DNA of 64,000 nucleotides from Streptantibioticus ferralitis (GTDB taxonomy: Bacteria > Actinomycetota > Actinomycetes > Streptomycetales > Streptomycetaceae), in NCBI RefSeq assembly GCF_029223525.1, contig NZ_JARHTQ010000017.1:62001-126000 (forward strand), in the 5' to 3' direction. Numbering within the stretch: the stretch's first letter is position 1; each line of letters starts with the position of its first letter. Shown here one piece after another: positions 1 through 64,000 of this stretch. A model generated the notes under the pieces. That model was not told the DNA's origin. It was given only the letters and a program-made list of their open reading frames with translations, and did not search any database. The translations under genes were made by a program, and so were the position numbers.

Positions 1-1
1 T

Positions 2-345
2 ACCGCGCCGGCCTGGTACGTGCTGTTCGGCTCCGCGGTCGTCCTGGTGGTCGGTCAGGTACTGAGGTGGTTCGCCCCCGGGCGCCGGATGCGGGACGCG
101 GGATGCGGGACGCGGGCATCACCCGGCAGACCCTGCTGCTGAGCGGGCGCTACGGCATCGCCGGATTCCTCCTCCTGCCCGTGCGGGGCGCGCTGCTGGG
201 CTTCGTCGGCGGAATCCACGGCCAGGAACGCCACCGCCTGGGCAGTCACGGCGCGGCCCGCGTCACCCCCCGTACGGCGATGCGCGCGGTCGGCCTGTCC
301 GTACTGGCCGAACTCCTGGCCTGTCTGCTGGTGGCCGGGGCCTGA
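2..345 (+). pseudogene. Membrane protein gene split by a frameshift (5' end outside window)
   Basis: Two pieces in different frames read as one protein. Frame 2 from the window edge encodes a hydrophobic segment (YVLFGSAVVLVVGQVL) and stops at 140-142. Frame 1 from the ATG at 103 encodes a second hydrophobic part (YGIAGFLLLPVRGALLGFV, then a C-terminal helix) to the stop at 343-345. Between them a 14-bp unit is present twice in tandem (88-101 and 102-115). Removing one copy joins the frames into a single protein with about three membrane helices. I do not recognise the family. The break is seen in the sequence; whether it is a real mutation, a slippage switch or an assembly error is open. Confidence 0.6.
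88..115. repeat. 14-bp perfect tandem duplication
   Basis: The unit gatgcgggacgcgg occurs twice head to tail. Fourteen is not a multiple of three, so the duplication shifts the reading frame of the surrounding membrane-protein gene. Confidence 0.9.
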
Positions 346-388
346 CTGGGCGCGGTCGTCTTCCGCTGACGGCACCGGTGTCGGGCCG

Positions 389-928
389 CTACGGCGCCGT
401 GGTGGCCGGGGCGGGAGTGGCCGGGGTGGCCGGGACCGCGCAGCGCAGCGGACCGCGGGTGGCGCGGCCGCCGGTGATCCGTACGTCGATCCGGGCCGCC
501 GGTCCTTCGCCCTCCTTGGCCGCGGCGTTGGCCGCCGTGCAGGTCAACTGGCTGACCGCGTTGGGGGTGAGGGCGGAGACATCGGTGGACATCACGATCT
601 GCACCTGTTCGGTGCCGGTGACGACCTTGGCCACACCGACCGGCGGCGCCAGCTCCGTGGTCAGACCGCGGGCCGCCTCCGCGCTGTTGGGGCCGCTGAG
701 CAGCAGGTCGAGCGTCTCCCGGGGACCGACGGGACCGGAGGCGGGCCGGGTGACCGACTGCAGGCCGGTCGCAGAGACGAAGTACAGCCGGACCGTGGCC
801 TGCGGATGGACACCGGTCGCCGGTACCCCGGCCTCGATGACGCCGGTCGGCTGGATACCGCAGCCCGCGAGCGCCGCGAGCCCGGCGAGCCCCGAGGTGG
901 CGGCCGCCAGCCGCCGCGCCGTCCTCAC
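389..928 (-). CDS. GerMN-domain lipoprotein linked to a two-component system
   Basis: Predicted secreted lipoprotein of 179 residues. I start it at the GTG at 928, which overlaps the kinase stop by 4 bp (GTGA) and has GAGGAG six bases upstream; an earlier ATG at 955 would lie inside the kinase gene and lacks such a site. The N-terminus has basic residues, a hydrophobic stretch and the lipobox LAGC. The middle (VRLYFVSATGL through the LLLSGPN region) resembles the GerMN fold of actinobacterial LpqB-type and spore-germination lipoproteins. As last gene of a regulator-kinase-lipoprotein operon it may modulate signal sensing at the membrane surface; that role is inferred. Confidence 0.8.
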   Translation of the reverse strand: MRTARRLAAATSGLAGLAALAGCGIQPTGVIEAGVPATGVHPQATVRLYFVSATGLQSVTRPASGPVGPRETLDLLLSGPNSAEAARGLTTELAPPVGVAKVVTGTEQVQIVMSTDVSALTPNAVSQLTCTAANAAAKEGEGPAARIDVRITGGRATRGPLRCAVPATPATPAPATTAP

Positions 929-2415
929 TTCCACTCCTCGCCGTCGCCGGGGCACGGGTCGTCCGCGTGCGGGTCCCGGGCGCGCAGCGGGAGATCCACC
1001 GTGAAGACCGCACCGCCCTCGGGCCGGTTGGCGGCGCGCAGTTCGCCGCCGTGCAGCCGGACGTTCTCCTCGGCGATGGCGAGCCCGAGTCCGCTGCCCT
1101 CCGAGCGGGCGCGGGCCGCGTCGGCCTTGTAGAAGCGCTCGAAGATGTGCGGCAGCACCTCGGCCGGGATACCGGGGCCGTTGTCGGCGACCTCGATCAG
1201 CAAGCGGTCTCCTTGGGTTGTGAGCGAGACCCGGACGGGCGCGCCGCCGTGCCGCAGCGCGTTGCCGACCAGGTTGGCGACGGCCACGTCTATGCGTCGC
1301 GGATCGAGCGACGCCCGTACGGCCTGCGGAAGTCGGGTTTCCACCTGGTCCTGCCAGCCACGGGCCTGCAGGGACTTGCGTACCGTCTCCGCGGCGTCCA
1401 CCTCGTCGAGGTGGAGGGCGGCGGCTCCGGCGTCGAAGCGGGAGATCTCCATCAGGTCCTCGACCATCCGGACCAGCTTGGCCGTCTCCCCGCTCACCAG
1501 CCGGACGGCGGCGGCGGTGTCCGGGTCGAGGGTGGCCGCGTCCTCGTCCAGCACGTCGGTGACCGCGGTCATCGCGGCCAGCGGGGTGCGCAGTTCGTGC
1601 GAGACGTCGGAGGCGAAGCGCCGGGCGGTGGCTTCCAGGCGGCGCAACTCGATGACGTTCTCCTCCAGGGTCGCGGCCATGTGGTTGAACGTGCGGGAGA
1701 GATCGGCGAGTTCGTCACCGCCGCGAACCGCGAGCCGGGTGTCCAGCTTGCCCGCCGCGATGGCCCCGGCGGCCCTGCGCAGCCCGCGTACCGGCCGCAG
1801 CACGCCCTGCGCGGCGAGCAGCGCGGCCACCAGGGACAGGGCGAGCGCGGGTACCGCGCCCCGCTCCGCGGCCTTGATCAGCGCGCTGGTGTTGGCCTGT
1901 TCCGCGGTGAGCGGGAGTTCCGCGTAGACGGCGAGGCCGGACTGCGTACGGTCGGTGCGCGCGTAGGTCACCGGCATGCCGATCGCCAGCCAGGGGCGGC
2001 CGTCCTTCATGACTCGTTGGAAGACCGGGACGCCCTTGGTGGTGACGGCCTTGCGTAGCTCGGGGGTGATGGCGGTACTGGTGTTGGCCGGGCGCTGCGG
2101 CATGAAGGGGCCGTTCTGGTAGCTCGCGTACGCCTGCCAGTTCTGGGCCTGGCCGCCGCCGTCGAGCTGTTGGGCGAAGTGCTGCAGATCGCTGGCGGTG
2201 GGCGGGAAGGGCAGATCGGGCGCGAGCGAGTTGACCTGGGAGCGCAGCGCGTTGATGGCGGTGTCCTGGCTGCGCTGCAGGATCGCCTTCCTGGCTTCCT
2301 GGAAGGTGAGCGCGGCGGTGGTCAGCGAGCTGAGCGCGGCGACCAGCAGGAACGCCAGGGCGAGCCGCGCGCGCAGGCCGCGCGCGGCCGACCAGCGGAG
2401 CCGGGGACGTCTCAC
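925..2415 (-). CDS. Two-component sensor histidine kinase, HAMP type
   Basis: Membrane sensor kinase of 496 residues that autophosphorylates and passes phosphate to the regulator encoded just upstream. Order: N-terminal membrane helix (about 15-36), extracytoplasmic sensor region (about 37-185), second helix (about 187-203), HAMP linker (205-255), HisKA domain with phospho-acceptor His273 in DVSHELRTPL, then HATPase with N-box NLVGNALRHG (381-390), DNGPG (411-415) and GSGLGL (440-445). The GTG start overlaps the regulator stop by 4 bp and the stop overlaps the lipoprotein start by 4 bp, so all three are translationally coupled. It looks like the CseC/AfsQ2 type, but I cannot assign it to either. 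Confidence 0.93.
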   Translation of the reverse strand: MRRPRLRWSAARGLRARLALAFLLVAALSSLTTAALTFQEARKAILQRSQDTAINALRSQVNSLAPDLPFPPTASDLQHFAQQLDGGGQAQNWQAYASYQNGPFMPQRPANTSTAITPELRKAVTTKGVPVFQRVMKDGRPWLAIGMPVTYARTDRTQSGLAVYAELPLTAEQANTSALIKAAERGAVPALALSLVAALLAAQGVLRPVRGLRRAAGAIAAGKLDTRLAVRGGDELADLSRTFNHMAATLEENVIELRRLEATARRFASDVSHELRTPLAAMTAVTDVLDEDAATLDPDTAAAVRLVSGETAKLVRMVEDLMEISRFDAGAAALHLDEVDAAETVRKSLQARGWQDQVETRLPQAVRASLDPRRIDVAVANLVGNALRHGGAPVRVSLTTQGDRLLIEVADNGPGIPAEVLPHIFERFYKADAARARSEGSGLGLAIAEENVRLHGGELRAANRPEGGAVFTVDLPLRARDPHADDPCPGDGEEWK

Positions 2416-3116
2416 AGCGGCCCGAAGCGGTAGCCGAAGCCGCGCAGCGTCTGGATGTACTTCGGGGAGCGCGGGTTGTCCTCTACTTTCGCCCGCAGCC
2501 GCATCACGCAGGCGTCGACCAGCCGGGAGTCACCGTGGTAGCTGTGCTCCCAGACGCTCTCCAGCAGTTGCTGGCGGCTGAAGACCTGGCCGGGCGCCGC
2601 GGACAGGTAGCACAGGAGTTTCATCTCGGACGGCGGCAGGGCGAGGTCCTGGCCGTCCTTGGTGACGATCAGCCCGGCACGGTCGATGCTCAGGTTCCCG
2701 TAGGTCTCCACGGCCGAGGGCATCAGGAGTCCGGTGACCTCGTCGCCGTCGGCGGGGGCGGTACGGCGCAGCACCGCGCGGATGCGCGCCTCCAGCACCT
2801 CGCCGCGAGCGGGCTTGACGATGTAGTCGTCGGCTCCGGCCTCCAGTCCGAGGACCACGTCCATGTCGTCGCCGCGTGCGGTGAGCATGATGATCGGCAA
2901 CTGCCGGGTGGCGCGGATGCGCCGGCACACCTCGAACCCGGAGGCACCCGGCAGCATCAGGTCGAGCAGCACGAGGTCGGGCCGGAAGCCCTCCAGGGCG
3001 GCCAGTCCGGCCTCACCCGTTGCCGCCGCCTCGATCTCGTGACCGCGGCGGCGCAGGGCAAGGGTGACCCCGTGCCGCACCGCGGGGTCGTCTTCGATCA
3101 AAAGCACTCGCGACAT
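2412..3116 (-). CDS. OmpR/PhoB-family response regulator
   Basis: DNA-binding response regulator of 234 residues. The receiver domain (1-120) has the acidic pair ED at 8-9 and D10, phospho-acceptor Asp52 in LLDLMLP and the conserved Lys in IVKP. The C-terminal winged helix carries SRQQLLESVW and DACVMRLRAKV and ends in LRGFGYRFGPL. It is first in the operon with the kinase and lipoprotein. No Shine-Dalgarno precedes the ATG; GATACT lies six bases upstream (3123-3128), which suggests a leaderless transcript. It diverges from a secreted polysaccharide deacetylase gene 110 bp away, which hints at cell-envelope targets; that link is inferred. Confidence 0.93.
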   Translation of the reverse strand: MSRVLLIEDDPAVRHGVTLALRRRGHEIEAAATGEAGLAALEGFRPDLVLLDLMLPGASGFEVCRRIRATRQLPIIMLTARGDDMDVVLGLEAGADDYIVKPARGEVLEARIRAVLRRTAPADGDEVTGLLMPSAVETYGNLSIDRAGLIVTKDGQDLALPPSEMKLLCYLSAAPGQVFSRQQLLESVWEHSYHGDSRLVDACVMRLRAKVEDNPRSPKYIQTLRGFGYRFGPL

Positions 3117-3122
3117 GCGTCA

Positions 3123-3128
3123 AGTATC
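3123..3128 (-). promoter_or_regulatory. -10 element of a probable leaderless promoter (response regulator)
   Basis: GATACT on the minus strand ends six bases before the ATG at 3116, where no ribosome-binding site is present. Confidence 0.45.
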
Positions 3129-3226
3129 GACGGGTTTTATGAGCAAACGGTCACAAGCGGATCCATCACCCGGCCTCGGCCGTCTCCCTCTGCGACATCG
3201 CGACGGAGTCAGGAAGGCCGGGGATC

Positions 3227-4033
3227 ATGATGCGCAGGGGTATGCGGGCAGCCAACGGGCGCGTGGTGGCGGCAGCGGCGGTCGCCCTCGCCGGGGCGGG
3301 GATGCTGGCCGGGTGGTGGAGCGCCCAGGCGGGTGAACCGACCGGTCCCGCGCCCAAGCCCGCCCGGTCCTCCGCGGCTCCGGTCCCCGGCCGGCCCTCC
3401 AGCCCGAGCACGGGGCTTCCCACCCCGAAGGTCGACACGGACATCGCGCACGCCGCCGAGAGCGGCGGCAAGGCGGTGAACATCACCATCGACGACGGAC
3501 CCGACCCGACCTGGACCCCGAAGATCCTCAAGGTGCTCAAGGACAACGGCGTCAAGGCGACCTTCTGCATGATCGGCCCGCAGGCAGCGGCCCACCCCGA
3601 CCTCGTCAAGCAGATCGTGGCGGACGGCCACCGGCTGTGCGACCACACGGTCTCGCACAACACGGCGATGGACCACCGGCCCGACGACTACCAGAAGCAG
3701 CAGATCCTGGAAGCCGCCAAGGACATCGAGCAGGCCTCCGGCGGGGTCGAGCCGATGTACTACCGCGCGCCGGGCGGCGCCTTCACTCCGTACAGCAGGC
3801 AGATAGCCGCCGCCAACGGGATGCGGCCGCTGGGGTGGAACGTGGACAGCAGGGACTTCGAGAAGCCGGGCACCGACGCCATCGTGCGCACGGTCAAGAA
3901 CGAGCTGAAGAACGGCCCGACGCTGCTCTTCCACGACGGCGGCGGCAACCGCTCCCAGACCGTGGCCGCACTGGAGCGCCTGGTCCCATGGCTGAAGCAG
4001 CAGGGCTACGGGTTCAGCTTTCCCGTCCAGTGA
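3227..4033 (+). CDS. Secreted polysaccharide deacetylase (CE4/NodB fold)
   Basis: Exported carbohydrate esterase that probably removes acetyl groups from peptidoglycan or another cell-wall glycan. Of 268 residues, the first 33 form a signal or anchor segment, followed by a Pro/Ser-rich linker to about 68. The catalytic domain shows the CE4 motifs: TIDDGPD (Asp89, Asp90), the metal-binding HTVSH (His140, His144), RAPGG (Arg180) and LLFHDGGG near the C-terminus. The usual TFDD is TIDD here, a conservative change. It diverges from the two-component operon and converges on ogt. There is a second in-frame ATG one codon downstream of the chosen start. Confidence 0.92.
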   Translation: MMRRGMRAANGRVVAAAAVALAGAGMLAGWWSAQAGEPTGPAPKPARSSAAPVPGRPSSPSTGLPTPKVDTDIAHAAESGGKAVNITIDDGPDPTWTPKILKVLKDNGVKATFCMIGPQAAAHPDLVKQIVADGHRLCDHTVSHNTAMDHRPDDYQKQQILEAAKDIEQASGGVEPMYYRAPGGAFTPYSRQIAAANGMRPLGWNVDSRDFEKPGTDAIVRTVKNELKNGPTLLFHDGGGNRSQTVAALERLVPWLKQQGYGFSFPVQ

Positions 4034-4189
4034 GACTGTCCGGGGATGTCCGCCAAGTCCCGGCGGATCGGGGGCGGTTGGGCGCCGCCGGGCTGCTTGC
4101 GTCGTGGCTGCCCACGCTGGCGGCGGAGGACTTTTGCCATCGCGCGGCGGACCGGTTTCTGCCGCCGGGGCGGCAAGAAGCCCCACGGC
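4034..4189. other. Convergent intergenic region, deacetylase/ogt
   Basis: No convincing gene. An imperfect GC-rich inverted repeat around 4155-4180 (TGCCGCC...GGCGGCA type) could end transcription from either side, but it has mismatches and no T tract. Confidence 0.3.
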
Positions 4190-4262
4190 GCGGACCGGCG
4201 GTGCCGAACCGCCCGCAACCCGACGCGAGAGCGGACCGGCGGTGCCGAACGGCCCGCAACCC
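4190..4262. repeat. Two direct copies of a 32-36 bp GC-rich intergenic repeat
   Basis: Copies at 4190-4221 and 4231-4262 differ at one of 32 positions. The first contains a small hairpin, GGCGGT gccga ACCGCC. A third copy (about 32 of 36 bases matching the first) lies at 12561-12596, also outside genes. Confidence 0.8.
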
Positions 4263-4271
4263 GGCGCAAGA

Positions 4272-4781
4272 TCACACGGTGCGGGCCGCAGGCTGCAACG
4301 CGCCCTCCAGGGCGAGCAGGGCGCGCTTGCGGTCCAGGCCGCCCGCGTAGCCGGTGAGGGTGCCGTCGGAGCCGATCACGCGGTGGCACGGGCGGATGAT
4401 CAGCAGCGGGTTGGCGCCGACGGCGCCACCGATCGCCCGGACCGCACCCGGGACGCCCGCCATGGCGGACAGTTCGCGATACGTGACGGTGCTGCCGTAC
4501 GGAACGGTGTCCAGCGCGGCCCACACCCGCTCGCGGAACTCGGTTCCGCGCGGCGCGATCGGCAGGTCGAAGTCGTGCAACTCCCCCGCGAAATATGCCT
4601 TCAGCTGCCGCTCGGCTTCGACGAACGGCGTGGGGTCGCGCTGCCATGCGGGCTCTACCGTCACTCCGCCGCGCTGCCCCCGCACGCTGACCGCGGTCAG
4701 CACGAAGCCGAGGTCCGGCGTCTGCTCTCCGGTGAGGGTCAGCTCACCGAGCGGGCTGTCGAGTGTGGTGTAGACGGTCAT
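4272..4781 (-). CDS. ogt: Methylated-DNA-protein cysteine S-methyltransferase
   Basis: Suicide repair protein that moves the methyl group from O6-methylguanine (and O4-methylthymine) to its own cysteine. The 169-residue length fits the Ogt family. The active site is PCHRVIG with acceptor Cys132, preceded by the DNA-binding helix and arginine-finger region (YRELSAMAGVPGAVRAIGGAVGANP, split around residue 110). The ATG at 4781 overlaps the upstream Ada-AlkA stop by 4 bp (ATGA), so the two repair proteins are made from one operon, as expected for an adaptive response to alkylation. Confidence 0.95.
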   Translation of the reverse strand: MTVYTTLDSPLGELTLTGEQTPDLGFVLTAVSVRGQRGGVTVEPAWQRDPTPFVEAERQLKAYFAGELHDFDLPIAPRGTEFRERVWAALDTVPYGSTVTYRELSAMAGVPGAVRAIGGAVGANPLLIIRPCHRVIGSDGTLTGYAGGLDRKRALLALEGALQPAARTV

Positions 4782-6235
4782 GGTGATTCCTGTTCTCGCG
4801 GTGTGAGGTGGCCCGGGTCCGAGGCCCACAGGTAGCGCAGGGCGTAAGAGCGCCAGGGGCGCCAGGCGTTCGCGGCATGCGGGGTGACGTTCGGGGTGGG
4901 CAGGTAGACGTCCGGGTCGCCGAGCGCGCGCATCCGGATGTATCCGGCCGTCCACTCGCCGACGCCGGGCAGGGCGAGCAGCGCCGCGTGTGCCCGCTCG
5001 CGGTCCGCCCCGGGGTCGAGGCACAGCGTGCCGTCGGCCAGCGCGGTCGCCAGGCCGGACACGGCCTCCGGCAGGTCGGCCGGATCGGCGTCGGCGAGGG
5101 CGTCGACGGCCGGGAAGAGATGGGTGAGGGAGCCATCGGGCGCGCCGGGCAGCGGGTCGCCGTACGCGGTCACCAGCGCGGCTGTCCGTGTCGGCCGCGC
5201 ACCGAGCTGGACGCACACCGCCAACTCGTGCGGGTCCGCCGCACCCGGCGAGCGCCGCCCGGGAGCGGCGCGGACCAGCGGGGCGAGCAGTGGGTCGGCG
5301 CCCAGCGACGCGGCGACCGCCTCCGGGTCGGCGTCGAGATCGAACATGCCGCGCACCCGCTGGACGGCGGTGGTCAGATCCCTGAGGTCGGCCAGCCGCA
5401 GTCGGCAGTCCAGCCAGCGGCCGGCCCGGGCTCGCGCTCCGGGTTCGTCGACCTCGGCGATCCCCGCCCCGTACGGCAGCCGCAGTGTGCGGCGGTAGGT
5501 GCGTGCGCCGGGCCGGCCGATGATCTCCTCGACACCGGGTACCGCCCGCCATGCGAGAAGGTCGAAGACGGCCGCGTCATACGGCCCGCGATGCGCGAGC
5601 CGCAACGGCACCCCGGCGGCGGGTACCGCGGGGCTCCCGGTGGCGGCGGGCGGCGCGCTGGCAGCGGCGCGGTGGCTCCGCGTCACGGCGCGCAGTTGGC
5701 TGGGGGTGCGGGCGTAGATCTCCCGGATCGAGTCGTTGAACTGCCGGACGCTCGCGAATCCGGCCGCGAAGGCGACCTCGGTCACCGGCAGGTCGGTGGT
5801 CTGCAGCAGCACCCGCGCCGTCTGGGCCCGCTGGGCGCGGGCGAGCGCCACCGGTCCGGCACCGACTTCGGCGGTGAGCTGGCGGTGGACCTGGCGGGCG
5901 CTGTAGCCGAGCCGTGCGGCCAGCCCGGCTACGCCGTCCCGGTCCACGATCCCGTCCCGGATCAGTCGCATCGCCCGTCCGACGAGGTCCGCCCTCACGT
6001 CCCACTCGGGCGAGCCGGGCACCGCGTCCGGGCGGCAGCGGCGGCAGGCGCGGTATCCGGCGCCCTGCGCGGCGGCGGCCGTCGGGTAGAAGGTGACGTT
6101 CTGCCGCTTGGGGGTCACCGCCGGGCAGCTCGGCCGGCAGTAGATGCCGGTGGTCCGCACGGCGGTGAAGAACACCCCGTCGAAGCGGCTGTCCCGGCTG
6201 CGAACCGCCTGGTATCCGGTCTCTACGTCGATCAC
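4778..6235 (-). CDS. alkA: Ada-type methylphosphotriester sensor fused to AraC HTH and AlkA-like glycosylase domain
   Basis: Predicted alkylation-response regulator and 3-methyladenine glycosylase of 485 residues. The Ada N-terminal zinc domain has Cys33, Cys37, Cys64 and Cys67; Cys33 (IYCRPSCP) is the expected methyl acceptor. An AraC-type helix-turn-helix spans about 75-185 and an AlkA-like region about 207-485, with the hairpin motif LPGVGEWTAGY. After DPDVYLP (446) the protein goes to TPNVTPHAANAWRPWRSYA. The segment that carries the catalytic aspartate in AlkA proteins (E. coli Asp238, FLPDDYL) is missing, so glycosylase activity is doubtful. GTG start, no clear ribosome-binding site. 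First gene of the ogt operon. Confidence 0.9.
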   Translation of the reverse strand: MIDVETGYQAVRSRDSRFDGVFFTAVRTTGIYCRPSCPAVTPKRQNVTFYPTAAAAQGAGYRACRRCRPDAVPGSPEWDVRADLVGRAMRLIRDGIVDRDGVAGLAARLGYSARQVHRQLTAEVGAGPVALARAQRAQTARVLLQTTDLPVTEVAFAAGFASVRQFNDSIREIYARTPSQLRAVTRSHRAAASAPPAATGSPAVPAAGVPLRLAHRGPYDAAVFDLLAWRAVPGVEEIIGRPGARTYRRTLRLPYGAGIAEVDEPGARARAGRWLDCRLRLADLRDLTTAVQRVRGMFDLDADPEAVAASLGADPLLAPLVRAAPGRRSPGAADPHELAVCVQLGARPTRTAALVTAYGDPLPGAPDGSLTHLFPAVDALADADPADLPEAVSGLATALADGTLCLDPGADRERAHAALLALPGVGEWTAGYIRMRALGDPDVYLPTPNVTPHAANAWRPWRSYALRYLWASDPGHLTPREQESP

Positions 6236-6485
6236 ACAACCCAGTCTGCGGCACCGCGCGCCCCCCGACTGGCGGAAATCGGACGTCGCCCTTCAGCCGC
6301 CCTTCAGGCCCTTTTCAGCGGGCAGCTGACAGACTCCGCCGCCGATCAGGGCCGGGAACAGACTTGCGGGGGAGAACGGGTGTGGAAATCACCCCGCGGG
6401 GGAATGTCACGGGCACATAGCAACCGTGAAGGCGGCGTGAAGCCCAGGCCAACTGCCAGATCTGATCGACTCGTTGGAGGAGCGC
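6236..6485. promoter_or_regulatory. Divergent promoter region, alkA-ogt operon and small membrane gene
   Basis: No gene seen. The region must hold the outward promoters of the Ada-AlkA/ogt operon and of the 41-residue gene at 6486. I could not identify a convincing Ada box or a paired -35/-10. Confidence 0.35.
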
Positions 6486-6611
6486 ATGGTTTACACCGTC
6501 GTACTCGGCATTGTGATCGTCGCGCTCGGCGTCGGCAGCGTGGTGTACACGTTCTGGCACGAAGGCAGCCCGATCACCGCACGCCGCCGGCGCCACAACG
6601 GCGCCGGCTGA
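6486..6611 (+). CDS. Small single-span membrane protein, 41 residues
   Basis: Unrecognised microprotein with strong start signals: GGAGGAG sits five bases before the ATG. One hydrophobic segment (VVLGIVIVALGVGSVVYTF, residues 5-23) is followed by a short charged loop and a basic tail (TARRRRHNGAG). This is the layout of a small membrane-anchored protein with the tail inside the cell. It stands alone between the alkylation-repair operon and rsgA, which runs toward it. Function unknown. Confidence 0.65.
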   Translation: MVYTVVLGIVIVALGVGSVVYTFWHEGSPITARRRRHNGAG

Positions 6612-6648
6612 GCGCGAACACCAGCGAACGCCGGCGCGGACCCGCAGC

Positions 6649-7737
6649 TCAGCGAGGCGTCCGACCGCCGCGCTTGGCCTCGGCCGACGCACGGCCGGAT
6701 GCCGCCCGCCGCTTCCACTCCCGGCGCCGCTCGGCGTGCAGCCGTGCGTCGGTGCGGGCGGCGATCCGGGCGTTCTCCCTGAGCAGCTTGAGATAGCTCT
6801 CCCATCGCCGCTGCGGCAGCGTGCCGTCCTCCAGTGCGCCGAGCACCGCGCAGCCCGGCTCCGCGGTATGCGCGCAGTCGTGGAACCGGCACTCCCGCGC
6901 CAACTCCTCGATCTCGGCGAAGACTTGGGCCACCCCGGACTCCGCGTCCCACATGCCGACGCCGCGCAGGCCCGGGGTATCGATCAGCACACCGCCACCG
7001 GGCAGCGGCAGCAGATCGCGGGTGGTCGTGGTGTGCCTGCCCTTTCCGTCCGCGTCGCGGATCGCCCGCACCTGCTGCGGCTCCTCCCCCAACAGGGCGT
7101 TGACCAGGGTGGACTTGCCCGCACCGGACTGGCCCAGCAGTACGGAGGTGGTCCCGGACAGGATCGCGGCGAGGACGTCGAGGCCCTCGCCGGTGACCGC
7201 GCTCACCGCGAGCACCTGGACACCGGGCGCCGCGGCCTCGGTGTCGGCGAGTAGATGGCCCAGGGCCGGGTCCGGCACCAGATCCGACTTGGTGAGTACC
7301 ACGAGCGGCTGCGCACCGCTCTCCCAGGCGAGGGCCAGGAACCGTTCGACCCGGCCGAGATCGAGTTCGGCGGCGAGGGACACGGCCACCACCGCGTGGT
7401 CGACGTTGGCGGCCAGCACTTGTCCCTCGGAGCGCCGGGTCGAGGTGTTGCGGACGATGGCGGTGCTGCGCGGCAGCAACGCCCGTACCAGGAAGGGGTC
7501 GCCGCCGAGGTCGAGCGCCGCCCAGTCGCCGGTGCACACCCACTTCAGCGGGTCGGACGAAGTGATGGGAGCGATACCGGCCCTGACCGGGCCGCTCGCC
7601 GTGGCGGCGTCGCAGAGGTCGCCGTACACCCGGACAATACGGGCCGGAACCAGTCCCTCAGCCGCGTACGGGGCGAATGCGGTGTCAAGCGTGCTGTGCC
7701 AGCCGTAGCCGGAAAGCGAGGAGTTCAAGAGGGTCAA
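6649..7737 (-). CDS. rsgA: Ribosome small-subunit-dependent GTPase A
   Basis: Circularly permuted GTPase that helps 30S ribosome maturation. With a TTG start at 7737 it has 362 residues: N-terminal OB-like domain, then G4 (TKSD, 149-152) and G5 (SAVTGEG) before G1 (GQSGAGKST, 202-210), G2 (TTTTRD) and G3 (DTPG, 253-256), and a C-terminal zinc-binding part with Cys283, Cys288, His290 and Cys296. The permuted order is diagnostic. The start is uncertain: TTG at 7737 overlaps the stop of a 28-codon upstream ORF (TTGA); TTG at 7728, with GAAGG nine bases upstream, and ATG at 7779 are alternatives. Confidence 0.92.
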   Translation of the reverse strand: MTLLNSSLSGYGWHSTLDTAFAPYAAEGLVPARIVRVYGDLCDAATASGPVRAGIAPITSSDPLKWVCTGDWAALDLGGDPFLVRALLPRSTAIVRNTSTRRSEGQVLAANVDHAVVAVSLAAELDLGRVERFLALAWESGAQPLVVLTKSDLVPDPALGHLLADTEAAAPGVQVLAVSAVTGEGLDVLAAILSGTTSVLLGQSGAGKSTLVNALLGEEPQQVRAIRDADGKGRHTTTTRDLLPLPGGGVLIDTPGLRGVGMWDAESGVAQVFAEIEELARECRFHDCAHTAEPGCAVLGALEDGTLPQRRWESYLKLLRENARIAARTDARLHAERRREWKRRAASGRASAEAKRGGRTPR

Positions 7738-7820
7738 CCTTCGGCAGGAGCGGGTTGGTTGGATGGAGTGACGTGGCATGCCGTCCGGATGTGGGCAGCG
7801 CCCAGCGCGATGACGGTCAT
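7734..7820 (-). CDS. Possible 28-residue upstream ORF coupled to rsgA
   Basis: A short ORF begins at ATG 7820 behind a very good ribosome-binding site (GGGAGGTGAGG) and ends in a TGA that overlaps a TTG start of rsgA (TTGA). Its first half has the high third-position G/C of a coding sequence (about 14 of 16 codons). The peptide contains HIRTACH near the middle. It may be a leader peptide or a coupling ORF that loads ribosomes onto rsgA. No homologue is recognised. Confidence 0.4.
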   Translation of the reverse strand: MTVIALGAAHIRTACHVTPSNQPAPAEG

Positions 7821-7896
7821 CGGTCCTCACCTCCCGCTCTTCTCGTGACGACCGCGCGAAGTGCGCGGCCCTCATCAGCCGTTGGCATGTGGGACG

Positions 7897-9084
7897 TTAC
7901 GTATCGTCCGGTTCGTCATCCACTGGTTTTTTCGCCGTGTCGTTCTCGGCGGGGCCGCCGTGTCGTCTGCCCGTCAGTCGGGCTCGCAGCTCCCGGTGCG
8001 GGAGGAAGCCCGCCCAGCGCTCGGGGAATTCGGCGGGCGGCTCGTCGGCGGGGCCGATCTCGTCGTCGGGGCTGTCGTGGTTCGCCGCGCGCCGGGCCTC
8101 GGCGCGCGCGACCATCTCCTCGGCGGCCTTCTCGTTCTCCCGCTCCCGTTCGGCGCGGGCCGCCGCGGTGGCCACCGACGGCCAGATCCGGTCTATGGCG
8201 GCGTTGACGGCCGCGCCGACCAGTACCGCGAACGCCGACACACCGATCCACAGCAGCACCGCCACCGGCGCGGCCAGCGAACCGTAGATCGTCGGCCCCT
8301 CGACGGTGTGCGTGAGGTAGATGCGCAGCAGGAAGCTGCCGAGCACCCAGATCAGCAGTGCGACGAGCGCGCCCGGAATGTCCTCGATCCATGGCGAGCG
8401 CACCGGCACGGACACGTGGTAGAGGGTGGTCAGAAAGGCGATGGACAGCACCAGCACCACCGGCCAGTACAGCGCGCTGACCACCGCCGCGCTGTGCGGG
8501 ATCAGACTGACCACCGCCTCCGGCCCGGCGACCAGCAGCGGGAGCACGATCGCGCCGACGACCAGCGCGATGACATAGAGCCCGAAGGCGAGCAGCCGGG
8601 TGCGGACGATTCCGCGCCGCCCCTCCAGCCCGTACATGATCGTGATGGTGTCGACGAAGACGTTGACCGCGCGGGAGCCGGACCACAGGGCGATGATGAA
8701 GCCGAGCGAGATGACATCCGCCCGGCCGGTCCGGAAGACGGTGTCGACCAGCGGCCGGACCAGCTGGTTCACCCCCTTGTCCGACAGGACGGTGGCGGAG
8801 GCGGTGAGGATGTTCTTCCTGATGTGGCCGACGGTGTCGGCGCCGATGGCCACGTCGAGGTAGCCGATGGCGCCGACCAGGCCGAGCAGCAGCGGCGGCA
8901 GGGAGAGCAGCACGAAGAACGCGGCTTCCGCGGCGAGGCCGGTGACCCGGTACTCCAGGCAGGAGTTGAAGGTGTCCTTGACCAGCAGCCAGACCAGTTT
9001 CCGCTTCGAGACATTCCGGTACAGGGCCCGAGCCCTGTGCAACCGCCCTGGTCGCGGCGGTGGTGTTCCCTCTGCTGCCTCCAC
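7897..9084 (-). CDS. YihY/BrkB-family membrane protein
   Basis: Integral membrane protein of 395 residues with about six helices. It is a member of the YihY/virulence-factor BrkB family, whose biochemical role is not settled. The core (LAAEAAFFVLLSLPPLLLGL, ISLGFIIALWSGSRAVNVFV, then IPGALVALLIWVLGSFLLRI) matches the family, and a hydrophilic acidic/basic tail follows the last helix. I place the start at GTG 9084, where TACGGT lies six bases upstream, giving a leaderless arrangement. TTG 9042 is an alternative. It diverges from the AidB-like gene with only 18 bp between start codons. Confidence 0.88.
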   Translation of the reverse strand: MEAAEGTPPPRPGRLHRARALYRNVSKRKLVWLLVKDTFNSCLEYRVTGLAAEAAFFVLLSLPPLLLGLVGAIGYLDVAIGADTVGHIRKNILTASATVLSDKGVNQLVRPLVDTVFRTGRADVISLGFIIALWSGSRAVNVFVDTITIMYGLEGRRGIVRTRLLAFGLYVIALVVGAIVLPLLVAGPEAVVSLIPHSAAVVSALYWPVVLVLSIAFLTTLYHVSVPVRSPWIEDIPGALVALLIWVLGSFLLRIYLTHTVEGPTIYGSLAAPVAVLLWIGVSAFAVLVGAAVNAAIDRIWPSVATAAARAERERENEKAAEEMVARAEARRAANHDSPDDEIGPADEPPAEFPERWAGFLPHRELRARLTGRRHGGPAENDTAKKPVDDEPDDT

Positions 9085-9089
9085 CTGCC

Positions 9090-9096
9090 TACCGTA
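9090..9096. promoter_or_regulatory. Shared, overlapping -10 elements of two divergent leaderless genes
   Basis: The heptamer TACCGTA gives TACCGT on the plus strand (7 nt before ATG 9103) and TACGGT on the minus strand (6 nt before GTG 9084). Both spacings fit transcription starting at the start codon. Confidence 0.55.
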
Positions 9097-9102
9097 GCTG
9101 CC

Positions 9103-10737
9103 ATGGCTGCCCCTACACACACGGTGACCAACCAGGCTCCGCCGCTGGTCGCCTACGATGTCTACGCCTCCGACCCGGCCCTCACCGAGGGCGTCGCCCG
9201 GCACGCCGCGCCGGAGCGACTGGACGAGATCTCGGCGGAGCTGAGCGAGCTCGGCCGCGCTGCGGGTTCGGCGCAGGCCCAGCGCTGGGGTGAGCAGGCC
9301 AACGCCTACTCTCCCGTGCTGCGCACCCATGACCGGTACGGCAACCGTGTCGACGAGGTCGACTTCCATCCCAGCTGGCACCGGCTGCTCGGCCATGCCG
9401 TCTCCGCGGGCCTGACGGACGCCTGGTCCCGTCCGGACGGCCATCTGCGGCGAGCCGCCGGTTTCATCACCTGGACGCAGGTCGAGGCGGGGCACGGCTG
9501 CCCGCTGTCGATGACGCACGCGGCGGTGCCCACGCTGCGGCACGAGCCGTCACTGGCCGCGGAGTGGGAGCCGCTGCTGGCCTCCCGGGTCTACGAGCCG
9601 CAGCTGCTGCCGCCGGCCGAGAAGCCCGGCGCACTGTGCGGGATGGGCATGACCGAGAAGCAGGGCGGTTCCGACGTACGGGCCAACACCACCCGGGCCG
9701 AACCGCTGGCCGAAGAGGGAACGTATCTGCTCACCGGGCACAAATGGTTCTGCTCGGCGCCGATGTCCGACGCCTTCCTGGTCCTCGCCCAGGCGCCCGG
9801 AGGCCTGACCTGCTTCCTGCTGCCACGCGTACTGCCCGACGGGACCCGCAACACGTTCGCCATCCAACGGCTGAAGGACAAGCTCGGCAACCGCTCCAAC
9901 GCCTCCTCCGAGGTGGAGTTCTCCGGAACCTGGGCGCGCCGGGTCGGCGAGGAGGGCCGCGGGGTCGCGACGATCATCGAGATGGTGGCGGCGACCCGGC
10001 TGGACTGCGTCTCCGGCTCGGCGGCGATCATGCGGCAGGCGGTGGCCCAGGCCATCCACCACACGGCGTACCGCGAGGCGTTCGGCGGGCTGCTGATCGA
10101 CAAGCCGCTGATGCGCAACGTACTGGCCGACCTCGCCCTGGAGTCCGAGGCGGCGACCACCACCGCGCTGCGGCTGGCCGCCAGCTACGACAGCGACAGC
10201 GAGCACGAGCGGAACCTGCGGCGGGTCGCCGTTCCGGTGGCCAAGTACTGGGTGACCAAACGCTGCCCCGCGGTCGCGGGCGAGGCGCTGGAGTGCCTGG
10301 GCGGCAACGGCTACGTGGAGGACTCGGGCATGCCCCGGCTGTTCCGCGAGTCGCCGCTCAACTCCATCTGGGAGGGCTCGGGCAACGTCCAGGCGCTCGA
10401 TGTGCTGCGCGCGCTGCAGCGCGAGCCGAACGTGCTGGGCGCCTTCCTCGGCGAGCTCGGCCTGTCCCGCGGCGCGGACCACCGGCTGGACGCCGCGATC
10501 AAGGACCTGCTGACCGAACTGGCCGACCTGGAGGGCATCGAGGCGCGCGCCCGCCGTGTGGTGGAGCGGATGGCACTGGTACTGCAGGGGTCGTTGCTGG
10601 TGCGCTTCGCTCCGCCGCAGGTCTCCGACGCGTTCTGCGCCTCCCGCCTGGGCGGCGACTGGGGCTCGGCGTTCGGCACCCTGCCGCACACCCTCGACCT
10701 GGCGTCAGTGGTGGACCGGGCCCGCCCGGTGACGTAG
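9103..10737 (+). CDS. AidB-like acyl-CoA dehydrogenase family protein
   Basis: Flavoprotein of 544 residues in the AidB branch of the acyl-CoA dehydrogenases. It is longer than ordinary acyl-CoA dehydrogenases and has the AidB-like sequence CGMGMTEKQGGSDVRANTT in the middle domain, RLKDKLGNRSNASSEVEF for flavin contact, and GEALECLGGNGYVEDSGMPR in the C-terminal helical domain. E. coli AidB is made during the adaptive response to alkylation. The nearby Ada-AlkA/ogt operon fits such a role, but isovaleryl-CoA-type activity cannot be excluded. The ATG at 9103 has no ribosome-binding site and sits 7 nt after TACCGT. Confidence 0.9.
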   Translation: MAAPTHTVTNQAPPLVAYDVYASDPALTEGVARHAAPERLDEISAELSELGRAAGSAQAQRWGEQANAYSPVLRTHDRYGNRVDEVDFHPSWHRLLGHAVSAGLTDAWSRPDGHLRRAAGFITWTQVEAGHGCPLSMTHAAVPTLRHEPSLAAEWEPLLASRVYEPQLLPPAEKPGALCGMGMTEKQGGSDVRANTTRAEPLAEEGTYLLTGHKWFCSAPMSDAFLVLAQAPGGLTCFLLPRVLPDGTRNTFAIQRLKDKLGNRSNASSEVEFSGTWARRVGEEGRGVATIIEMVAATRLDCVSGSAAIMRQAVAQAIHHTAYREAFGGLLIDKPLMRNVLADLALESEAATTTALRLAASYDSDSEHERNLRRVAVPVAKYWVTKRCPAVAGEALECLGGNGYVEDSGMPRLFRESPLNSIWEGSGNVQALDVLRALQREPNVLGAFLGELGLSRGADHRLDAAIKDLLTELADLEGIEARARRVVERMALVLQGSLLVRFAPPQVSDAFCASRLGGDWGSAFGTLPHTLDLASVVDRARPVT

Positions 10738-10802
10738 CTGTCACCTTCCGGGGCCCCGCCGGGAAGTCCCCTCGGCCGGAAGGCCGAAGCGTGGACAGGC
10801 GT

Positions 10803-10832
10803 GGGTGGTGCCGCGCCGACTCGGCACCACCC
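10803..10832 (+). terminator. Intrinsic terminator hairpin after the AidB-like gene
   Basis: Perfect 11-bp stem GGGTGGTGCCG / CGGCACCACCC with an 8-nt loop, 65 bp past the stop codon. There is no T tract, as is usual in streptomycetes. Confidence 0.6.
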
Positions 10833-10914
10833 CGGCCTTCGACCGGCGGCCCCAGGGGGGGAAGGGGCTGCTGGTCCGACCCCGCGCCACTTTCCGGTAG
10901 GCCTGCATGCGGCG

Positions 10915-10936
10915 GCAACCGTTGCAGAACGTTGCA
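10915..10936. promoter_or_regulatory. Repeated GTTGCA sites upstream of the GAF regulator
   Basis: A perfect inverted repeat GCAAC-c-GTTGC (10915-10925) is followed by a second GTTGCA exactly ten bases on (10931-10936), about 100 bp before the regulator start. One-turn spacing of half-sites suggests an operator, possibly for autoregulation. Confidence 0.35.
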
Positions 10937-11033
10937 CTTCTTTCGCGCATACCCGGCGCGGGCCGCCACCGGGACGGCACCATAAGGGACAACGCGGAAG
11001 GGCACGGGGGACGACAGCTCGGAGAGACCGCAC

Positions 11034-12308
11034 GTGAACCAGCAGCCAGCAGACCCGGTGGTACTCACTCAGGCGCGTGACGCGGCACTGGCAGGCCGTC
11101 AACCGAGCGGCGAACCAAGACCGTTGATCGGCGACTCATGGCACCGGATGCTCCGCACCGGAGTCGACCCCGAGCGGGGCAACCACCTCGGCTTCCTGCC
11201 GCTCGACGAGATCGAGCACCGCCGCAGGACCTCCCCGCTCGGCGAGGTGCTGCCGACCCTGCATGAGTCGCTGCGATCCGTCACCGAGACCGGCTGCCAT
11301 CTCGTCGTCGTCACCGACGCCGACGGCCGGGTGCTGTGGCGGGCCGGAAGCCCGGCGGTGCGGCGCAGCGCGGACCGCCTCGAACTGGTCGAGGGCGCCG
11401 CCTGGGCGGAGGAGGTGGCGGGCACCAACGGGATCGGCACCGCCCTGGTGACCCGGCGCCCGGTACAGGTGCACTCCACCGAGCACTATGTGCGCGCCCT
11501 GCACCAGTTGACCTGTGCCGCCGCGCCGCTGCACGATCCGCGCGACGGCCGACTGCTCGGTGCGGTGGACGTGACCTGTCCCGCCGCCACCACGCACCCC
11601 GCCACCCTCGCGCTGGTCAGCGCCGTCGCCCGGGTCGCCGAGGGTGAACTGCGGCTACGGCACTGGGAGTCGGTCGAGCGGCTGCGGTCAGCCGCCGCGC
11701 CGGTGCTGGCCCGGCTGGACGGCCAGGCGGTCGCCGTGGACCGCGACGGCTGGACGGCGGCGATCACCGGGCTGCCGCCGATGGACCGGGTGGCGCTGCC
11801 CGACTCCCCCATGGCTGGCGAGACATGGCTGCCGTCGCTCGGGCAGTGTGTGCTGGAGCCGCTGCCCGGCGGCTGGTTGGTGCGGGTCGGCCCGGCGCCG
11901 AAGCGGGAGACCGCCGCCCCGAGCCGGGTCACCTTGGACCTGACCTGCGCCCGGTCCTGGACGGTCACCGTCAGCGGCCCGTCCGGTAGTTGGTCGCAGC
12001 GGCTCAGTCCCCGCCACGCCGAGCTGCTGTTCGCCCTCGCCGTCCATCGGTGCGGGCGCAGCGCCGCGCAGCTGGCGGCCGATCTGTTCGGCGACGCCAC
12101 CCGTGAGGTGACGGTGCGCGCCGAACTGTCCCGGCTGCGGCGGAACTTGGCGGGGGTACTGGCCCATCGCCCCTACCGCTTCGCCGACGAGGTGGCGGTC
12201 GGACTGCTGCGGCCCGACGACCCGGTGGATCTGCTGCCGTTCTCCTCGGCCCCGGTGGTACGGGCGGCGCGCGGCGCGGTACGCCCTGACGGCGGCCCTT
12301 TGGCCTAG
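11034..12308 (+). CDS. GAF-domain transcriptional regulator
   Basis: Cytoplasmic regulator of 424 residues related to the sensory half of AcoR-type activators. An N-terminal helical part (RPLIGDSWHRML) is followed by a GAF domain at about 75-215, with LVVVTDADGRVLWRAGS, WAEEVAGTNGIGTAL and LLGAVDVTCPA. A C-terminal region (about 325-400, SPRHAELLFALAVHRCGRSAAQLAADL) looks like a winged helix. There is no AAA+ or Fis domain, so it is not a sigma-54 activator. GTG start with GGAGAG upstream. Related actinobacterial genes often sit beside aldehyde dehydrogenases, which are absent here, so the ligand and targets are unknown. Confidence 0.82.
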   Translation: MNQQPADPVVLTQARDAALAGRQPSGEPRPLIGDSWHRMLRTGVDPERGNHLGFLPLDEIEHRRRTSPLGEVLPTLHESLRSVTETGCHLVVVTDADGRVLWRAGSPAVRRSADRLELVEGAAWAEEVAGTNGIGTALVTRRPVQVHSTEHYVRALHQLTCAAAPLHDPRDGRLLGAVDVTCPAATTHPATLALVSAVARVAEGELRLRHWESVERLRSAAAPVLARLDGQAVAVDRDGWTAAITGLPPMDRVALPDSPMAGETWLPSLGQCVLEPLPGGWLVRVGPAPKRETAAPSRVTLDLTCARSWTVTVSGPSGSWSQRLSPRHAELLFALAVHRCGRSAAQLAADLFGDATREVTVRAELSRLRRNLAGVLAHRPYRFADEVAVGLLRPDDPVDLLPFSSAPVVRAARGAVRPDGGPLA

Positions 12309-12439
12309 CTGTGTTGTCCCGCGGGGTTGTTCACCCGGCTGATCGGTGGCTGGCCTGCGCGTGCGGTGTGGCAGCGATGGTGGTTGTACGCGTGCGGGAA
12401 GTCTTCGAGGGCCGCGTTGCGCTCGGTGTTGCTGGTGCA
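12305..12439 (-). pseudogene. C-terminal remnant of an IS481-type transposase
   Basis: About 44 codons up to the stop encode the characteristic end of an rve-fold transposase: TSNTERNAALEDF, then YNHHRCHTARAGQPPISRV and NNPAGQHS. The upstream DDE core is missing; what precedes it in frame is unrelated low-complexity sequence. It converges on the GAF regulator, with the stop codons overlapping. This is the scar of an old insertion. Confidence 0.75.
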
Positions 12440-12560
12440 GGGCCGCAGCAGTTGCTCGCCGCGGATCGGCGGTAGCGCGGCCGCCGCGATCCATGACACC
12501 CGGACAGCCGAGATCCGGCAGAAGGAAGTGTCCGCCGCGGCGGGGCGCGACCACGATGGT

Positions 12561-12596
12561 GTGGACCGCCGGTGCCCAACCGCCGGCAACCCGACG
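12561..12596. repeat. Third copy of the 36-bp GC-rich repeat
   Basis: Matches the copy at 4190-4225 at about 32 of 36 positions. It sits in non-coding sequence beside a transposase scar. Confidence 0.7.
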
Positions 12597-12698
12597 AAGA
12601 TCCACCGAACCGGCCGAGCCCGCTCGCGGCGGAACCTGGCCGGACCGGGCGTCCCGGGGGCGGATCCGCGGGGCGGCGGCAAGCCGCCCGGCGGGTGG

Positions 12699-12704
12699 CA
12701 CACT
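12699..12704 (+). promoter_or_regulatory. -10 element of a probable leaderless promoter (Fpg/Nei-like gene)
   Basis: CACACT ends six bases before the ATG at 12711; no ribosome-binding site is present. Confidence 0.45.
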
Positions 12705-12710
12705 GGTCGC

Positions 12711-13580
12711 ATGCCGGAGCTACCGGAGGTCGAAGCTCTCAGCGGGTTCCTGGCCGAGCGGCTGACCGGGCGCGAGGTCGCCCGGGTGTACCCGGTGTCC
12801 GTCCAGGTGCTGAAGACCTACGATCCGCCGCTGACCGGCCTTGAGGGCCGCACTGTCACCGGCGTCGGACGGCATGGGAAGTTCCTGGACATCGTGGCCG
12901 ACGACGGCACGCACCTGGTCGTCCATCTGGCCCGGGCGGGCTGGTTGCGGTGGAAGGACAAGCTGCCGGACGAGCCGCCGCGTCCCGGCAAGGGGCCGCT
13001 GGCGCTGCGGCTGCGCCTCGCCGAGCCGCGGGGGGCGGGTTTCGATCTGACCGAGGCAGGTACGCACAAGCGGCTCGCCGTGTACTGCGTACGTGATCCG
13101 GCCGAAGTGCCGGGAATCGCCCGGCTGGGCCCCGACCCGCTGGACCAGGCGTTCACCCTGGACGTCTTCGCGGGGCTGCTGGCGGGCGAGCGCCGCCAGA
13201 TCAAGGGCGTGCTGCGGGATCAGTCGGTGATCGCCGGGATCGGCAACGCGTACTCGGACGAGGTGCTGCACGCCGCCCGGATGTCCCCGTTCAAGATCGC
13301 CGCGTCGCTGGACGAGGGCGAGGTCAGCGCGCTGTACGAGGCGCTCCGCGAGACGCTGCGCGATGCCGTTCGACGATCGCGGGGGCTGGTCGCGGGCGAG
13401 TTGAAGGCCGAGAAGAAGAGCGGCCTGCGGGTCCACGGACGCACCGGTCAGCCGTGCCCGGTCTGCGGCGACACGGTACGGGAGGTGTCGTACCACGACT
13501 CGTCGCTGCAGTACTGCCCCACCTGCCAGACCGGCGGCCGACCGCTCGCGGACCGGCGGCTGTCCCGGTTGCTCAAGTAG
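12711..13580 (+). CDS. Fpg/Nei-family DNA glycosylase/AP lyase
   Basis: Base-excision repair enzyme of 289 residues. The N-terminus MPELPEVE supplies the catalytic Pro2 (Schiff-base nucleophile) and Glu3. The conserved lysine is in GRHGKFL, the helix-two-turn-helix contains IAGIGNAYSDEVLHAARMSP, and the C-terminal zinc finger has CPVCG and CPTC (about 243-265). The Fpg and Nei subgroups prefer different oxidised bases and I cannot place this one firmly. Probably leaderless. It converges on the permease gene, with which it overlaps by 8 bp. Fourth DNA-repair-type gene within 10 kb. Confidence 0.92.
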   Translation: MPELPEVEALSGFLAERLTGREVARVYPVSVQVLKTYDPPLTGLEGRTVTGVGRHGKFLDIVADDGTHLVVHLARAGWLRWKDKLPDEPPRPGKGPLALRLRLAEPRGAGFDLTEAGTHKRLAVYCVRDPAEVPGIARLGPDPLDQAFTLDVFAGLLAGERRQIKGVLRDQSVIAGIGNAYSDEVLHAARMSPFKIAASLDEGEVSALYEALRETLRDAVRRSRGLVAGELKAEKKSGLRVHGRTGQPCPVCGDTVREVSYHDSSLQYCPTCQTGGRPLADRRLSRLLK

Positions 13581-15024
13581 CGTCCGGCGACTGGCCGGTG
13601 GACACCCGGGCCAGCTCCGACCGGCGGTAGGAGTATCCGAAGTAGACGATGAGCCCGACCACGAACCACACGGCGAACCGCGCCCATGTCTGCCAGTGCA
13701 GGAACGTGATCAGCCAGACCGAGAAGACCGCGCCGAGCGCGGGCACCACCGGCATGCCGGGGCAGCGGAAGGCGCGTGGCAGGTCGGGCTGCCGGTAGCG
13801 CAGCACCACCACGGCGACGCAGACCACGACGAACGCCAGCAGGATGCCGATGTTGGTCAGCTCGGCCGCCGTGCCGATCGGCACGAATCCGGCGATGGCC
13901 GCGGAGGCCACGCCGACGATCCAGGTCACCCGGATCGGGACGTGCCGCCTGGGATGCGTGTGCGCGAACCATCTCGGCAGCAGCCCGTCCCGGCTCATCG
14001 AGTACCAGACGCGGGTCACCCCGAGCATGAACGTGAACATCACCGTGAGGATGCCGATGATCGCGCCCACCGCGACCACGTTCGCGATGCCGTTCAGTCC
14101 CACCGACTTGAACGCCGTGGAGAAGCCGCTGGTCTTGTTGATGTCCGTGTAGCGCTGCATACCGGTCAGCACCAGACACGCCAGTACGTACAGCACCATC
14201 GAGACGGCGAGCGAGTAGACGATCGCCCTGGGCATGTGGCGCTGGGCGTCCTTGGACTCCTCGGCCGCCGTGCTCATCGCGTCGTAGCCGAAGACGGCGA
14301 AGAAGACGGTGGCGGCGCCGGTGAAGCTGCCGGCCACTCCGTAGGGGAAGAACGGGTGGTAGTTGGCGGTGTTGATGTGGAAGAAGCCGACCGCGATGAC
14401 CAGCAGCACCACCGCGACCTTGATGCCGACCACCGTGGTCTCGAAGCGGGCGGCGCTCCTGATGCCGCGGGTGAGCAGATAGGCGATCAGCAGACACAGC
14501 ACGGCGGCGAACACGTCGACCCGGTGACCGGAACCGGTGCCCGGGGCGCCGAGCATCCACGCCGGCAGTTTGATCCCGGCCTGGCTCAGCAGGAAGTCGA
14601 AGTACCCGGAGATGCCGATGGCCACCACAGCGACGATAGCGGTGTACTCCAGCAGCAGGTCCCAGCCGATGAACCAGCCCACGAGTTCCCCGAGCACCGC
14701 GTACCCGTACGTGTAGGCGGATCCGGCTCTGGGGATGAGCCCGGCGAACTCGGCGTAGCTCAACGCCGCCGCCGCGCTGGCGACGCCCGCGATCAGGAAC
14801 GACACCACGACCGCGGGCCCCGCGATGCCGTTGGCGACGGTCCCGGCCAGGGTGAAGATCCCGGCGCCGATGATGCCGCCGATGCCGATGGCGGTGAGCT
14901 GCCACAGCCCGAGGGTGCGGGTGAGCCGTCCTCCGGTCGCCGCGGCCTCGCTGTCCTCGATCTCCTCGATCGTTGCGACCGGCTTACGGCGCAGCACGCC
15001 CTGTCCGGCCCGGAGTGCGGCCAT
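13573..15024 (-). CDS. APC-superfamily amino-acid permease
   Basis: Cytoplasmic-membrane transporter of 483 residues with 12 predicted helices. Helix 1 carries the APC signature IGIGGIIGAGIFTLAG (about 46-61), and the SYAEFAGLIPRAGSAYTYGY stretch follows in helices 2-3. The pattern resembles the cationic amino-acid transporter (CAT) group. The substrate cannot be read from sequence. The ATG at 15024 has GGAGAGGA upstream. Thirteen bases farther up lies an 8-bp tandem repeat in the leader. Its end overlaps the Fpg/Nei-like gene by 8 bp. Confidence 0.92.
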   Translation of the reverse strand: MAALRAGQGVLRRKPVATIEEIEDSEAAATGGRLTRTLGLWQLTAIGIGGIIGAGIFTLAGTVANGIAGPAVVVSFLIAGVASAAAALSYAEFAGLIPRAGSAYTYGYAVLGELVGWFIGWDLLLEYTAIVAVVAIGISGYFDFLLSQAGIKLPAWMLGAPGTGSGHRVDVFAAVLCLLIAYLLTRGIRSAARFETTVVGIKVAVVLLVIAVGFFHINTANYHPFFPYGVAGSFTGAATVFFAVFGYDAMSTAAEESKDAQRHMPRAIVYSLAVSMVLYVLACLVLTGMQRYTDINKTSGFSTAFKSVGLNGIANVVAVGAIIGILTVMFTFMLGVTRVWYSMSRDGLLPRWFAHTHPRRHVPIRVTWIVGVASAAIAGFVPIGTAAELTNIGILLAFVVVCVAVVVLRYRQPDLPRAFRCPGMPVVPALGAVFSVWLITFLHWQTWARFAVWFVVGLIVYFGYSYRRSELARVSTGQSPDAT

Positions 15025-15036
15025 GGTGTGTCCTCT

Positions 15037-15067
15037 CCGCCGATCCGCCGATCCGCCGATCCGCCGA
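15037..15067. repeat. 8-bp tandem repeat in the permease leader
   Basis: The unit ccgccgat is repeated nearly four times without interruption, directly upstream of the permease ribosome-binding site. Copy-number change would alter the leader length. Confidence 0.8.
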
Positions 15068-15220
15068 CAGCTGACGGCGGCCCATCGTGGCCGACGCCCC
15101 ACCGCCGTGGAAGACGGCGCTCCGCCTGATGCCCCGTCGGGTCCAATGGGCGGACGGAGATGGATGTCCGCCCCCGCGCGGCTACCGGTTGCGGGGGCGG
15201 ACCGTGCTGGGCGCGGAGCG

Positions 15221-15823
15221 TCAGTACTTCGAGCCCGCGCGGCGACGCAGCAGGTAGACACCGCCGCCGGTGACCGCGGCGGCCAGCAGCGTGGCACCGA
15301 GGGCGGCCTGGACGGTGTTGATCCCGCCGTGGCTGCCGCCGACGCCGGTCTTGGCGCCCTTGGTCGGCGTACTGGCAGTGGTCGAACCGGACGTCGAGCT
15401 CGACGTCGAGCCGGAGGTCTTGCCGGACTTGGTGACCGTGGACTTGCCGTAGATGTCGCCGACGGTGAAGTCCCCGCCGGTGACGGACTTACCGCCGCAG
15501 GTGGCGGTGATCTTGTAGGCGCCGTTCTTGGCCGTGGAGAAGATCTTCACCGTGGCGACCGAGGAGCCCTGGTTGACGATCCCCTTGAGCGCGGTACGCG
15601 AGAAGACACTGGACTCGACGATGGCGTCGTTGGACTTGCCGCTGCCACGGCACGAGCTGCCGTCCACCGTGATGGTCAGCGTCCCACCGGCCTTCACGTC
15701 CTTGGGGGTGACGATGATGTTGTTCGGGGCGGACGGGTCCGCAGCCGCCGCCGCGAGGGGGGCGGACAGGCCGAGGGCGGCGCCGGCGACGACGGTGGCT
15801 GCGAGGGCACGAGTGACGAACAT
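15221..15823 (-). CDS. Secreted, C-terminally anchored surface protein (candidate sortase substrate)
   Basis: Unrecognised exported protein of 200 residues. It has a signal peptide ending near Ala27, a beta-rich domain with two cysteines (GSSCRGSG, TATCGGKS), a Ser/Thr/Gly-rich stalk (about 130-155), then GGSHGG, a hydrophobic helix (VQAALGATLLAAAVTGGGVYLL) and the basic tail RRRAGSKY. This is the shape of a sortase substrate, but no LPXTG or LAXTG motif is present. The gene diverges from a class F sortase 322 bp away. GGAGGATCACC precedes the ATG. Anchoring by that sortase is inferred; a plain C-terminal membrane anchor is the alternative. Confidence 0.8.
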   Translation of the reverse strand: MFVTRALAATVVAGAALGLSAPLAAAAADPSAPNNIIVTPKDVKAGGTLTITVDGSSCRGSGKSNDAIVESSVFSRTALKGIVNQGSSVATVKIFSTAKNGAYKITATCGGKSVTGGDFTVGDIYGKSTVTKSGKTSGSTSSSTSGSTTASTPTKGAKTGVGGSHGGINTVQAALGATLLAAAVTGGGVYLLRRRAGSKY

Positions 15824-16145
15824 GGTGATCCTCCGTTGGACGCGCCTGGGGCGAGGCGCCCCGGGATCGGCTGGAACACGTCCACGTCGAGACTCACCCG
15901 GCCCTTATGCCCCCGCATCCGGGGGCATGGCTGCGCCGAGCGTGAATCCTTGCCGTGAAGGGAGTTGGGGCCGGTAATACCGCAGGTCACGCGGGATCGA
16001 AGATTGTTTGTGATGTTCACTCGGACGGCGGTGGCCCCATCGGGCGTGCGCACCATCGCGGCGCCACCACCCATTCGCCCGTCAGATATCGCCCGTCTGA
16101 AGGACCGCGACTAGCGTTCCGCACAGCGAGGCTTCAGGAGGAGGC
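15824..16145. promoter_or_regulatory. Divergent region between surface protein and sortase, with a strong hairpin
   Basis: No gene. Position 15907-15928 is a perfect 9-bp inverted repeat, ATGCCCCCG catc CGGGGGCAT. No transcript from a gene end reaches it, so an operator or RNA leader structure is likelier than a terminator. A smaller GGGGCG agg CGCCCC hairpin (15848-15862) lies in the surface-protein leader. Confidence 0.5.
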
Positions 16146-16841
16146 ATGGCGGAGATACCCCGGATACCGGAGCCGATACGGCATCAGCCGGACGCGGGCG
16201 CTGATGCCGACCGCCGCCCCGGACGGCGCGGCGGCCTGCTGGCCCCCGTCGCGATAGTCCTGACCGCGCTGCTGGGTGGATACCTGATCCACGACGGCAC
16301 CCGGACCGAGGGCCCCCCGCGCCCCACCACCGTCGACTCACCCGCCGACCCCTCACCGTCCACCGCCCGCAGCCCGGCACCACTGCCGTTCGCCGCGCCT
16401 TCCCGGATCAGGATCCCGGCCATCAGGGTCGACGCTCCGGTGATGAGGGTCGGCCTGGACAAGGACGGCGGCGTCGGCGCGCCGCCACCAGCCGACAAGA
16501 ACCTCGCCGCCTGGTACCGCCAGGGCCCCGCCCCCGGGCAGCGCGGGACGGCGGTCATGGACGGACACGTCGACAACAAGGCGGGCCCCGCGGTCTTCTA
16601 CAACCTCGGCGCCCTGCACAAGGGCGACCACATCGAGGTGGCGCGGGTCGACGGCAGGACGGCGGTCTTCACCATCTACGGCATCGAGCTGTTCGCCAAG
16701 AACGCCTTCCCCGCCCAGCGGGTCTACGGCGACACCGGGCGCCCCGAAGTGCGGGTGATCACCTGCGGCGGCGCCTTCAGCAGGCGGAACGGATACGCCG
16801 GGAACGTCGTGGTCTTCGCACGGCTGAGCGCCGAGCGCTGA
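16146..16841 (+). CDS. Class F sortase
   Basis: Membrane-anchored transpeptidase of 231 residues. A cytoplasmic N-terminus is followed by one membrane helix (31-49), a Pro/Ser/Thr-rich linker (52-85) and the sortase barrel with catalytic His141 (VMDGHVD), Cys207 (VITCGGAF) and an arginine just after it (Arg213/214). The Cys context and short barrel fit class F rather than class E of streptomycetes. AGGAGGAGG precedes the ATG. It probably cleaves and attaches a surface protein; the divergent neighbour is the obvious candidate. Class and substrate are inferences. Confidence 0.88.
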   Translation: MAEIPRIPEPIRHQPDAGADADRRPGRRGGLLAPVAIVLTALLGGYLIHDGTRTEGPPRPTTVDSPADPSPSTARSPAPLPFAAPSRIRIPAIRVDAPVMRVGLDKDGGVGAPPPADKNLAAWYRQGPAPGQRGTAVMDGHVDNKAGPAVFYNLGALHKGDHIEVARVDGRTAVFTIYGIELFAKNAFPAQRVYGDTGRPEVRVITCGGAFSRRNGYAGNVVVFARLSAER

Positions 16842-16890
16842 GACCCCCGCCTGCGCCGCGGCCGACCGCGCCCATGGTTGGGTGTGCCGC

Positions 16891-17463
16891 ATGACCATCA
16901 CCGTGACCACCTGGTCCATGGAGCAGACCTCCGCCGCCGATCTGCGCCCCGCTGACGGGCCCGAGCCGCCCGCCGGGATCCGGGTCGTCCGGGCCGAGCT
17001 GCCGAGTCCGGCGTTCAACCGGTTCCTGTACACGGCCGTCGGCGCGGACGTCTCCTGGACCGACCGGCTGGGCTGGAACCACGCGCGGTGGCAGGCGTAT
17101 CTGGAGCAGCCGGGTGTGGAGACCTGGGTGGCGTACGAGCGCGGCACACCCGCGGGGTACATCGAGTTGGAGGGGCAGGACGAGGGCCAGGTGGAGATCG
17201 CCTACTTCGGTCTGCTGCCCGAGTTCCGCGGCCGCCGGATCGGGGGACTGCTGCTGTCGTACGGGACGGCCCGCGCCTGGGACCTGGCGGAGCGTTGGCC
17301 GCACCGGCCGCCGACGAAGCGGGTGTGGGTGCACACCTGCAGCCTGGACGGGCCGCACGCGTTGGCCAATTATGAGCGGCGCGGCTTCCGGACCTTCGCG
17401 ACGGTGACCGGCGAGGAGGACAAGCAGCTGGTCGAGGGTCCCTGGCCTGGCGCGGCGCGGTGA
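16891..17463 (+). CDS. GNAT-family N-acetyltransferase
   Basis: Acetyl-CoA-dependent acetyltransferase of 190 residues. The acetyl-CoA-binding motif A is EIAYFGLLPEFRGRRIGGLLL (about 106-126, read with its gap), and the family's C-terminal strand-helix is seen at NYERRGFRTF. The substrate cannot be predicted. The start is uncertain: ATG 16891 is in frame with a GTG at 16882, and neither has a ribosome-binding site. It precedes the sulfur-assimilation operon but is separated from it by about 90 bp before the leader peptide. Confidence 0.85.
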   Translation: MTITVTTWSMEQTSAADLRPADGPEPPAGIRVVRAELPSPAFNRFLYTAVGADVSWTDRLGWNHARWQAYLEQPGVETWVAYERGTPAGYIELEGQDEGQVEIAYFGLLPEFRGRRIGGLLLSYGTARAWDLAERWPHRPPTKRVWVHTCSLDGPHALANYERRGFRTFATVTGEEDKQLVEGPWPGAAR

Positions 17464-17555
17464 CCCGGGACACACCGTCTCGACATTCGGGAAAAGCGCG
17501 TCCACATTCTGGATAATGGTGGACTCCCGCGAGAGCGGCATGCCACGCTTCCGTC

Positions 17556-17639
17556 ATGTCTCGCGCTGGAATCGCCTTGGTAGGTCGACTGCACGTCGAC
17601 CTTGGCCGCATGTCCAGCGCCATCTGTCCGGCGAGCTGA
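17556..17639 (+). CDS. Cysteine-type leader peptide upstream of the sulfur operon, 27 residues
   Basis: The short ORF encodes MSRAGIALVGRLHVDLGR followed by MSSAICPAS and a stop. The RLHVDLxR...SAxC signature is the one I know from actinobacterial putative leader peptides found before cys and sulfur-uptake genes. The single Cys codon lies four codons from the stop, where a ribosome stalled by low Cys-tRNA could alter downstream folding or Rho access. It ends 135 bp before the sulfite reductase start, so cysteine-responsive attenuation of the operon is likely. Its third-position G/C is lower than in neighbouring genes, as expected for a regulatory ORF. Confidence 0.75.
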   Translation: MSRAGIALVGRLHVDLGRMSSAICPAS

Positions 17640-17774
17640 CCGTCCAGCGCCGACCCGTCCACGCTTTGACGCCGTCGCGGACACCCGGGTGCCCACTGCC
17701 ACGGTAATCGCAGGCCAGGGCGGCCCCGCGGGTCCGCATCACGCACCATCACCTGCTTGAAGGACCGCATCGCC
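17640..17774 (+). promoter_or_regulatory. Presumed attenuator region between leader peptide and sulfite reductase
   Basis: Non-coding stretch after the leader-peptide stop. It contains near-palindromic GGACACCC/GGGTGCCC and several G/C-rich blocks that could form alternative structures. I could not resolve a single terminator/antiterminator pair by eye. Confidence 0.35.
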
Positions 17775-19472
17775 ATGGCCAGCACACCCAATCCCGCACA
17801 AGCCGCACCGTCCCGCCGCAAGGCCGGCCGCCACCGCGGCGAGGGGCAGTGGGCCGTCGGCCACTTCACGCCACTCAACGCCAACGAGCAGTTCAAGAAG
17901 GACGATGACGGTCTCAATGTGCGGACACGCATTGAGACGATCTACGCCCACCGGGGCTTCGACTCCATCGACCCGGCCGACCTGCGCGGACGGATGCGCT
18001 GGTGGGGGCTGTACACCCAGCGCAAGCCCGGCATCGACGGCGGCAAGACCGCGATCCTGGAGCCGGAGGAGCTGGACGACAAGTACTTCATGATGCGGGT
18101 GCGCATCGACGGCGGACGGCTGACCGTCGCCCAGCTGCGCGCCATCGGCGAGGTGTCCGAGCAGTACGCCCGGGGCACCGCCGACATCACCGACCGCCAG
18201 AACATCCAGCTGCACTGGGTCAGGATCGAGGACGTACCGGCGATCTGGCAGAAGCTGGAGGCCGTCGGACTGTCGACCACCGAGGCGTGCGGCGACTGCC
18301 CGCGGGTGATCATCGGCTCCCCGGTGGCGGGCATCGCCGCCGACGAGATCATCGACGGAACGCCCGCGGTCGACGAGATCCACCGGCGGTACATCGGCAG
18401 CAAGGAGTTCTCCAACCTGCCGCGCAAGTTCAAGACCGCCGTCTCGGGCTCCCCGGTCCAGGACGTGGTCCACGAGATCAACGACATCGCGTTCGTCGGT
18501 GTCGTGCACCCCGAGCACGGCCCCGGCTTCGACCTGTGGGTCGGCGGCGGGCTGTCCACCAACCCGCGGCTGGCGGAGCGCCTCGGGACCTGGGTGCCGC
18601 TCGACGAGGTGGCCGATGTGTGGGCGGGTGTCGTCGGCATCTTCCGCGACTATGGCTACCGGCGGCTGCGCACCCGCGCCCGGCTGAAGTTCCTGATGGC
18701 CGACTGGGGACCGGAGAAGTTCCGCCAGGTACTGGAGGACGAGTACCTCGGGCGCAAGCTGCTCGACGGTCCGGCCCCAGATCAGCCCAGCAACCGCTGG
18801 CGTGACCACATCGGCGTCCACCAGCAGCAGGACGGCCGCTGCTACGTCGGCTTCGCACCGCGCGTCGGCCGGGTGGACGGCACCACCCTGACGAAGATCG
18901 CGGAACTGGCCGCCGCCCACGGCTCGGACCGGCTGCGCACCACCGTCGAGCAGAAGATGATCATCCTCGATGTGGAGCGGGACCAGGTCGACTCGCTCGT
19001 CGCCAGTCTGGAGGCCCTCGACTTCCAGGTCACCCCGTCGCCGTTCCGGCGCGGCACCATGGCCTGCACCGGCATCGAGTTCTGCAAGCTCGCCATCGTC
19101 GAGACCAAGGCGCGCGCCTCCTCGCTCATCGACGAACTGGAGCGCCGGATACCGGACTTCACCGAGCCCATCACCATCAACGTCAACGGCTGCCCCAACG
19201 CCTGCGCCCGCATCCAGACCGCGGACATCGGGCTCAAGGGCCAGTTGGTGCTGGACGACGAGGGCCGGCAGGTCGAGGGCTTCCAGGTGCACCTGGGCGG
19301 CGCGCTGGGCCTGGAGCCCGGCTTCGGCCGCAAGGTCCGCGGCCTGAAGGTCACCGCCGAGGAACTGCCCGACTACGTCGAGCGGGTGCTCCGCCGCTTC
19401 CAGGCCGAGCGCGCGGACGGCGAGCGCTTCGCCACCTGGGCGGCGCGGGCGAGCGAGGAGGCACTGTCGTGA
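17775..19472 (+). CDS. sir: Ferredoxin-dependent sulfite/nitrite reductase
   Basis: Siroheme [4Fe-4S] enzyme of 565 residues that reduces sulfite to sulfide with six electrons. The cluster/siroheme ligands are Cys431 and Cys437 (ACTGIEFC) with Cys473 and Cys477 (NGCPNAC), the standard CX5C...CX3C pattern. Tyr80 (GLYTQRKPG) and the Cys in TEACGDCPR match the places of the Tyr-Cys crosslink known from mycobacterial SirA. Together with the surrounding cys genes this favours sulfite over nitrite as substrate. First structural gene of the sulfur operon; its stop overlaps the next start by 4 bp (GTGA). Confidence 0.94.
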   Translation: MASTPNPAQAAPSRRKAGRHRGEGQWAVGHFTPLNANEQFKKDDDGLNVRTRIETIYAHRGFDSIDPADLRGRMRWWGLYTQRKPGIDGGKTAILEPEELDDKYFMMRVRIDGGRLTVAQLRAIGEVSEQYARGTADITDRQNIQLHWVRIEDVPAIWQKLEAVGLSTTEACGDCPRVIIGSPVAGIAADEIIDGTPAVDEIHRRYIGSKEFSNLPRKFKTAVSGSPVQDVVHEINDIAFVGVVHPEHGPGFDLWVGGGLSTNPRLAERLGTWVPLDEVADVWAGVVGIFRDYGYRRLRTRARLKFLMADWGPEKFRQVLEDEYLGRKLLDGPAPDQPSNRWRDHIGVHQQQDGRCYVGFAPRVGRVDGTTLTKIAELAAAHGSDRLRTTVEQKMIILDVERDQVDSLVASLEALDFQVTPSPFRRGTMACTGIEFCKLAIVETKARASSLIDELERRIPDFTEPITINVNGCPNACARIQTADIGLKGQLVLDDEGRQVEGFQVHLGGALGLEPGFGRKVRGLKVTAEELPDYVERVLRRFQAERADGERFATWAARASEEALS

Positions 19473-19651
19473 GTGGGCGTGCCACGCCGTTCTACTGCCC
19501 GTACTGCGGCGACGAGGACCTGCGGCCCTCCGAGGAGGGCCATGGCGCATGGGAATGCGGTGCGTGCAACCGGGCGTTCCGGCTGTCGTTCATCGGACTG
19601 CTGGCCAAGGGCCTACGGCGGGACAACGACCAAGGGAGCGGCAGAACATGA
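19469..19651 (+). CDS. Small zinc-ribbon protein in the sulfur operon
   Basis: Sixty-residue protein with a four-cysteine zinc ribbon: CPYCG (about 10-14) and CGAC (about 30-33), followed by an amphipathic helix and a basic/acidic tail. The GTG start overlaps the sulfite reductase stop by 4 bp and its TGA overlaps the cysH start (ATGA), so it is translationally locked into the operon. Similar short proteins sit between the reductase and cysH in other streptomycetes (from memory). It may help iron-sulfur or siroheme insertion, or act as an electron-transfer partner; nothing in the sequence decides this. Confidence 0.8.
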   Translation: MSGRATPFYCPYCGDEDLRPSEEGHGAWECGACNRAFRLSFIGLLAKGLRRDNDQGSGRT

Positions 19652-20355
19652 CAGCCGATCACATACCGGGCGATGCGGAGCTCCAGGAGTTGGCCGAGCG
19701 GGCGGGCCGCGAGCTGGAGGACGCCGACGCGCTGGACATCCTGCGGTGGACGGCGGACACCTTCGGACCGCGCTGGTGCGTCACGTCCTCGATGGAGGAC
19801 GCGGTGGTGGCCCATCTGGCCTCCCGGGTCTCCCCCGGCGTGGACGTGGTCTTCCTCGACACCGGCTACCACTTCCCGGAGACCATCGGGACCCGTGACG
19901 CGGTGGCCGCGGTGATGGACGTCAACGTCATCACCCTCACCCCGCGCCAGACGGTCGCGGAACAGGACGCGGAGTACGGCGAGAAGCTGCACGACCGCGA
20001 CCCGGATCTGTGCTGCGCGCTGCGCAAGGTCCAGCCACTTGAAGAAGGGCTGCGGGTCTATCACGCCTGGGCCACCGGCCTGCGCCGCGACGAGTCGCCG
20101 ACCCGGGCCGGCACACCGGTCGTCGGCTGGGACGCCAAGCGCCGAAAGGTCAAGGTCTCCCCCATCGCCCGCTGGACGCAGGGCGACGTCGACACGTACA
20201 TCGCCGAGCACGGTGTGCTCGCCAATCCGCTGCTGTCGGACGGCTACGCCTCCGTCGGCTGCGCGCCCTGCACCCGGCGCGTCCTGGTGGGCGAGGACGC
20301 CCGAGCGGGCCGCTGGGCGGGGCGGGCGAAGACGGAATGCGGGCTGCACGGATGA
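19648..20355 (+). CDS. cysH: Adenylyl-sulfate (APS) reductase
   Basis: Reduces adenosine 5'-phosphosulfate to sulfite and AMP. The 235-residue protein has the PP-loop-like nucleotide site (CVTSSMEDAVV; FLDTGYHFPETI), the [4Fe-4S]-binding pairs Cys122-Cys123 (LCCALRK) and Cys205/Cys208 (GCAPC), and the catalytic C-terminal ECGLH (Cys231). The cluster cysteines mark an APS reductase rather than a PAPS reductase, so the pathway can skip the CysC step. ATG 19648 overlaps the zinc-ribbon stop by 4 bp, and its own stop overlaps the cysC start (ATGA). Confidence 0.95.
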   Translation: MTADHIPGDAELQELAERAGRELEDADALDILRWTADTFGPRWCVTSSMEDAVVAHLASRVSPGVDVVFLDTGYHFPETIGTRDAVAAVMDVNVITLTPRQTVAEQDAEYGEKLHDRDPDLCCALRKVQPLEEGLRVYHAWATGLRRDESPTRAGTPVVGWDAKRRKVKVSPIARWTQGDVDTYIAEHGVLANPLLSDGYASVGCAPCTRRVLVGEDARAGRWAGRAKTECGLHG

Positions 20356-20915
20356 CGGACCATGAGGAGACGACGGTGACGGACCAGGGCGCCACGATCT
20401 GGCTCACCGGCCTGCCCAGCGCGGGCAAGACCACCATCGCCCGCACGCTGGCGCGTACGCTGCGCGACGGCGGCCACCGGGTGGAGGTGCTGGACGGCGA
20501 CGAGATCCGTGAGTTCCTGTCCGCCGGGCTCGGGTTCACCCGTGAGGACCGGCACACCAATGTGCAACGCATCGGCTTCGTGGCCGAGTTGCTGGCATCG
20601 AACGGCGTCAAGGCGCTGGTCCCGGTGATCGCGCCGTACGCGGACAGCCGGGAAGCGGTGCGCAAGCGCCATGAGCGCAACGGCACCCCCTACGTCGAGG
20701 TGCACGTGGCGACGCCGGTGGAGGTGTGCTCGGTACGCGATGTGAAAGGCCTGTACGCGAAGCAGGCAGCCGGGGAGATCTCCGGTCTGACCGGGGTGGA
20801 CGACCCGTACGAGCCGCCGGAGGCGCCGGACCTGCGGATCGAGGCGCACCGGCAGAGCGTCACCGAATCCGCGGCAACACTGCATGCCGCGCTGACCGAG
20901 AGGGGACTGCTGTGA
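20352..20915 (+). CDS. cysC: Adenylyl-sulfate kinase
   Basis: Phosphorylates APS to PAPS. The 187-residue protein has the P-loop GLPSAGKTT (about 19-27), the DGDEIREFLSAGLGF APS-binding segment (usually DGDNxR), RxxNVQRIGFVA, and the lid-proximal DVKGLYAKQAAGEISGLTGV in the C-terminal half. Because CysH uses APS directly, CysC probably feeds PAPS-dependent sulfation rather than assimilation. ATG 20352 overlaps the cysH stop. The stop is overlapped by the GTG of a 40-residue ORF. Confidence 0.94.
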   Translation: MTDHEETTVTDQGATIWLTGLPSAGKTTIARTLARTLRDGGHRVEVLDGDEIREFLSAGLGFTREDRHTNVQRIGFVAELLASNGVKALVPVIAPYADSREAVRKRHERNGTPYVEVHVATPVEVCSVRDVKGLYAKQAAGEISGLTGVDDPYEPPEAPDLRIEAHRQSVTESAATLHAALTERGLL

Positions 20916-21034
20916 GCGACGCGCACGCGGCCGCTCGGCCGCAGGCGGCGACGATGGCCGCACCCGTGCGCCGGGCGGGCGACGGTGACATCAGCCGCTG
21001 GCGCGGCGGGGCGAACGAAAGGGGCGCGGCGTGA
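20912..21034 (+). CDS. Small ORF coupled between cysC and cysD, 40 residues
   Basis: A 40-residue reading frame fills the whole cysC-cysD gap. Its GTG overlaps the cysC stop by 4 bp behind GAGAGGGG, and its TGA overlaps the cysD GTG by 4 bp, so it sits in a chain of coupled genes. The peptide is Ala/Arg-rich (AARPQAATMAAPVRR, then ISRWRGGANERG) and resembles nothing I know. It could be a true microprotein or simply a translational bridge that keeps ribosomes moving from cysC to cysD. Confidence 0.45.
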   Translation: MSDAHAAARPQAATMAAPVRRAGDGDISRWRGGANERGAA

Positions 21035-21966
21035 CGACGGCCACGCAGGCGGCGGAGGGCACCGACAGCCCGTACGCCCTGAGCCACTTGGACGCTTTGG
21101 AGTCCGAGGCGGTGCACATCTTCCGTGAGGTGGCGGGGGAGTTCGAGCGGCCGGTGATCCTTTTCTCCGGTGGCAAGGACTCGATCGTCATGCTGCATCT
21201 GGCGCTGAAGGCGTTCGCTCCGGCGGCGGTGCCGTTCGGGCTGCTGCATGTGGACACCGGGCACAACTTCCCCGAGGTACTGGACTACCGCGACCGTACG
21301 GTGGCCGCGCACGGCTTGCGGCTGCATGTGGCCAGCGTGCAGGACTACATCGACGACGGGCGGCTGCGCGAGCGCCCCGACGGCACCCGCAACCCGTTGC
21401 AGACCGTTCCGCTGCTGGACGCGATCGGCGAGGGCCGCTACGACGCGGTGTTCGGCGGTGGCCGCCGGGACGAGGAGAAGGCGCGGGCCAAGGAGCGGGT
21501 GTTCAGTCTCCGGGACGAGTTCGGCGCCTGGGATCCGCGGCGGCAGCGCCCGGAGTTGTGGCAGCTGTACAACGGCCGCCATGCGCCGGGTGAGCATGTG
21601 CGGGTGTTCCCGTTGTCCAACTGGACCGAGTTGGACGTGTGGCAGTACATCGCCCGCGAGGGCATCGAGCTGCCGGAGATCTACTACGCGCACCAGCGCG
21701 AGGTGTTCTCCCGGGACGGAATGTGGCTGACCGCGGGCGAGTGGGGCGGTCCGAAGCCGGGGGAGGCCGTCGAGCGGCGGCTGATCCGCTACCGCACGGT
21801 GGGCGACATGTCGTGCACCGGTGCGGTCGATTCGGACGCGGTCACGATCGAGCAGGTCATCGCGGAGATCGCCGCCTCGCGGTTGACCGAGCGCGGCGCG
21901 ACCCGCGCCGACGACAAGCTGTCCGAGGCCGCGATGGAAGACCGCAAGCGCGAGGGATACTTCTAG
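21031..21966 (+). CDS. cysD: Sulfate adenylyltransferase subunit 2
   Basis: Small catalytic subunit of ATP sulfurylase, making APS from sulfate and ATP with CysN. The 311-residue length is typical. The PP-loop is LFSGGKDSIVMLHLALKAF (about 45-63). Further conserved stretches are HVDTGHNFPEV, GGGRRDEEKARAKERVFSLR and the C-terminal MEDRKREGYF. The GTG start is coupled to the small upstream ORF with GAAAGGGG ahead. The stop codon is immediately followed by the cysN ATG, so a 1:1 complex is favoured. Confidence 0.96.
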   Translation: MTTATQAAEGTDSPYALSHLDALESEAVHIFREVAGEFERPVILFSGGKDSIVMLHLALKAFAPAAVPFGLLHVDTGHNFPEVLDYRDRTVAAHGLRLHVASVQDYIDDGRLRERPDGTRNPLQTVPLLDAIGEGRYDAVFGGGRRDEEKARAKERVFSLRDEFGAWDPRRQRPELWQLYNGRHAPGEHVRVFPLSNWTELDVWQYIAREGIELPEIYYAHQREVFSRDGMWLTAGEWGGPKPGEAVERRLIRYRTVGDMSCTGAVDSDAVTIEQVIAEIAASRLTERGATRADDKLSEAAMEDRKREGYF

Positions 21967-23301
21967 ATGAGCACCACTACCGAGCGCCTGGCGGCCACCT
22001 CGCTGCTGCGCTTCGCCACCGCCGGATCCGTGGACGACGGCAAGTCGACGCTGGTCGGCCGGTTGCTGCACGACTCCAAGTCGGTGCTGGCCGACCAGTT
22101 GGAGGCCGTTGAGCACGCCTCGCGCCGGCGCGGCCAACAGGCCCCGGACCTCGCCCTGTTGACCGACGGGCTGCGGGCGGAGCGGGAGCAGGGCATCACC
22201 ATCGATGTCGCCTACCGCTACTTCGCCACCCCCAGGCGGCGGTTCATCCTGGCCGACACCCCCGGGCATGTGCAGTACACCCGCAACATGGTGACCGGTG
22301 CCTCCACCGCGGAGTTGACGGTCGTGCTGGTCGACGCGCGCAACGGCGTGGTCGAGCAGACCCGCCGCCATGCCGCCGTCGCCGCGCTGCTGCGGGTGCC
22401 GCATGTGGTGCTGGCGGTGAACAAGATGGACCTGGCCGAGTACGCCGAGCCGGTCTTCGCCGCGATCGCCGAGGAGTTCACCGCATACGCGGCATCGCTG
22501 GGGGTGCCCGAGGTCACCGCGATCCCGATCTCCGCGCTCAACGGCGACAACGTCGTGACGCCCTCCGCCCGCATGGACTGGTACGGCGGCCCGACGATCC
22601 TGGAGCACCTGGAGACGGTCCCGGTCGGCTCCGACCCGACCGACGCACCGGCCCGCTTTCCGGTGCAGTACGTGATCCGGCCGCAGACGGCCGAGCACCA
22701 CGACTACCGCGGCTACGCGGGCCAGATCGCCTCCGGTGTGCTGCGGGTCGGCGACCCGGTGACGGTGCTGCCGTCCGGCGCCACCAGCACCATCGCCGCT
22801 ATCGACGCGCTCGGCGAACCGGTGGACGTGGCCTGGGCGCCGCAGTCGGTGACCGTGCTGCTCGCCGACGACCTCGACGTCTCCCGCGGTGACCTCATCG
22901 CGCCGTCGAGGACCGCCCCCGCGCCCACCCAGGACGTCAGGGCCACCGCCTGCCATCTGCACGAGCGTCCGCTGCGGGTCGGCGACCGGGTGCTGCTCAA
23001 GCACGGCACCCGTACCGTCAAGGCCATCGTCAAGGAGCTGCCGTACCGGATCAACCTCACCGAGGGCCTGGCGCACGAGGCCGCCCCCGGTGAACTGGCC
23101 GCCAACGACATCGGCGCCGTGGTGCTGCGTACCGCGCAGCCGCTGCCGCTGGACGCCTATGCGGACTCCCGGCTGACCGGCTCGTTCCTGCTGATCGATC
23201 CGGCCGACGGAACCACGCTGACCGCCGGGATGGTGGGCGAGGCGTTCGCCGCCGGCAACGGGGGCGACTGCGCGGTGGACGACGATGGTTGGGACTTCTG
23301 A
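21967..23301 (+). CDS. cysN: Sulfate adenylyltransferase subunit 1 (GTPase)
   Basis: GTP-hydrolysing partner of CysD, an EF-Tu-like translational-GTPase-fold protein of 444 residues. It shows G1 (GSVDDGKSTLVGRLL), the switch region (QGITIDVAYRYF), G3 (DTPGH) and G4 (NKMD), followed by two beta-barrel domains. There is no C-terminal CysC kinase fusion, consistent with the separate cysC gene. The start is directly after the cysD stop (TAG ATG). The TGA of cysN overlaps the ATG of a 33-codon ORF. Confidence 0.96.
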   Translation: MSTTTERLAATSLLRFATAGSVDDGKSTLVGRLLHDSKSVLADQLEAVEHASRRRGQQAPDLALLTDGLRAEREQGITIDVAYRYFATPRRRFILADTPGHVQYTRNMVTGASTAELTVVLVDARNGVVEQTRRHAAVAALLRVPHVVLAVNKMDLAEYAEPVFAAIAEEFTAYAASLGVPEVTAIPISALNGDNVVTPSARMDWYGGPTILEHLETVPVGSDPTDAPARFPVQYVIRPQTAEHHDYRGYAGQIASGVLRVGDPVTVLPSGATSTIAAIDALGEPVDVAWAPQSVTVLLADDLDVSRGDLIAPSRTAPAPTQDVRATACHLHERPLRVGDRVLLKHGTRTVKAIVKELPYRINLTEGLAHEAAPGELAANDIGAVVLRTAQPLPLDAYADSRLTGSFLLIDPADGTTLTAGMVGEAFAAGNGGDCAVDDDGWDF

Positions 23302-23402
23302 TGACCACCGAGACCTTCTCCGGCTTCGCGAAGGAGGGCGGCCGCGTCGGCAGCGGCACGCTCGGCAGCGGCCAGGGCGGAGTGTCGCGGTGTGCACGGT
23401 GA
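23301..23402 (+). CDS. Possible 33-residue ORF after cysN
   Basis: The ATG overlaps the cysN stop (TGATG). Third codon positions are G or C in about 30 of 33 codons, which suggests coding selection, but there is no clear ribosome-binding site. The peptide is Gly-rich (TTETFSGFAKEGGRVG...). It could be the worn end of a formerly longer gene or a coupled microprotein. No family recognised. Confidence 0.3.
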   Translation: MTTETFSGFAKEGGRVGSGTLGSGQGGVSRCAR

Positions 23403-23514
23403 CCCGCGCACACCGCTGTACCGCAAACCGCCCTCCCCCCGCACCACGCCACGTCCCCATCGACCCGGGCGCGCCCTGACGCGTACCCCCGGGCCTACGA
23501 GAGGAATCCCTCCC

Positions 23515-24621
23515 GTGACAGCCGATCGCCCGCACCGCGCGCCCAGAAACCTGATCACGGCCGCCGCGCTTCCCCTGATGCTGCTGGGCCTGGCCGCCTG
23601 TGGCTACGGCTCCCAGCCTGCCAACGGCGCGGCGCCCGCAGCGCCCAGCGCGGGCGGCAAGAAGCTCTCCGCCGGCTCCGTCACGATCGGCTACTTCGCC
23701 AACATCACCCACGCCACCGCCCTGGTCGGCCTGCAGAAGGGGCTGTTCCAGAAGGAGTTGGGCGGGACGCAGCTCAAGACGCAGGCCTTCAACGCCGGTC
23801 CTTCGGAGATCGAGGCGTTGAACGCCGGGGCGATCGACATCGGCTGGATCGGCCCCTCCCCGGCGATCAACGGCTATGTGAAGTCGCACAGCCAGAACCT
23901 GAAGATCATCGCGGGTTCGGCGTCCGGTGGCGTCGCCCTGGTGGTCAACCCGGACAAGATCAAGAGCCTGGACGATCTCAGGGGCAAGAAGATCGCCACC
24001 CCGCAGTTGGGCAACACCCAGGACGTGGCGCTGCTCGACTACCTCGCCGCCAAGGGGTTCAAGGAGGACTCGCAGACCGGCAAGGGCGATGTCACCGTCG
24101 AGCGCATCGACAACAAGACCACCCCGATCGCCTTCCAGCAGGGCCAGATCGACGGCGCGTGGGTGCCCGAGCCGACGGCCTCGCAGCTGGTCGCCAAGGG
24201 TGCCAGGACACTGCTGGACGAGAAGACGCTGTGGCGAGGCGGCCAGTTCGTGATCACCAACGTCGTCGTGTCGCAGAAGTTCCTCAAGGAGCACCCGGAT
24301 GTGGTCGAGGCGGTGCTGCGCGGCTCGGTGAACAGCAACGCCTGGATCAAGGCCAACCCCGGCCAGGCCGAGCAGGCGGTCAACGCCCAGTTGCAGAGGC
24401 TGTCCGGCAAGCCGCTGCCCACCGGCGTCCTTGACCCGGCGTTCAAGAACGTCCAGGTCACCGACGACCCGCTGGCCTCCACCCTGCGGGCGGAAGCCGA
24501 CCACGCCGTACAGGCCGGACTGCTCAAGTCGCCGGATCTGAAGGGCATCTACGACCTCACGCTGCTGAACAAGGTCCTCAAGGCGGCCGGCAGGCCGCCG
24601 GTCTCCGACGCGGGCCTGTAG
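23515..24621 (+). CDS. Sulfonate/taurine-type ABC transporter substrate-binding lipoprotein
   Basis: Extracytoplasmic solute-binding protein of 368 residues, SsuA/TauA type. I use GTG 23515, which has AGAGGA nine bases upstream; longer reading frames upstream lack a signal. The signal peptide ends in lipobox LAAC (LLGLAACGYG). The mature domain has the NMT1/SsuA-like elements GYFANITHATALVGLQKGLF, AFNAGPSEIEALNAGAIDIG and IDGAWVPEPTASQLV. Its place after cysDN and before the ATPase and permease indicates uptake of organosulfur compounds feeding the reductive pathway. The exact substrate is not determined by sequence. Confidence 0.93.
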   Translation: MTADRPHRAPRNLITAAALPLMLLGLAACGYGSQPANGAAPAAPSAGGKKLSAGSVTIGYFANITHATALVGLQKGLFQKELGGTQLKTQAFNAGPSEIEALNAGAIDIGWIGPSPAINGYVKSHSQNLKIIAGSASGGVALVVNPDKIKSLDDLRGKKIATPQLGNTQDVALLDYLAAKGFKEDSQTGKGDVTVERIDNKTTPIAFQQGQIDGAWVPEPTASQLVAKGARTLLDEKTLWRGGQFVITNVVVSQKFLKEHPDVVEAVLRGSVNSNAWIKANPGQAEQAVNAQLQRLSGKPLPTGVLDPAFKNVQVTDDPLASTLRAEADHAVQAGLLKSPDLKGIYDLTLLNKVLKAAGRPPVSDAGL

Positions 24622-24653
24622 CCGCTTCCCCCCAGAGCCAGGAGGTGACACCC

Positions 24654-25448
24654 ATGGCCACTCCGGTCACCGAGCAGCCCGTCCAGCAGGACGCCGGCGT
24701 CCCGTACGCCGCCCGTCTCGACCACGTCTCGAAGTCGTTCGGCCGACCCGGCGCCCAGCAGCAGGTGCTGGACGGCATCACCCTCGATGTCGCACCGGGA
24801 GAGTTCGTCTGCCTGCTCGGGGCCTCCGGCTGCGGCAAGTCGACGCTGCTCAACCTGGTCGCCGGTCTTGACCGGCCCTCCGCCGGGGGCATCGAAACCC
24901 CGGGCGGGCGGCCCGCCTTGATGTTCCAGGAGCACGCCCTGTTCCCCTGGCTCACCGCGGGCCGCAACGTCGAACTCGCCCTGCGGCTGCGCGGGGTGCC
25001 CCGCACCGAGCGGCGCGAGCACGCGGAGCGGCTGCTGGAGCTGGTCCGGCTGAAGGGCGCGTACGGCAAGCGGGTGCACGAACTGTCCGGCGGTATGCGG
25101 CAGCGCGTGGCGATGGCCCGCGCGCTCGCCCAGGACAGCCAACTCCTGCTGATGGATGAACCGTTCGCGGCACTCGACGCCATCACCCGCGACGTGCTGC
25201 ACGAGGAGCTGACCCGGATCTGGGCCGAGACCAACGTCTCCGTGCTGTTCGTCACGCACAACGTGCGCGAGGCGGTACGGCTCGGCCAGCGCGTCATCCT
25301 GCTCTCCTCCCGGCCCGGCCGGATAGCGCGCGAGTGGACGGTCGACATACCGCAGCCGCGTCGCATCGAGGACTCCGCGGTGGCCGATCTGTCCGTGGAG
25401 ATCACCGAACAGCTACGGGGGGAGATCCGCCGCCATGGCCAGCACTGA
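24654..25448 (+). CDS. Sulfonate-type ABC transporter ATP-binding protein
   Basis: Cytoplasmic ATPase of the importer, 264 residues. It has Walker A GASGCGKST, Q-loop MFQEHALFPW, ABC signature LSGGM, Walker B LLLMDEPF and the H-loop VTHNVREAV. The organisation matches SsuB/TauB. I use ATG 24654, placed eight bases after AGGAGG; the in-frame GTG at 24645 overlaps that ribosome-binding site. The end overlaps the permease gene by 14 bp. Confidence 0.94.
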   Translation: MATPVTEQPVQQDAGVPYAARLDHVSKSFGRPGAQQQVLDGITLDVAPGEFVCLLGASGCGKSTLLNLVAGLDRPSAGGIETPGGRPALMFQEHALFPWLTAGRNVELALRLRGVPRTERREHAERLLELVRLKGAYGKRVHELSGGMRQRVAMARALAQDSQLLLMDEPFAALDAITRDVLHEELTRIWAETNVSVLFVTHNVREAVRLGQRVILLSSRPGRIAREWTVDIPQPRRIEDSAVADLSVEITEQLRGEIRRHGQH

Positions 25449-26313
25449 AGCCAAGCCGGACCTCGCAGGGCTCGAAGCGGGGCTGGACGCCCTGGAGGCC
25501 CCCACCACCGCCAAGGCGCCGGTCGGCCAGATCCTGCGCGAGAAGGCACTGCCCCCGATCGCCGCGATCGCACTGGTGCTGGTCCTGTGGCAACTCGCCT
25601 ACCACTTCCAGCTCAAACCGCACTACCAACTGCCCAGCCCCGCCGACGTATGGGGCTCGGTGCACACCATGTGGCTGCAGGGCACGCTGCTGGGCTACAT
25701 CTGGACGTCCGTCTCCCGCGGCGCGCTGGGCTTCCTCGCCTCGGTGGTGATCGGCACGCCGCTCGGTCTGCTGGTCGCCCGGGTCGCACCGGTCCGGGCC
25801 GCTATCGGACCGATCCTGTCCGGGTTGCAGTCCATGCCGTCGGTGGCGTGGGTACCGGCCGCGATCATCTGGTTCGGGCTGAACGACTCCACCATCTACG
25901 CGGTCGTGCTGCTCGGCGCGGTCCCCTCCATCGCCAACGGGCTGGTCTCCGGCATCGACCAGGTCCCGCCGCTGTTCCTGCGGGCCGGCCGCACCATCGG
26001 CGCGACCGGTCTGCACGGTGTGCGGCATGTGCTGCTGCCCGCCGCACTGCCCGGCTACCTCGCCGGACTGAAGCAGGGCTGGGCGTTCTCCTGGCGGTCG
26101 CTGATGGCCGCGGAGATCATCGCGACCTCGCCCGATCTCGGCACCGGACTCGGCCAACTGCTGGAGAACGCCCGCACCAACGCCGACATGCCCGGCGTAC
26201 TCGCCGCGATCCTGCTCATCCTGACCGTCGGCATCGGCATCGAGCTGCTTGTCTTCAGGCCGGTTGAGCGCCGGGTGCTGCGCAGCCGCGGTCTGCTGGC
26301 GGGAGCGCGCTGA
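25435..26313 (+). CDS. Sulfonate-type ABC transporter permease
   Basis: Membrane permease of 292 residues with about six helices and the BPD_transp_1 fold. The EAA loop is AGRTIGATGLHGVRHVLLPAALPGY (its middle about residues 185-205), and it carries WQLAYHFQLK near the first helix as in SsuC proteins. The N-terminal 35 residues form a hydrophilic extension. It starts inside the end of the ATPase gene, and its TGA shares one base with the ATG of the chelatase gene, so importer and chelatase are one transcript. Confidence 0.93.
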   Translation: MASTEAKPDLAGLEAGLDALEAPTTAKAPVGQILREKALPPIAAIALVLVLWQLAYHFQLKPHYQLPSPADVWGSVHTMWLQGTLLGYIWTSVSRGALGFLASVVIGTPLGLLVARVAPVRAAIGPILSGLQSMPSVAWVPAAIIWFGLNDSTIYAVVLLGAVPSIANGLVSGIDQVPPLFLRAGRTIGATGLHGVRHVLLPAALPGYLAGLKQGWAFSWRSLMAAEIIATSPDLGTGLGQLLENARTNADMPGVLAAILLILTVGIGIELLVFRPVERRVLRSRGLLAGAR

Positions 26314-27062
26314 TGGCTCCGGTCCTCCTCGTCATCGCCCACGGCAGCCGTGATCCGCGGCATGCCGCCACCGTGCGCGCGCTGTGCGCGCGGGTACGGT
26401 CGCTGCGCCCGGGCGTACGCGTGGAGGCCGGCTTCCTGGACCACTGCGCGCCGAGCGTCCCCCAGGTCATCGACCGGTTGGCGGCCGAGGGCGTACGGGA
26501 GGTCGTCGCACTGCCGCTGCTGCTGACCCGGGCGTTCCACGCCAAGTCGGACATCCCCGCGGTGCTGCGGGAGGCCTCCGCGCCGCACGGCGGCCTGACC
26601 ATCCGCCAGGCCGGGGTGCTGGGTCCGTCACCGCTGCTGACGACCGCGATGGAGCGGCGGCTGTGCGAAGCGGGAGTCGACCTGGAGGACCGGGGGGCGA
26701 CGGGGATCGTGCTGGCCTCGGCCGGCTCCACAGACCCGGAGGCGAACGCGGTGATCGCAGAAATCGCGCGGGAGTGGCGGCGCACCGGTTGGTGTGCCGT
26801 GCGGCCCGCGTTCGCCTCCGCATCTCTTCCTCGCACATCGGACGCGGTGCGGGGGCTGCGGGCGGAGGGCGCGCGGCGGGTCGCCGTGGTGCCCTATGTG
26901 ATCGCTCCCGGGTTCCTTCCGGATCGGATCGCCCAGGGGGCAGCGGAGGCGGACGTGCTGGCGCCCGTGCTGGGGGACGCGCCCGAGGTGGCGCGGCTGG
27001 TGCTGCTGCGGTACGCGGCTGCTGACCGCCGGGGACTTTCCTCCGCGGGGCGGGTCGCCTAG
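26313..27062 (+). CDS. Sirohydrochlorin chelatase (CbiX/SirB family)
   Basis: Class II chelatase of 249 residues that inserts iron into sirohydrochlorin to make siroheme. It has the N-terminal metal-binding AHGSRD (His10) and a second repeat of the fold with LASAGSTDPEAN and VVPYVIAPGFLPDRI. Two CbiX-like halves fit the long form. Its position at the end of the sulfur operon points to siroheme for the sulfite reductase rather than cobalt for B12. The ATG shares a base with the permease stop. A 20-bp tandem repeat begins 19 bp after the stop. Confidence 0.9.
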   Translation: MAPVLLVIAHGSRDPRHAATVRALCARVRSLRPGVRVEAGFLDHCAPSVPQVIDRLAAEGVREVVALPLLLTRAFHAKSDIPAVLREASAPHGGLTIRQAGVLGPSPLLTTAMERRLCEAGVDLEDRGATGIVLASAGSTDPEANAVIAEIAREWRRTGWCAVRPAFASASLPRTSDAVRGLRAEGARRVAVVPYVIAPGFLPDRIAQGAAEADVLAPVLGDAPEVARLVLLRYAAADRRGLSSAGRVA

Positions 27063-27080
27063 GGGCCCTTCTCCCAGCCT

Positions 27081-27180
27081 GCCCCTGCGTCGCCGCGCCT
27101 GCCCCTGCGTCGCCGCGCCTGCCCCTGCGTCCCCGCGCCTGCCCCTGCGTCGCCGCACCTGCCCCTGCGTCGCCGCACTG
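27081..27180. repeat. Five tandem copies of a 20-bp unit
   Basis: The unit gcccctgcgtcgccgcgcct is repeated five times with no spacers; copies 3, 4 and 5 carry one to three changes. It starts 19 bp after the chelatase stop. The unit length is not a multiple of three, and no reading frame uses it. Confidence 0.9.
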
Positions 27181-27520
27181 CGCAGCGTGCCGTTGCGCTC
27201 GGTCGTCGGGGTCGGGGGAGGAAGGCTGCGGGGCTCACCCCGGCATCCCTGTGGTTCCAGATGGCGGCGCATCCTCCTGGAGTAGGAGCGGCCCCTCCCT
27301 TCCCGAGGGAGCTCGGCACAGTGCCCGGGTAGGAGGAGGCCCACCGGCGGATCACCAGTCAGCCGGATGGGAGCGCCCGTCCGGTGCCCGTACCGTCTGG
27401 GACGAACTCCGTTACGGGGGTACGGAGAGACGCAGGGCCGCCGGGGCGATCCGGCGGCCCTGTCGCGGATGCGAGACTGGACGCGATCATGTCGGCGGCG
27501 GGGCCCGGGAGGGGAACATC
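27181..27520. other. Intergenic region between sulfur operon and phosphotransferase
   Basis: No gene seen. It contains a small hairpin CTCCCT tcccg AGGGAG (27295-27311) and a strong terminator-like hairpin (27433-27462), then the promoter region of the phosphotransferase gene. Confidence 0.5.
27433..27462. terminator. Perfect 12-bp hairpin upstream of the phosphotransferase gene
   Basis: CAGGGCCGCCGG ggcgat CCGGCGGCCCTG, 12 perfect pairs and a 6-nt loop, about 60 bp before the phosphotransferase start. It is likely to stop read-through from the sulfur operon. Confidence 0.55.
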
Positions 27521-28387
27521 GTGGCGTTCACGCAGGAGCGGGCCCGGGCGGTGCTGGCGGCGGCGGGACGGCCGGACGCGGCGGCGGACGCCGAACTGCT
27601 GGCGCTCGGCGAGAACGCGGTGTTCGCCGTCGACGACCTGGTGATCAAGGTCGGCCGGGACTCCGGACTGCTGGAGCGCGCCGAGCGCGAGGTGCACACC
27701 GCCGGATGGCTCGCCCGGCAGGACGTCCCGGCGGTACGCGCCGCACGCCCGCGGGCGGAGTTGGTGGACGGCCATCCGGTCACCTACTGGCATCGGCTGC
27801 CCGCTGCCGTCCGCCCGGCCACGGCCGCCGATCTCGCCGCGCTGCTGCGGCTGGTGCACGCACTGCCGCGGCCGGACTTCTCGCTGCCCAAGCGCGAGTT
27901 GCTCAGCGGCGTGGAGCGCTGGCTGCGGCTGGCGGGCGACGCCGTCGACCCGGCGGACGCGGCGTTCCTGCGCCACCGGCGGGACGCGTTCGCCGCCGAG
28001 GCCGCCGCGTTGCGGCCGCACCTGGCGCCCGGCCCGATCCACGGGGACGCGCTGCCGCGCAACGTCCTGGTCGGCCCGGACGGCCCGGTGCTGATGGACC
28101 TGGAGACCTTCTCCGGCGATCTGCGCGAGCATGACCTGGTGGTGATGGCACTCAGCCGGGACCGCTACGGACTCGACCCCGCGGAGTACGACGCCTTCGC
28201 CGCGGTGTACGGCTGGGATGTTCGCGAGTGGGACGGCTGCGCGGTGCTGCGTGGCGCCCGGGAGACCGCGAGCTGTGCCTGGGTGGCGCAGCACGCTCCC
28301 GGCAACCCCGCCGCCCTCGCCGAATTCCGCCGCCGGGTGGCCTCGTTGCGCGAGGGTGATGAGACGGTGCGCTGGTATCCGTTCTAG
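27521..28387 (+). CDS. Aminoglycoside-phosphotransferase-fold kinase
   Basis: Cytoplasmic small-molecule kinase of 288 residues with the APH/choline-kinase fold. The N-lobe has the nucleotide-site lysine (DDLVIKVGR); the catalytic loop is IHGDALPRNVLV (catalytic Asp in HGD, Asn in RNV), and the metal-binding site is LMDLETFSGD. The substrate is unknown; many chromosomal members are not resistance genes. The GTG at 27521 has GGGAGGGG upstream. It stands alone behind a strong hairpin. Confidence 0.87.
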   Translation: MAFTQERARAVLAAAGRPDAAADAELLALGENAVFAVDDLVIKVGRDSGLLERAEREVHTAGWLARQDVPAVRAARPRAELVDGHPVTYWHRLPAAVRPATAADLAALLRLVHALPRPDFSLPKRELLSGVERWLRLAGDAVDPADAAFLRHRRDAFAAEAAALRPHLAPGPIHGDALPRNVLVGPDGPVLMDLETFSGDLREHDLVVMALSRDRYGLDPAEYDAFAAVYGWDVREWDGCAVLRGARETASCAWVAQHAPGNPAALAEFRRRVASLREGDETVRWYPF

Positions 28388-28430
28388 CCGGGTATCCGTT
28401 CTGGCCGGGCGCCGTTACGGCCGGGCGCCC

Positions 28431-29123
28431 TTACGGCCCGACCCGCACCGGCCAGCGGCCGTCGACGAACGCGTCCTGATCGCGCCGCCGCAGCCACCGC
28501 TGATAGCCGTCGGCCCACTCGCCGTACCAGACCACCTGGCGGCGGTGCAGTTCCCAGGGCTCGGCGGCGGCTATCCGCGGGTGCCGCTCGGCGAGCGCAC
28601 AGGCGACCCGGACCGCGGCCAGCGCGTCCGCGCCCGCCTCGTGTGCGCCGTCGAGCACCACGCCGTACTCCTGGCAGGCGGCCTGCAGCGTGCGGGAGCC
28701 CTTGCGGTAGGGGTCGACGGCGCGGTCCACGGTGAGCGGGTCGAGCACCGGTCCCAGGTCCGCGCCGAGCGGCGGCAGGCCGTACCGGGCCAACTCGGCG
28801 GCCAGCACGCTGAGGTCGTACGACGCGTTGTAGGCGACCACCGGAACCCCGTCCGCCCAGTACCCGGCCAGTGCCTCGGCTATCTCGGCGACCGCCTCCC
28901 GCGCCGGGCGCCCGGCGGCGCGGGCCCGTTCGGTGGTGATGCCGTGGATCCGGGCCGCGTCCGGCGGTATCGGCACACCGGGATCGACCAACCAGGCCCG
29001 GTGCGCCACCGGCTCACCCGCCTTGGCCTCGGTGACGGCGGCCGTGACGATCCGCGCCGTCGCCGGGTCCGTGCCCGTCGTCTCCAGGTCGAACCCCACC
29101 AGCGGTTCCCCGTGCCACGCCAT
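28431..29123 (-). CDS. DnaQ-like 3'-5' exonuclease
   Basis: DEDDh-type nuclease of 230 residues, resembling the epsilon proofreading subunit of DNA polymerase III. ExoI is FDLETTGTDP (Asp and Glu), the HGIT signature follows at about 60, ExoII is YNASYDLSVL, and ExoIII is HEAGADALAA. A C-terminal tail of about 50 residues (ELHRRQVVWYGEWADGYQRW) is typical of streptomycete paralogues. The ATG at 29123 follows GGGGAGGGG. It lies downstream of the HEPN gene on the same strand. Confidence 0.9.
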   Translation of the reverse strand: MAWHGEPLVGFDLETTGTDPATARIVTAAVTEAKAGEPVAHRAWLVDPGVPIPPDAARIHGITTERARAAGRPAREAVAEIAEALAGYWADGVPVVAYNASYDLSVLAAELARYGLPPLGADLGPVLDPLTVDRAVDPYRKGSRTLQAACQEYGVVLDGAHEAGADALAAVRVACALAERHPRIAAAEPWELHRRQVVWYGEWADGYQRWLRRRDQDAFVDGRWPVRVGP

Positions 29124-29206
29124 GCCGAGCACCCCTCCCCCAACGTCTTCCATCGGTGCCTGGCCATCATCTCGCGCACCACTGACAGTCCAGGGATCAG
29201 GAGGCG

Positions 29207-30499
29207 CTACGACACTGGGCGCGAATCCCCCCAAAAGCCCTCGAACTCCTCTCGGTAGATCTCGAACAGCCCATGCTCACCGTGCCGTTCGAGCACGGTG
29301 CCGCCGTCGTCCTGCACCACCTTCCGGCTGCCGCCGCGCAGGACCAGCACGGGGGACTCCATACCGCGGGCCCGGCGCAGATAGGACTGGACGATGGCGA
29401 CGCCGTCCGCCCCGTCGCCGTCCACCAGGTACGCGGTGAAGCGCGGGGTCTCGTCGAAGACACGGATCTCGAAGGCGTCCGGGTCCCGCAGCCGGGCGCG
29501 GACCCGGCGCATGTGCATGATGTTCATCTCCACGGAGCGGCTGATCTCACCACGCCCCAGGCCGAGTTCGCGCTCCCGGCGGCGGACCGCGCTGCTGGCC
29601 GGGTTGAGGAACAGCAGCCGCACCCGGCAGCCGGTCTCGGCGAGCCGGACCAGGCGGCGGCCCGAGTAGTTCTGCACCAGCATGTTCAGGCCGATGCCGA
29701 TCGCGTCCAGCCGCCGCGCACCGCTGAACAGGTCCTCGGCGGGCAGCTTGCGCAGCAGCCGCACCCGGTCCGGGTAGACGCCCACCACGTCGGCGAAGCG
29801 GTCGCCGACGATCTCCTCGACCGCGTCGACCGGCAGCCGTCTGCCGGAGCTCGCCTGGGCGTCACCGCCGAGCATGTCGATCAGCCGGGCGGCGGCGCGC
29901 TCGGCCTGCGCAAGGACCGTCTCGGACAGCGCCCGGTTGCGGTTGACGACGTGCCGGGCCACCTCCAACTCGTCGAGCACCAGCTCCAGTTCCCGCCGCT
30001 CGTCCAGGTACGGCTCGAAGCACGGCCAGTGCTGGATGATGAGCTCGCGCAGCTGTGGGAGGGTCAGGAAGCTCAGGACGTTGTCGTCGGCCGGGTCGAG
30101 CAGATAGCCCTTGCGGCGGCTCACCTCCCGTACCGCCGCCGCCCGCTGCACCCACTCGTGTCCGGCCGGTCCCGCGGCGGCGACCACCCACTCCTCGCCG
30201 TGCACCGGCTCGTAGATCGGTCGCAGCACCGCGCCGACGACAGCACGCAGCCGCTGTTCGACGAGATTGAGCCATACATAGGCCCGCCCAGCGCGCCGGG
30301 CGCGCGTGCGCACCTCGGCCCAGGCTTCGGCGCCCCAGTCCAGTTCTGGTCCGATGTCCAGTTTCACGCCCGCCTGTGCCAGGGAGACCGCACCGGTCGT
30401 CCCGTCAGTGGTGCCGCCCTGGTTCTCCTGGTCACCGCCGCCTGGCAGCACCAGACCTCCCGACGCCACCACCACACCGCCTTTCCCGCCCCCGTCCAC
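29207..30499 (-). CDS. SAV2148-type HEPN-domain protein
   Basis: Large cytoplasmic protein of about 430 residues that I place in the actinobacterial SAV2148 HEPN family. The N-terminal half is helical and carries an Rx4-6H-like face (RRKGYLLDPADDNVLSFLT, ELIIQHW). The C-terminal half (VRLLFLNPASSAVRRRERELGLG ... MHMRRVRARL) has the strand pattern of a PLD-like or nucleotide-sensing domain (motif given in parts). HEPN proteins are often ribonucleases; no activity is shown here. I start at GTG 30499, nine bases after TACCCT; TTG 30505 is an alternative. Confidence 0.78.
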   Translation of the reverse strand: MDGGGKGGVVVASGGLVLPGGGDQENQGGTTDGTTGAVSLAQAGVKLDIGPELDWGAEAWAEVRTRARRAGRAYVWLNLVEQRLRAVVGAVLRPIYEPVHGEEWVVAAAGPAGHEWVQRAAAVREVSRRKGYLLDPADDNVLSFLTLPQLRELIIQHWPCFEPYLDERRELELVLDELEVARHVVNRNRALSETVLAQAERAAARLIDMLGGDAQASSGRRLPVDAVEEIVGDRFADVVGVYPDRVRLLRKLPAEDLFSGARRLDAIGIGLNMLVQNYSGRRLVRLAETGCRVRLLFLNPASSAVRRRERELGLGRGEISRSVEMNIMHMRRVRARLRDPDAFEIRVFDETPRFTAYLVDGDGADGVAIVQSYLRRARGMESPVLVLRGGSRKVVQDDGGTVLERHGEHGLFEIYREEFEGFWGDSRPVS

Positions 30500-30729
30500 G
30501 ATCAAGGAAGGGTACTGCGGGCGCGGGACAGGTCGCAGCGTTACGGACGCGACTTCACGACATTCACGGCTTCGTCATCCAGCCACCAGGCGTTCGGTAC
30601 GGCTCCGTTCGGGCACCCGTTCAGGGGAAGATCTTGCGAAAACGGACATCCGAGCGGTCCGGTAGGCGAGGATGCAGTGGGTATGGTGCCCTATCGGTGC
30701 CCGCCAACTTGAGTGGAAGAGTCGACGAC
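30500..30729. promoter_or_regulatory. Divergent promoter region, HEPN protein and glgX
   Basis: No gene. On the minus strand TACCCT (30509-30514) precedes the HEPN start; on the plus strand TATGGT (30682-30687) is the best -10 candidate for glgX. Confidence 0.4.
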
Positions 30730-32874
<2,145 letters not shown>

Positions 32875-32915
32875 ACAGGGACGCGACGGCGAGTCCGACG
32901 ACGGGAAGGCAGCTG

Positions 32916-35303
32916 ATGAGCGACGACCTGCCGGGCGCCGCACCGCCCACCGCGACCTACCGCCTGCAACTGCAGCCGGAGTTCCCCTTCCGGGCCGCCG
33001 AGGAGGCGGTGCCGTACCTGGCCCGCCTCGGGGTGTCGCATCTGCACCTCTCCCCGGTCCTGGAGGCGGTCCCCGGCTCCACCCACGGCTACGACGTCAT
33101 CGACCACACCCGGGTACGCGAGGAGCTCGGCGGCGAGGACGGACTGCGGTCGCTGGCCCGTACCGCCCGGGCGCACGGTCTGGGGCTGATCCTGGACGCG
33201 GTGCCCAACCACATGGCGGTGCCGGTACCGGAGCGGCTGAACCGGCCGCTCTGGGAGGTGCTGCGGGACGGTCCCGACAGCCGGTACGCCCGCTGGTTCG
33301 ACATCGACTGGCAGGCGGGCCAGGGCAAGGTGCTGCTGCCGGTGCTCGGCGGACGGCTCGGCGACGAACTGTCCGCGCTGAGCGTCAGCGTCGAGGACGG
33401 CGAGCTGCGCTACCACGACCACGTCTTCCCACTGCGCCCCGGCACCGAGCGGCTGCCGCTGCCCGAGCTGCTGGAGGCGCAGCACTACCGGCTCGCGTGG
33501 TGGCGGCTGGCCCGCACCGATCTCAACTACCGGCGCTTCTTCACCGTTTCGCAGCTCATCGGAGTGCGGGTGGAGCACTCCGAGGTCTTCGAGGCCACCC
33601 ACGGTACCCTGCTGCGGCTGCTGCACGACGGTGTCGCCGACGGCCTGCGCGTCGACCATCCCGATGGACTCGCCGACCCCGCCGGGTACTTGGAGCGGCT
33701 GCGCAAGGCCTCCGGCGGACGCTGGATCGTGGTGGAGAAGATCCTGTGCGGTGACGAACGGCTGCCGGACGACTGGGCCTGTGCGGGCACCACCGGGTAC
33801 GACGCGCTGCGCCGGATCGACGGCCTGTTCGTCGACCCGGCGGGCGTCGGGCAACTGGAGGCCGTCTACCGGGACTTCGCGGCCCCCGAGCCGGACCGCG
33901 GGGGCGCCTGGCGGGCGACGGCGCGCCGGGCCGGATACCGGGTCGTGACGGACGAACTGGCCGCCGAGATCGAGCGCCTCGGCCGAACCGCCGACCGGGT
34001 CTGCCGGTCCCGCGCCGCCCTGGCCGACCACGCGCCGTGGGCGCTGCGCACCGCACTGCGTGAACTGCTCGTCCGGCTCCCCGTCTACCGCCCCTACCCC
34101 GGGCGGCAGGAGTCGGCCCGGCTGCTGCAGGACGCGGCCGAACGGGCTCGGCGCGCCTTCAGCGTGCCCGAGGAGTCCCATGCGGTCGACGTCGTACGGG
34201 ACTTGGCCCTCGGGCGGCTCGGACGCGGCGGTGACCACGACGACTTCGCGGCCCGCTTCGCACAGGTCGCCTCCGCGCTGCACGCCAAGTCCGTGGAGGA
34301 CACCGCCTTCTACCGCTACGTACCGCTGCTGTCGCTGAACGAGGTCGGCGGTGACCCCGGGCAGCCCGGCACCGCCCCCGACGCCTTCCACGCCTTCTGC
34401 GCGCGGCTGCTGCGCGACTGGCCGGACACCGGGACCGTACTGTCCACCCACGACACCAAGCGCAGCGCGGACGTCCGCGCGCGTCTCGCCGTGCTGTCCG
34501 AACTCCCCGAGCGATGGGCGGACCTGCTGGCCGAGGTCAGTGCGCGCACGGACCCGCCGCCCGATCGGCACATGGCGTACGCCGCCTGGCAGAGCGCCCT
34601 GGGCCTCGGCTCGACGCCCCCGGACAGGCTGGTTCCGGCGATGCTCAAGGCGGTGCGCGAGGCAGGGCTGCGGACGAGGTGGACGGAGCGCGACGAGCGG
34701 TACGAGCAGGCGGTGGAGGCCTTCTTGCGGGCCGGGCCGTGCGGGCCGCCGCGGCATGCCCTGGCCCGGTTCAACCGCGGTATCGACGGCCACGCGCGCG
34801 CCAACAGCCTGGGCGCGGCGCTGATCCATCTCACGATGCCCGGCGTGCCCGATCTCTACCAGGGCACGGAGGGCGAGTACACCGCGCTGGTCGACCCGGA
34901 CAACCGGGCTCCGGCGCGCTTCCTGCCGGACCTGCTCGCCGAACTGGACGCCGGTGGCGCGCCCCGCGGCGTGGACGGCGAGAAGCGGCTGCTGACGGCG
35001 GCGGCGCTGCGACTTCGCCGCGAACAGCCACAGGTCTTCGGTGGGTTGGGGGCGTACCAGCCGCTGCCCGCCGAGGGCCCGGCGGCCGGGCACTGCGTGG
35101 CGTTCTGCCGGGCGGGCCGGGTGACCACGGTGGTCACCCGGCTCAGCCGCCGTCTGCAGGAGGCGGGCGGCTGGCGGGACACCCGGCTTCCACTGCCGCC
35201 GGGCACCTGGCGCGCGGTACCGACCGGTCGGGAGCTCAGCGGCGCGGCCGGGTTGGCCGAGTTGCTCACGGACTGCCCGGTGGCCCTGCTGCGGCTCGTC
35301 TGA
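32916..35303 (+). CDS. treY: Maltooligosyl trehalose synthase
   Basis: GH13 enzyme of 795 residues that rearranges the reducing-end alpha-1,4 bond of a maltooligosaccharide into an alpha,alpha-1,1 bond. The N-terminus TATYRLQLQPEFPF is typical of TreY. The catalytic region has GLRVDHPDGL (Asp nucleophile), IVVEKIL (Glu acid) and STHDTKRSADVR, with the TreY-specific FHAFCARLL and MPGVPDLYQGTE later. ATG 32916 is preceded by GGGAAGG. It lies 41 bp after glgX and 30 bp before the DUF402 gene. Confidence 0.95.
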   Translation: MSDDLPGAAPPTATYRLQLQPEFPFRAAEEAVPYLARLGVSHLHLSPVLEAVPGSTHGYDVIDHTRVREELGGEDGLRSLARTARAHGLGLILDAVPNHMAVPVPERLNRPLWEVLRDGPDSRYARWFDIDWQAGQGKVLLPVLGGRLGDELSALSVSVEDGELRYHDHVFPLRPGTERLPLPELLEAQHYRLAWWRLARTDLNYRRFFTVSQLIGVRVEHSEVFEATHGTLLRLLHDGVADGLRVDHPDGLADPAGYLERLRKASGGRWIVVEKILCGDERLPDDWACAGTTGYDALRRIDGLFVDPAGVGQLEAVYRDFAAPEPDRGGAWRATARRAGYRVVTDELAAEIERLGRTADRVCRSRAALADHAPWALRTALRELLVRLPVYRPYPGRQESARLLQDAAERARRAFSVPEESHAVDVVRDLALGRLGRGGDHDDFAARFAQVASALHAKSVEDTAFYRYVPLLSLNEVGGDPGQPGTAPDAFHAFCARLLRDWPDTGTVLSTHDTKRSADVRARLAVLSELPERWADLLAEVSARTDPPPDRHMAYAAWQSALGLGSTPPDRLVPAMLKAVREAGLRTRWTERDERYEQAVEAFLRAGPCGPPRHALARFNRGIDGHARANSLGAALIHLTMPGVPDLYQGTEGEYTALVDPDNRAPARFLPDLLAELDAGGAPRGVDGEKRLLTAAALRLRREQPQVFGGLGAYQPLPAEGPAAGHCVAFCRAGRVTTVVTRLSRRLQEAGGWRDTRLPLPPGTWRAVPTGRELSGAAGLAELLTDCPVALLRLV

Positions 35304-35319
35304 CCTGCCGGACGTCACG

Positions 35320-35325
35320 TACTGT
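35320..35325 (+). promoter_or_regulatory. -10 element of a probable leaderless promoter (DUF402 gene)
   Basis: TACTGT ends eight bases before the ATG at 35334; no ribosome-binding site is present. Confidence 0.45.
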
Positions 35326-35333
35326 CAGGCACC

Positions 35334-35846
35334 ATGACGGAGACAGGGCAGCAGACGGTAAGGGTGGTCTACACCAAATATGACGGTGCGTTGCACTGGC
35401 ACCAGTACGCGACGCGGCTCGGGGAGGACCAGCACGGCGTGTGGCTGGGCTGTCCGGCCGGGAACACTGCCCAGCGGGGCCATGAGCCGCCGATAACCTA
35501 CGATCACGCGTTCGTGCTGCTCATCCCCCGGGACGCGTGGTGGACGGCCGTGTTCAACGCGGCTCCCCACAGGACCGAGATCTACTGCGACATCTCCACG
35601 GTTCCGCAGTGGCGCGACGGGATGGTCACCATGGCCGACCTCGACCTCGACGTGGTCCGCCGCCGTGGCGGCTCACTCTTCGTCGACGACGAGGACGAGT
35701 TCGCCGAGCACCGGGTGCGGTACGGGTACCCCGCCGAGGTGGTCCAGAGCGCCGAGCACGCAGCCCAGTGGCTGATGAAGGCGATCGGCGAGGGCGTCGA
35801 GCCGTTCGGCGGCGGGTACCTGGAGTGGCTTTCCCTGGTCCGGTGA
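35334..35846 (+). CDS. DUF402-domain protein
   Basis: Protein of 170 residues with a DUF402 domain, a fold found in nucleotide phosphatases of the FomD/SA1684 type. Visible core: AFVLLIPRDAWWTAVFN, RTEIYCDIST and DLDLDVVRRRGGSLFVDDEDEF, with the acidic residues expected to bind divalent metal. It probably hydrolyses a nucleoside di- or triphosphate, but the substrate is unknown. It lies between treY and treZ yet seems to have its own leaderless promoter. It converges with the FHA gene, leaving 7 bp between stops. Confidence 0.85.
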   Translation: MTETGQQTVRVVYTKYDGALHWHQYATRLGEDQHGVWLGCPAGNTAQRGHEPPITYDHAFVLLIPRDAWWTAVFNAAPHRTEIYCDISTVPQWRDGMVTMADLDLDVVRRRGGSLFVDDEDEFAEHRVRYGYPAEVVQSAEHAAQWLMKAIGEGVEPFGGGYLEWLSLVR

Positions 35847-35853
35847 GACGGGG

Positions 35854-36399
35854 CTATCGGGCGGCGAGCCGGAAGCCGATCCGGCCGAACGTCACCAGGT
35901 CGCCGGGGCGTACCGTGGCGGCGCCGGTCAGCCGCTGTCCGTTGATCCAGGTGCCGTTCATCGACCCGAGGTCACGCAGCACCCAGACGTCCCCCTCGCG
36001 GCGCAGTTCGGCGTGTATCCGGGACACCGAGTCATCGCCTATCCGCAGTCCCGAGGCGTGGTCCCGGCCGATCCGCAGCGGAAACGGGCCAGGTTCCGGC
36101 AGCATCAGCTTCGGCAGCCGCTCGGCCCACCATGCCTTTCGCAGCCGCACGGTGAAGGCGGAGGCGGTGCTGACGACGCCGGTCGCCCAGCGCGTCATCC
36201 GGCCGCCGGTCGGCAGGTCGGCGACGAGGGCGTCGAGTTCGTCGCGGCCGCGCGCGGCGATGGCGAGTTCCATCCGCTGCAGGAACGTGTCGTGGGACAG
36301 CCGTCCGCGGACGGCGTTCTCCTTAAGCACCTCGATGGCGGCGTCCCGGTCGGCGTCCGAAGGCCGGTCGGGTCGCGTCTGGAACTCATATGACGTCAC
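35854..36399 (-). CDS. DUF1707 and FHA domain protein
   Basis: Predicted phosphothreonine-binding protein of 181 residues. An N-terminal DUF1707 segment (DRDAAIEVLKENAVRGRLS, ELDALVADLPTGG) is joined through a basic region to a C-terminal FHA domain with RIGRDHASGLRIGDDSVSRIH (Arg and the SRIH signature) and LGSMNGTWING. It is likely to read Ser/Thr-kinase signals. I use the GTG at 36399, which starts a protein matching DUF1707 from residue 1 and sits 7 nt after GACAAT (leaderless). It is inserted on the opposite strand between treY and treZ. Confidence 0.87.
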   Translation of the reverse strand: MTSYEFQTRPDRPSDADRDAAIEVLKENAVRGRLSHDTFLQRMELAIAARGRDELDALVADLPTGGRMTRWATGVVSTASAFTVRLRKAWWAERLPKLMLPEPGPFPLRIGRDHASGLRIGDDSVSRIHAELRREGDVWVLRDLGSMNGTWINGQRLTGAATVRPGDLVTFGRIGFRLAAR

Positions 36400-36406
36400 A
36401 GAGGGG

Positions 36407-36412
36407 ATTGTC
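36407..36412 (-). promoter_or_regulatory. -10 element of a probable leaderless promoter (FHA gene)
   Basis: GACAAT on the minus strand ends seven bases before GTG 36399. Confidence 0.4.
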
Positions 36413-36639
36413 CGGTCATCGCCACGGGGTGTCCAGCGGGTACGTACCAGTGGGTAGCGGCCGCGCGGGCCACTGGCCGGTGCGCGGCGCAGGCCGCCGA
36501 ACTCGCGCCCCGCCCCCTCGACTTCGACGTCGCGCCGGAACGCGCCGGAGCGGGACAGGACAGCCGTGCGCTGCGATGCGCGGCCGTCCGCGGGGTACAT
36601 ACCGTCACGACCGCTCGCGCGCCGGCAGGGAGGACGACG

Positions 36640-38382
36640 GTGGGATACGAGGTGTGGGCACCGCAGGCCCGGCACGTCGCGGTACGCGTCGCGGGCGAGG
36701 ACCATCCCCTGCGGTCGGATCCGGCGCGCCCCGGCTGGTGGCTGGCGGACGGCGCGAGCGCGCCGCCGTACGAGGACGGCATCCAGTACGCGTACGTCCT
36801 GGACGGCGGCGATCCGCTGCCCGACCCTCGGTCGCGTCGCCAGCCGGACGGGCTGGACGGCCCGAGCGCGGTCATAGACCACTCCCGCCACACCTGGCGG
36901 TACCCATGGCACGGCAGACCGCTGCCGGGAGCCGTCCTGTACGAACTACACATCGGCACCTTCACCCCCGAGGGCACCTTCGACGCCGCCGCGCGGCGGC
37001 TGGGCCACCTGGCCGCGCTCGGGGTCAGCCACGTCGAGCTGATGCCGGTGTGCCCCTTTCCCGGCAGACACGGCTGGGGGTACGACGGCGTGGCGCTGTG
37101 GGCGGTCCACGAGCCGTACGGCGGCCCTGAGGGGCTTAAGAGCTTTGTCGACACTGCGCATGCGCACGGCCTGGGGGTGGTGCTGGACGTCGTACACAAC
37201 CACGTCGGACCGTCCGGCGACCATCTGCGGAGCTTCGGGCCGTACCTCACCGACCGGCACCAGACGCCCTGGGGAGCGGCGGTCAACCTCGACGCGCCCT
37301 GGTCCGACGAGGTCCGCGGCTTCCTGATCGGCAGCGCGCTCGCCTGGCTGCGGGACTACCGGCTGGACGGACTGCGGCTGGACGCCGTGCACGCCCTCGC
37401 CGACACCAGGGCGCTGCCGTTCCTGGAGGAACTGTCGGCCGCGGTCGACGCGTTGGCGGCCGAGACCGGACAGCCGCTGTTCCTGATCGCCGAATCCGAT
37501 CTGAACGACCCGCGCACCACCGCGCCCCGCGAGGCGGGCGGACTCGGCCTGCACGCGCAGTGGAGCGACGACTTCCACCACGCCCTGCACACCGCGCTGA
37601 CCGGTGAGTCCCAGGGCTACTACGCGGACTTCGCGCGGGCGCCGCTGGCGGCGCTGGCCAAGACACTGACCGGTGTGTGGTTCCACGACGGCACGTACTC
37701 GTCGTTCAGGGGCCGCGCCCACGGCCGCCCGCTCCCCGGCACCGTGCCCGCCCACCGCTTTCTCGGCTACGCCCAGACCCACGACCAGATCGGCAACCGG
37801 GCCACCGGAGATCGGCTGACGGTGCGCCAGCTGGCGCTGGCCGCCGCGCTGGTGCTGACCGCGCCGTTCACCCCCATGTTGTTCATGGGCGAGGAGTGGG
37901 GCGCGAGCACACCGTGGCAGTTCTTCACCGACCACACCGATCCGGAACTCGCCGCGGCGGTACGCAGCGGGCGCCGCAGGGAGTTCGCCGCGTACGGCTG
38001 GGCCGAGTCGCGGATCCCGGACCCACAGGACCCGGCGACCCGGGCGCGCTCCTGTCTGGACTGGTCGGAGCCGGACCGGGAGCCGCACGCGGGACTGCTG
38101 CGCTGGTACCGCACGCTGATCGCGCTGCGCACGGCCGCGCCCGAGCCGGCCGCACCCGATCTGGCGGCGACCCGGGTCAGCTTCGACGAGGACGCCCGCT
38201 GGATCCTGGTGCGCCGTGGCACGCTGTGCACCGCGGTGAACTTCGCCGACCAGCCGTGCGCGCTTCCGCTGTCCGGCCACCGTGTCCTGGCCGCCTGGAG
38301 CGAACTCCCCGACACCGGCGGCCAGTTGGTCCTGCCCGCCGAATCGGCGGCGGTACTGCGCGAAGGCACACCGCGGGGGTGA
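36640..38382 (+). CDS. treZ: Malto-oligosyltrehalose trehalohydrolase
   Basis: GH13 enzyme of 580 residues that releases trehalose from maltooligosyl trehalose made by TreY. An N-terminal CBM48-like domain starts at once (GYEVWAPQARHVAVRVAG). The barrel has VLDVVHNHVGPSGDH, DGLRLDAVHAL (nucleophile Asp), FLIAESDLNDPR (acid Glu) and AQTHDQIGNRATGDRL. GTG 36640 follows GGGAGG. The C-terminal beta domain ends near 38382. It is separated from treY by a convergent DUF402/FHA pair, so it has its own promoter somewhere in 36413-36630, where I see no clear hexamers. Confidence 0.95.
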   Translation: MGYEVWAPQARHVAVRVAGEDHPLRSDPARPGWWLADGASAPPYEDGIQYAYVLDGGDPLPDPRSRRQPDGLDGPSAVIDHSRHTWRYPWHGRPLPGAVLYELHIGTFTPEGTFDAAARRLGHLAALGVSHVELMPVCPFPGRHGWGYDGVALWAVHEPYGGPEGLKSFVDTAHAHGLGVVLDVVHNHVGPSGDHLRSFGPYLTDRHQTPWGAAVNLDAPWSDEVRGFLIGSALAWLRDYRLDGLRLDAVHALADTRALPFLEELSAAVDALAAETGQPLFLIAESDLNDPRTTAPREAGGLGLHAQWSDDFHHALHTALTGESQGYYADFARAPLAALAKTLTGVWFHDGTYSSFRGRAHGRPLPGTVPAHRFLGYAQTHDQIGNRATGDRLTVRQLALAAALVLTAPFTPMLFMGEEWGASTPWQFFTDHTDPELAAAVRSGRRREFAAYGWAESRIPDPQDPATRARSCLDWSEPDREPHAGLLRWYRTLIALRTAAPEPAAPDLAATRVSFDEDARWILVRRGTLCTAVNFADQPCALPLSGHRVLAAWSELPDTGGQLVLPAESAAVLREGTPRG

Positions 38383-38412
38383 TGCCTCGCTGGGGCGGGG
38401 TTGATCCGGTCA

Positions 38413-38432
38413 CGGCGGGTGCGATGCCGCCG
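38413..38432. terminator. Weak hairpin between treZ and zapE
   Basis: CGGCGG gtgcgatg CCGCCG, 6 bp, in the convergent gap. It is the only stem I can find there. Confidence 0.3.
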
Positions 38433-38468
38433 GTCGGCGTCGTCGTGCTCTGGAACCGCCGGACAGGC

Positions 38469-39587
38469 CTACGCGCGGCGTGAACCGGCGTCGCGGGCGA
38501 GGGCGGTGAGCCGGGATATCGCCCGGAAGTACTTCTTGCGGTAGCCGCCCGCCAGCATCTCCTCGCTGAATATCCGGTCGAACGGGGTGCCGGAGGCCAT
38601 CACCGGGACCTCCCGGTCGTAGAGCCGGTCGGCGAGTACCACCAGCCGTAGCGCGGTGGCCTGGTCGGTGACCGGGACGACCCCGCGCAGGAAGACCGCG
38701 CCGACGCCGTCGCACAGCGCCCCGTAACGGCTGGGGTGCACACGCGACAGATGCCCGAGCAGCGAGCCGAAGTCGTCGAGGGACGCGTGCGGTGTCGCGT
38801 ACGCGGCCTCGGTGACCTCCTCGTCGGAGTACGGCGGCGGGGCCTGCGGCAGCCCGCGGTGCCGGTAGTCCTCACCGTCGATCCGCTGCGCCTGGAAGCG
38901 GGCGGACAGGCCCTGGATCTCGCGCATGAAGTCGGAGGCGGCGAACCGCCCCTCGCCGAGCTTGCCGGGCAGCGTGTTGGAGGTGGCGGCCAGCTTGACG
39001 CCCGCGTCGGCCAGCTTGCCCAGCAAGGTGGAGACCAGAACGGTGTCACCGGGGTCGTCCAGCTCGAACTCGTCGATGCACAGCAGGCGGTGGCCGCTGA
39101 GCGCGGTCACGGCCTGCTGGAAGCCGAGGGCGCCGACGAGGTTGGTCAGCTCGACGAACGTGCCGAACGCCTTCCGCTCTCGCGGCGCGGGGGCGGCGTG
39201 CCAGAGCGAGGCCAGCAGGTGCGTCTTGCCGACGCCGTATCCGCCGTCCAGGTAGACACCGCTGGGCCCGGTGGACGGGGCCGCCTCACGCCCTCGCCGG
39301 AACCACCGCTTCTTGCCCCCGGCCGCGGTCGCGTCCCCGCCGAGGGTGCCGGCGAACCCGCTGAGCACGTTCACCGCCTGGGCCTGACTGGGCTGGTTCG
39401 GGTCCGGCAGGTAGTTCTCGAACCGTACGGAGTCGAACCGCGGCGGCGGCACCATCTCGGCGACCAGCCGGTCAGCCGGGACATGCGGCGCACGCTCGCA
39501 CAGCGACGCGGGAACGTCGCCGGACACGTCGGCTATGGAAGGCGAACCGGAGTGCCGCGATTCGGCAGCGGAGGCGGGAGAGGACAC
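38469..39587 (-). CDS. zapE: AFG1/ZapE-like ATPase
   Basis: P-loop ATPase of 372 residues, related to cell-division factor ZapE and mitochondrial AFG1. Walker A is GGYGVGKTHLL, Walker B LLCIDEFELDD, and the family segment AFGTFVELTNLVGALGF lies between. The C-terminal VVLADRLYDREVPVMASG and FSEEMLAGGYRKKYFRAISR stretches are also typical. I start it at GTG 39587: TACGCT lies eight bases upstream and no ribosome-binding site is visible, whereas the TTG at 39596 would lie inside the promoter. It probably destabilises FtsZ polymers or handles protein quality; the target in this organism is unknown. Confidence 0.88.
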   Translation of the reverse strand: MSSPASAAESRHSGSPSIADVSGDVPASLCERAPHVPADRLVAEMVPPPRFDSVRFENYLPDPNQPSQAQAVNVLSGFAGTLGGDATAAGGKKRWFRRGREAAPSTGPSGVYLDGGYGVGKTHLLASLWHAAPAPRERKAFGTFVELTNLVGALGFQQAVTALSGHRLLCIDEFELDDPGDTVLVSTLLGKLADAGVKLAATSNTLPGKLGEGRFAASDFMREIQGLSARFQAQRIDGEDYRHRGLPQAPPPYSDEEVTEAAYATPHASLDDFGSLLGHLSRVHPSRYGALCDGVGAVFLRGVVPVTDQATALRLVVLADRLYDREVPVMASGTPFDRIFSEEMLAGGYRKKYFRAISRLTALARDAGSRRA

Positions 39588-39595
39588 AGCCCCCA

Positions 39596-39601
39596 AGCGT
39601 A
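39596..39601 (-). promoter_or_regulatory. -10 element of a probable leaderless promoter (zapE)
   Basis: TACGCT on the minus strand, eight bases before GTG 39587. Confidence 0.4.
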
Positions 39602-39679
39602 TCGGCCACCGCGCCGACGCGTCGCCGGGCTCCCCAGGGCGGGCGCCGCACGCCCTGGGCCGGTTCCACCGGGTGCGCC

Positions 39680-39760
39680 CGCCGCAAGCGGCTTCGCCCG
39701 CTTGTCCTCAAGCGCCGGTCCTGAAGCGCCGGACGGGCTGATTTCAGCAGCCGGGGCGGT
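39680..39760. repeat. Streptomycete-type intergenic inverted repeat
   Basis: Contains two mutually exclusive hairpins, CAAGCGG cttcgc CCGCTTG (39685-39704) and CGCTTG tcct CAAGCG (39699-39714), then a direct repeat of AAGCGCCGG and the string cgccggacgggctgattt. Strings of this kind recur between genes in streptomycete genomes (from memory). It lies between divergent genes, so a terminator role is unlikely. Confidence 0.5.
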
Positions 39761-39787
39761 CCCCGGAGTGCCGCACCCGGCGCATGC

Positions 39788-39793
39788 CAGACT
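39788..39793 (+). promoter_or_regulatory. -10 element of a probable leaderless promoter (RibD-like reductase)
   Basis: CAGACT ends six bases before ATG 39800. Confidence 0.45.
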
Positions 39794-39799
39794 TCCGGC

Positions 39800-40573
39800 A
39801 TGCGCCGCTTGTACCCCGTGCCCACGGCCGACGAGGCCGCCCGTGAGACGTTCGACACCCTTGACGCGCTGGCCGATGCCTACGCCTATCCGGCGCCCCG
39901 CGCCGAGGGCGCGGCCTGGCTGCGGGGGAACATGGTCGCCTCGCTGGACGGGGCGGCGCGGCACGACGGCCGTTCCCAGTCGCTGTCCTCGGCCGCCGAC
40001 ATGCGAATCTTCGGCGTACTGCGAGGGCTGGCGGACGCCGTGGTGGTCGGTGCGGAGACGGTGCGGCAGGAGGGCTACCGACCGGCGAAGGCCAGGGACG
40101 CCTTCGCCGAGCGGCGCGCGGCGCTCGGGCAGCCGATCGCGCCGCTGATCGCGGTGGTGAGCGCCAGGCTGGATCTGGACTTCTCCCTTCCGCTGTTCAC
40201 CGAACCGCTGGTACCGACCCTGGTGGTGACCGGCGCCCAGGCGGACCCGGCCAGGGTGCGCGCCGCGCAGGCCTCCGGCGCTGAGGTGGTCGTCGCCGGG
40301 CAGGGCGTACGGGTCGACCCGGCCGAGGTGGTGAGCGCGCTGGCCGGTCGCGGTCTGACCCGGCTGCTGACCGAGGGCGGACCGCGGCTGCTGGCGCAGT
40401 TCGCGGCGGCCGGGGCCCTGGACGAGCTGTGCCTGTCGATCGCGCCGCTGATCGCCGCCGGTACCGCACCGCGGATCATGGACGGTCCGGGCCTGGCGGT
40501 ACCGGAACGCTTCACCCCGTCGGCCATCTTGGAGGAGGACGGTTTCCTCTTCACCCGCTACGTCCGGGCCTGA
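39800..40573 (+). CDS. Pyrimidine-reductase family protein (RibD C-terminal domain)
   Basis: Stand-alone reductase domain of 257 residues, related to the NADPH-dependent RibD C-terminal half that reduces a riboflavin-pathway pyrimidine and to dihydrofolate reductase. It shows RGNMVASLDGAA near 45, ADMRIFGVLRGLADAVVVGAETV (motif in two parts), LLTEGGPRLLAQF and DELCLSIAPLIAAG. There is no deaminase domain, so it is a monofunctional paralogue whose substrate is not certain. No ribosome-binding site; leaderless start predicted. Confidence 0.85.
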   Translation: MRRLYPVPTADEAARETFDTLDALADAYAYPAPRAEGAAWLRGNMVASLDGAARHDGRSQSLSSAADMRIFGVLRGLADAVVVGAETVRQEGYRPAKARDAFAERRAALGQPIAPLIAVVSARLDLDFSLPLFTEPLVPTLVVTGAQADPARVRAAQASGAEVVVAGQGVRVDPAEVVSALAGRGLTRLLTEGGPRLLAQFAAAGALDELCLSIAPLIAAGTAPRIMDGPGLAVPERFTPSAILEEDGFLFTRYVRA

Positions 40574-40741
40574 CCGCCGTTGTCTCTGGCAACACCCGTG
40601 GACACCCGTCCGAGCACCCCTACGGAATGGCTTGTTCCGTTTTTGTCCCCCGAGAGGGAGTATCCAGCGCGCCCTCACAGGGAGTCGGGGCAGGATGGTT
40701 TCTGTGGGGACCAGTGGCCCGCGAGAAAGAAGGACGAGTCC

Positions 40742-41209
40742 GTGATCACGACCGTACTCATGATCGAGAAGCCGCTCGCCCCTGTCGACGTGCAGCTTGT
40801 CACCACCCTGCACGCCGACGAGCCCGTCTCCTTCGTGGTCCTGATGCAGCCGCGCGGCGACCAGGAACGACTGCTGCGCGCACTGGACGATGTGGCCTTG
40901 GGCGAACTGCACGATGCGGCACACGAGGACGAGGTACCGGAAGGCGAGCAGGCCCTCGAACCCGCGGCGCAGGCCCTCGAACACAGCCTGCGGGAGCTGC
41001 GCAGGACCGGAGCGCAGGCGGTCGGCGAGATCGTCGAGGAGCATCCGCTCGTCCTTTTGCGCTCCGTCGTCGAGAAGACCAACGCCGACGAGGTGATCGT
41101 GCTCACCGCCCCGCACCTGGTGGAAGAGTTCTTCCACCGCGACTGGGCCTCCCGCGCCCGCCACACGGTAGGCGTGCCCGTACTGAAGCTGTACGCGCAC
41201 AACGAGTGA
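40742..41209 (+). CDS. Conserved actinobacterial hypothetical protein
   Basis: Protein of 155 residues with an alternating beta-alpha layout similar to a universal-stress fold: VLMIEKPLAPVDVQLVTTL, SFVVLMQPRGDQERLLRAL, an acidic middle (AAHEDEVPEGEQ), then DEVIVLTAPHLVEEFFHRDW and GVPVLKLYAH. I recall near relatives in streptomycetes, sometimes labelled indole-3-glycerol-phosphate synthase, but no TrpC motifs are visible here, so I do not use that name. GTG 40742 follows AAGGA. It sits 77 bp before murC on the same strand. Confidence 0.75.
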   Translation: MITTVLMIEKPLAPVDVQLVTTLHADEPVSFVVLMQPRGDQERLLRALDDVALGELHDAAHEDEVPEGEQALEPAAQALEHSLRELRRTGAQAVGEIVEEHPLVLLRSVVEKTNADEVIVLTAPHLVEEFFHRDWASRARHTVGVPVLKLYAHNE

Positions 41210-41286
41210 TCCGGAACTGCGCGGCCGGAGCCAAGTGCGACAATCACGGCCGAGGAGTTTCAGCCGTCACCGAAGGAGACCCGCGT

Positions 41287-42690
41287 ATGGCACCCGCCGT
41301 CCCCACTGCCATGGCCCGACCGCACTTCATCGGTATCGGCGGCGCCGGGATGTCGGGCATCGCCAAGATCCTCGCGACGCGCGGCGCGCGGGTCGCGGGC
41401 AGCGACGCGAAGGACTCCGAGACGGCCGCGGCCCTGCGGGCGCTCGGCGCCATGGTGCACATCGGCCACGCCGCGGCGCACCTCGCGGACGACGCCACCT
41501 GCGTGGTGGTCTCCAGCGCCATCCGTGATGACAACCCGGAGCTGGCGGCCGCCCGCGAACGCGGTGTTCCGGTCGTGCACCGCTCCGACGCGCTGGCCGC
41601 GCTGATGACGGACACCCGCGCGATCGCCGTGGCCGGTACGCACGGAAAGACCACCACCACCTCGATGCTGGCGGTCAGCCTCAGTACCCTGGGCCTCGAC
41701 CCCTCGTACGCCATCGGCGGCGACCTGGACGTGCCCGGCTCCAACGCGCGGCACGGCGGCGGTGAGATCTTCGTGGCCGAGGCCGACGAGAGCGACCGCA
41801 GCTTCCACAAGTACGCGCCCGAGGTGGCGATCGTGCTCAACGTGGAACTGGACCACCACGCCAACTACGCCTCGATGGACGAGATCTACGAGTCCTTCGA
41901 GACCTTCGCGGACCGCACCGTGCCCGGCGGCACCCTTGTGATCGCCGCCGACCACGCGGGCGCCCGCGAGCTGACCTCGCGACTGCGTGGCCGCGAGGAC
42001 CTGCGGATCGTCACCTACGGCGAGGCGGCCGACGCCGACGTGCGGATCGTGGGCATCGCCCCGCACGGTCTGACCAGCGAGGTCACCGTCCTGTTGGGCG
42101 GCGACCAACTGACCTTCACCGTCTCCGTGCCCGGCCGCCACTACGCGCACAACGCCGTCGCCGCGCTCACCGCCGGTACCGCGCTCGGCATCCCGGCCGC
42201 CGAGCTCGCACCGGCGCTGGCCTCCTACACCGGGGTCAAGCGCCGCCTCCAGCTCAAGGGCAGCGCCGCCGGGGTACAGGTCATCGACTCCTACGCGCAC
42301 CACCCCACCGAGATCGCGGCCGACCTCGAAGCGATCCGCGGCAGCGCGGCCGACGGCCGGGTCCTGGTGGTATTCCAACCCCATCTGTTCAGCCGCACCC
42401 AGCAGCTGGCGACCGAGATGGGCGAGGCACTCGCGCTCGCCGACGCCTCCGTCGTCCTGGACATCTACCCGGCCCGCGAGGACCCGATCCCCGGCGTCAC
42501 CAGCGCGCTCATCATCGACGCGGCCACCGCGAAGGGCGCCGACACCACCGCGGAGCACGACAAGAACGCCGTCCCGGACCGGATCGCCGGAATGGCCAAG
42601 CCAGGTGATCTCGTTCTCACCATGGGGGCGGGCGACGTGACCGAACTCGGTCCGAAGATCCTGTCCGCCCTTGCCACCGTGGAGAGCTGA
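41287..42690 (+). CDS. murC: UDP-N-acetylmuramate-L-alanine ligase
   Basis: Cytoplasmic Mur ligase of 467 residues that adds the first amino acid of the peptidoglycan stem peptide. It has the N-terminal UDP-binding IGIGGAGMSGIAKIL, ATP loop AGTHGKTTTTSM, LNVELDHHANY and the C-terminal YAHHPTEIAADLEA. AAGGAG precedes the ATG. As usual in streptomycetes (from memory) murC lies outside the division/cell-wall cluster. msrB follows 10 bp later, probably in the same transcript. Confidence 0.96.
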   Translation: MAPAVPTAMARPHFIGIGGAGMSGIAKILATRGARVAGSDAKDSETAAALRALGAMVHIGHAAAHLADDATCVVVSSAIRDDNPELAAARERGVPVVHRSDALAALMTDTRAIAVAGTHGKTTTTSMLAVSLSTLGLDPSYAIGGDLDVPGSNARHGGGEIFVAEADESDRSFHKYAPEVAIVLNVELDHHANYASMDEIYESFETFADRTVPGGTLVIAADHAGARELTSRLRGREDLRIVTYGEAADADVRIVGIAPHGLTSEVTVLLGGDQLTFTVSVPGRHYAHNAVAALTAGTALGIPAAELAPALASYTGVKRRLQLKGSAAGVQVIDSYAHHPTEIAADLEAIRGSAADGRVLVVFQPHLFSRTQQLATEMGEALALADASVVLDIYPAREDPIPGVTSALIIDAATAKGADTTAEHDKNAVPDRIAGMAKPGDLVLTMGAGDVTELGPKILSALATVES

Positions 42691-42700
42691 GGAGCGAGCG

Positions 42701-43108
42701 ATGCCGTACGAGGTCGAGAAGCCGGACGAGGAGTGGCGCGCGGAGCTGTCCCCCGCCGAGTACGCGGTGCTGCGCCAGGCGGGCACCGAGCCCGCCTTCA
42801 CCGGCGAGTACACCGACACCAAGACGCAGGGCGTGTACTCCTGCCGCGCCTGCGGGGCCGAACTCTTCCGTTCCGACACCAAGTTCGCCTCGCACTGCGG
42901 CTGGCCGTCCTTCTACGACCCGAAGGACAGCGACGCCGTCGAGCTGCTTCAGGACCGCTCCCACGGCATGGTGCGCACCGAGGTCCGCTGCGCCCGCTGC
43001 GGCTCGCACCTCGGCCATGTCTTCGAAGGCGAGGGCTACCCGACCCCGACCGACCAGCGGTACTGCATCAACTCGATCTCACTGCGGCTCGCCCCCGACG
43101 AGGGCTGA
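42701..43108 (+). CDS. msrB: Peptide-methionine (R)-S-oxide reductase
   Basis: Repairs oxidised methionine. Of 135 residues, the zinc cysteines are in CRACG and CARCG, the catalytic Cys is in QRYCINS near the C-terminus, and the other conserved cysteine is in SHCGWPSF. All family motifs are present. ATG 42701 follows GAGGAGCGAG. Its TGA is the first three bases of a terminator palindrome shared with the convergent GNAT gene. Confidence 0.96.
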   Translation: MPYEVEKPDEEWRAELSPAEYAVLRQAGTEPAFTGEYTDTKTQGVYSCRACGAELFRSDTKFASHCGWPSFYDPKDSDAVELLQDRSHGMVRTEVRCARCGSHLGHVFEGEGYPTPTDQRYCINSISLRLAPDEG

Positions 43109-43129
43109 CCCTCCCGCCGGGGAGGGTCA
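43106..43129. terminator. Bidirectional terminator containing both stop codons
   Basis: TGACCCTCCC gccg GGGAGGGTCA, a perfect 10-bp stem. The outermost triplets are the msrB TGA (43106-43108) and, on the other strand, the GNAT TGA (43127-43129). Confidence 0.75.
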
Positions 43130-43615
43130 CAGGCGTCGGTACATGATGTGCAGTCCGACATAGCCCTTGGTCGGGTGGTGGAAGCCCTCGGGCAGCGTGG
43201 TCATCACCTCGAAGCCCAGCGAGCGCCACAGCGCGACCGCCCGGGAGTTGGTCTCCACCACCGCGTTGAACTGCATCGCCCGATAGCCCTCGGCGCGCGC
43301 CCACTCCAACACGTGCTCGCCGAGGGCCCGGCCGACACCTCGGCCGGAGTGCCCGGGAGCGACCATGAAGCTCGCACCGGCGATGTGCGCGGCGCCGCCC
43401 ATGTGGTTCGGGTTCATCTTGGCCGTGCCGAGAACGGTCCCACCGTGGTCGACGGACACGACCGTACGGCCCGGGGGCTCCAGCAGCCACATGGCACGGG
43501 CCTGCTCCTCGGACAGGTCACGGGGGTAGGTGTAGGTCTCACCCGCCGCGACGATGTCCCGCATGAACGGCCAGATCTCGGGCCAGTCGGAGAGCGTCGC
43601 TTCCCTGATCAGCAT
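43127..43615 (-). CDS. GNAT-family N-acetyltransferase (phosphinothricin-acetyltransferase-like)
   Basis: Acetyltransferase of 162 residues. The N-terminus MLIREATLSDWPEIWPFM and the PxDL segment YPRDLSEEQA resemble the Pat/MddA branch, and the acetyl-CoA site is ASFMVAPGHSGRGVGRALGE (HSGRGVGRAL). The C-terminal strand NAVVETNSRAVALWRSLGF is also typical. The substrate could be a toxic amino-acid analogue or methionine derivative; this is not proven. ATG 43615 has no ribosome-binding site but lies six bases after CATGCT. Confidence 0.87.
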   Translation of the reverse strand: MLIREATLSDWPEIWPFMRDIVAAGETYTYPRDLSEEQARAMWLLEPPGRTVVSVDHGGTVLGTAKMNPNHMGGAAHIAGASFMVAPGHSGRGVGRALGEHVLEWARAEGYRAMQFNAVVETNSRAVALWRSLGFEVMTTLPEGFHHPTKGYVGLHIMYRRL

Positions 43616-43621
43616 GGGGAC

Positions 43622-43627
43622 AGCATG
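43622..43627 (-). promoter_or_regulatory. -10 element of a probable leaderless promoter (GNAT gene)
   Basis: CATGCT on the minus strand, six bases before ATG 43615; the same hexamer and spacing occur before the PTH2-like gene. Confidence 0.45.
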
Positions 43628-43688
43628 CTCCCCCGACCAGTTCGGCCGCCAACGCTTTGACGACCGGTGCCGAGGCCGCGCGCGGCGC

Positions 43689-44354
43689 TCACCGTCTGGC
43701 GGCCAGCCGGCAGCTGAACGCCGTGGCGGCGGCGCAGGCCACGACCGCGAGGGCGAGCGGGAGCACCGGCAGGTGCACCGCGCCGGTGCTCGATCCGCTG
43801 ACCAGGCCGCTGACCGCGGCGTTCGCCGGAGACCCCGAGGCGACCAGCAACAGCAACGCCGCCAGTGCGGTGACGGGTATCGGCCAGCCGGGGCGGCGCA
43901 GTACCGGCGGGTTGCACAGGGCGCCGACCGCGGTGCCGAGCAGGGCGCAGGCAAGGGTGGCCAGCAACCCGGCGGCCACGGCCGGTCCCATCGGCACCCG
44001 CAGTGTGTGGTTGTCGGTCTGCGGGTCGCTGATGGCGGCGACGATCAGCGACCCGACCGCGCCGAGGACCGCAGACGCGGTGAACGCCGTGACGGTACAG
44101 GCGAGTTGCACCCGGGTCGGACCCGCGGCGGCCTGGGTGATGGCACGGGCGGCGGGCGGCTCACCGGTCGCGCAGACCCGTACCAGCCACCCGGACACCG
44201 GGAGGATCGCGGCGGCCGTGACACCGAGGGAGTCCAGCACCGGCTGCCCCGACTGGATGCCGATGCCGATGATGACGCCGTAGAGCAGCAGCGGCGGAAG
44301 CCAGCGCTGTGATCGCAGCAGGAGCGCGGCCTGATAGCGCAGCAGGGCGGTCAT
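43689..44354 (-). CDS. ABC transporter membrane subunit
   Basis: Hydrophobic protein of 221 residues with about six helices (WLPPLLLYGVIIGIGIQSG, TASAVLGAVGSLIVAAIS, AAGLLATLACALLGTAVGAL and the C-terminal VLPLALAVVACAAATAF). It has no recognised signature and is identified mainly by context: its ATG overlaps the stop of the ABC ATPase by 4 bp. Together they look like a small export-type transporter. Substrate unknown. Confidence 0.75.
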   Translation of the reverse strand: MTALLRYQAALLLRSQRWLPPLLLYGVIIGIGIQSGQPVLDSLGVTAAAILPVSGWLVRVCATGEPPAARAITQAAAGPTRVQLACTVTAFTASAVLGAVGSLIVAAISDPQTDNHTLRVPMGPAVAAGLLATLACALLGTAVGALCNPPVLRRPGWPIPVTALAALLLLVASGSPANAAVSGLVSGSSTGAVHLPVLPLALAVVACAAATAFSCRLAARR

Positions 44355-45232
44355 CGGGCCACTCCGTAGGGAATCGCACCGCCACCGGGCGGGTGGGCGG
44401 GACGCACCGCGCGGATGTGCCAGGGCGGATCCGCGGTCAGCAGTGCGCGTAGCGCGGTATCGGACCGGTCGGCGGGCAGGGTGATCCGCAGCAGCCTCGG
44501 GGTGCCCGCCTGGTCGGCGGGCGGCTGCGGCGCGGTGGCGCCGGTGTGCCGCGCGAGCGCCGCGGGCGGCTCGCCGGTGCCCTCGGCCTCGATCACCACC
44601 TGCGGCACCTCGGGGGAGCCGGCGCGGCTGTCGGCGAGCCGCCCGTTCGCCACTCGGTGGACTCGGGCCCCGGCCCCGGTGAGCCGCCGAGGATCGTGGT
44701 CGACGAAGACGGCGGTGCCGCCCGCGGCCACCCGCTCGGTCACGGCCTCGTCGAGATGTGCGCGGGCCGCGGTGTCCAACCCCGTCCACGCCTCGTCGAG
44801 TACGAGCAGCTCCGGCTCGGCCAGCAGGGCCTGCGCGACGGCGACCTTCTGCGCGGTCCCCTTGGACAGCAGGTCCAGCGAGGTCCCCGCGTAGCCGGTG
44901 ATGGCGAAGCGCTCAAGCCATGTGTCGGCGCGCGAGGCCGCCTGCCGACCGGACAGCCCGTGCACCCGGCCCATGTGGACGAGGTACCCGGCGGCGTCGA
45001 ACGGCAGGGTGGCAGCGAAGCGTTCGGGCACATAGGCGGTGCGGGGGCGGCCCGTGATCCGGCCGGTGGTCGGCGCGTCGATCCCCGCGAGCAGCCGCAG
45101 CAGCGTGGACTTTCCGCTGCCGTTGGTGCCCGCTATGCGCAGCAGCGCACCGGCTGGCAGATCGAGGTCTATGTCGCGCAGCACCCATGGCCCGCGCATC
45201 CGGTAGCGCCGCCCCACCGCCTCCAGCCTCAT
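44351..45232 (-). CDS. ABC transporter ATP-binding protein
   Basis: ATPase of 293 residues. It shows Walker A AGTNGSGKSTLL, an LSKGTAQKVAVAQALL signature (the usual LSGGQ is LSKGT), Walker B LLVLDEAWTGLD and H-loop VFVDHDPRRL. After the ABC domain (about residue 205) there is an 85-residue extension ending in PPGGGAIPYGVAR with no family match. LSKG signatures are common in antibiotic- or lipid-export ATPases. The ATG at 45232 has GGGGGGCGAG upstream. Confidence 0.87.
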   Translation of the reverse strand: MRLEAVGRRYRMRGPWVLRDIDLDLPAGALLRIAGTNGSGKSTLLRLLAGIDAPTTGRITGRPRTAYVPERFAATLPFDAAGYLVHMGRVHGLSGRQAASRADTWLERFAITGYAGTSLDLLSKGTAQKVAVAQALLAEPELLVLDEAWTGLDTAARAHLDEAVTERVAAGGTAVFVDHDPRRLTGAGARVHRVANGRLADSRAGSPEVPQVVIEAEGTGEPPAALARHTGATAPQPPADQAGTPRLLRITLPADRSDTALRALLTADPPWHIRAVRPAHPPGGGAIPYGVAR

Positions 45233-45353
45233 GTCGCTCGCCCCCCGTCGTCGACGCCGCCGCGCGGCGTGTTCCTGTCGTACGGCCAACGGACCCGCTC
45301 CGGGGTCCGTTCCCGGCCGCCGATCGTTCACCCGTTCGTGTGGCGGATCGTGG

Positions 45354-45359
45354 CATGCT
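45354..45359 (+). promoter_or_regulatory. -10 element of a probable leaderless promoter (PTH2-like gene)
   Basis: CATGCT ends six bases before GTG 45366. Confidence 0.45.
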
Positions 45360-45365
45360 GGCCCG

Positions 45366-46085
45366 GTGACCAGCGCTGACCCCTTCGCCGCTCCCGCCGA
45401 TTCGGCGGCCGTGGACCGCGACGCCGCCCCGCAGTTCGTGCTGCCGCTGGTGGTCCGGATCGAACGTGACACTCCGCCGGCCCGTACCGACGCCCTGGAG
45501 ACGTCCGCCCGGGCGGTGCTCACCTTCCTTTCCGATCCGCGCACGGCGGACGACGGCGAGTGGGCGGAACTGCTGCGCGGCTGGGAGGACGGCAGGATCC
45601 GAAAGGTGGTACGCCGGGCCCGCGGCGCGGAATGGCGCAGGGCCGAGTCGCTGCCCGGCATCACGGTGGCGGGCCGGTCGGCGATGGTCCGGGTGTACCC
45701 GCCGGTGCCGCTGGACGGCTGGCCCAAGGAGCTGGCGAAGTTGCAGGTCTCCGGTACGGAGTTGGCGGACCCCGACCCCTCGGGCCCGCCGGACCCTTCG
45801 CTGCCGGTGTTGTGGCTCAACCCCGGGTTGGAGATGTCGGCGGGCAAGGCGATGGCCCAGACGGGGCACGCCGCGCAGCTGGCCTGGTGGGCACTGCCCG
45901 CCAGCGCGCGCAAGGCATGGCAGGGCAGCGGCTTCGACCTGGCCGTACGCACCCCCGAACCCGCGCACTGGGCCGAACTGGCCGGAAGCGATCTGCCGTT
46001 GGTCCATGACGCGGGCTTCACCGAGATCGCCCCCGGCTCCTGCACGGTCGTCGCGGACCACCCGGCGCTGCGCGCGGCCCGCTGA
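45366..46085 (+). CDS. Peptidyl-tRNA hydrolase type 2-like protein
   Basis: Protein of 239 residues. The C-terminal half matches the PTH2 fold found mainly in archaea and eukaryotes: LNPGLEMSAGKAMAQTGHAA (catalytic-helix region with Lys and His) and GFTEIAPGSCTVVADHPA. The N-terminal half (QFVLPLVVRIERD, ALETSARAVLTFL) looks like a second, degenerate copy of the same fold, making the protein about twice the usual length. It may release peptides from peptidyl-tRNA beside the normal Pth, but activity is unproven. GTG start, no ribosome-binding site. Confidence 0.8.
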   Translation: MTSADPFAAPADSAAVDRDAAPQFVLPLVVRIERDTPPARTDALETSARAVLTFLSDPRTADDGEWAELLRGWEDGRIRKVVRRARGAEWRRAESLPGITVAGRSAMVRVYPPVPLDGWPKELAKLQVSGTELADPDPSGPPDPSLPVLWLNPGLEMSAGKAMAQTGHAAQLAWWALPASARKAWQGSGFDLAVRTPEPAHWAELAGSDLPLVHDAGFTEIAPGSCTVVADHPALRAAR

Positions 46086-46091
46086 CGGCTA

Positions 46092-46113
46092 CCGGGGCCG
46101 CCGTGGGCCCCGG
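46092..46113. terminator. Bidirectional terminator hairpin
   Basis: CCGGGGCC gccgtg GGCCCCGG, a perfect 8-bp stem in the gap between the convergent PTH2-like and P-loop kinase genes. Confidence 0.6.
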
Positions 46114-46716
46114 CTACGGCGGCCCGTACGGCGTGTCCGGCCCCGCTGGGGCCACCGCGGGCCACAGCGCGATGACCCGGTCGGCCACTTCCCGGACGCT
46201 GAGGCCGCCGGTGTCCACCACCAGGGTGCCCGGCGGGTCGGACGCCGCGATCTCCTCCAACTGACGTGCGGTCCTGGTCAGTTGTTCACCCGCTTCGCTG
46301 CCCGACTCCCGGCGCAGCACCCGCCGCCGGAGCACGTCACGGTCCGCGGTGAGCCGGACCACGGTGAACGCCGCGTCGGGCACCGCTTCGGCGATCCACG
46401 GCAGCTCCTGCCGCAGGTCCGCGAAGACCCCGCACAGCGTCAGGCGACGGTGGCCGAGGTCCGCGTAGTTCGCCCAGACCGCGGCGAGGTTGCGGCGGGC
46501 CACTTCCCACACCGGCAGCCCCGGCACCGGCCAGGGGTGGATCCGGTCCAACTCGTCGCAGTCGAGGACGGTGTGTGCCACCGACTCCGCGGCAAGCCGC
46601 AGCGACACCTCGTACGCGGTGGAGCTCTTGCCCACGCCCGCCGCGCCGCAGATGACGAGTACGTCCACCGTGTCCGCGATGTTTCCGCCGCTTCGCCCGT
46701 CCGTTTCGACCCCCAT
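46114..46716 (-). CDS. P-loop nucleotide kinase-like protein
   Basis: ATP-binding protein of 200 residues with Walker A CGAAGVGKSSTA near the N-terminus, an acidic Walker-B-like LDCDELDRIHPWPVPG and a possible lid RRRVLRRESGSE. The fold resembles small adenylate/shikimate-kinase-like enzymes, but the substrate is unknown. The ATG lies 8 nt after CACACT (46725-46730, minus strand), so it is probably leaderless. It diverges from the DUF692 operon. Confidence 0.75.
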   Translation of the reverse strand: MGVETDGRSGGNIADTVDVLVICGAAGVGKSSTAYEVSLRLAAESVAHTVLDCDELDRIHPWPVPGLPVWEVARRNLAAVWANYADLGHRRLTLCGVFADLRQELPWIAEAVPDAAFTVVRLTADRDVLRRRVLRRESGSEAGEQLTRTARQLEEIAASDPPGTLVVDTGGLSVREVADRVIALWPAVAPAGPDTPYGPP

Positions 46717-46724
46717 GGCGCGTC

Positions 46725-46730
46725 AGTGTG
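46725..46730 (-). promoter_or_regulatory. -10 element of a probable leaderless promoter (P-loop kinase)
   Basis: CACACT on the minus strand, eight bases before ATG 46716. Confidence 0.35.
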
Positions 46731-46777
46731 GTCCGGACCGCAGCACACCGCCAGAGCGCAACCTCAAATCGACCTCT

Positions 46778-46799
46778 GAACCCCGTCGTTGGGGGGTTC
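46778..46799. promoter_or_regulatory. Inverted repeat between kinase and DUF692 operon
   Basis: GAACCCC (46778-46784) and GGGGTTC (46793-46799), 7 bp perfect, separated by 8 bases in a divergent promoter region. An operator is likelier than a terminator. Confidence 0.35.
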
Positions 46800-46921
46800 G
46801 GTGCCGCCACGGCTGGTGAAGAGCCCCGCGGGGGCACGTGTCAGCCGACCATGCCGCGCGCCCCGGCGGGAACGGCATCCGAACGGTACTGGCAGACGTT
46901 TCGCATCCGGAGGGGGACCGC

Positions 46922-47767
46922 ATGCAGCACCTGGGCGTTGGTATCGGCTGGCGGCCGGAGATCGACACGGTGGTCGAGGGGCTGGACGGCGTCGAGTGGG
47001 TCGAGGTGGTCGCCGAGAACATCTGCCCCGACCATCTGCCGGACTCGGTGCGGCGGTTGCGCGAGCGTGGCACCACGGTCGTCCCGCACGGTGTGTCGCT
47101 CGGGCTCGGCGGGGCCGAGCGGCCCGACCCGGTGCGACTGGCGGCGCTCGCCGAGCGCGCGCGGGCGCTGGGCGCCCCGCTGGTGACGGAGCACATCGCG
47201 TTCGTACGGGCCGGTGGACCGCTGACCGGCACTCCCGCCCTGGAGGCCGGGCACTTACTGCCGGTGCCGCACACCCGCGACGCGCTGGACGTGCTCTGCG
47301 AGAACGTGATGATCGCGCAGGACGCGCTGCCGGTGCCACTGGCGCTGGAGAACATCGCGGCGCTGCTGCGCTGGCCGGACGAGGAGTTGTCCGAGGGCGA
47401 GTTCCTGGCCGAACTCGTCGAGCGCACCGGCGTCGGCCTGCTGGTCGATGTGGCCAACCTGCACACCAACCACGTCAACCGCGGTACGGATCCGGCCAGT
47501 ACCCTCGACCGGCTGCCGTTGGAGGCGATCGTCTACGTCCATGTCGCGGGCGGGGTCGAACGCGATGGCGTGTGGCACGACACGCATGCCCATCCGGTGT
47601 CCGAGCCGGTGCTGGAGGTGCTCGCCGGGCTGTGCTCGCGGCTGTGTCCGCCGGGTGTGCTGCTGGAGCGCGATGACGACTTTCCGCCGGGGACCGAGCT
47701 GGCCGCCGAACTCGACGCGGTCCGGGGTACGTTGACGGGAACGCGCCGGGAGGTGCGTCATGTCTGA
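46922..47767 (+). CDS. DUF692 (MNIO/MbnB-like) multinuclear iron oxygenase
   Basis: TIM-barrel metalloprotein of 281 residues in the DUF692 family, whose studied members (MbnB, TglH, bufferin enzymes) use two or three irons and oxygen to modify peptide cysteines. Probable ligands: [58 protein letters not shown] and ERDDDF. I start at ATG 46922, which follows GGAGGGGG; an in-frame GTG at 46838 lacks a site. The stop overlaps the partner gene by 8 bp. The substrate peptide is not identified; see the TIGR04222 protein downstream. Confidence 0.88.
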
Positions 47768-48254
47768 TTCCGCCGGTCGCACGCCAGCGGTCGGGGTGGA
47801 GGGCGCGCGTCAGCGCCTCGCGCTCGCCCAGACCGCCCTGTTGTCCGCGTTGGTCGCGTCCACTCCGGTACCCGGTGGGTTCGACCCGGCCAGGATCCGG
47901 GTGCAGACCGTCGCGTTGGCCGCGAAGCGGGCCGACATCGTGGCGAAGGTGGCGCCCGAACTCCCGGTGATCCTCGGCGCGGACTACCGGCCCGCCTTCG
48001 TGCGCTACGCCCGCTCCCGGCCGCTGCCGGGCGGCTACCGGCGTGACGCCCTGGCCTTCGTGGCCTCGCTGCTGGACGATCAGGGCGGGCCCGCGCAGCC
48101 GCCCGGCCGCCGCGAGGAACTGGCCTCGTGGTGGGCGGAGCGTTCAGGACCGGCGCCGCTGAGGGCCGCGCGCGCTAGCCGTGTGCTGCGCCGTCTCAAC
48201 CCCCGTACGACGCTGCGGGCAACGCGTGGGCGTGCCGGCCGCACGCCCGCTTGA
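47760..48254 (+). CDS. DUF692-associated helical partner protein
   Basis: Mostly helical protein of 164 residues directly coupled to the DUF692 enzyme: GGGAGG precedes an ATG that lies inside its last codons. The pattern [40 protein letters not shown] and [14 protein letters not shown] recalls the N-terminal domain of the DUF2063/HvfC partner proteins that present substrate peptides to MNIO enzymes. I see no strict motif, so the partner role is inferred from context and this resemblance. The last 30 residues are Arg-rich. Confidence 0.7.
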
Positions 48255-48357
48255 CCCCGAGAGATCGGCCGAACTCCCGGGCGCCGCAAGCCTGTACGTC
48301 GCACTGGGCACCGAAATCCCGAGGCGGATTGTCAGTGGCATCCAGTACAACACCCTT

Positions 48358-49221
48358 ATGTGGGTTTCCCTGCTTCTCGTCGCCTGGGCGGCGGCGCTTG
48401 CCTCCTGTGCGCGGCTGTGCCGGGCGGCGGTCGCCGCCGCCCGGGAGTCCCCCGCCGTCGACGACCAGCGCGGCCATCCGGAGACGGACGCCGGTTCGCC
48501 GGAACTCGGCCTGTACGAGGCGGCGTTCCTCGCCGGCGGGCCGAACCGGGTCACCGACCTCGCGATGGTGGCGATGTCCCGGCAGCGGCGGCTGCTGCTG
48601 GCCTACACCGGTTGGGCCACCGTCGTCGACCCGGTCGGCCGGGATGAGGTGGAGCGTTCGCTGATCGCCTCGATAGGACCTGGCGGCCAGTCCCTCATAC
48701 CGGCGGTCCGCACGGTGCACGCCGCCGCCGACTGCGTCCGCGCGCTCGGCGAGCGCCTCGCCTCGGCCGGCCTCGCGGTGCCCGCGCCGGTCCGCGACGG
48801 GATGACCGCGGGGATCCGGCAGGCGCGGGCGAGTGCTGTGCTCATCTGCGCCCTGCTGGCCGCCTCCACCGGTGTGGACCGGCCCGGCGCGGACGACGCC
48901 GGCCCCCTGTGGTTCGCGCTGCCGCTGCTGCTGACCGTGGGGTGCCTGGTCATCGCCCGGGTCGAGGTGTACCCGTACGCCCGCTGGGCCTCGCCCGCCG
49001 GTCAGGAACTGCTGCGGGCGATACCCGTGCCCCGGCCGCGGCACCGCCCAGCGGGCGGCGCCGCGGGCCAGGGGCTTGCGGGTCGCACCGATGACCGCTC
49101 GCTGCTCACGGCGCTGGCGGTACGCGGGCCCGCCGCCCTGAGCGACCCCGCACTGCGCGCGGCGCTCGGGGCGGGCCGCCGCACCGTGCTCGGCGCGCGC
49201 CGCGAACCGCGTTCCTGCTGA
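48358..49221 (+). CDS. TIGR04222-domain membrane protein
   Basis: Membrane protein of 287 residues, third gene of the DUF692 operon. It has an N-terminal helix with two cysteines (SCARLC, about 16-21), the TIGR04222 core LYEAAFLAGGPNRVTDLAMV and RRLLLAYTGWATVVDP, and further helices (about 165-180 and 190-205). Relatives often end in long Gly/Cys-rich tails. This one ends in a basic, low-complexity tail with one terminal cysteine (REPRSC). ATG 48358 fits the start of relatives but has no ribosome-binding site, and 103 bp separate it from the partner gene. Confidence 0.75.
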   Translation: MWVSLLLVAWAAALASCARLCRAAVAAARESPAVDDQRGHPETDAGSPELGLYEAAFLAGGPNRVTDLAMVAMSRQRRLLLAYTGWATVVDPVGRDEVERSLIASIGPGGQSLIPAVRTVHAAADCVRALGERLASAGLAVPAPVRDGMTAGIRQARASAVLICALLAASTGVDRPGADDAGPLWFALPLLLTVGCLVIARVEVYPYARWASPAGQELLRAIPVPRPRHRPAGGAAGQGLAGRTDDRSLLTALAVRGPAALSDPALRAALGAGRRTVLGARREPRSC

Positions 49222-49251
49222 GGGGAGTTGACGGCCGCCCGCCGCGGCGGC

Positions 49252-49974
49252 TCAGGCCAGGCCGGCCACCAGCTCGGAGACGGCCTTGCGGCGGCCGGTG
49301 AAGAACGGCACCTCCTCGCGGACGTGCCGCCGCGCCTCGGAGCCGCGCAGGTGCCGCATCAGGTCGACGATGCGGTACAGCTCATCGGCCTCGAACGCGA
49401 GGATCCACTCATAGTCACCGAGGGAGAAGGAGGCGACCGTGTTGGCCCGCACGTCCGGGTAGCTGCGGGCCATCTTGCCGTGGTCCGCGAGCATCCGCCG
49501 CCGGTCCTCGTCGGGCAGCAGGTACCAGTCGTAGGACCGTACGAAGGGGTAGACGCTCACGTAGTCGCGCGCCGTCTCGTCGGCGAGGAACGCCGGGATG
49601 TGCGACTTGTTGAACTCGGCGGGGCGGTGCAGCGCCATGTTCGACCACACCGGCTCCAGCGCGCGGCCGAGCTTGGTGCGGCGGAAGAGGTTGTAGGCGT
49701 CCTGGAGCGCGTCCGAGGTCTCGGAGTGCCACCAGATCATGACGTCGGCGTCGGCGCGCAGGCCGGACAGGTCGTAGGTGCCGCGTACCGTGACGTCCTT
49801 CGCGGCGAGCTGCTCGAACAGCTCCTCGACCTCGTCCGCGTACCCGGTGCGGTCCTCGGGCAGCGGGGAGCGCAGCTTGAACACCGACCAGAGGGTGTAG
49901 CGGATCACTTCGTTGAGGTCACGGGCCTTCTTGCCCGCGTTGGGTGCCTTCGCGGCGGCAGCGTTCTCGGTCAT
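49252..49974 (-). CDS. hemQ: Coproheme decarboxylase HemQ (chlorite-dismutase family)
   Basis: Last enzyme of the coproporphyrin-dependent haem pathway, turning coproheme III into haem b with peroxide. The 240-residue length and motifs fit: [15 protein letters not shown] with the catalytic tyrosine region, and [12 protein letters not shown] with the proximal histidine. The chlorite-dismutase distal Arg context is not seen, as expected for HemQ. It begins 4 bp after the hemG stop, behind GGGAG, so it is coupled to hemG. This gives the order hemE-hemG-hemQ on the minus strand. Confidence 0.93.
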
Positions 49975-49978
49975 GCGG

Positions 49979-51484
49979 CTATTCTCCCGCGCCGTCCTCG
50001 ATGCCCAGCCCCGGGGTGCCCGCTGGCTCCGCGGGCCGGTCGGGCACCGGGGTGCCGAAGGTCCGCAGAGCCTCGTCGGCGGCCTTGTGGGCGCTCGCGA
50101 CGCACGCCGGGATGCCCACACCGTCGTAGACCGCGCCGCACACCGACATGCCCGGCAGCTTGGCGACCTGCTCACGGATCCTGGCCACCCGCTCCAGATG
50201 GCCGACGGGGTACTGCGGCAGTCCGCCGTCCCACCGGGTCACCCGCGCCGCGATCGGCGCCGCGGTGATCCCGGCCGCCTCGGCGAGGTCCTCGCGGGAC
50301 AGCCGCACCAGGTCGGTGTCGTCCCATGCGAGGTCCGCCTCCTCGCCGTATCTGCCGACCGAGGTGCGCAGGACGAACGTGTCGGGTCCGGCCTCCGCGA
50401 TCCAGCCCCACTTGCGGCTGGAGAAGGTGGACGCCTTGATCGTGCGGCGATCCACCGGTGGCACCAGGAAGCCGCTGCCGCCGGGCATGTTCAGCAGGTC
50501 GCGGCGGCGGAACGCCATGGTCACCAGTGCCATGCCGGCGTACTCCACGGTCGCCAACTCGGCTGAGGCGGCGGGTGATTCGGCGGCCAGCAGTCGTGCG
50601 GCGGCCGGTGCGGGCACTGCGAGCACAACCGCGTCGGCATCCAGCACCGACCGGCCGCCGGTTGTCTGGACGACCGCCTGCCATCCGCTGGCGGTGCGGC
50701 GCAGCTCGCGCACCTCAGCACGGGTCCTGATGTCCACACCCGCCGCCCGGCAGGCCTGCGCGACGGCCAACGGCAGGCGTCCGACGCCGCCGCGGATGCC
50801 CATGAAGACGGCTCCGTCCTGGGCCGCGGCGGCGGCCCGGCGCTGGACGCCGCGTACCGCCTCGATCAGTGAGCGCTGACCGCGTGCCGCCTCGTAGAGC
50901 TGGGGAACGGCGGCGCGCAGCGAGATCTGGTACGCGTTGCCCGCGTAGACCCCGCCCAGCAGCGGCTCGACCAGGCGGTCGACCACCTCCCGGCCGAGCC
51001 GGGCGGCCACGTACGCACCGACCGCGACGTCCTCGCCGACCTCGGTGCGCGGCAGCACATGGTCCAGCGGCAGCCGCGCCAGCCCGGCGGGCGACAGCAC
51101 ACCGGACGCGGACAGCGGCCCCAGATCACCCGGCACGCCCATGATGTGGCCGCGCGGCATCGGCCGTAGCCGACCGCGGGTCCACAGCGCGGCTCGCGCG
51201 GTGGCGGGCGGCTGCAGTTCGTCGCCGAGCCCGGCGTCCCGAGCCAGCTCGACCGCCTCCGGCCGCCGAGCGAGCATCGACTCCGCGCCGAGGTCGACCG
51301 GCACCCCGGCGATCTCGTCGGCGTACAGCTTGCCGCCGAGCCGGGAGGACGACTCCAGTACGGTCACCCGGGCCCCGCCGGCGACCAAGCGGAACGCCGC
51401 GGCCAGTCCCGAGATACCACCGCCCACCACGAGGACATGACCCGCGCCGGGTCCGCGACCGGACTGCTCCCGCACTGCGTTCAT
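49979..51484 (-). CDS. hemG: Coproporphyrinogen III oxidase (HemG/HemY type)
   Basis: FAD enzyme of 501 residues that oxidises coproporphyrinogen III to coproporphyrin III in actinobacteria. The FAD dinucleotide-binding motif is [15 protein letters not shown] near residue 17, with [17 protein letters not shown] after it, and the C-terminal [17 protein letters not shown] closes the FAD site. HemQ next door favours this over the protoporphyrinogen role. I use ATG 51484; CACAGT lies seven bases upstream, and GTG 51493 in that element is an unlikely start. It lies 22 bp after hemE, so it may also be read from the hemE transcript. Confidence 0.93.
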
Positions 51485-51491
51485 GCCCTCC

Positions 51492-51497
51492 ACTGTG
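51492..51497 (-). promoter_or_regulatory. Possible internal -10 element before hemG
   Basis: CACAGT on the minus strand, seven bases before ATG 51484, in the 22-bp hemE-hemG gap. Confidence 0.3.
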
Positions 51498-51506
51498 CCA
51501 CCGCCG

Positions 51507-52574
51507 TCAGCGTGCCTCGGACGCCTGGTGGACGAACTCCACGAGTCGGGTCAGCGCGTCCGGATCGGTGTTCGGCAGCACGCCGTGGCCGAGGTTGAAG
51601 ATGTGCCCGGGCGTGTCCTTCGCCGAGTCCAGCACCTCGCGTGCCTTGGTCTCGACGGCCGGCTGAGGGGCGAACAGCACCGCGGGGTCCAGGTTGCCCT
51701 GGAGCGCCTTGTGCGGTCCCACCCGACGGGCTGCCTCGTCCAGCGGGACCCGCCAGTCGACGCCGACCACGTCCGCGCCCGCCTCTCCCATGAGGCCGAG
51801 CAACTCGCCGGCGCCGACGCCGAAGTGGATGCGCGGCACGTCGTACGGCGCGACCGCCTCGAAGACCTTCGCCGAGGCGGGCATGACGGAGCGCCGGTAG
51901 TCCTCTGGGGCGAGCGCGCCGACCCAGGAGTCGAAGAGCTGCACGGCCGAGGCGCCCGCCTCGATCTGCACCTTGAGGAACGCGGCGGTGATGTCGGCGA
52001 GCCGGTCGAGGAGTTCGGACCACAGCTGCGGGTCGCCGTACATCAGCGCCTTGGTGTGCTCGTGGTTGCGCGACGGGCCGCCCTCGACGAGGTAGCTCGC
52101 CAGGGTGAACGGCGCGCCCGCGAAGCCGATCAGCGGGGTGCCGCCGAGTTCGGCGGTCAGCATGCCGATCGCCTCGGTGACATAGCTGACGTCATCCGGT
52201 TCCAGCGGGCGCAGCCGGTCGAGGTCGGCGCGGGTCCTGATCGGCTCGGCGATCACCGGGCCAATACCCGGCTTGATGTCGAGGTCGAGGCCGATGGCCT
52301 TGAGCGGGACGACGATGTCGCTGTAGTAGACGGCGGCGTCCACCTTGTGGCGCCGTACCGGTTGCAGCGTGATCTCGGTGACGAGGTCCGGGCGCATGCA
52401 CGATTCGAGCATCGCGGTGCCCTCGCGCACCTTGTGGTACTCGGGCAGCGAACGCCCGGCCTGCCGCATGAACCACACCGGGGTGTGCGACACCGGCTCG
52501 CGTCGACACGCCCGGATGAACGCCGAATCGGCGGTCCGTTGGCGTGCTTGGTCTGTCCGCTGCTGAGCATTCAC
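51507..52574 (-). CDS. hemE: Uroporphyrinogen decarboxylase
   Basis: Removes four acetate carboxyls from uroporphyrinogen III to give coproporphyrinogen III. The protein has 355 residues. Diagnostic motifs are [13 protein letters not shown] near the N-terminus, [24 protein letters not shown] and the C-terminal [17 protein letters not shown] 52574 starts a protein that aligns with the family. It has no good ribosome-binding site; GAAGAT six bases upstream is a weak leaderless candidate. First of the hemE-hemG-hemQ series, divergent from the DUF3000 gene. Confidence 0.96.
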
Positions 52575-52684
52575 GGATGAATCTTCGCACGCGCCGAATG
52601 TCCACCGAATGCCGACCGGCTGTCAGCCGAAGGGACGACCCGCCCATACCGGTGTTCCTCCCATGCCGGAGGGGGCCAGCGGCC

Positions 52685-52690
52685 TAGTCT
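52685..52690 (+). promoter_or_regulatory. -10 element of a probable leaderless promoter (DUF3000 gene)
   Basis: TAGTCT ends seven bases before ATG 52698. Confidence 0.5.
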
Positions 52691-52697
52691 TCCGGGC

Positions 52698-53321
52698 ATG
52701 GTCGCGGCTCAGGGGCACCTCGCGGACGAGGATGGGGCACCGCTCGTATTCCAACGGGCAGTGGAGGCACTAGGGACCGCACGGACGCGGCCCGAGGTGG
52801 AACTGGCGCAGATCCCGGCCCCGAAGCGGCTGGCCCCGCACGCGTATGCGGTGGAGGCCGCGGTGCTGGTCGAGGGCGAGGAACTGGCGGACGGCCGGCT
52901 GGTGCTGCTGCACGATCCGGTGGGCCAGGAGAACTGGCACGGCACGTTCCGCGTAGTCACCCTGGCCCGCGCGGAGCTCGAACCGGAGATGGCGGCCGAT
53001 CCCCTGCTGCCCGACGTGTGCTGGTCATGGCTGACCGGTGCGCTGGCCGCGCGCGGCGCGGCGTACAGCGAGCCGAGCGGCACCGTCTCGTGCAGTTCCT
53101 CGCACCACTTCGGCGGGCTCGCGGAGCGTCCCGCCAGCACGGAGATCGAGGTCCGGGCGTCCTGGACGCCCGCCGACTCGGCGGCCGGGTTCCCGGACAT
53201 GGCGGCGCATCTGGTGGCCTGGTGCGAGCTGCTGTGCACCAGCGCCGGACTGCCGCCGACGCTGGGCGAACCGGGCGGCAGCGGGATCGTGTCGCTACCC
53301 AACCGACGCGGCCCGCGATAA
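52698..53321 (+). CDS. DUF3000-domain protein
   Basis: Cytoplasmic protein of 207 residues in DUF3000, a family restricted to actinobacteria with no known function. Typical stretches are FRVVTLARAELEPEMAADPL, DVCWSWLTGALAARGA, VSCSSSHHFGG and ASTEIEVRASWTP. It sits between the haem operon and a LuxR-type regulator, an order I recall as conserved. No ribosome-binding site; the predicted transcript is leaderless from TAGTCT. Confidence 0.85.
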   Translation: MVAAQGHLADEDGAPLVFQRAVEALGTARTRPEVELAQIPAPKRLAPHAYAVEAAVLVEGEELADGRLVLLHDPVGQENWHGTFRVVTLARAELEPEMAADPLLPDVCWSWLTGALAARGAAYSEPSGTVSCSSSHHFGGLAERPASTEIEVRASWTPADSAAGFPDMAAHLVAWCELLCTSAGLPPTLGEPGGSGIVSLPNRRGPR

Positions 53322-53569
53322 CGATCCACGGTAACGGTCGGTTGCCGGACGTCGCGATGGATGTCCTTCGTTGATCGATCCGTTGGCTCTTTTGTTCGGA
53401 ATCGATCAAGCCTGCACCCGACTTGCCCCGATTGTTACGCAATAAATCGTGATCTTTCCCTAAAGCCCCGTTCCGATACTGCCGAAGAGGACTGTGACCT
53501 TAATCCCCACGGAGCACCGGCCCCCTCCCCCACCGGCCGGTCCGGTTCCGCCACGTCACAGGAGGCCCG
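53322..53569. promoter_or_regulatory. Promoter region of the LuxR-type regulator with a spaced inverted repeat
   Basis: Relatively A/T-rich for this window, no gene. It contains TTGATCGAT (53371-53379) and its exact inverse ATCGATCAA (53401-53409), start-to-start distance 30 bp, about three helical turns. This looks like two operator half-sites on one face of the DNA. Confidence 0.5.
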
Positions 53570-54232
53570 GTGTCGGTTCTTCTCGACCACCCCACAAGCC
53601 TGGTCGCCTACCGCCCGATCAAGCCGACGGCCATGGTCGTCGTCGCCGACCCGCGCGTCCGCAGCACTGTCACCCGGCATCTGTGGGCACTCGGCGTACG
53701 CGACGTGATCGAGGCCTCGTCGATCGCGGAGGCCCGTCCCCGGGTCGGCACTCCGCGCGACATCTGTGTCGCCGATGTGCACCTGCCCGACGGATCCGGG
53801 CTGACCCTCCTCGCCGAGACCAGGGCCGCGGGCTGGCCCAACGGACTCGCCCTGTCCGCCGCAGATGACATCGGCGCCGTACGCAACGCGCTGGCCGGCG
53901 GCGTCAAGGGCTACGTCGTCACCGGCACCCGTACGAACGTAGGTCTCGCCCAGCGGCCCGGCGCCGCCCCGATCGGGGCACCCGGCGCCCGGCTGCAGCG
54001 GCGCCCGCCGGGCGCCCCCGGCCACCCCGGCGGCTACCGCGAGTTGTCGGGGCGCGAGGTGGAGGTGCTCCGGCTGGTGGCCGAGGGGCAGTCCAACAAG
54101 GCCATCGGCGTCTCGATGGGGCTGTCCGCCCTCACCGTCAAGAGCCACCTGGCCCGTATCGCCCGCAAGCTCGGCACCGGCGACCGGGCCGGAATGGTCG
54201 CCGTGGCGCTGCGTACCGGCATCATCCACTGA
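53570..54232 (+). CDS. LuxR/NarL-type response regulator, degenerate receiver
   Basis: Regulator of 220 residues. The receiver-like domain (about 20-115) has D72-type acceptor region CVADVHLPDGSGL but lacks the usual N-terminal acidic pair (VVVADPRVR has one Asp) and the canonical Lys context (GVKGYVVTGT is close). The C-terminal LuxR helix-turn-helix is YRELSGREVEVLRLVAEG with SNKAIGVSMGLSALTVKSHL. There is no adjacent kinase, so it is an orphan. AGGAGG precedes the GTG. A long terminator palindrome follows 22 bp after the stop. Confidence 0.88.
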   Translation: MSVLLDHPTSLVAYRPIKPTAMVVVADPRVRSTVTRHLWALGVRDVIEASSIAEARPRVGTPRDICVADVHLPDGSGLTLLAETRAAGWPNGLALSAADDIGAVRNALAGGVKGYVVTGTRTNVGLAQRPGAAPIGAPGARLQRRPPGAPGHPGGYRELSGREVEVLRLVAEGQSNKAIGVSMGLSALTVKSHLARIARKLGTGDRAGMVAVALRTGIIH

Positions 54233-54254
54233 CCCCGAACCGCGCCGCGGTCAA

Positions 54255-54290
54255 CGCGCCCGTTCATGGAACGTTCCATCGACGGGCGCG
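54255..54290 (+). terminator. 36-bp palindromic terminator after the LuxR-type regulator
   Basis: CGCGCCCGT and ACGGGCGCG flank a perfect 14-bp palindrome ATGGAACGTTCCAT (54266-54279), with one 2-nt mismatch between the blocks. It folds into one tall hairpin 22 bp past the stop and 20 bp before the rnd promoter. Confidence 0.65.
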
Positions 54291-54309
54291 ACGCATGAGT
54301 GGTCCCGGC

Positions 54310-54315
54310 TACCCT
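54310..54315 (+). promoter_or_regulatory. -10 element of a probable leaderless promoter (rnd)
   Basis: TACCCT ends six bases before GTG 54322. Confidence 0.5.
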
Positions 54316-54321
54316 TGACGG

Positions 54322-55569
54322 GTGACCGACGCCCGAGAGACCGCAGCAAGCGAAGCAATCCCGGCGCCGGTCCCGCTGCTGGACCCGCGCGAGGGCATCC
54401 CGCCGGTGACCGCCAGCCCGCAGGCGCTCGCCGCAGTCGTGGCGGCATTCGCCGCGGGCACCGGTCCCGTCGCCGTCGACGCCGAGCGCGCTTCCGGCTA
54501 CCGCTACGGACAGCGGGCCTATCTGGTCCAGCTGCGCCGCGCCGGGGCAGGGACCGCGCTGATCGACCCCATCGCCTGTCCTGATCTGTCCGCGCTGGGC
54601 GAGGCCCTCGCGGACACCGAGTGGGTGCTGCACGCGGCCACCCAGGACCTGCCGTGCCTGGCCGAGATAGGGATGCGGCCGAGCCGGATCTTCGACACCG
54701 AACTGGCCGGGCGGCTGGCCGGCTTCGCCCGGGTCGGCCTGGGCGCCATGGTGGAGAACGTGCTCGGTTACGCCCTGGAGAAGGGCCACTCGGCCGTCGA
54801 CTGGTCGACCCGGCCGCTGCCCGAGCCGTGGCTGCGCTATGCCGCACTCGACGTGGAGCTGCTGGTCGATCTGCGCGACGCGCTGGAGGCCGAGCTGCGC
54901 GAGCAGGGCAAGCTGGAGTGGGCACTGCAGGAGTTCGCGGCGATCGCCGCCGCCCCGCCGCCCGCCCCGCGTACCGACCCGTGGCGCCGCACCTCGGGCA
55001 TGCACAAGGTACGGCGGCGCCGACAGCTCGGCGTCGTCCGGGAGTTGTGGACCATACGGGACGAGATCGCACGGCAGCGCGATGTCTCACCGGGGCGGGT
55101 GCTGACCGACGCCGCGATCGTGGCGGCGGCGCTGGCGATACCGCCCAACGTGCACGCGCTCGCCGCGCTGCCCGGCTTCGGCAACCGGATGGGACGCCGT
55201 CAACTGGACGTCTGGCAGGCCGCGGTGGACCGGGCGCGGGCCCTGTCCGAGCGGGACCAGCCGCAGTTGGGTCCGGTGCAGGGCGGTCCGCCGCCGCCGC
55301 GCTCCTGGACCGACAAGGACCCGGCCGCGGCGGCCCGGCTGAGCGCCGCCCGCGCGGCGGTCAGCGCGCTCGCGGAGCGGCTCAACGTGCCGCAGGAGAA
55401 CCTGGTCGCCCCGGACGCCGTACGGCGGGTGTGCTGGGAGCCGCCCGCGGAACCGACCGCCGAGGCGGTCGGTTCCCGCCTCGCCGAACGGGGCGCACGG
55501 CGCTGGCAGATCGAACTCGTCGCCGGCGCGGTCGCCGAGGCGCTGACGGCTGTCCAGCCGGAGTCGTAA
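54322..55569 (+). CDS. rnd: Ribonuclease D
   Basis: 3'-5' exoribonuclease for tRNA and stable-RNA end trimming, 415 residues. The DEDDy nuclease domain shows VAVDAERASGYRYGQRAYL (Asp and Glu), VLHAATQDLPCL (Asp), and AVDWSTRPLPEPWLRYAALD (Tyr and Asp, read in two parts). An HRDC domain follows (about 215-300, WTIRDEIARQRDVSPGRVL). The C-terminal 100 residues are a streptomycete extension. GTG start without a ribosome-binding site; leaderless from TACCCT. Confidence 0.93.
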   Translation: MTDARETAASEAIPAPVPLLDPREGIPPVTASPQALAAVVAAFAAGTGPVAVDAERASGYRYGQRAYLVQLRRAGAGTALIDPIACPDLSALGEALADTEWVLHAATQDLPCLAEIGMRPSRIFDTELAGRLAGFARVGLGAMVENVLGYALEKGHSAVDWSTRPLPEPWLRYAALDVELLVDLRDALEAELREQGKLEWALQEFAAIAAAPPPAPRTDPWRRTSGMHKVRRRRQLGVVRELWTIRDEIARQRDVSPGRVLTDAAIVAAALAIPPNVHALAALPGFGNRMGRRQLDVWQAAVDRARALSERDQPQLGPVQGGPPPPRSWTDKDPAAAARLSAARAAVSALAERLNVPQENLVAPDAVRRVCWEPPAEPTAEAVGSRLAERGARRWQIELVAGAVAEALTAVQPES

Positions 55570-55930
55570 CGCCTTTCGGCGCGCCGCGGGCCGGCGTCCA
55601 GGGAACGTTCCCGCCCCGCCGCCCGTGACCGCCTCCCGGCCCGCACCGGCACACCCCTGGCCCCACACCCGCCGTGCGCAACGGCAAGGCTGCGGACCAG
55701 GGGAACGGGTGGCGGAGAGGGCACCGGAAAACGCCCCCGGACCTGCGGGGAATGTGACATTCACCGCTTAGCGCGGGGGGACTGTGCACGTTGGTTACCC
55801 GCAAGTAGCATGACGGTGTGAGCCGCCGCTGGTTTCGCCATGCGGCGCTCCGCCGGGTTGCCCAGCTGCGGCGCGCGCCGTGGGGCGCGCGCGCCCGGCG
55901 GCGAGCGAACACGATTAAGGGAGAGCCAAC
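55570..55930. promoter_or_regulatory. rnd-fadA intergenic region with fadA promoter and possible operator
   Basis: No gene. TAGCAT (55806-55811) is a good -10 for fadA. The imperfect inverted repeat GTTACCCGCAAGTAGC (55794-55809) overlaps it, a layout suited to a TetR-type repressor of fatty-acid breakdown. A transcript from here would have an approximately 110-nt leader. Confidence 0.4.
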
Positions 55931-57151
55931 GTGCCTCGTACCGCTAGGGACGTCGTCTTCGTCGACGGCGTCCGCACCCCGTTCGGCAAGGCGGGCCCCA
56001 AGGGCATCTATCACGAGACCCGCGCCGACGACCTGGTGATCAAGTGCATCCGGGAGCTGCTGCGGCGCAACCCGGACCTGCCGGCGGAGCGGATCGACGA
56101 GGTCGCCGTCGCCGCCACCACGCAGATCGGCGACCAGGGCCTGACCCTGGGCCGTACCGCCGGCATCCTCGCCGGGCTGCCGAAGACCGTCCCCGGCTTC
56201 TCCATCGACCGCATGTGCGCGGGCGCGATGACCGCGGTCACCACGACCTCCGGCGGTATCGCCTTCGGCGCGTACGACGTGGTCGTCGCCGGTGGTGTCG
56301 AGCACATGGGCCGCCACCCGATGGGTGAGGGCGTCGACCCCAACCCGCGCTTCGTCTCGGAGAAGCTGGTCGACGAGTCCGCCATGTTCATGGGCATGAC
56401 GGCGGAGAACCTGCACGACCGCTTCCCGCACCTCACCAAGCAGCGCGCCGACGAGTACGCGGTGCGCAGCCAGGAGAAGGCCGCCAAGGCCTACGCCAAC
56501 GGCAAGATCCAGCAGGACCTGGTGCCGATCTCGGTGCGCCGCACCAACCCGGAGGTGGGCGAGACCGGTTGGGGTCTGGCCACCGCCGACGAGCCGATGC
56601 GCCCGGGCACCACGCTGGAGAGCCTGGCCTCCCTCAAGACCCCGTTCCGCGCCCACGGCCGGGTGACGGCCGGTAACGCCGCGGGCCTCAACGACGGCGC
56701 CACCGCCTCCCTGCTCGCCGCCGAGGACGTCGCGAACGAGCTGGGCCTGCCGGTCAAGATGCGCCTGGTCTCCTACGCCTTCGCGGGCGTCGAGCCCGAG
56801 GTGATGGGCATCGGCCCGGTCCCGGCGACCGAGAAGGCGCTGGCCAAGGCCGGCCTGTCGATCTCCGACATCGGCCTGTTCGAGGTCAACGAGGCGTTCG
56901 CCGTGCAGGTGCTCGCCTTGCTCGACCACTACGGCATCGCGGACGACGACCCGCGCGTCAACCAGTACGGTGGCGCGATCGCGTTCGGCCACCCGCTGGC
57001 CTCCTCCGGCGTCCGGCTGATGACGCAGCTGGCCCGCCAGTTCGAGGAGCAGCCGAACGTCCGCTACGGCCTGACCACCATGTGCGTCGGCTTCGGCATG
57101 GGCGGAACGGTCATCTGGGAGAACCCGCACTTCGACGGAGGCAGCAAGTGA
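55931..57151 (+). CDS. fadA: Acetyl-CoA acyltransferase (3-ketoacyl-CoA thiolase)
   Basis: Last step of beta-oxidation: cleaves 3-ketoacyl-CoA to acetyl-CoA and a shortened acyl-CoA. The 406-residue protein has the acylated cysteine in FSIDRMCAGAMTAV, GGVEHMGRHPMG, NEAFAVQV, the catalytic GHP in AIAFGHPLASSG, and CVGFGMGG near the end. GTG start behind AAGGGAGAG. The stop overlaps the fadB start by 4 bp, so thiolase and multifunctional subunit are coupled and probably form one complex. Confidence 0.96.
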   Translation: MPRTARDVVFVDGVRTPFGKAGPKGIYHETRADDLVIKCIRELLRRNPDLPAERIDEVAVAATTQIGDQGLTLGRTAGILAGLPKTVPGFSIDRMCAGAMTAVTTTSGGIAFGAYDVVVAGGVEHMGRHPMGEGVDPNPRFVSEKLVDESAMFMGMTAENLHDRFPHLTKQRADEYAVRSQEKAAKAYANGKIQQDLVPISVRRTNPEVGETGWGLATADEPMRPGTTLESLASLKTPFRAHGRVTAGNAAGLNDGATASLLAAEDVANELGLPVKMRLVSYAFAGVEPEVMGIGPVPATEKALAKAGLSISDIGLFEVNEAFAVQVLALLDHYGIADDDPRVNQYGGAIAFGHPLASSGVRLMTQLARQFEEQPNVRYGLTTMCVGFGMGGTVIWENPHFDGGSK

Positions 57152-59277
57152 CCACCACCGCCGAGCTCCTCAAGGGCGCAGCCGAGCTGTTCCCCGACGA
57201 GGTCGTGACCCGGTCTCACGTACGTCACCTCGAACTCCCGCAGGGCGCGGGCAGGTTCGCCCTGATCACGCTGGACAACGGCCTGGACCACACCAAGCCG
57301 ACCACCTTCGGCCCGCAGTCGCTCGCCAACCTCAACACGGCGATCGACCAGGTCGAGAAGGAGGCCGCGGACGGCGAGATCGTCGGTGCGGGCATCACCG
57401 GCAAGCCGTTCATCTTCGCGGTCGGCGCCGACCTCAAGGGCGTCGAGCTGCTGAAGCGGCACGAGGACGCGCTGGCCATCGGCAAGGGCGGCCACGACGT
57501 CTTCAAGCGGCTGTCCGCCCTCGCCGTCCCCACCTTCGCGTACTACAACGGCGCGGCGATGGGCGGCGGTGTCGAGGTCGGCCTGCACTGCTCGTACCGC
57601 ACGGTCTCCAAGGCGCTGCCCGCGTTCTCGCTGCCCGAGGTGTTCCTCGGGCTGGTGCCCGGCTGGGGCGGCTGCACCCTGCTGCCGAACCTGATCGGCG
57701 CGGACCGTGCCGTGAGCGTGATCATCGAGAACTCGCTCAACCAGAACAAGCAGCTGAAGGGCTCGCAGGTACACGAGCTCGGAATCGCCGACGCGATCTT
57801 CGAGGGCGCTGACTTCCTGGAGCAGTCGCTGGCCTGGACCGCGTCCGTCCTGAAGGGCGAGACCGAGGTCGTACGGGCCGAGGTGGACCGCGGTGAGGCC
57901 TGGGACCAGGCCGTGCAGCGGGGTCGTTTCATCGCCGACGGCAAGGTGCACGGCGCGGCCCCGGCCGCGTACCGCGCGCTGGACATCATCGCCGCCGCCA
58001 AGAACGGCGACCTGCGGCAGGGCTTCGCCGCCGAGGACCAGGCACTCGCCGACCTGATCATGGGCGGCGAACTGCGCAGTGGTATCTACGCGTTCAACCT
58101 GGTGCAAAAGCGCGGCAAGCGCCCGGCCGGCGCACCGGACAAGAACCTGGCCCGCCCGGTCAGCAAGGTCGGCGTCGTCGGCGCCGGTCTGATGGCCTCC
58201 CAGCTGGCGCTGCTGTTCGCCCGCCGCCTTGAGGTGCCGGTCGTGCTGACCGACATCGACCAGGAGCGCGTCGACAAGGGTGTCGGTTACGTCCACGGCG
58301 AGATCGACAAGCTGCTCGCCAAGGGCCGGGTGAGCGGCGACAAGGCCAACCGCCTCAAGGCGCTGGTGACCGGCTCCCTCGACAAGGCCGCCGCGTTCGG
58401 TGACGCCGACTTCGTCATCGAGGCCGTCTTCGAGGAGATGGGCGTCAAGCAGAAGGTGTTCGCCGAGGTGGAGGCGGTCGTCGGACCGCAGACCATCCTG
58501 GCGACCAACACCTCCTCACTGTCGGTGAGCGAGATGGCGTCGAAGCTGGAGCACCCGGAGCGGGTCGTCGGCTTCCACTTCTTCAACCCGGTCGCGATCC
58601 TGCCGCTGCTGGAGATCGTGCGCGGCGAGCAGACCGATGACGCGTCGCTGGCCACCGCCTTCGGTGTGGCGAAGAAGCTGAAGAAGACCGCGGTACTGGT
58701 CAAGGACGCCCCGGCGTTCGTGGTCAACCGGATCCTGACCCGCTTCATGGGCGAGATCCAGAACGTCATCGACGAGGGCACCCCGGTCGAGGTCGCCGAG
58801 AAGGCCATCGAGCCGCTCGGCCTGCCGATGTCCCCGCTGGTGCTGCTGGAGCTGGTCGGCCCGGCGATCGGTCTGCACGTCTCGGAGACGCTGCACGGCG
58901 CCTTCCCGGACCGCTTCAAGGTCTCGCCGAACCTGGCCGCCGTCGTCAAGGCGGGCAAGCGCGGCTTCTACGTCTACGACTCCGGCAAGCCGGAGCTGGA
59001 CCCCGAGGTCGCCGCCCTTCTCCAGCAGGGCGATGTCGCCCTGACCGAGCAGCAGGTGCGGGACCGTGTCCTGGACGCGGTCGCGCAGGAGATCGGGCTG
59101 ATGCTGGACGAGGACGTGGTCGCCGAGGCGCAGGACATCGACCTGTGCCTGATCACCGGTGCGGGCTGGCCGTTCCACCTGGGCGGCATCACCCCGTACC
59201 TGGACCGTGAGGGCGTCTCCGAGCGGGTGAACGGCAAGCGGTTCCTCGCCCAGGGCGTCGCCAACGTCCCGGCGTAA
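57148..59277 (+). CDS. fadB: Fatty-acid oxidation complex alpha subunit (enoyl-CoA hydratase/3-hydroxyacyl-CoA dehydrogenase)
   Basis: Multifunctional enzyme of 709 residues for hydration and NAD-dependent oxidation in beta-oxidation. The N-terminal crotonase domain (about 20-300) has AVGADLKGVEL, NGAAMGGGVEVGLHCSYR and PEVFLGLVPGWGG. The NAD site is VGVVGAGLMASQLALLFARR near 340, where the usual GAGxMGxxI is GAGLMASQL, and the dehydrogenase catalytic region is GFHFFNPVAILPLLEIV with KDAPAFVVNRIL. GTG 57148 follows GGAGGCAG. It converges with the SPFH gene; a group IIC intron now lies between. Confidence 0.95.
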   Translation: MTTTAELLKGAAELFPDEVVTRSHVRHLELPQGAGRFALITLDNGLDHTKPTTFGPQSLANLNTAIDQVEKEAADGEIVGAGITGKPFIFAVGADLKGVELLKRHEDALAIGKGGHDVFKRLSALAVPTFAYYNGAAMGGGVEVGLHCSYRTVSKALPAFSLPEVFLGLVPGWGGCTLLPNLIGADRAVSVIIENSLNQNKQLKGSQVHELGIADAIFEGADFLEQSLAWTASVLKGETEVVRAEVDRGEAWDQAVQRGRFIADGKVHGAAPAAYRALDIIAAAKNGDLRQGFAAEDQALADLIMGGELRSGIYAFNLVQKRGKRPAGAPDKNLARPVSKVGVVGAGLMASQLALLFARRLEVPVVLTDIDQERVDKGVGYVHGEIDKLLAKGRVSGDKANRLKALVTGSLDKAAAFGDADFVIEAVFEEMGVKQKVFAEVEAVVGPQTILATNTSSLSVSEMASKLEHPERVVGFHFFNPVAILPLLEIVRGEQTDDASLATAFGVAKKLKKTAVLVKDAPAFVVNRILTRFMGEIQNVIDEGTPVEVAEKAIEPLGLPMSPLVLLELVGPAIGLHVSETLHGAFPDRFKVSPNLAAVVKAGKRGFYVYDSGKPELDPEVAALLQQGDVALTEQQVRDRVLDAVAQEIGLMLDEDVVAEAQDIDLCLITGAGWPFHLGGITPYLDREGVSERVNGKRFLAQGVANVPA

Positions 59278-59290
59278 CGCCACGGCAGTA

Positions 59291-59366
59291 ATCGGGTAGG
59301 CGGGTCGGGTCACCCGACCCGCCTCCCACACCACCGGACATGCGGGCCACGCATCCGGCGGTTCAC
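59291..59366 (-). ncRNA. Group II intron domains V and VI
   Basis: Domain V: ACCGCCGGATGCG pairs with CGCATGTCCGGTGGT around a short loop, with the characteristic 2-nt bulge. Domain VI: a long stem GGCGGGTCGGG tga CCCGACCCGCC, followed by an unpaired A seven bases from the 3' end as branch point. Confidence 0.8.
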
Positions 59367-60841
59367 CAAGCTGATCTCAACCGTTGCCAGGTCGGCTTGA
59401 GCATGCGCAGACCCAGGTCGTCCCAGTAGGAGTTGGGCAGTGCCCGCTGAAGGACGGCCGATCCCGCGATCCGCCAGTACCCCTTGCCGCTGCCAGCCCA
59501 CTCGCGGGCCTTCCACTCGGCGATACCGAGCTCGCGGAGGTTCCTGAACCGGGCCTTGGGGAGCTTCCATTCCTTCCAGCGGATCTGCCGCATCCTGCGG
59601 CGGAACCACTCGTCCAGCTCCCTGAACACCTTCGGGGTGTCCGCGAGCTGGAAGTAGCCCATCCATCCGGTGGTGAAGCGGTTGATCTTCGCGACGCGTT
59701 CATCCATCGCGATGCTCCACCGGCGCGAGGTCAGCTCCCGCAACCGGTCCTTCAGGCGTTTGACCGCCTTCGGATCGACCCGGATACCGACCTTGCCGCC
59801 CCGGGTGAAGTAGAAGCCGAACCCCAGCAGCACCGCTGAGCGGGCGTGGACCACCTTCGACTTCTCCCGGTTGACCTTCAGTTTCAGCCGCTGCTCGACC
59901 ACGGCCGTGACCGAGGCGAGCACCCTGTGGGCGGCCCGTTCGCTCCGCACGAAGACGCGCACGTCATCGGCGTAACGCACGAACCTGTGACCGCGCTCGA
60001 ACAGCTCCCGGTCCAGGTCGTCGAGCATGATGTTCGACAAGACGGGAGAGAGCGGGGAGCCCTGCGGGGTCCCCTCCTCGCTCGGCGTCCTCACGTCGTC
60101 CACCATGATCCCGGCTTCCAGGAACCTGCGGATCAGTTTCAAGACCCTGCGGTCATCGACCTTGCGCGCCACCCGCGCCATCAGGACATCGTGTTGAACG
60201 CGGTCGAAGAACCGGTCCAGATCAAGGTCCACGACCCACCGGTGGCCGTCCTCGATCGCCCGTCGCGCGACACGAACCGCCTGATGCGCGGACCGGCCGG
60301 GACGGAAACCGAAGGACGCCCCCGAGAACTGCGGGTCGAAGATGGGCACGAGCACTTGCGCGATGGCCTGCTGGACCAAGCGGTCCAGCACACGCGGCAC
60401 CCCCAAGATCCGCTCGCCGCCGCCAGGCTTCGGGATGATCACCTGACGGACCGGCGACGGCCGGTAGGTGCCCGCGTCGAGTTCGGCCCGGACAGCGGGC
60501 CAGTTAACGAGCAGCCACGGCCGAAGTTCAGCCGTGGTCATGCCGTCCGCCCCGGGAGCACCCCGGTTCGCTTCGACGCGGTTGAGCGCCGCGAGCAGGT
60601 TCTCCTTCGAGAGCATCAGCTCCCAAAGCGAGGGCCCCTGTTCGCGGTGAACGTCCTCCGTGAGGAGCGCCGACCGGTCACTACGCTCCGCTGAGAGCCT
60701 TGCCGGATGCACCGGCTCTACTCTCTGCGGCCCCGCCCAGGCGGGTCGGCTGCGATCACCGTGACCAGCACGAGCAACCACCACATCACCCGTTCCACTC
60801 GATGTTCGGCCCTTCCCAGCCCACCACACATCGGCGGCCAT
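59363..60841 (-). CDS. ltrA: Group II intron reverse transcriptase/maturase
   Basis: Intron-encoded protein of up to 492 residues for splicing and retromobility. The RT fingers/palm show IPKPGGGERILGVPRVLDRL, VVDLDLDRFFDRVQHD, GTPQGSPLSPVLSNIMLDDL and the catalytic RYADDVRVFVRS (YADD). Maturase domain X contains RFTTGWMGYFQLADTPKVF and the C-terminus ends in LKPTWQRLRSAW. There is no DNA-binding/endonuclease domain, as in bacterial class C. The first about 75 residues overlap intron RNA sequence and look non-conserved; translation may begin at a later start near MLSKENLLAALNRVEANRGA. Confidence 0.93.
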   Translation of the reverse strand: MAADVWWAGKGRTSSGTGDVVVARAGHGDRSRPAWAGPQRVEPVHPARLSAERSDRSALLTEDVHREQGPSLWELMLSKENLLAALNRVEANRGAPGADGMTTAELRPWLLVNWPAVRAELDAGTYRPSPVRQVIIPKPGGGERILGVPRVLDRLVQQAIAQVLVPIFDPQFSGASFGFRPGRSAHQAVRVARRAIEDGHRWVVDLDLDRFFDRVQHDVLMARVARKVDDRRVLKLIRRFLEAGIMVDDVRTPSEEGTPQGSPLSPVLSNIMLDDLDRELFERGHRFVRYADDVRVFVRSERAAHRVLASVTAVVEQRLKLKVNREKSKVVHARSAVLLGFGFYFTRGGKVGIRVDPKAVKRLKDRLRELTSRRWSIAMDERVAKINRFTTGWMGYFQLADTPKVFRELDEWFRRRMRQIRWKEWKLPKARFRNLRELGIAEWKAREWAGSGKGYWRIAGSAVLQRALPNSYWDDLGLRMLKPTWQRLRSAW

Positions 60842-61216
60842 CCCGGCTGGTACTACGACCTCTGCTGACTTCTGCCCGGTCAGCCCACGCCTCTCGACGC
60901 AGACCGTCGGCGCGGCGGCAACCTCAGCACAACCGACACCCGAACAGATCTCCCCAGGTAAGAACGATCACTGTCCCTGGATCCCCGCCGCGTTTACGCA
61001 CTGGCCTTCTTGGTGGAGACGGGCATCGCCATGCGTGGCAGGCTCACCCAACCAGCACGCCTCATACGCGATTCGTGTTCCTCGGTACCCAGGTCTCGCC
61101 TCGGGCTTCCTCCAGACCCCACCTCACGATGACGCCCTTGCCTCCGGCTCGGGGTTAGCACCACCTCTTCCCCCAGGGGACTTCCACCCCCAAGCAATCG
61201 CCCATGCTGGGCGCAC
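60842..61216 (-). ncRNA. 5' catalytic RNA portion of the group II intron
   Basis: Runs from the 5' splice site GTGCG (61216) through intron domains I-III into the ORF-bearing domain IV. It contains paired blocks such as GGGTGGAAGTCCCC-like segments near the 5' end. No separate gene is supported here. Confidence 0.65.
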
Positions 61217-61221
61217 CACGG

Positions 61222-61255
61222 CAAGGGCCGCCTGGGAGATCCCAGGCGGCCCTTG
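61222..61255. terminator. Bidirectional terminator of fadB and the SPFH gene
   Basis: CAAGGGCCGCCTGGG agat CCCAGGCGGCCCTTG, a perfect 15-bp stem. It lies 21 bp after the SPFH stop on the minus strand and, without the intron, would lie about 20 bp after fadB on the plus strand. Confidence 0.8.
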
Positions 61256-61276
61256 TCCGTCCGGCGCGGCCCCGCT

Positions 61277-62230
61277 TCAACCGGGCGGCCTGCCGTGCAC
61301 GCACAGGGCGGCGGTCAGATCCTTGACCAGCACCGTGCGCGCGTTGTCGTCGAGGGCGATCCGGCCCCGGTCGGTGAGCCCGGAGACGGTCTCGGCGACC
61401 GTGGCGACCACATCGCCCACCAGCGCCTGCCGATGCCGGGCGTCCAACGCCGCCAGCTGCCTTCGGCGCATGATCACGGCGATCTCGGGCGCGTAGTCGA
61501 TGCGGATCGGCCGAGCCGAGATGATCTCGATGCCCACCGGGCGCATCTCCTCCATCAGGGCGAGGGTCAGCGCATCGCCCACGTGATCGGCGTCGCGCAG
61601 GGTCCTGGAGCGGGTGCGGAAGTCATCGGTCGGCAGCCGGGACAGCACCCGCGCCACCGCGCACTCCATCTGGTCGCGCAGATAGACGACATGGTTGTCG
61701 ACGGCGAAGCAGGCGCGGGCGCTGTCCCGTACCCGCCAGACCAGCAGCACCGTCGCATGCAGCCGGGTGCCGTCCGCGTCCACGGCCTCGATCGGCCGGC
61801 TGCGCCAGTGCCGCAGCGCCACGTCCACCCGGCGCCGGGTCAGCAGCGGACTGATCCACAGCAGTCCGGTACGCCGTACGGTGCCGCGGTAGGCGCCGCA
61901 CCACGTCAGCACCCATACGCTGCCCGGTCTGCCGCGGTTCAGTCCGCCGACCGCGATCGCGGCCAGCGCGGCGAGCAGCATCACCTCGCCCCAGGTCGCG
62001 TAGTCGGCGCCGTAGCCCGGACTGCCGGGCAGCACCACATAGCCCCCGACCCGGTCCGGCAGCACACCTCGCCACCACAGCAGCCACAGCGCGGCGCCCG
62101 CGGCCGCGGCGCCCGTGCTGACCGCCAACCAGCCCGGCAGGCAGGAGCCTTGGCGTTCCGTCGGCTCGGAAGCGGTGGGTGCCCGTTCCGTGGCAGTGGC
62201 GACAGACCCGGCGAACACCGGTAGCACCAT
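61277..62230 (-). CDS. SPFH-domain membrane protein
   Basis: Membrane-associated stomatin/prohibitin-family protein of about 317 residues. Two helices (about 36-52 and 83-97) are followed by SPFH-type sequence VDVALRHWRSRPIEAVDADG, LVWRVRDSARACFAVDNH, RDQMECAVARVLSRLPTDD and GIEIISARPIRIDYAPEIA, and a coiled region (MRRRQLAALDARHRQALVGD). Such proteins scaffold membrane microdomains. I prefer ATG 62230, which follows GGAGGG; ATG 62287 would add 19 residues without a site. It ends just before the bidirectional terminator. Confidence 0.82.
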   Translation of the reverse strand: MVLPVFAGSVATATERAPTASEPTERQGSCLPGWLAVSTGAAAAGAALWLLWWRGVLPDRVGGYVVLPGSPGYGADYATWGEVMLLAALAAIAVGGLNRGRPGSVWVLTWCGAYRGTVRRTGLLWISPLLTRRRVDVALRHWRSRPIEAVDADGTRLHATVLLVWRVRDSARACFAVDNHVVYLRDQMECAVARVLSRLPTDDFRTRSRTLRDADHVGDALTLALMEEMRPVGIEIISARPIRIDYAPEIAVIMRRRQLAALDARHRQALVGDVVATVAETVSGLTDRGRIALDDNARTVLVKDLTAALCVHGRPPG

Positions 62231-62368
62231 GGCACCGCCCTCCGTCATCCAGCTGCCCAGCACCTCGATGACCATCCTGCGAGACATCCGGCGGAAATCG
62301 GTGCAAGGCAGGCTGGGCGAGTCGGATTATGTGCTTTTGAGTCTCCGGTTGGCGGAACGGAGACGGCG

Positions 62369-63262
62369 TCAGCCGGCCGACGGCGTGGCGGTGGCCGAGG
62401 CCGAGGCCGAAGCGCTCGGCGCCGGTGACGGGGCAGAAGCGGAGCTGGAAGCGGAAGCCGACGGGGACTGTCCTGCGGCCTGCGCCGCCGCCTTCTCGAC
62501 CAGCGCGGTGAGCTTGGCCGGGGTCAGTCCGTCCTTGGCCACGGACACCGTCTGGCCGTTGATCCGCAGCACCGGGACATCGCCGAGGCCGGCCTTCTGG
62601 AAGTCCTTCTGCGAAGCGATGACCCAGCCGCCGTGGTCGTCACTGTTGACACAGGGCACGAACTCCGAAGCCTGCAGCTTCTCCGTCTTGGGCAGTCCGG
62701 GCACCTTCTCCGCCAGCTTCTCCAGGTACCCGGCGCTGGCGAACTTGTCGTGGTCCTGAGCTGGCTGGTGCTTCCACAGCTGCTTGACATAGGCCTCGAA
62801 CTGGTCCCTGCCCTGGTCCTGGGCGCACGCCACCGCGTTCGCCGCCATCGCGGAACCCTTGCCGCCGAGCCTCGCGTCGGTCTGCGTGACCAGCCGGTAG
62901 TCGATCCTGGCCTGGCCGGAGTTCAGCAGCTTGTCGAAGGTGCTCGCATAGCTCTCGGCGAACGCCTTGGACTGCGCGCTGCGCATGTCCATGTACACGG
63001 TGACCGTCACCGGCACACCGGGATTGACCGGAATGCTGAGCGGAGCCGCGCTGGGGACGCCGTTCGGCGGCTTGATGTCGGTCGACTTCCCGGCCCGTAC
63101 GTGCGCGCCGATGACCGCCGACGCCGCGAAGATCGCGGCGACCGCCACGATCGCCGCCGAGTAGGGACGCCAACGCCGCCAGCCGCTCCGGGGGCCCATC
63201 GTGTCCGAAGCCGTCGGCTCAACCTGCCCGGTGGCCCCTTGCGACCCCTTGGACTCTGCCAT
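62369..63262 (-). CDS. Membrane-anchored DsbA-fold protein lacking redox cysteines
   Basis: Thioredoxin-like protein of 297 residues: cytoplasmic N-terminus, one membrane helix (about 35-51), DsbA-type domain (about 75-260) and a Ser/Ala/Pro-rich tail. In this family strand 1 normally runs VxVYxDFxCPxC; here it is VTVYMDMRSAQSKAF, so both active-site cysteines are serines. The rest fits (AMAANAVACAQDQGR, VPVLRINGQTV with the cis-Pro). Disulfide exchange is therefore not expected; it may bind peptides or act as a chaperone. Two non-motif cysteines remain (ACAQ, VPCVNS). ATG 63262 has GGGA six bases upstream; ATG 63274 is an alternative. Confidence 0.82.
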   Translation of the reverse strand: MAESKGSQGATGQVEPTASDTMGPRSGWRRWRPYSAAIVAVAAIFAASAVIGAHVRAGKSTDIKPPNGVPSAAPLSIPVNPGVPVTVTVYMDMRSAQSKAFAESYASTFDKLLNSGQARIDYRLVTQTDARLGGKGSAMAANAVACAQDQGRDQFEAYVKQLWKHQPAQDHDKFASAGYLEKLAEKVPGLPKTEKLQASEFVPCVNSDDHGGWVIASQKDFQKAGLGDVPVLRINGQTVSVAKDGLTPAKLTALVEKAAAQAAGQSPSASASSSASAPSPAPSASASASATATPSAG

Positions 63263-63334
63263 CACGCGTCCCATCACTTCCTGCGTATGCCCTACCGCGC
63301 CTGTATACCACCGCCCCTCGGAGCGGAACCGTGC

Positions 63335-63340
63335 CAGGGT
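63335..63340 (+). promoter_or_regulatory. -10 element of a probable leaderless promoter (PIN/NYN-like gene)
   Basis: CAGGGT ends six bases before ATG 63347. Confidence 0.35.
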
Positions 63341-63346
63341 AGGCGT

Positions 63347-63757
63347 ATGACCTTTGAACCGCTGGTCGTCGTGGACGCCGCCAACACGGTCGGCGCCGTA
63401 CCGGACGGCTGGTGGCGGGACCGGCACGGCGCGACCGAGCGGTTGCGCGACGCCATCGCACCACTGGCCGAGCAGGGCCTGCCGGACCGCGACGACGTGC
63501 CCGAGTGGGCACGTCGCCCACCGCTGGACGTCGTCCTCGTCGTCGAGGGAGCGGCGCGCGATGTCCCTGCGGTGCCGGGGGTACGGGTCGTGTCGGCGCC
63601 GCGCAGCGGTGACGACCGGATCGTCGAGCTGCTGGCGGAGGCGGCCCGGGAGACGCCCGACCGCCCGCTGCTGCTGATCACGGCCGACCGCGCATTGCGC
63701 GAGCGGGCCGCCGCCCACGGCGCGGAGTCCGCGGGCCCGCGTGCGGTGCGCTCATGA
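63347..63757 (+). CDS. Small PIN/NYN-like protein
   Basis: Cytoplasmic protein of 136 residues with an N-terminal VVVDAANTVGAVPDGWWRD, the acidic start and layout of NYN/PIN nuclease-like folds, then LDVVLVVEGAA and a later acidic pair GDDRIVELL and LLITADRALRERA. Streptomycete relatives are sometimes labelled NTP pyrophosphohydrolase; I see no MazG or NUDIX motif to support that. The acidic residues at VVDAANT, GDD and TAD could form a metal site. Leaderless start predicted. Its end overlaps the convergent gene by 6 bp. Confidence 0.7.
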   Translation: MTFEPLVVVDAANTVGAVPDGWWRDRHGATERLRDAIAPLAEQGLPDRDDVPEWARRPPLDVVLVVEGAARDVPAVPGVRVVSAPRSGDDRIVELLAEAARETPDRPLLLITADRALRERAAAHGAESAGPRAVRS

Positions 63758-64000
63758 CCGCCTGACGTACAGCACGGCGCCGTCGGCGGTTGCGGCGCGC
63801 TGGTAGCCCGCCTCCAGCAGCTGACGGAAGCCCGGGATGCGGGCCGGGCCGTACGGCTGGCCGCGCGAGTCGTCGACGATCAGGGCGGGCGGGCGGCGTG
63901 CCACCTCCTGCCGGAAGGTGCGCCAGGCCCCGGGCACCGCGTACCGCTCGCCGACCCGCGCACCGCCGCGGCCACCGCTGAAGTTGGTGAGGAAACCGGC
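63752..64000 (-). CDS. C-terminal end of a probable membrane glycosyltransferase (partial)
   Basis: Only the last 82 residues are inside the window. The sequence (YAVPGAWRTFRQEVARRPP, ALIVDDSRGQPYGPARIPGF, YQRAATADGAVLYVRRS) resembles the soluble C-terminal end of actinobacterial ArnT/PMT-like (GT39/GT83) glycosyltransferases, where a D-D-S loop and a final tyrosine strand recur. The catalytic membrane part lies beyond 64000, so this is a tentative name. Confidence 0.55.
   Translation of the reverse strand, partial: AGFLTNFSGGRGGARVGERYAVPGAWRTFRQEVARRPPALIVDDSRGQPYGPARIPGFRQLLEAGYQRAATADGAVLYVRRS

Follow-up and report, generated by a model that had tools for sequence, protein, structure and literature searches.

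The locus analyzed here belongs to Streptantibioticus ferralitis (assembly GCF_029223525.1, contig NZ_JARHTQ010000017.1, positions 62,001-126,000 of the forward strand), and this whole stretch of 64,000 nt is referred to below as the window. Three genes of the same strand follow one another (Table 1) and encode an enzyme of the MNIO (DUF692) family, a short partner protein and a TIGR04222 membrane protein; the reading frames of the first two overlap by 8 bp. This layout had been described in an earlier, sequence-only reading of the same DNA and is confirmed here. The open reading frame of the third gene, which runs from position 48181, is too long: we place the gene start at the Met of MWVS..., at about 48358, since a congener has an in-frame stop immediately 5′ of this conserved Met.

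Table 1. Genes and other features of the window around the MNIO gene (type A, Cys-tailed TIGR04222 proteins; type B, their tail-less paralogs).
Feature	Position	Strand	Basis
PTH2-domain protein, conserved neighbor	45231..46085	+	PF01981, E 1e-8
P-loop NTPase-like neighbor	46114..46716	-	AAA_18, E 4.7e-5 (below its cut-off)
MNIO (DUF692) enzyme, 281 aa	46922..47767	+	PF05114; alignment with family members and TglH
Partner, 164 aa, PME-type 2-like	47760..48254	+	Fused or adjacent in relatives
Gap; site of the type A gene in many relatives	48255..48357	.	Gene order in relatives
TIGR04222 membrane protein, type B, 287 aa	48358..49221	+	TIGR04222, 112 bits; type B clade, 100/100
Conserved downstream neighbor, presumably HemQ	49252..49974	-	Present in the loci of relatives

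The surroundings of the three genes are largely shared with relatives. The PTH2-domain neighbor falls in the same protein cluster in 20 of the loci that were clustered, and the P-loop NTPase-like gene occupies the same position in both congeners. Up to three TIGR04222 genes are found at relatives' loci, often between the PTH2-domain gene and two heme genes that we take to be hemQ-hemG. In many Streptomyces a DUF4142 gene adjoins the MNIO gene (L106:3379-4128 and similar loci), and a gene for a TAP-like alpha/beta hydrolase lies between the TIGR04222 genes and hemQ (L106:6837-8405 and similar loci); this hydrolase has 8 Cys in 16 of 17 members and 9 in the other, and is also encoded at the MNIO-less locus L096. 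Between the partner and type B genes of the window, tblastn gave no convincing type A remnant (no match better than about E 0.1 among the matches listed), and a search under narrow criteria for short open reading frames lying mostly outside called genes, from 44000 to 52000, returned no candidate for a small local precursor gene.

Judging from its reading frame, ligands and profile scores, the window MNIO is predicted to be an intact iron enzyme. It matches PF05114 with 257.3 bits (cut-off 25, E 1.8e-76), and its score against the profile of its own family, 509 bits, sits among the 449-527 bits found over the loci of that family. The His/Asp/Glu pattern noticed by the sequence-only reading is borne out: residues H56, H91, E143, D176, N179, H207, D220, H222 and E249 align with the nine metal ligands of TglH, as listed in the accessible part of PMC10880893, and none is missing. 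The protein scores below the cut-off of every NCBIfam MNIO equivalog that it matches, among them HvfB (139.2 vs 360 bits), ApyH (116.3 vs 400) and ChrH (43.8 vs 600). The fold was assessed through a fused relative with 77% identity to the window MNIO; in its model, the MNIO domain forms a TIM barrel like those of TglH and MbnB (Z 25.7 and rmsd 2.9 Å over 265 aligned residues with TglH, 8hi7_B). The window genome also holds a second MNIO locus, of bufferin type (G000:C33, L067:8068-11704), where the MNIO exceeds the BufB cut-off (371 vs 310 bits) and is accompanied by a DUF2063 partner, a ferritin-like protein and a Cys-rich protein of 196 aa with weak similarity to BufA2 (21 of 60 bits), a precursor-like protein that is unusually long for such a locus.

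Searches of the partner against Pfam and NCBIfam returned nothing at E ≤ 1. It is encoded directly after the MNIO and is devoid of a DUF2063 signature, as is the case for PME-type 2 partners. The sequence-only reading had likened it to the helical DUF2063/HvfC partners, and a weak profile similarity does exist: hhalign of the partner family against DUF2063 proteins of other MNIO loci gave E 0.00096 with a probability of 22%, compared with E 0.32-0.41 for four unrelated controls, a result that would weakly fit a PME-type 2 identity. A partner gene or fused domain is present in all 69 sampled loci of genomes with TIGR04222 and this MNIO, hence the association is more than chance. Fusion of the two proteins accounts for 15 of these 69 loci and is found in many Streptomyces; among the named loci with this MNIO, 78 of 79 have the partner and 67 of 79 have it fused. 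When the two genes are split they lie on one strand at most 200 bp apart, in 69 of 69 split loci counted over all stretches, a different set from the 69 sampled ones. The model of the fused relative (mean pLDDT 82) has an all-helical partner part, and its structure matches include no DUF2063 protein or TglI among those listed, which cover the MNIO part only. In the accessible part of PMC12452194, many MNIO-TIGR04222 clusters seem partner-less and we found no mention of MNIO-partner fusions; fusion, together with the short length of the partners, may explain their apparent absence there.

The third protein is indeed a TIGR04222 membrane protein, as had been proposed, with a profile match well above the cut-off of 43 bits. 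To place it, we draw on a survey of 80 stretches from members of the host family, to which both congeners and the window genome's other MNIO locus were added, with genes called on the first half of the stretches and all of them scanned with profiles built here. Two paralogs emerge. Type A proteins carry a Ser/Gly tail with a median of about 8 Cys in the last 100 residues (106 proteins; range 1-14), whereas type B proteins have 0-1 Cys in the C-terminal segment and end where the type A tail would begin. A tree of 45 proteins, computed with most of the tail left out and lacking the type A proteins of L069, L075, L081 and L082 that the gene caller had missed, groups the type B proteins into a single clade of 19 rows. 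Some further Cys-tailed proteins form a third group, separate from type A, and one protein, L107_7, has a single tail Cys though it falls outside the type B clade.

The window protein lies within the type B clade, beside the proteins of its two congeners, and its C-terminal segment has one Cys instead of a Ser/Gly-rich tail with several. It therefore represents the tail-less paralog and has not arisen from a tailed protein by tail loss; the sequence-only reading, which described a tail lost except for a terminal Cys, has to be corrected in this respect, what is missing being the gene of the tailed paralog. The type B protein is the sole TIGR04222 match in the window genome, a draft of 110 contigs that is 99.17% complete and in which all 64 candidates were scored, so that no type A was found there.

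The arrangement of the tail relative to the membrane matters for any role as a substrate. In the model of the type B protein (mean pLDDT 86.5), one long helix is followed by a soluble domain and then by a pair of long helices, an order that would place the domain and a C-terminal tail on one side of the membrane. For 75 type A proteins of three hydrophobic segments each, the counts of K+R and D+E are 3.5/1.0 following segment 1, 3.6/0.7 ahead of segment 2, 0.9/2.0 from segment 2 to segment 3 and 4.8/1.0 beyond segment 3. By the positive-inside rule, this charge bias suggests that the tail faces the cytoplasm, where the MNIO could reach it, contrary to the periplasmic placement of TIGR04222 tails given in the accessible text of PMC12452194. 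In 25 of 103 type A proteins and in 8 of 10 of the third group there is a fourth hydrophobic segment, with which the tail would come to lie on the other side; the cytoplasmic placement is tentative on this account. The type B model had no Foldseek match to solved structures at E 0.001 or better; in a second comparison, the best Z was 10.0 over about 100 residues of long helices, which is below chance for helical bundles.

Co-occurrence of the two protein families is conserved across the host family. The 297 genomes divide into 226 with MNIO and TIGR04222, 21 with TIGR04222 alone, 26 with MNIO alone and 24 with neither, in a search that scored 9 TIGR04222 candidates per genome. At the level of loci, 58 from genomes with both families were chosen by their MNIO row and 56 of them hold the MNIO family studied here; a Cys-tailed TIGR04222 protein, defined by four or more Cys among its last 100 residues, is encoded at 53 of the 56. 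Adding 13 further loci brings the count to 64 of 69, and the smaller set is the fairer one because those 13 were picked mainly from the TIGR04222 list. Both counts refer to genomes with both families, to the exclusion of the 26 MNIO-only genomes, and to a non-random choice of loci in which best-scoring rows came first and small genera were favored. Among the exceptions, G136 (L283) has its Cys-tailed protein encoded at another locus, away from its MNIO-partner pair. MNIO-less genomes present the opposite picture: with one match discarded as not a real member (G049), 20 of 21 genomes remain, with a Cys tail in 0/20 and type B in 20/20.

A Fisher test of Cys tail against MNIO gives p 1.6e-15 when kinship is ignored. 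On a hemQ tree of 88 loci, 57 have both, 19 neither, 12 the MNIO without a Cys tail and 0 the reverse, and the distribution requires a minimum of 5 changes in MNIO and of 10 in the Cys tail. An independent-pairs test on this tree gives p 0.25; with only about 5 MNIO changes, there are too few pairs for it to reach significance. The direction of the association is consistent, and significance is not reached after correction for kinship. Loci that have the MNIO and no Cys tail alongside it are not unusual: the 64 named loci that reach hemQ, chosen as the closest to the window MNIO, comprise 43 with a Cys-tailed protein, 12 with type B only and 9 with none, i.e., 21 of 64 lack the Cys-tailed copy.

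The two congeners (G001 and G002) have the TIGR04222 gene and are devoid of MNIO and partner, with conserved gene order around the empty site, and their type B proteins are 80.7% and 78.2% identical to that of the window. Since much of the family has the pair at this very position, it is simpler to assume that the congeners lost it. The window genome, G007 (L071) and G222 (L190), in which MNIO and partner coexist with type B as the only TIGR04222 protein found in the genome, represent a middle state. A recent horizontal gain of the pair by the window species is conceivable but not supported; its MNIO falls close to the base of the Streptomyces group, next to those of G007 and Wenjunlia, with no starred placement in the MNIO tree.

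If the window species is taken by itself, type A may have been lost recently, with the MNIO left behind. The corresponding alternative, i.e., that the pair has been substrate-less since then and is on its way out as in the two congeners, seems to us unlikely, albeit the strongest competitor. It would account for congeners that lack exactly MNIO and partner, for the more frequent changes of Cys-tailed copies on the hemQ tree (10, vs 5 of MNIO) and for the failure to find a substrate in the window draft genome. However, the reading frame, ligands and profile score of the window MNIO are intact, and its comparison with the five closest relatives, all with type A, gives dN of 0.13-0.14 against dS of 0.75-0.89. 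In addition, MNIO is retained in groups without recognizable TIGR04222: in a tree of 64 MNIOs, one clade of four rows, with support 95, consists entirely of TIGR04222-less loci.

Of the 26 MNIO genomes in which the family-wide search gave no TIGR04222 match, 22 have an intact full-length MNIO of this family, 21 of these with the partner in the stretch; among the other four, two stretches end near the match and two contain different or incomplete MNIO matches. When more TIGR04222 candidates were scored in these genomes, none of the 26 had a match over the cut-off and 8 had weak ones below it, and a search with the type A profile gave 3 weak matches among the 83 of 136-284 candidates scored in each genome, the one in G217 being a type B fragment. 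Based on pooled pairs with partly saturated sites, the median MNIO dN/dS is 0.30 at the 113 loci that encode a Cys-tailed copy; it is 0.21 at 17 loci where only type B is present and 0.22 at 16 that have neither. One of those 17 type-B-only loci, L245 from Streptomyces, has a type A gene that, like the partner part, seems to be in pieces, possibly a case of ongoing decay or a sequencing error.

Given the low dN/dS and the TIGR04222-less MNIO clade, the MNIO is not simply drifting after type A loss, and it is therefore likely, at least in those groups, that another substrate exists. We tentatively extend this to a broader proposal, to which we give somewhat less than even odds: selection would keep MNIO and partner in several Streptomycetaceae lineages, including that of the window, without a Cys-tailed protein and in some of them without recognizable TIGR04222, the substrate being encoded elsewhere and the Cys-rich tail being one client of a broader enzyme.

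A rather improbable alternative is that the window's own TIGR04222 protein is modified, either at its terminal Cys, as with TglHI, or at its N-terminal cysteines. Both sites, the terminal Cys and the N-terminal SCARLC, are present and had been put forward by the sequence-only reading. The terminal Cys closes a C-terminal extension that is private to the window protein and absent from both MNIO-less congeners, and TglHI is known to act on a C-terminal Cys (PMC10880893, accessible part). Nevertheless, a terminal Cys is found in 1/117 type B proteins (some genomes counted twice), which rejects it as a conserved feature, and the other 16 type B proteins at MNIO loci without a Cys-tailed copy lack it. 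The two SCARLC cysteines, in turn, are common where there is no MNIO (15/22 and 14/22 type B rows, two genomes counted twice). The two sites are weak candidates for these reasons, and the third option offered at the outset, a peptide encoded elsewhere, is now the more likely one. It is less probable still that no Cys-peptide pathway is involved and that the MNIO modifies a non-Cys residue of another neighbor, for instance the DUF4142 protein. Several Streptomyces that lack type A have the DUF4142 gene in its place, and a gene of the DUF4142 protein cluster, often adjoining the MNIO, is found at 20 of 35 loci without a Cys-tailed copy vs 6 of 16 with one (both sets hand-picked), but none was seen at the window locus and one lies at an MNIO-less locus (L095).

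Our preferred reading, with a probability of about one in two, is that the window holds an intact MNIO pair of a published class, that type A was lost here and that the substrate, if there is one, is encoded elsewhere. In complete relatives, and by analogy with known MNIO systems, MNIO and partner would most likely oxidize Cys residues in the Ser/Gly/Cys-rich tail of type A; the oxidized residues might form a metal-binding group as in bufferins, to judge from the family. We infer that the type A gene was lost, rather than never gained, by the window genome. As its type B paralog is probably not the substrate, MNIO and partner would be orphaned at their own locus and, if still active, would act on a substrate encoded elsewhere, for which no candidate was identified in the draft genome.

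These observations bear on a question that is still open in print, namely whether TIGR04222 membrane proteins are MNIO substrates; our literature search returned neither an experimental study of these proteins nor any measurement of their mass or activity. The Cys-tailed paralog, found in 0/20 sampled MNIO-less genomes, and the tail-less paralog, which stands alone there, make a clean pair for such a test, and the fused MNIO-partner proteins offer a one-chain construct for biochemistry. The analysis also points to genomes that retain MNIO without a visible substrate. The window locus is incomplete in an informative way and raises the question of what the MNIO targets when the tail is absent.

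The sequence-only reading had considered the system possibly undescribed. It is not, because Antoine et al. (2025, PMC12452194) report, in the accessible part of their article, TIGR04222 genes near MNIO genes in Actinomycetota: TIGR04222 follows MNIO in >10% of cases, PME-type 2 partners occur in at least 10%, and the C-terminal Ser/Gly/Cys regions of TIGR04222 are proposed as possible substrates. The same text states that one third of TIGR04222-bearing genomes have no MNIO and reports a "loose association" for the family, for which the split into Cys-tailed and tail-less paralogs offers an explanation. The published clusters share with the window all three families, the short partner without DUF2063 signature and the PTH2-type neighbor, named "adjamnio-II" there. 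They differ in that the window has no Cys-tailed TIGR04222 protein, the tail-less paralog alone remaining. Neither the two-paralog split nor the MNIO-partner fusion was found in the accessible part of that article.

Three characterized MNIO systems can also be compared. TglHI, of the 3-thiaglutamate pathway, resembles the window pair in its MNIO fold, its nine metal ligands and its requirement for a partner; on the other hand, identity over the aligned domain is 24% (fused relative), no TglA-like precursor is seen at the window locus and the window partner is short. Bufferin systems (BufABC) provide the closest NCBIfam equivalog, BufB, yet the window MNIO stays far below its cut-off (178.5 vs 310 bits), its partner is without a DUF2063 signature and no signal-peptide precursor is seen at the locus. 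With the methanobactin enzymes MbnBC, the window pair shares the MNIO fold, whereas the MbnB model gives 33.8 bits against a cut-off of 325 and the partner has no MbnC match in Pfam or NCBIfam.
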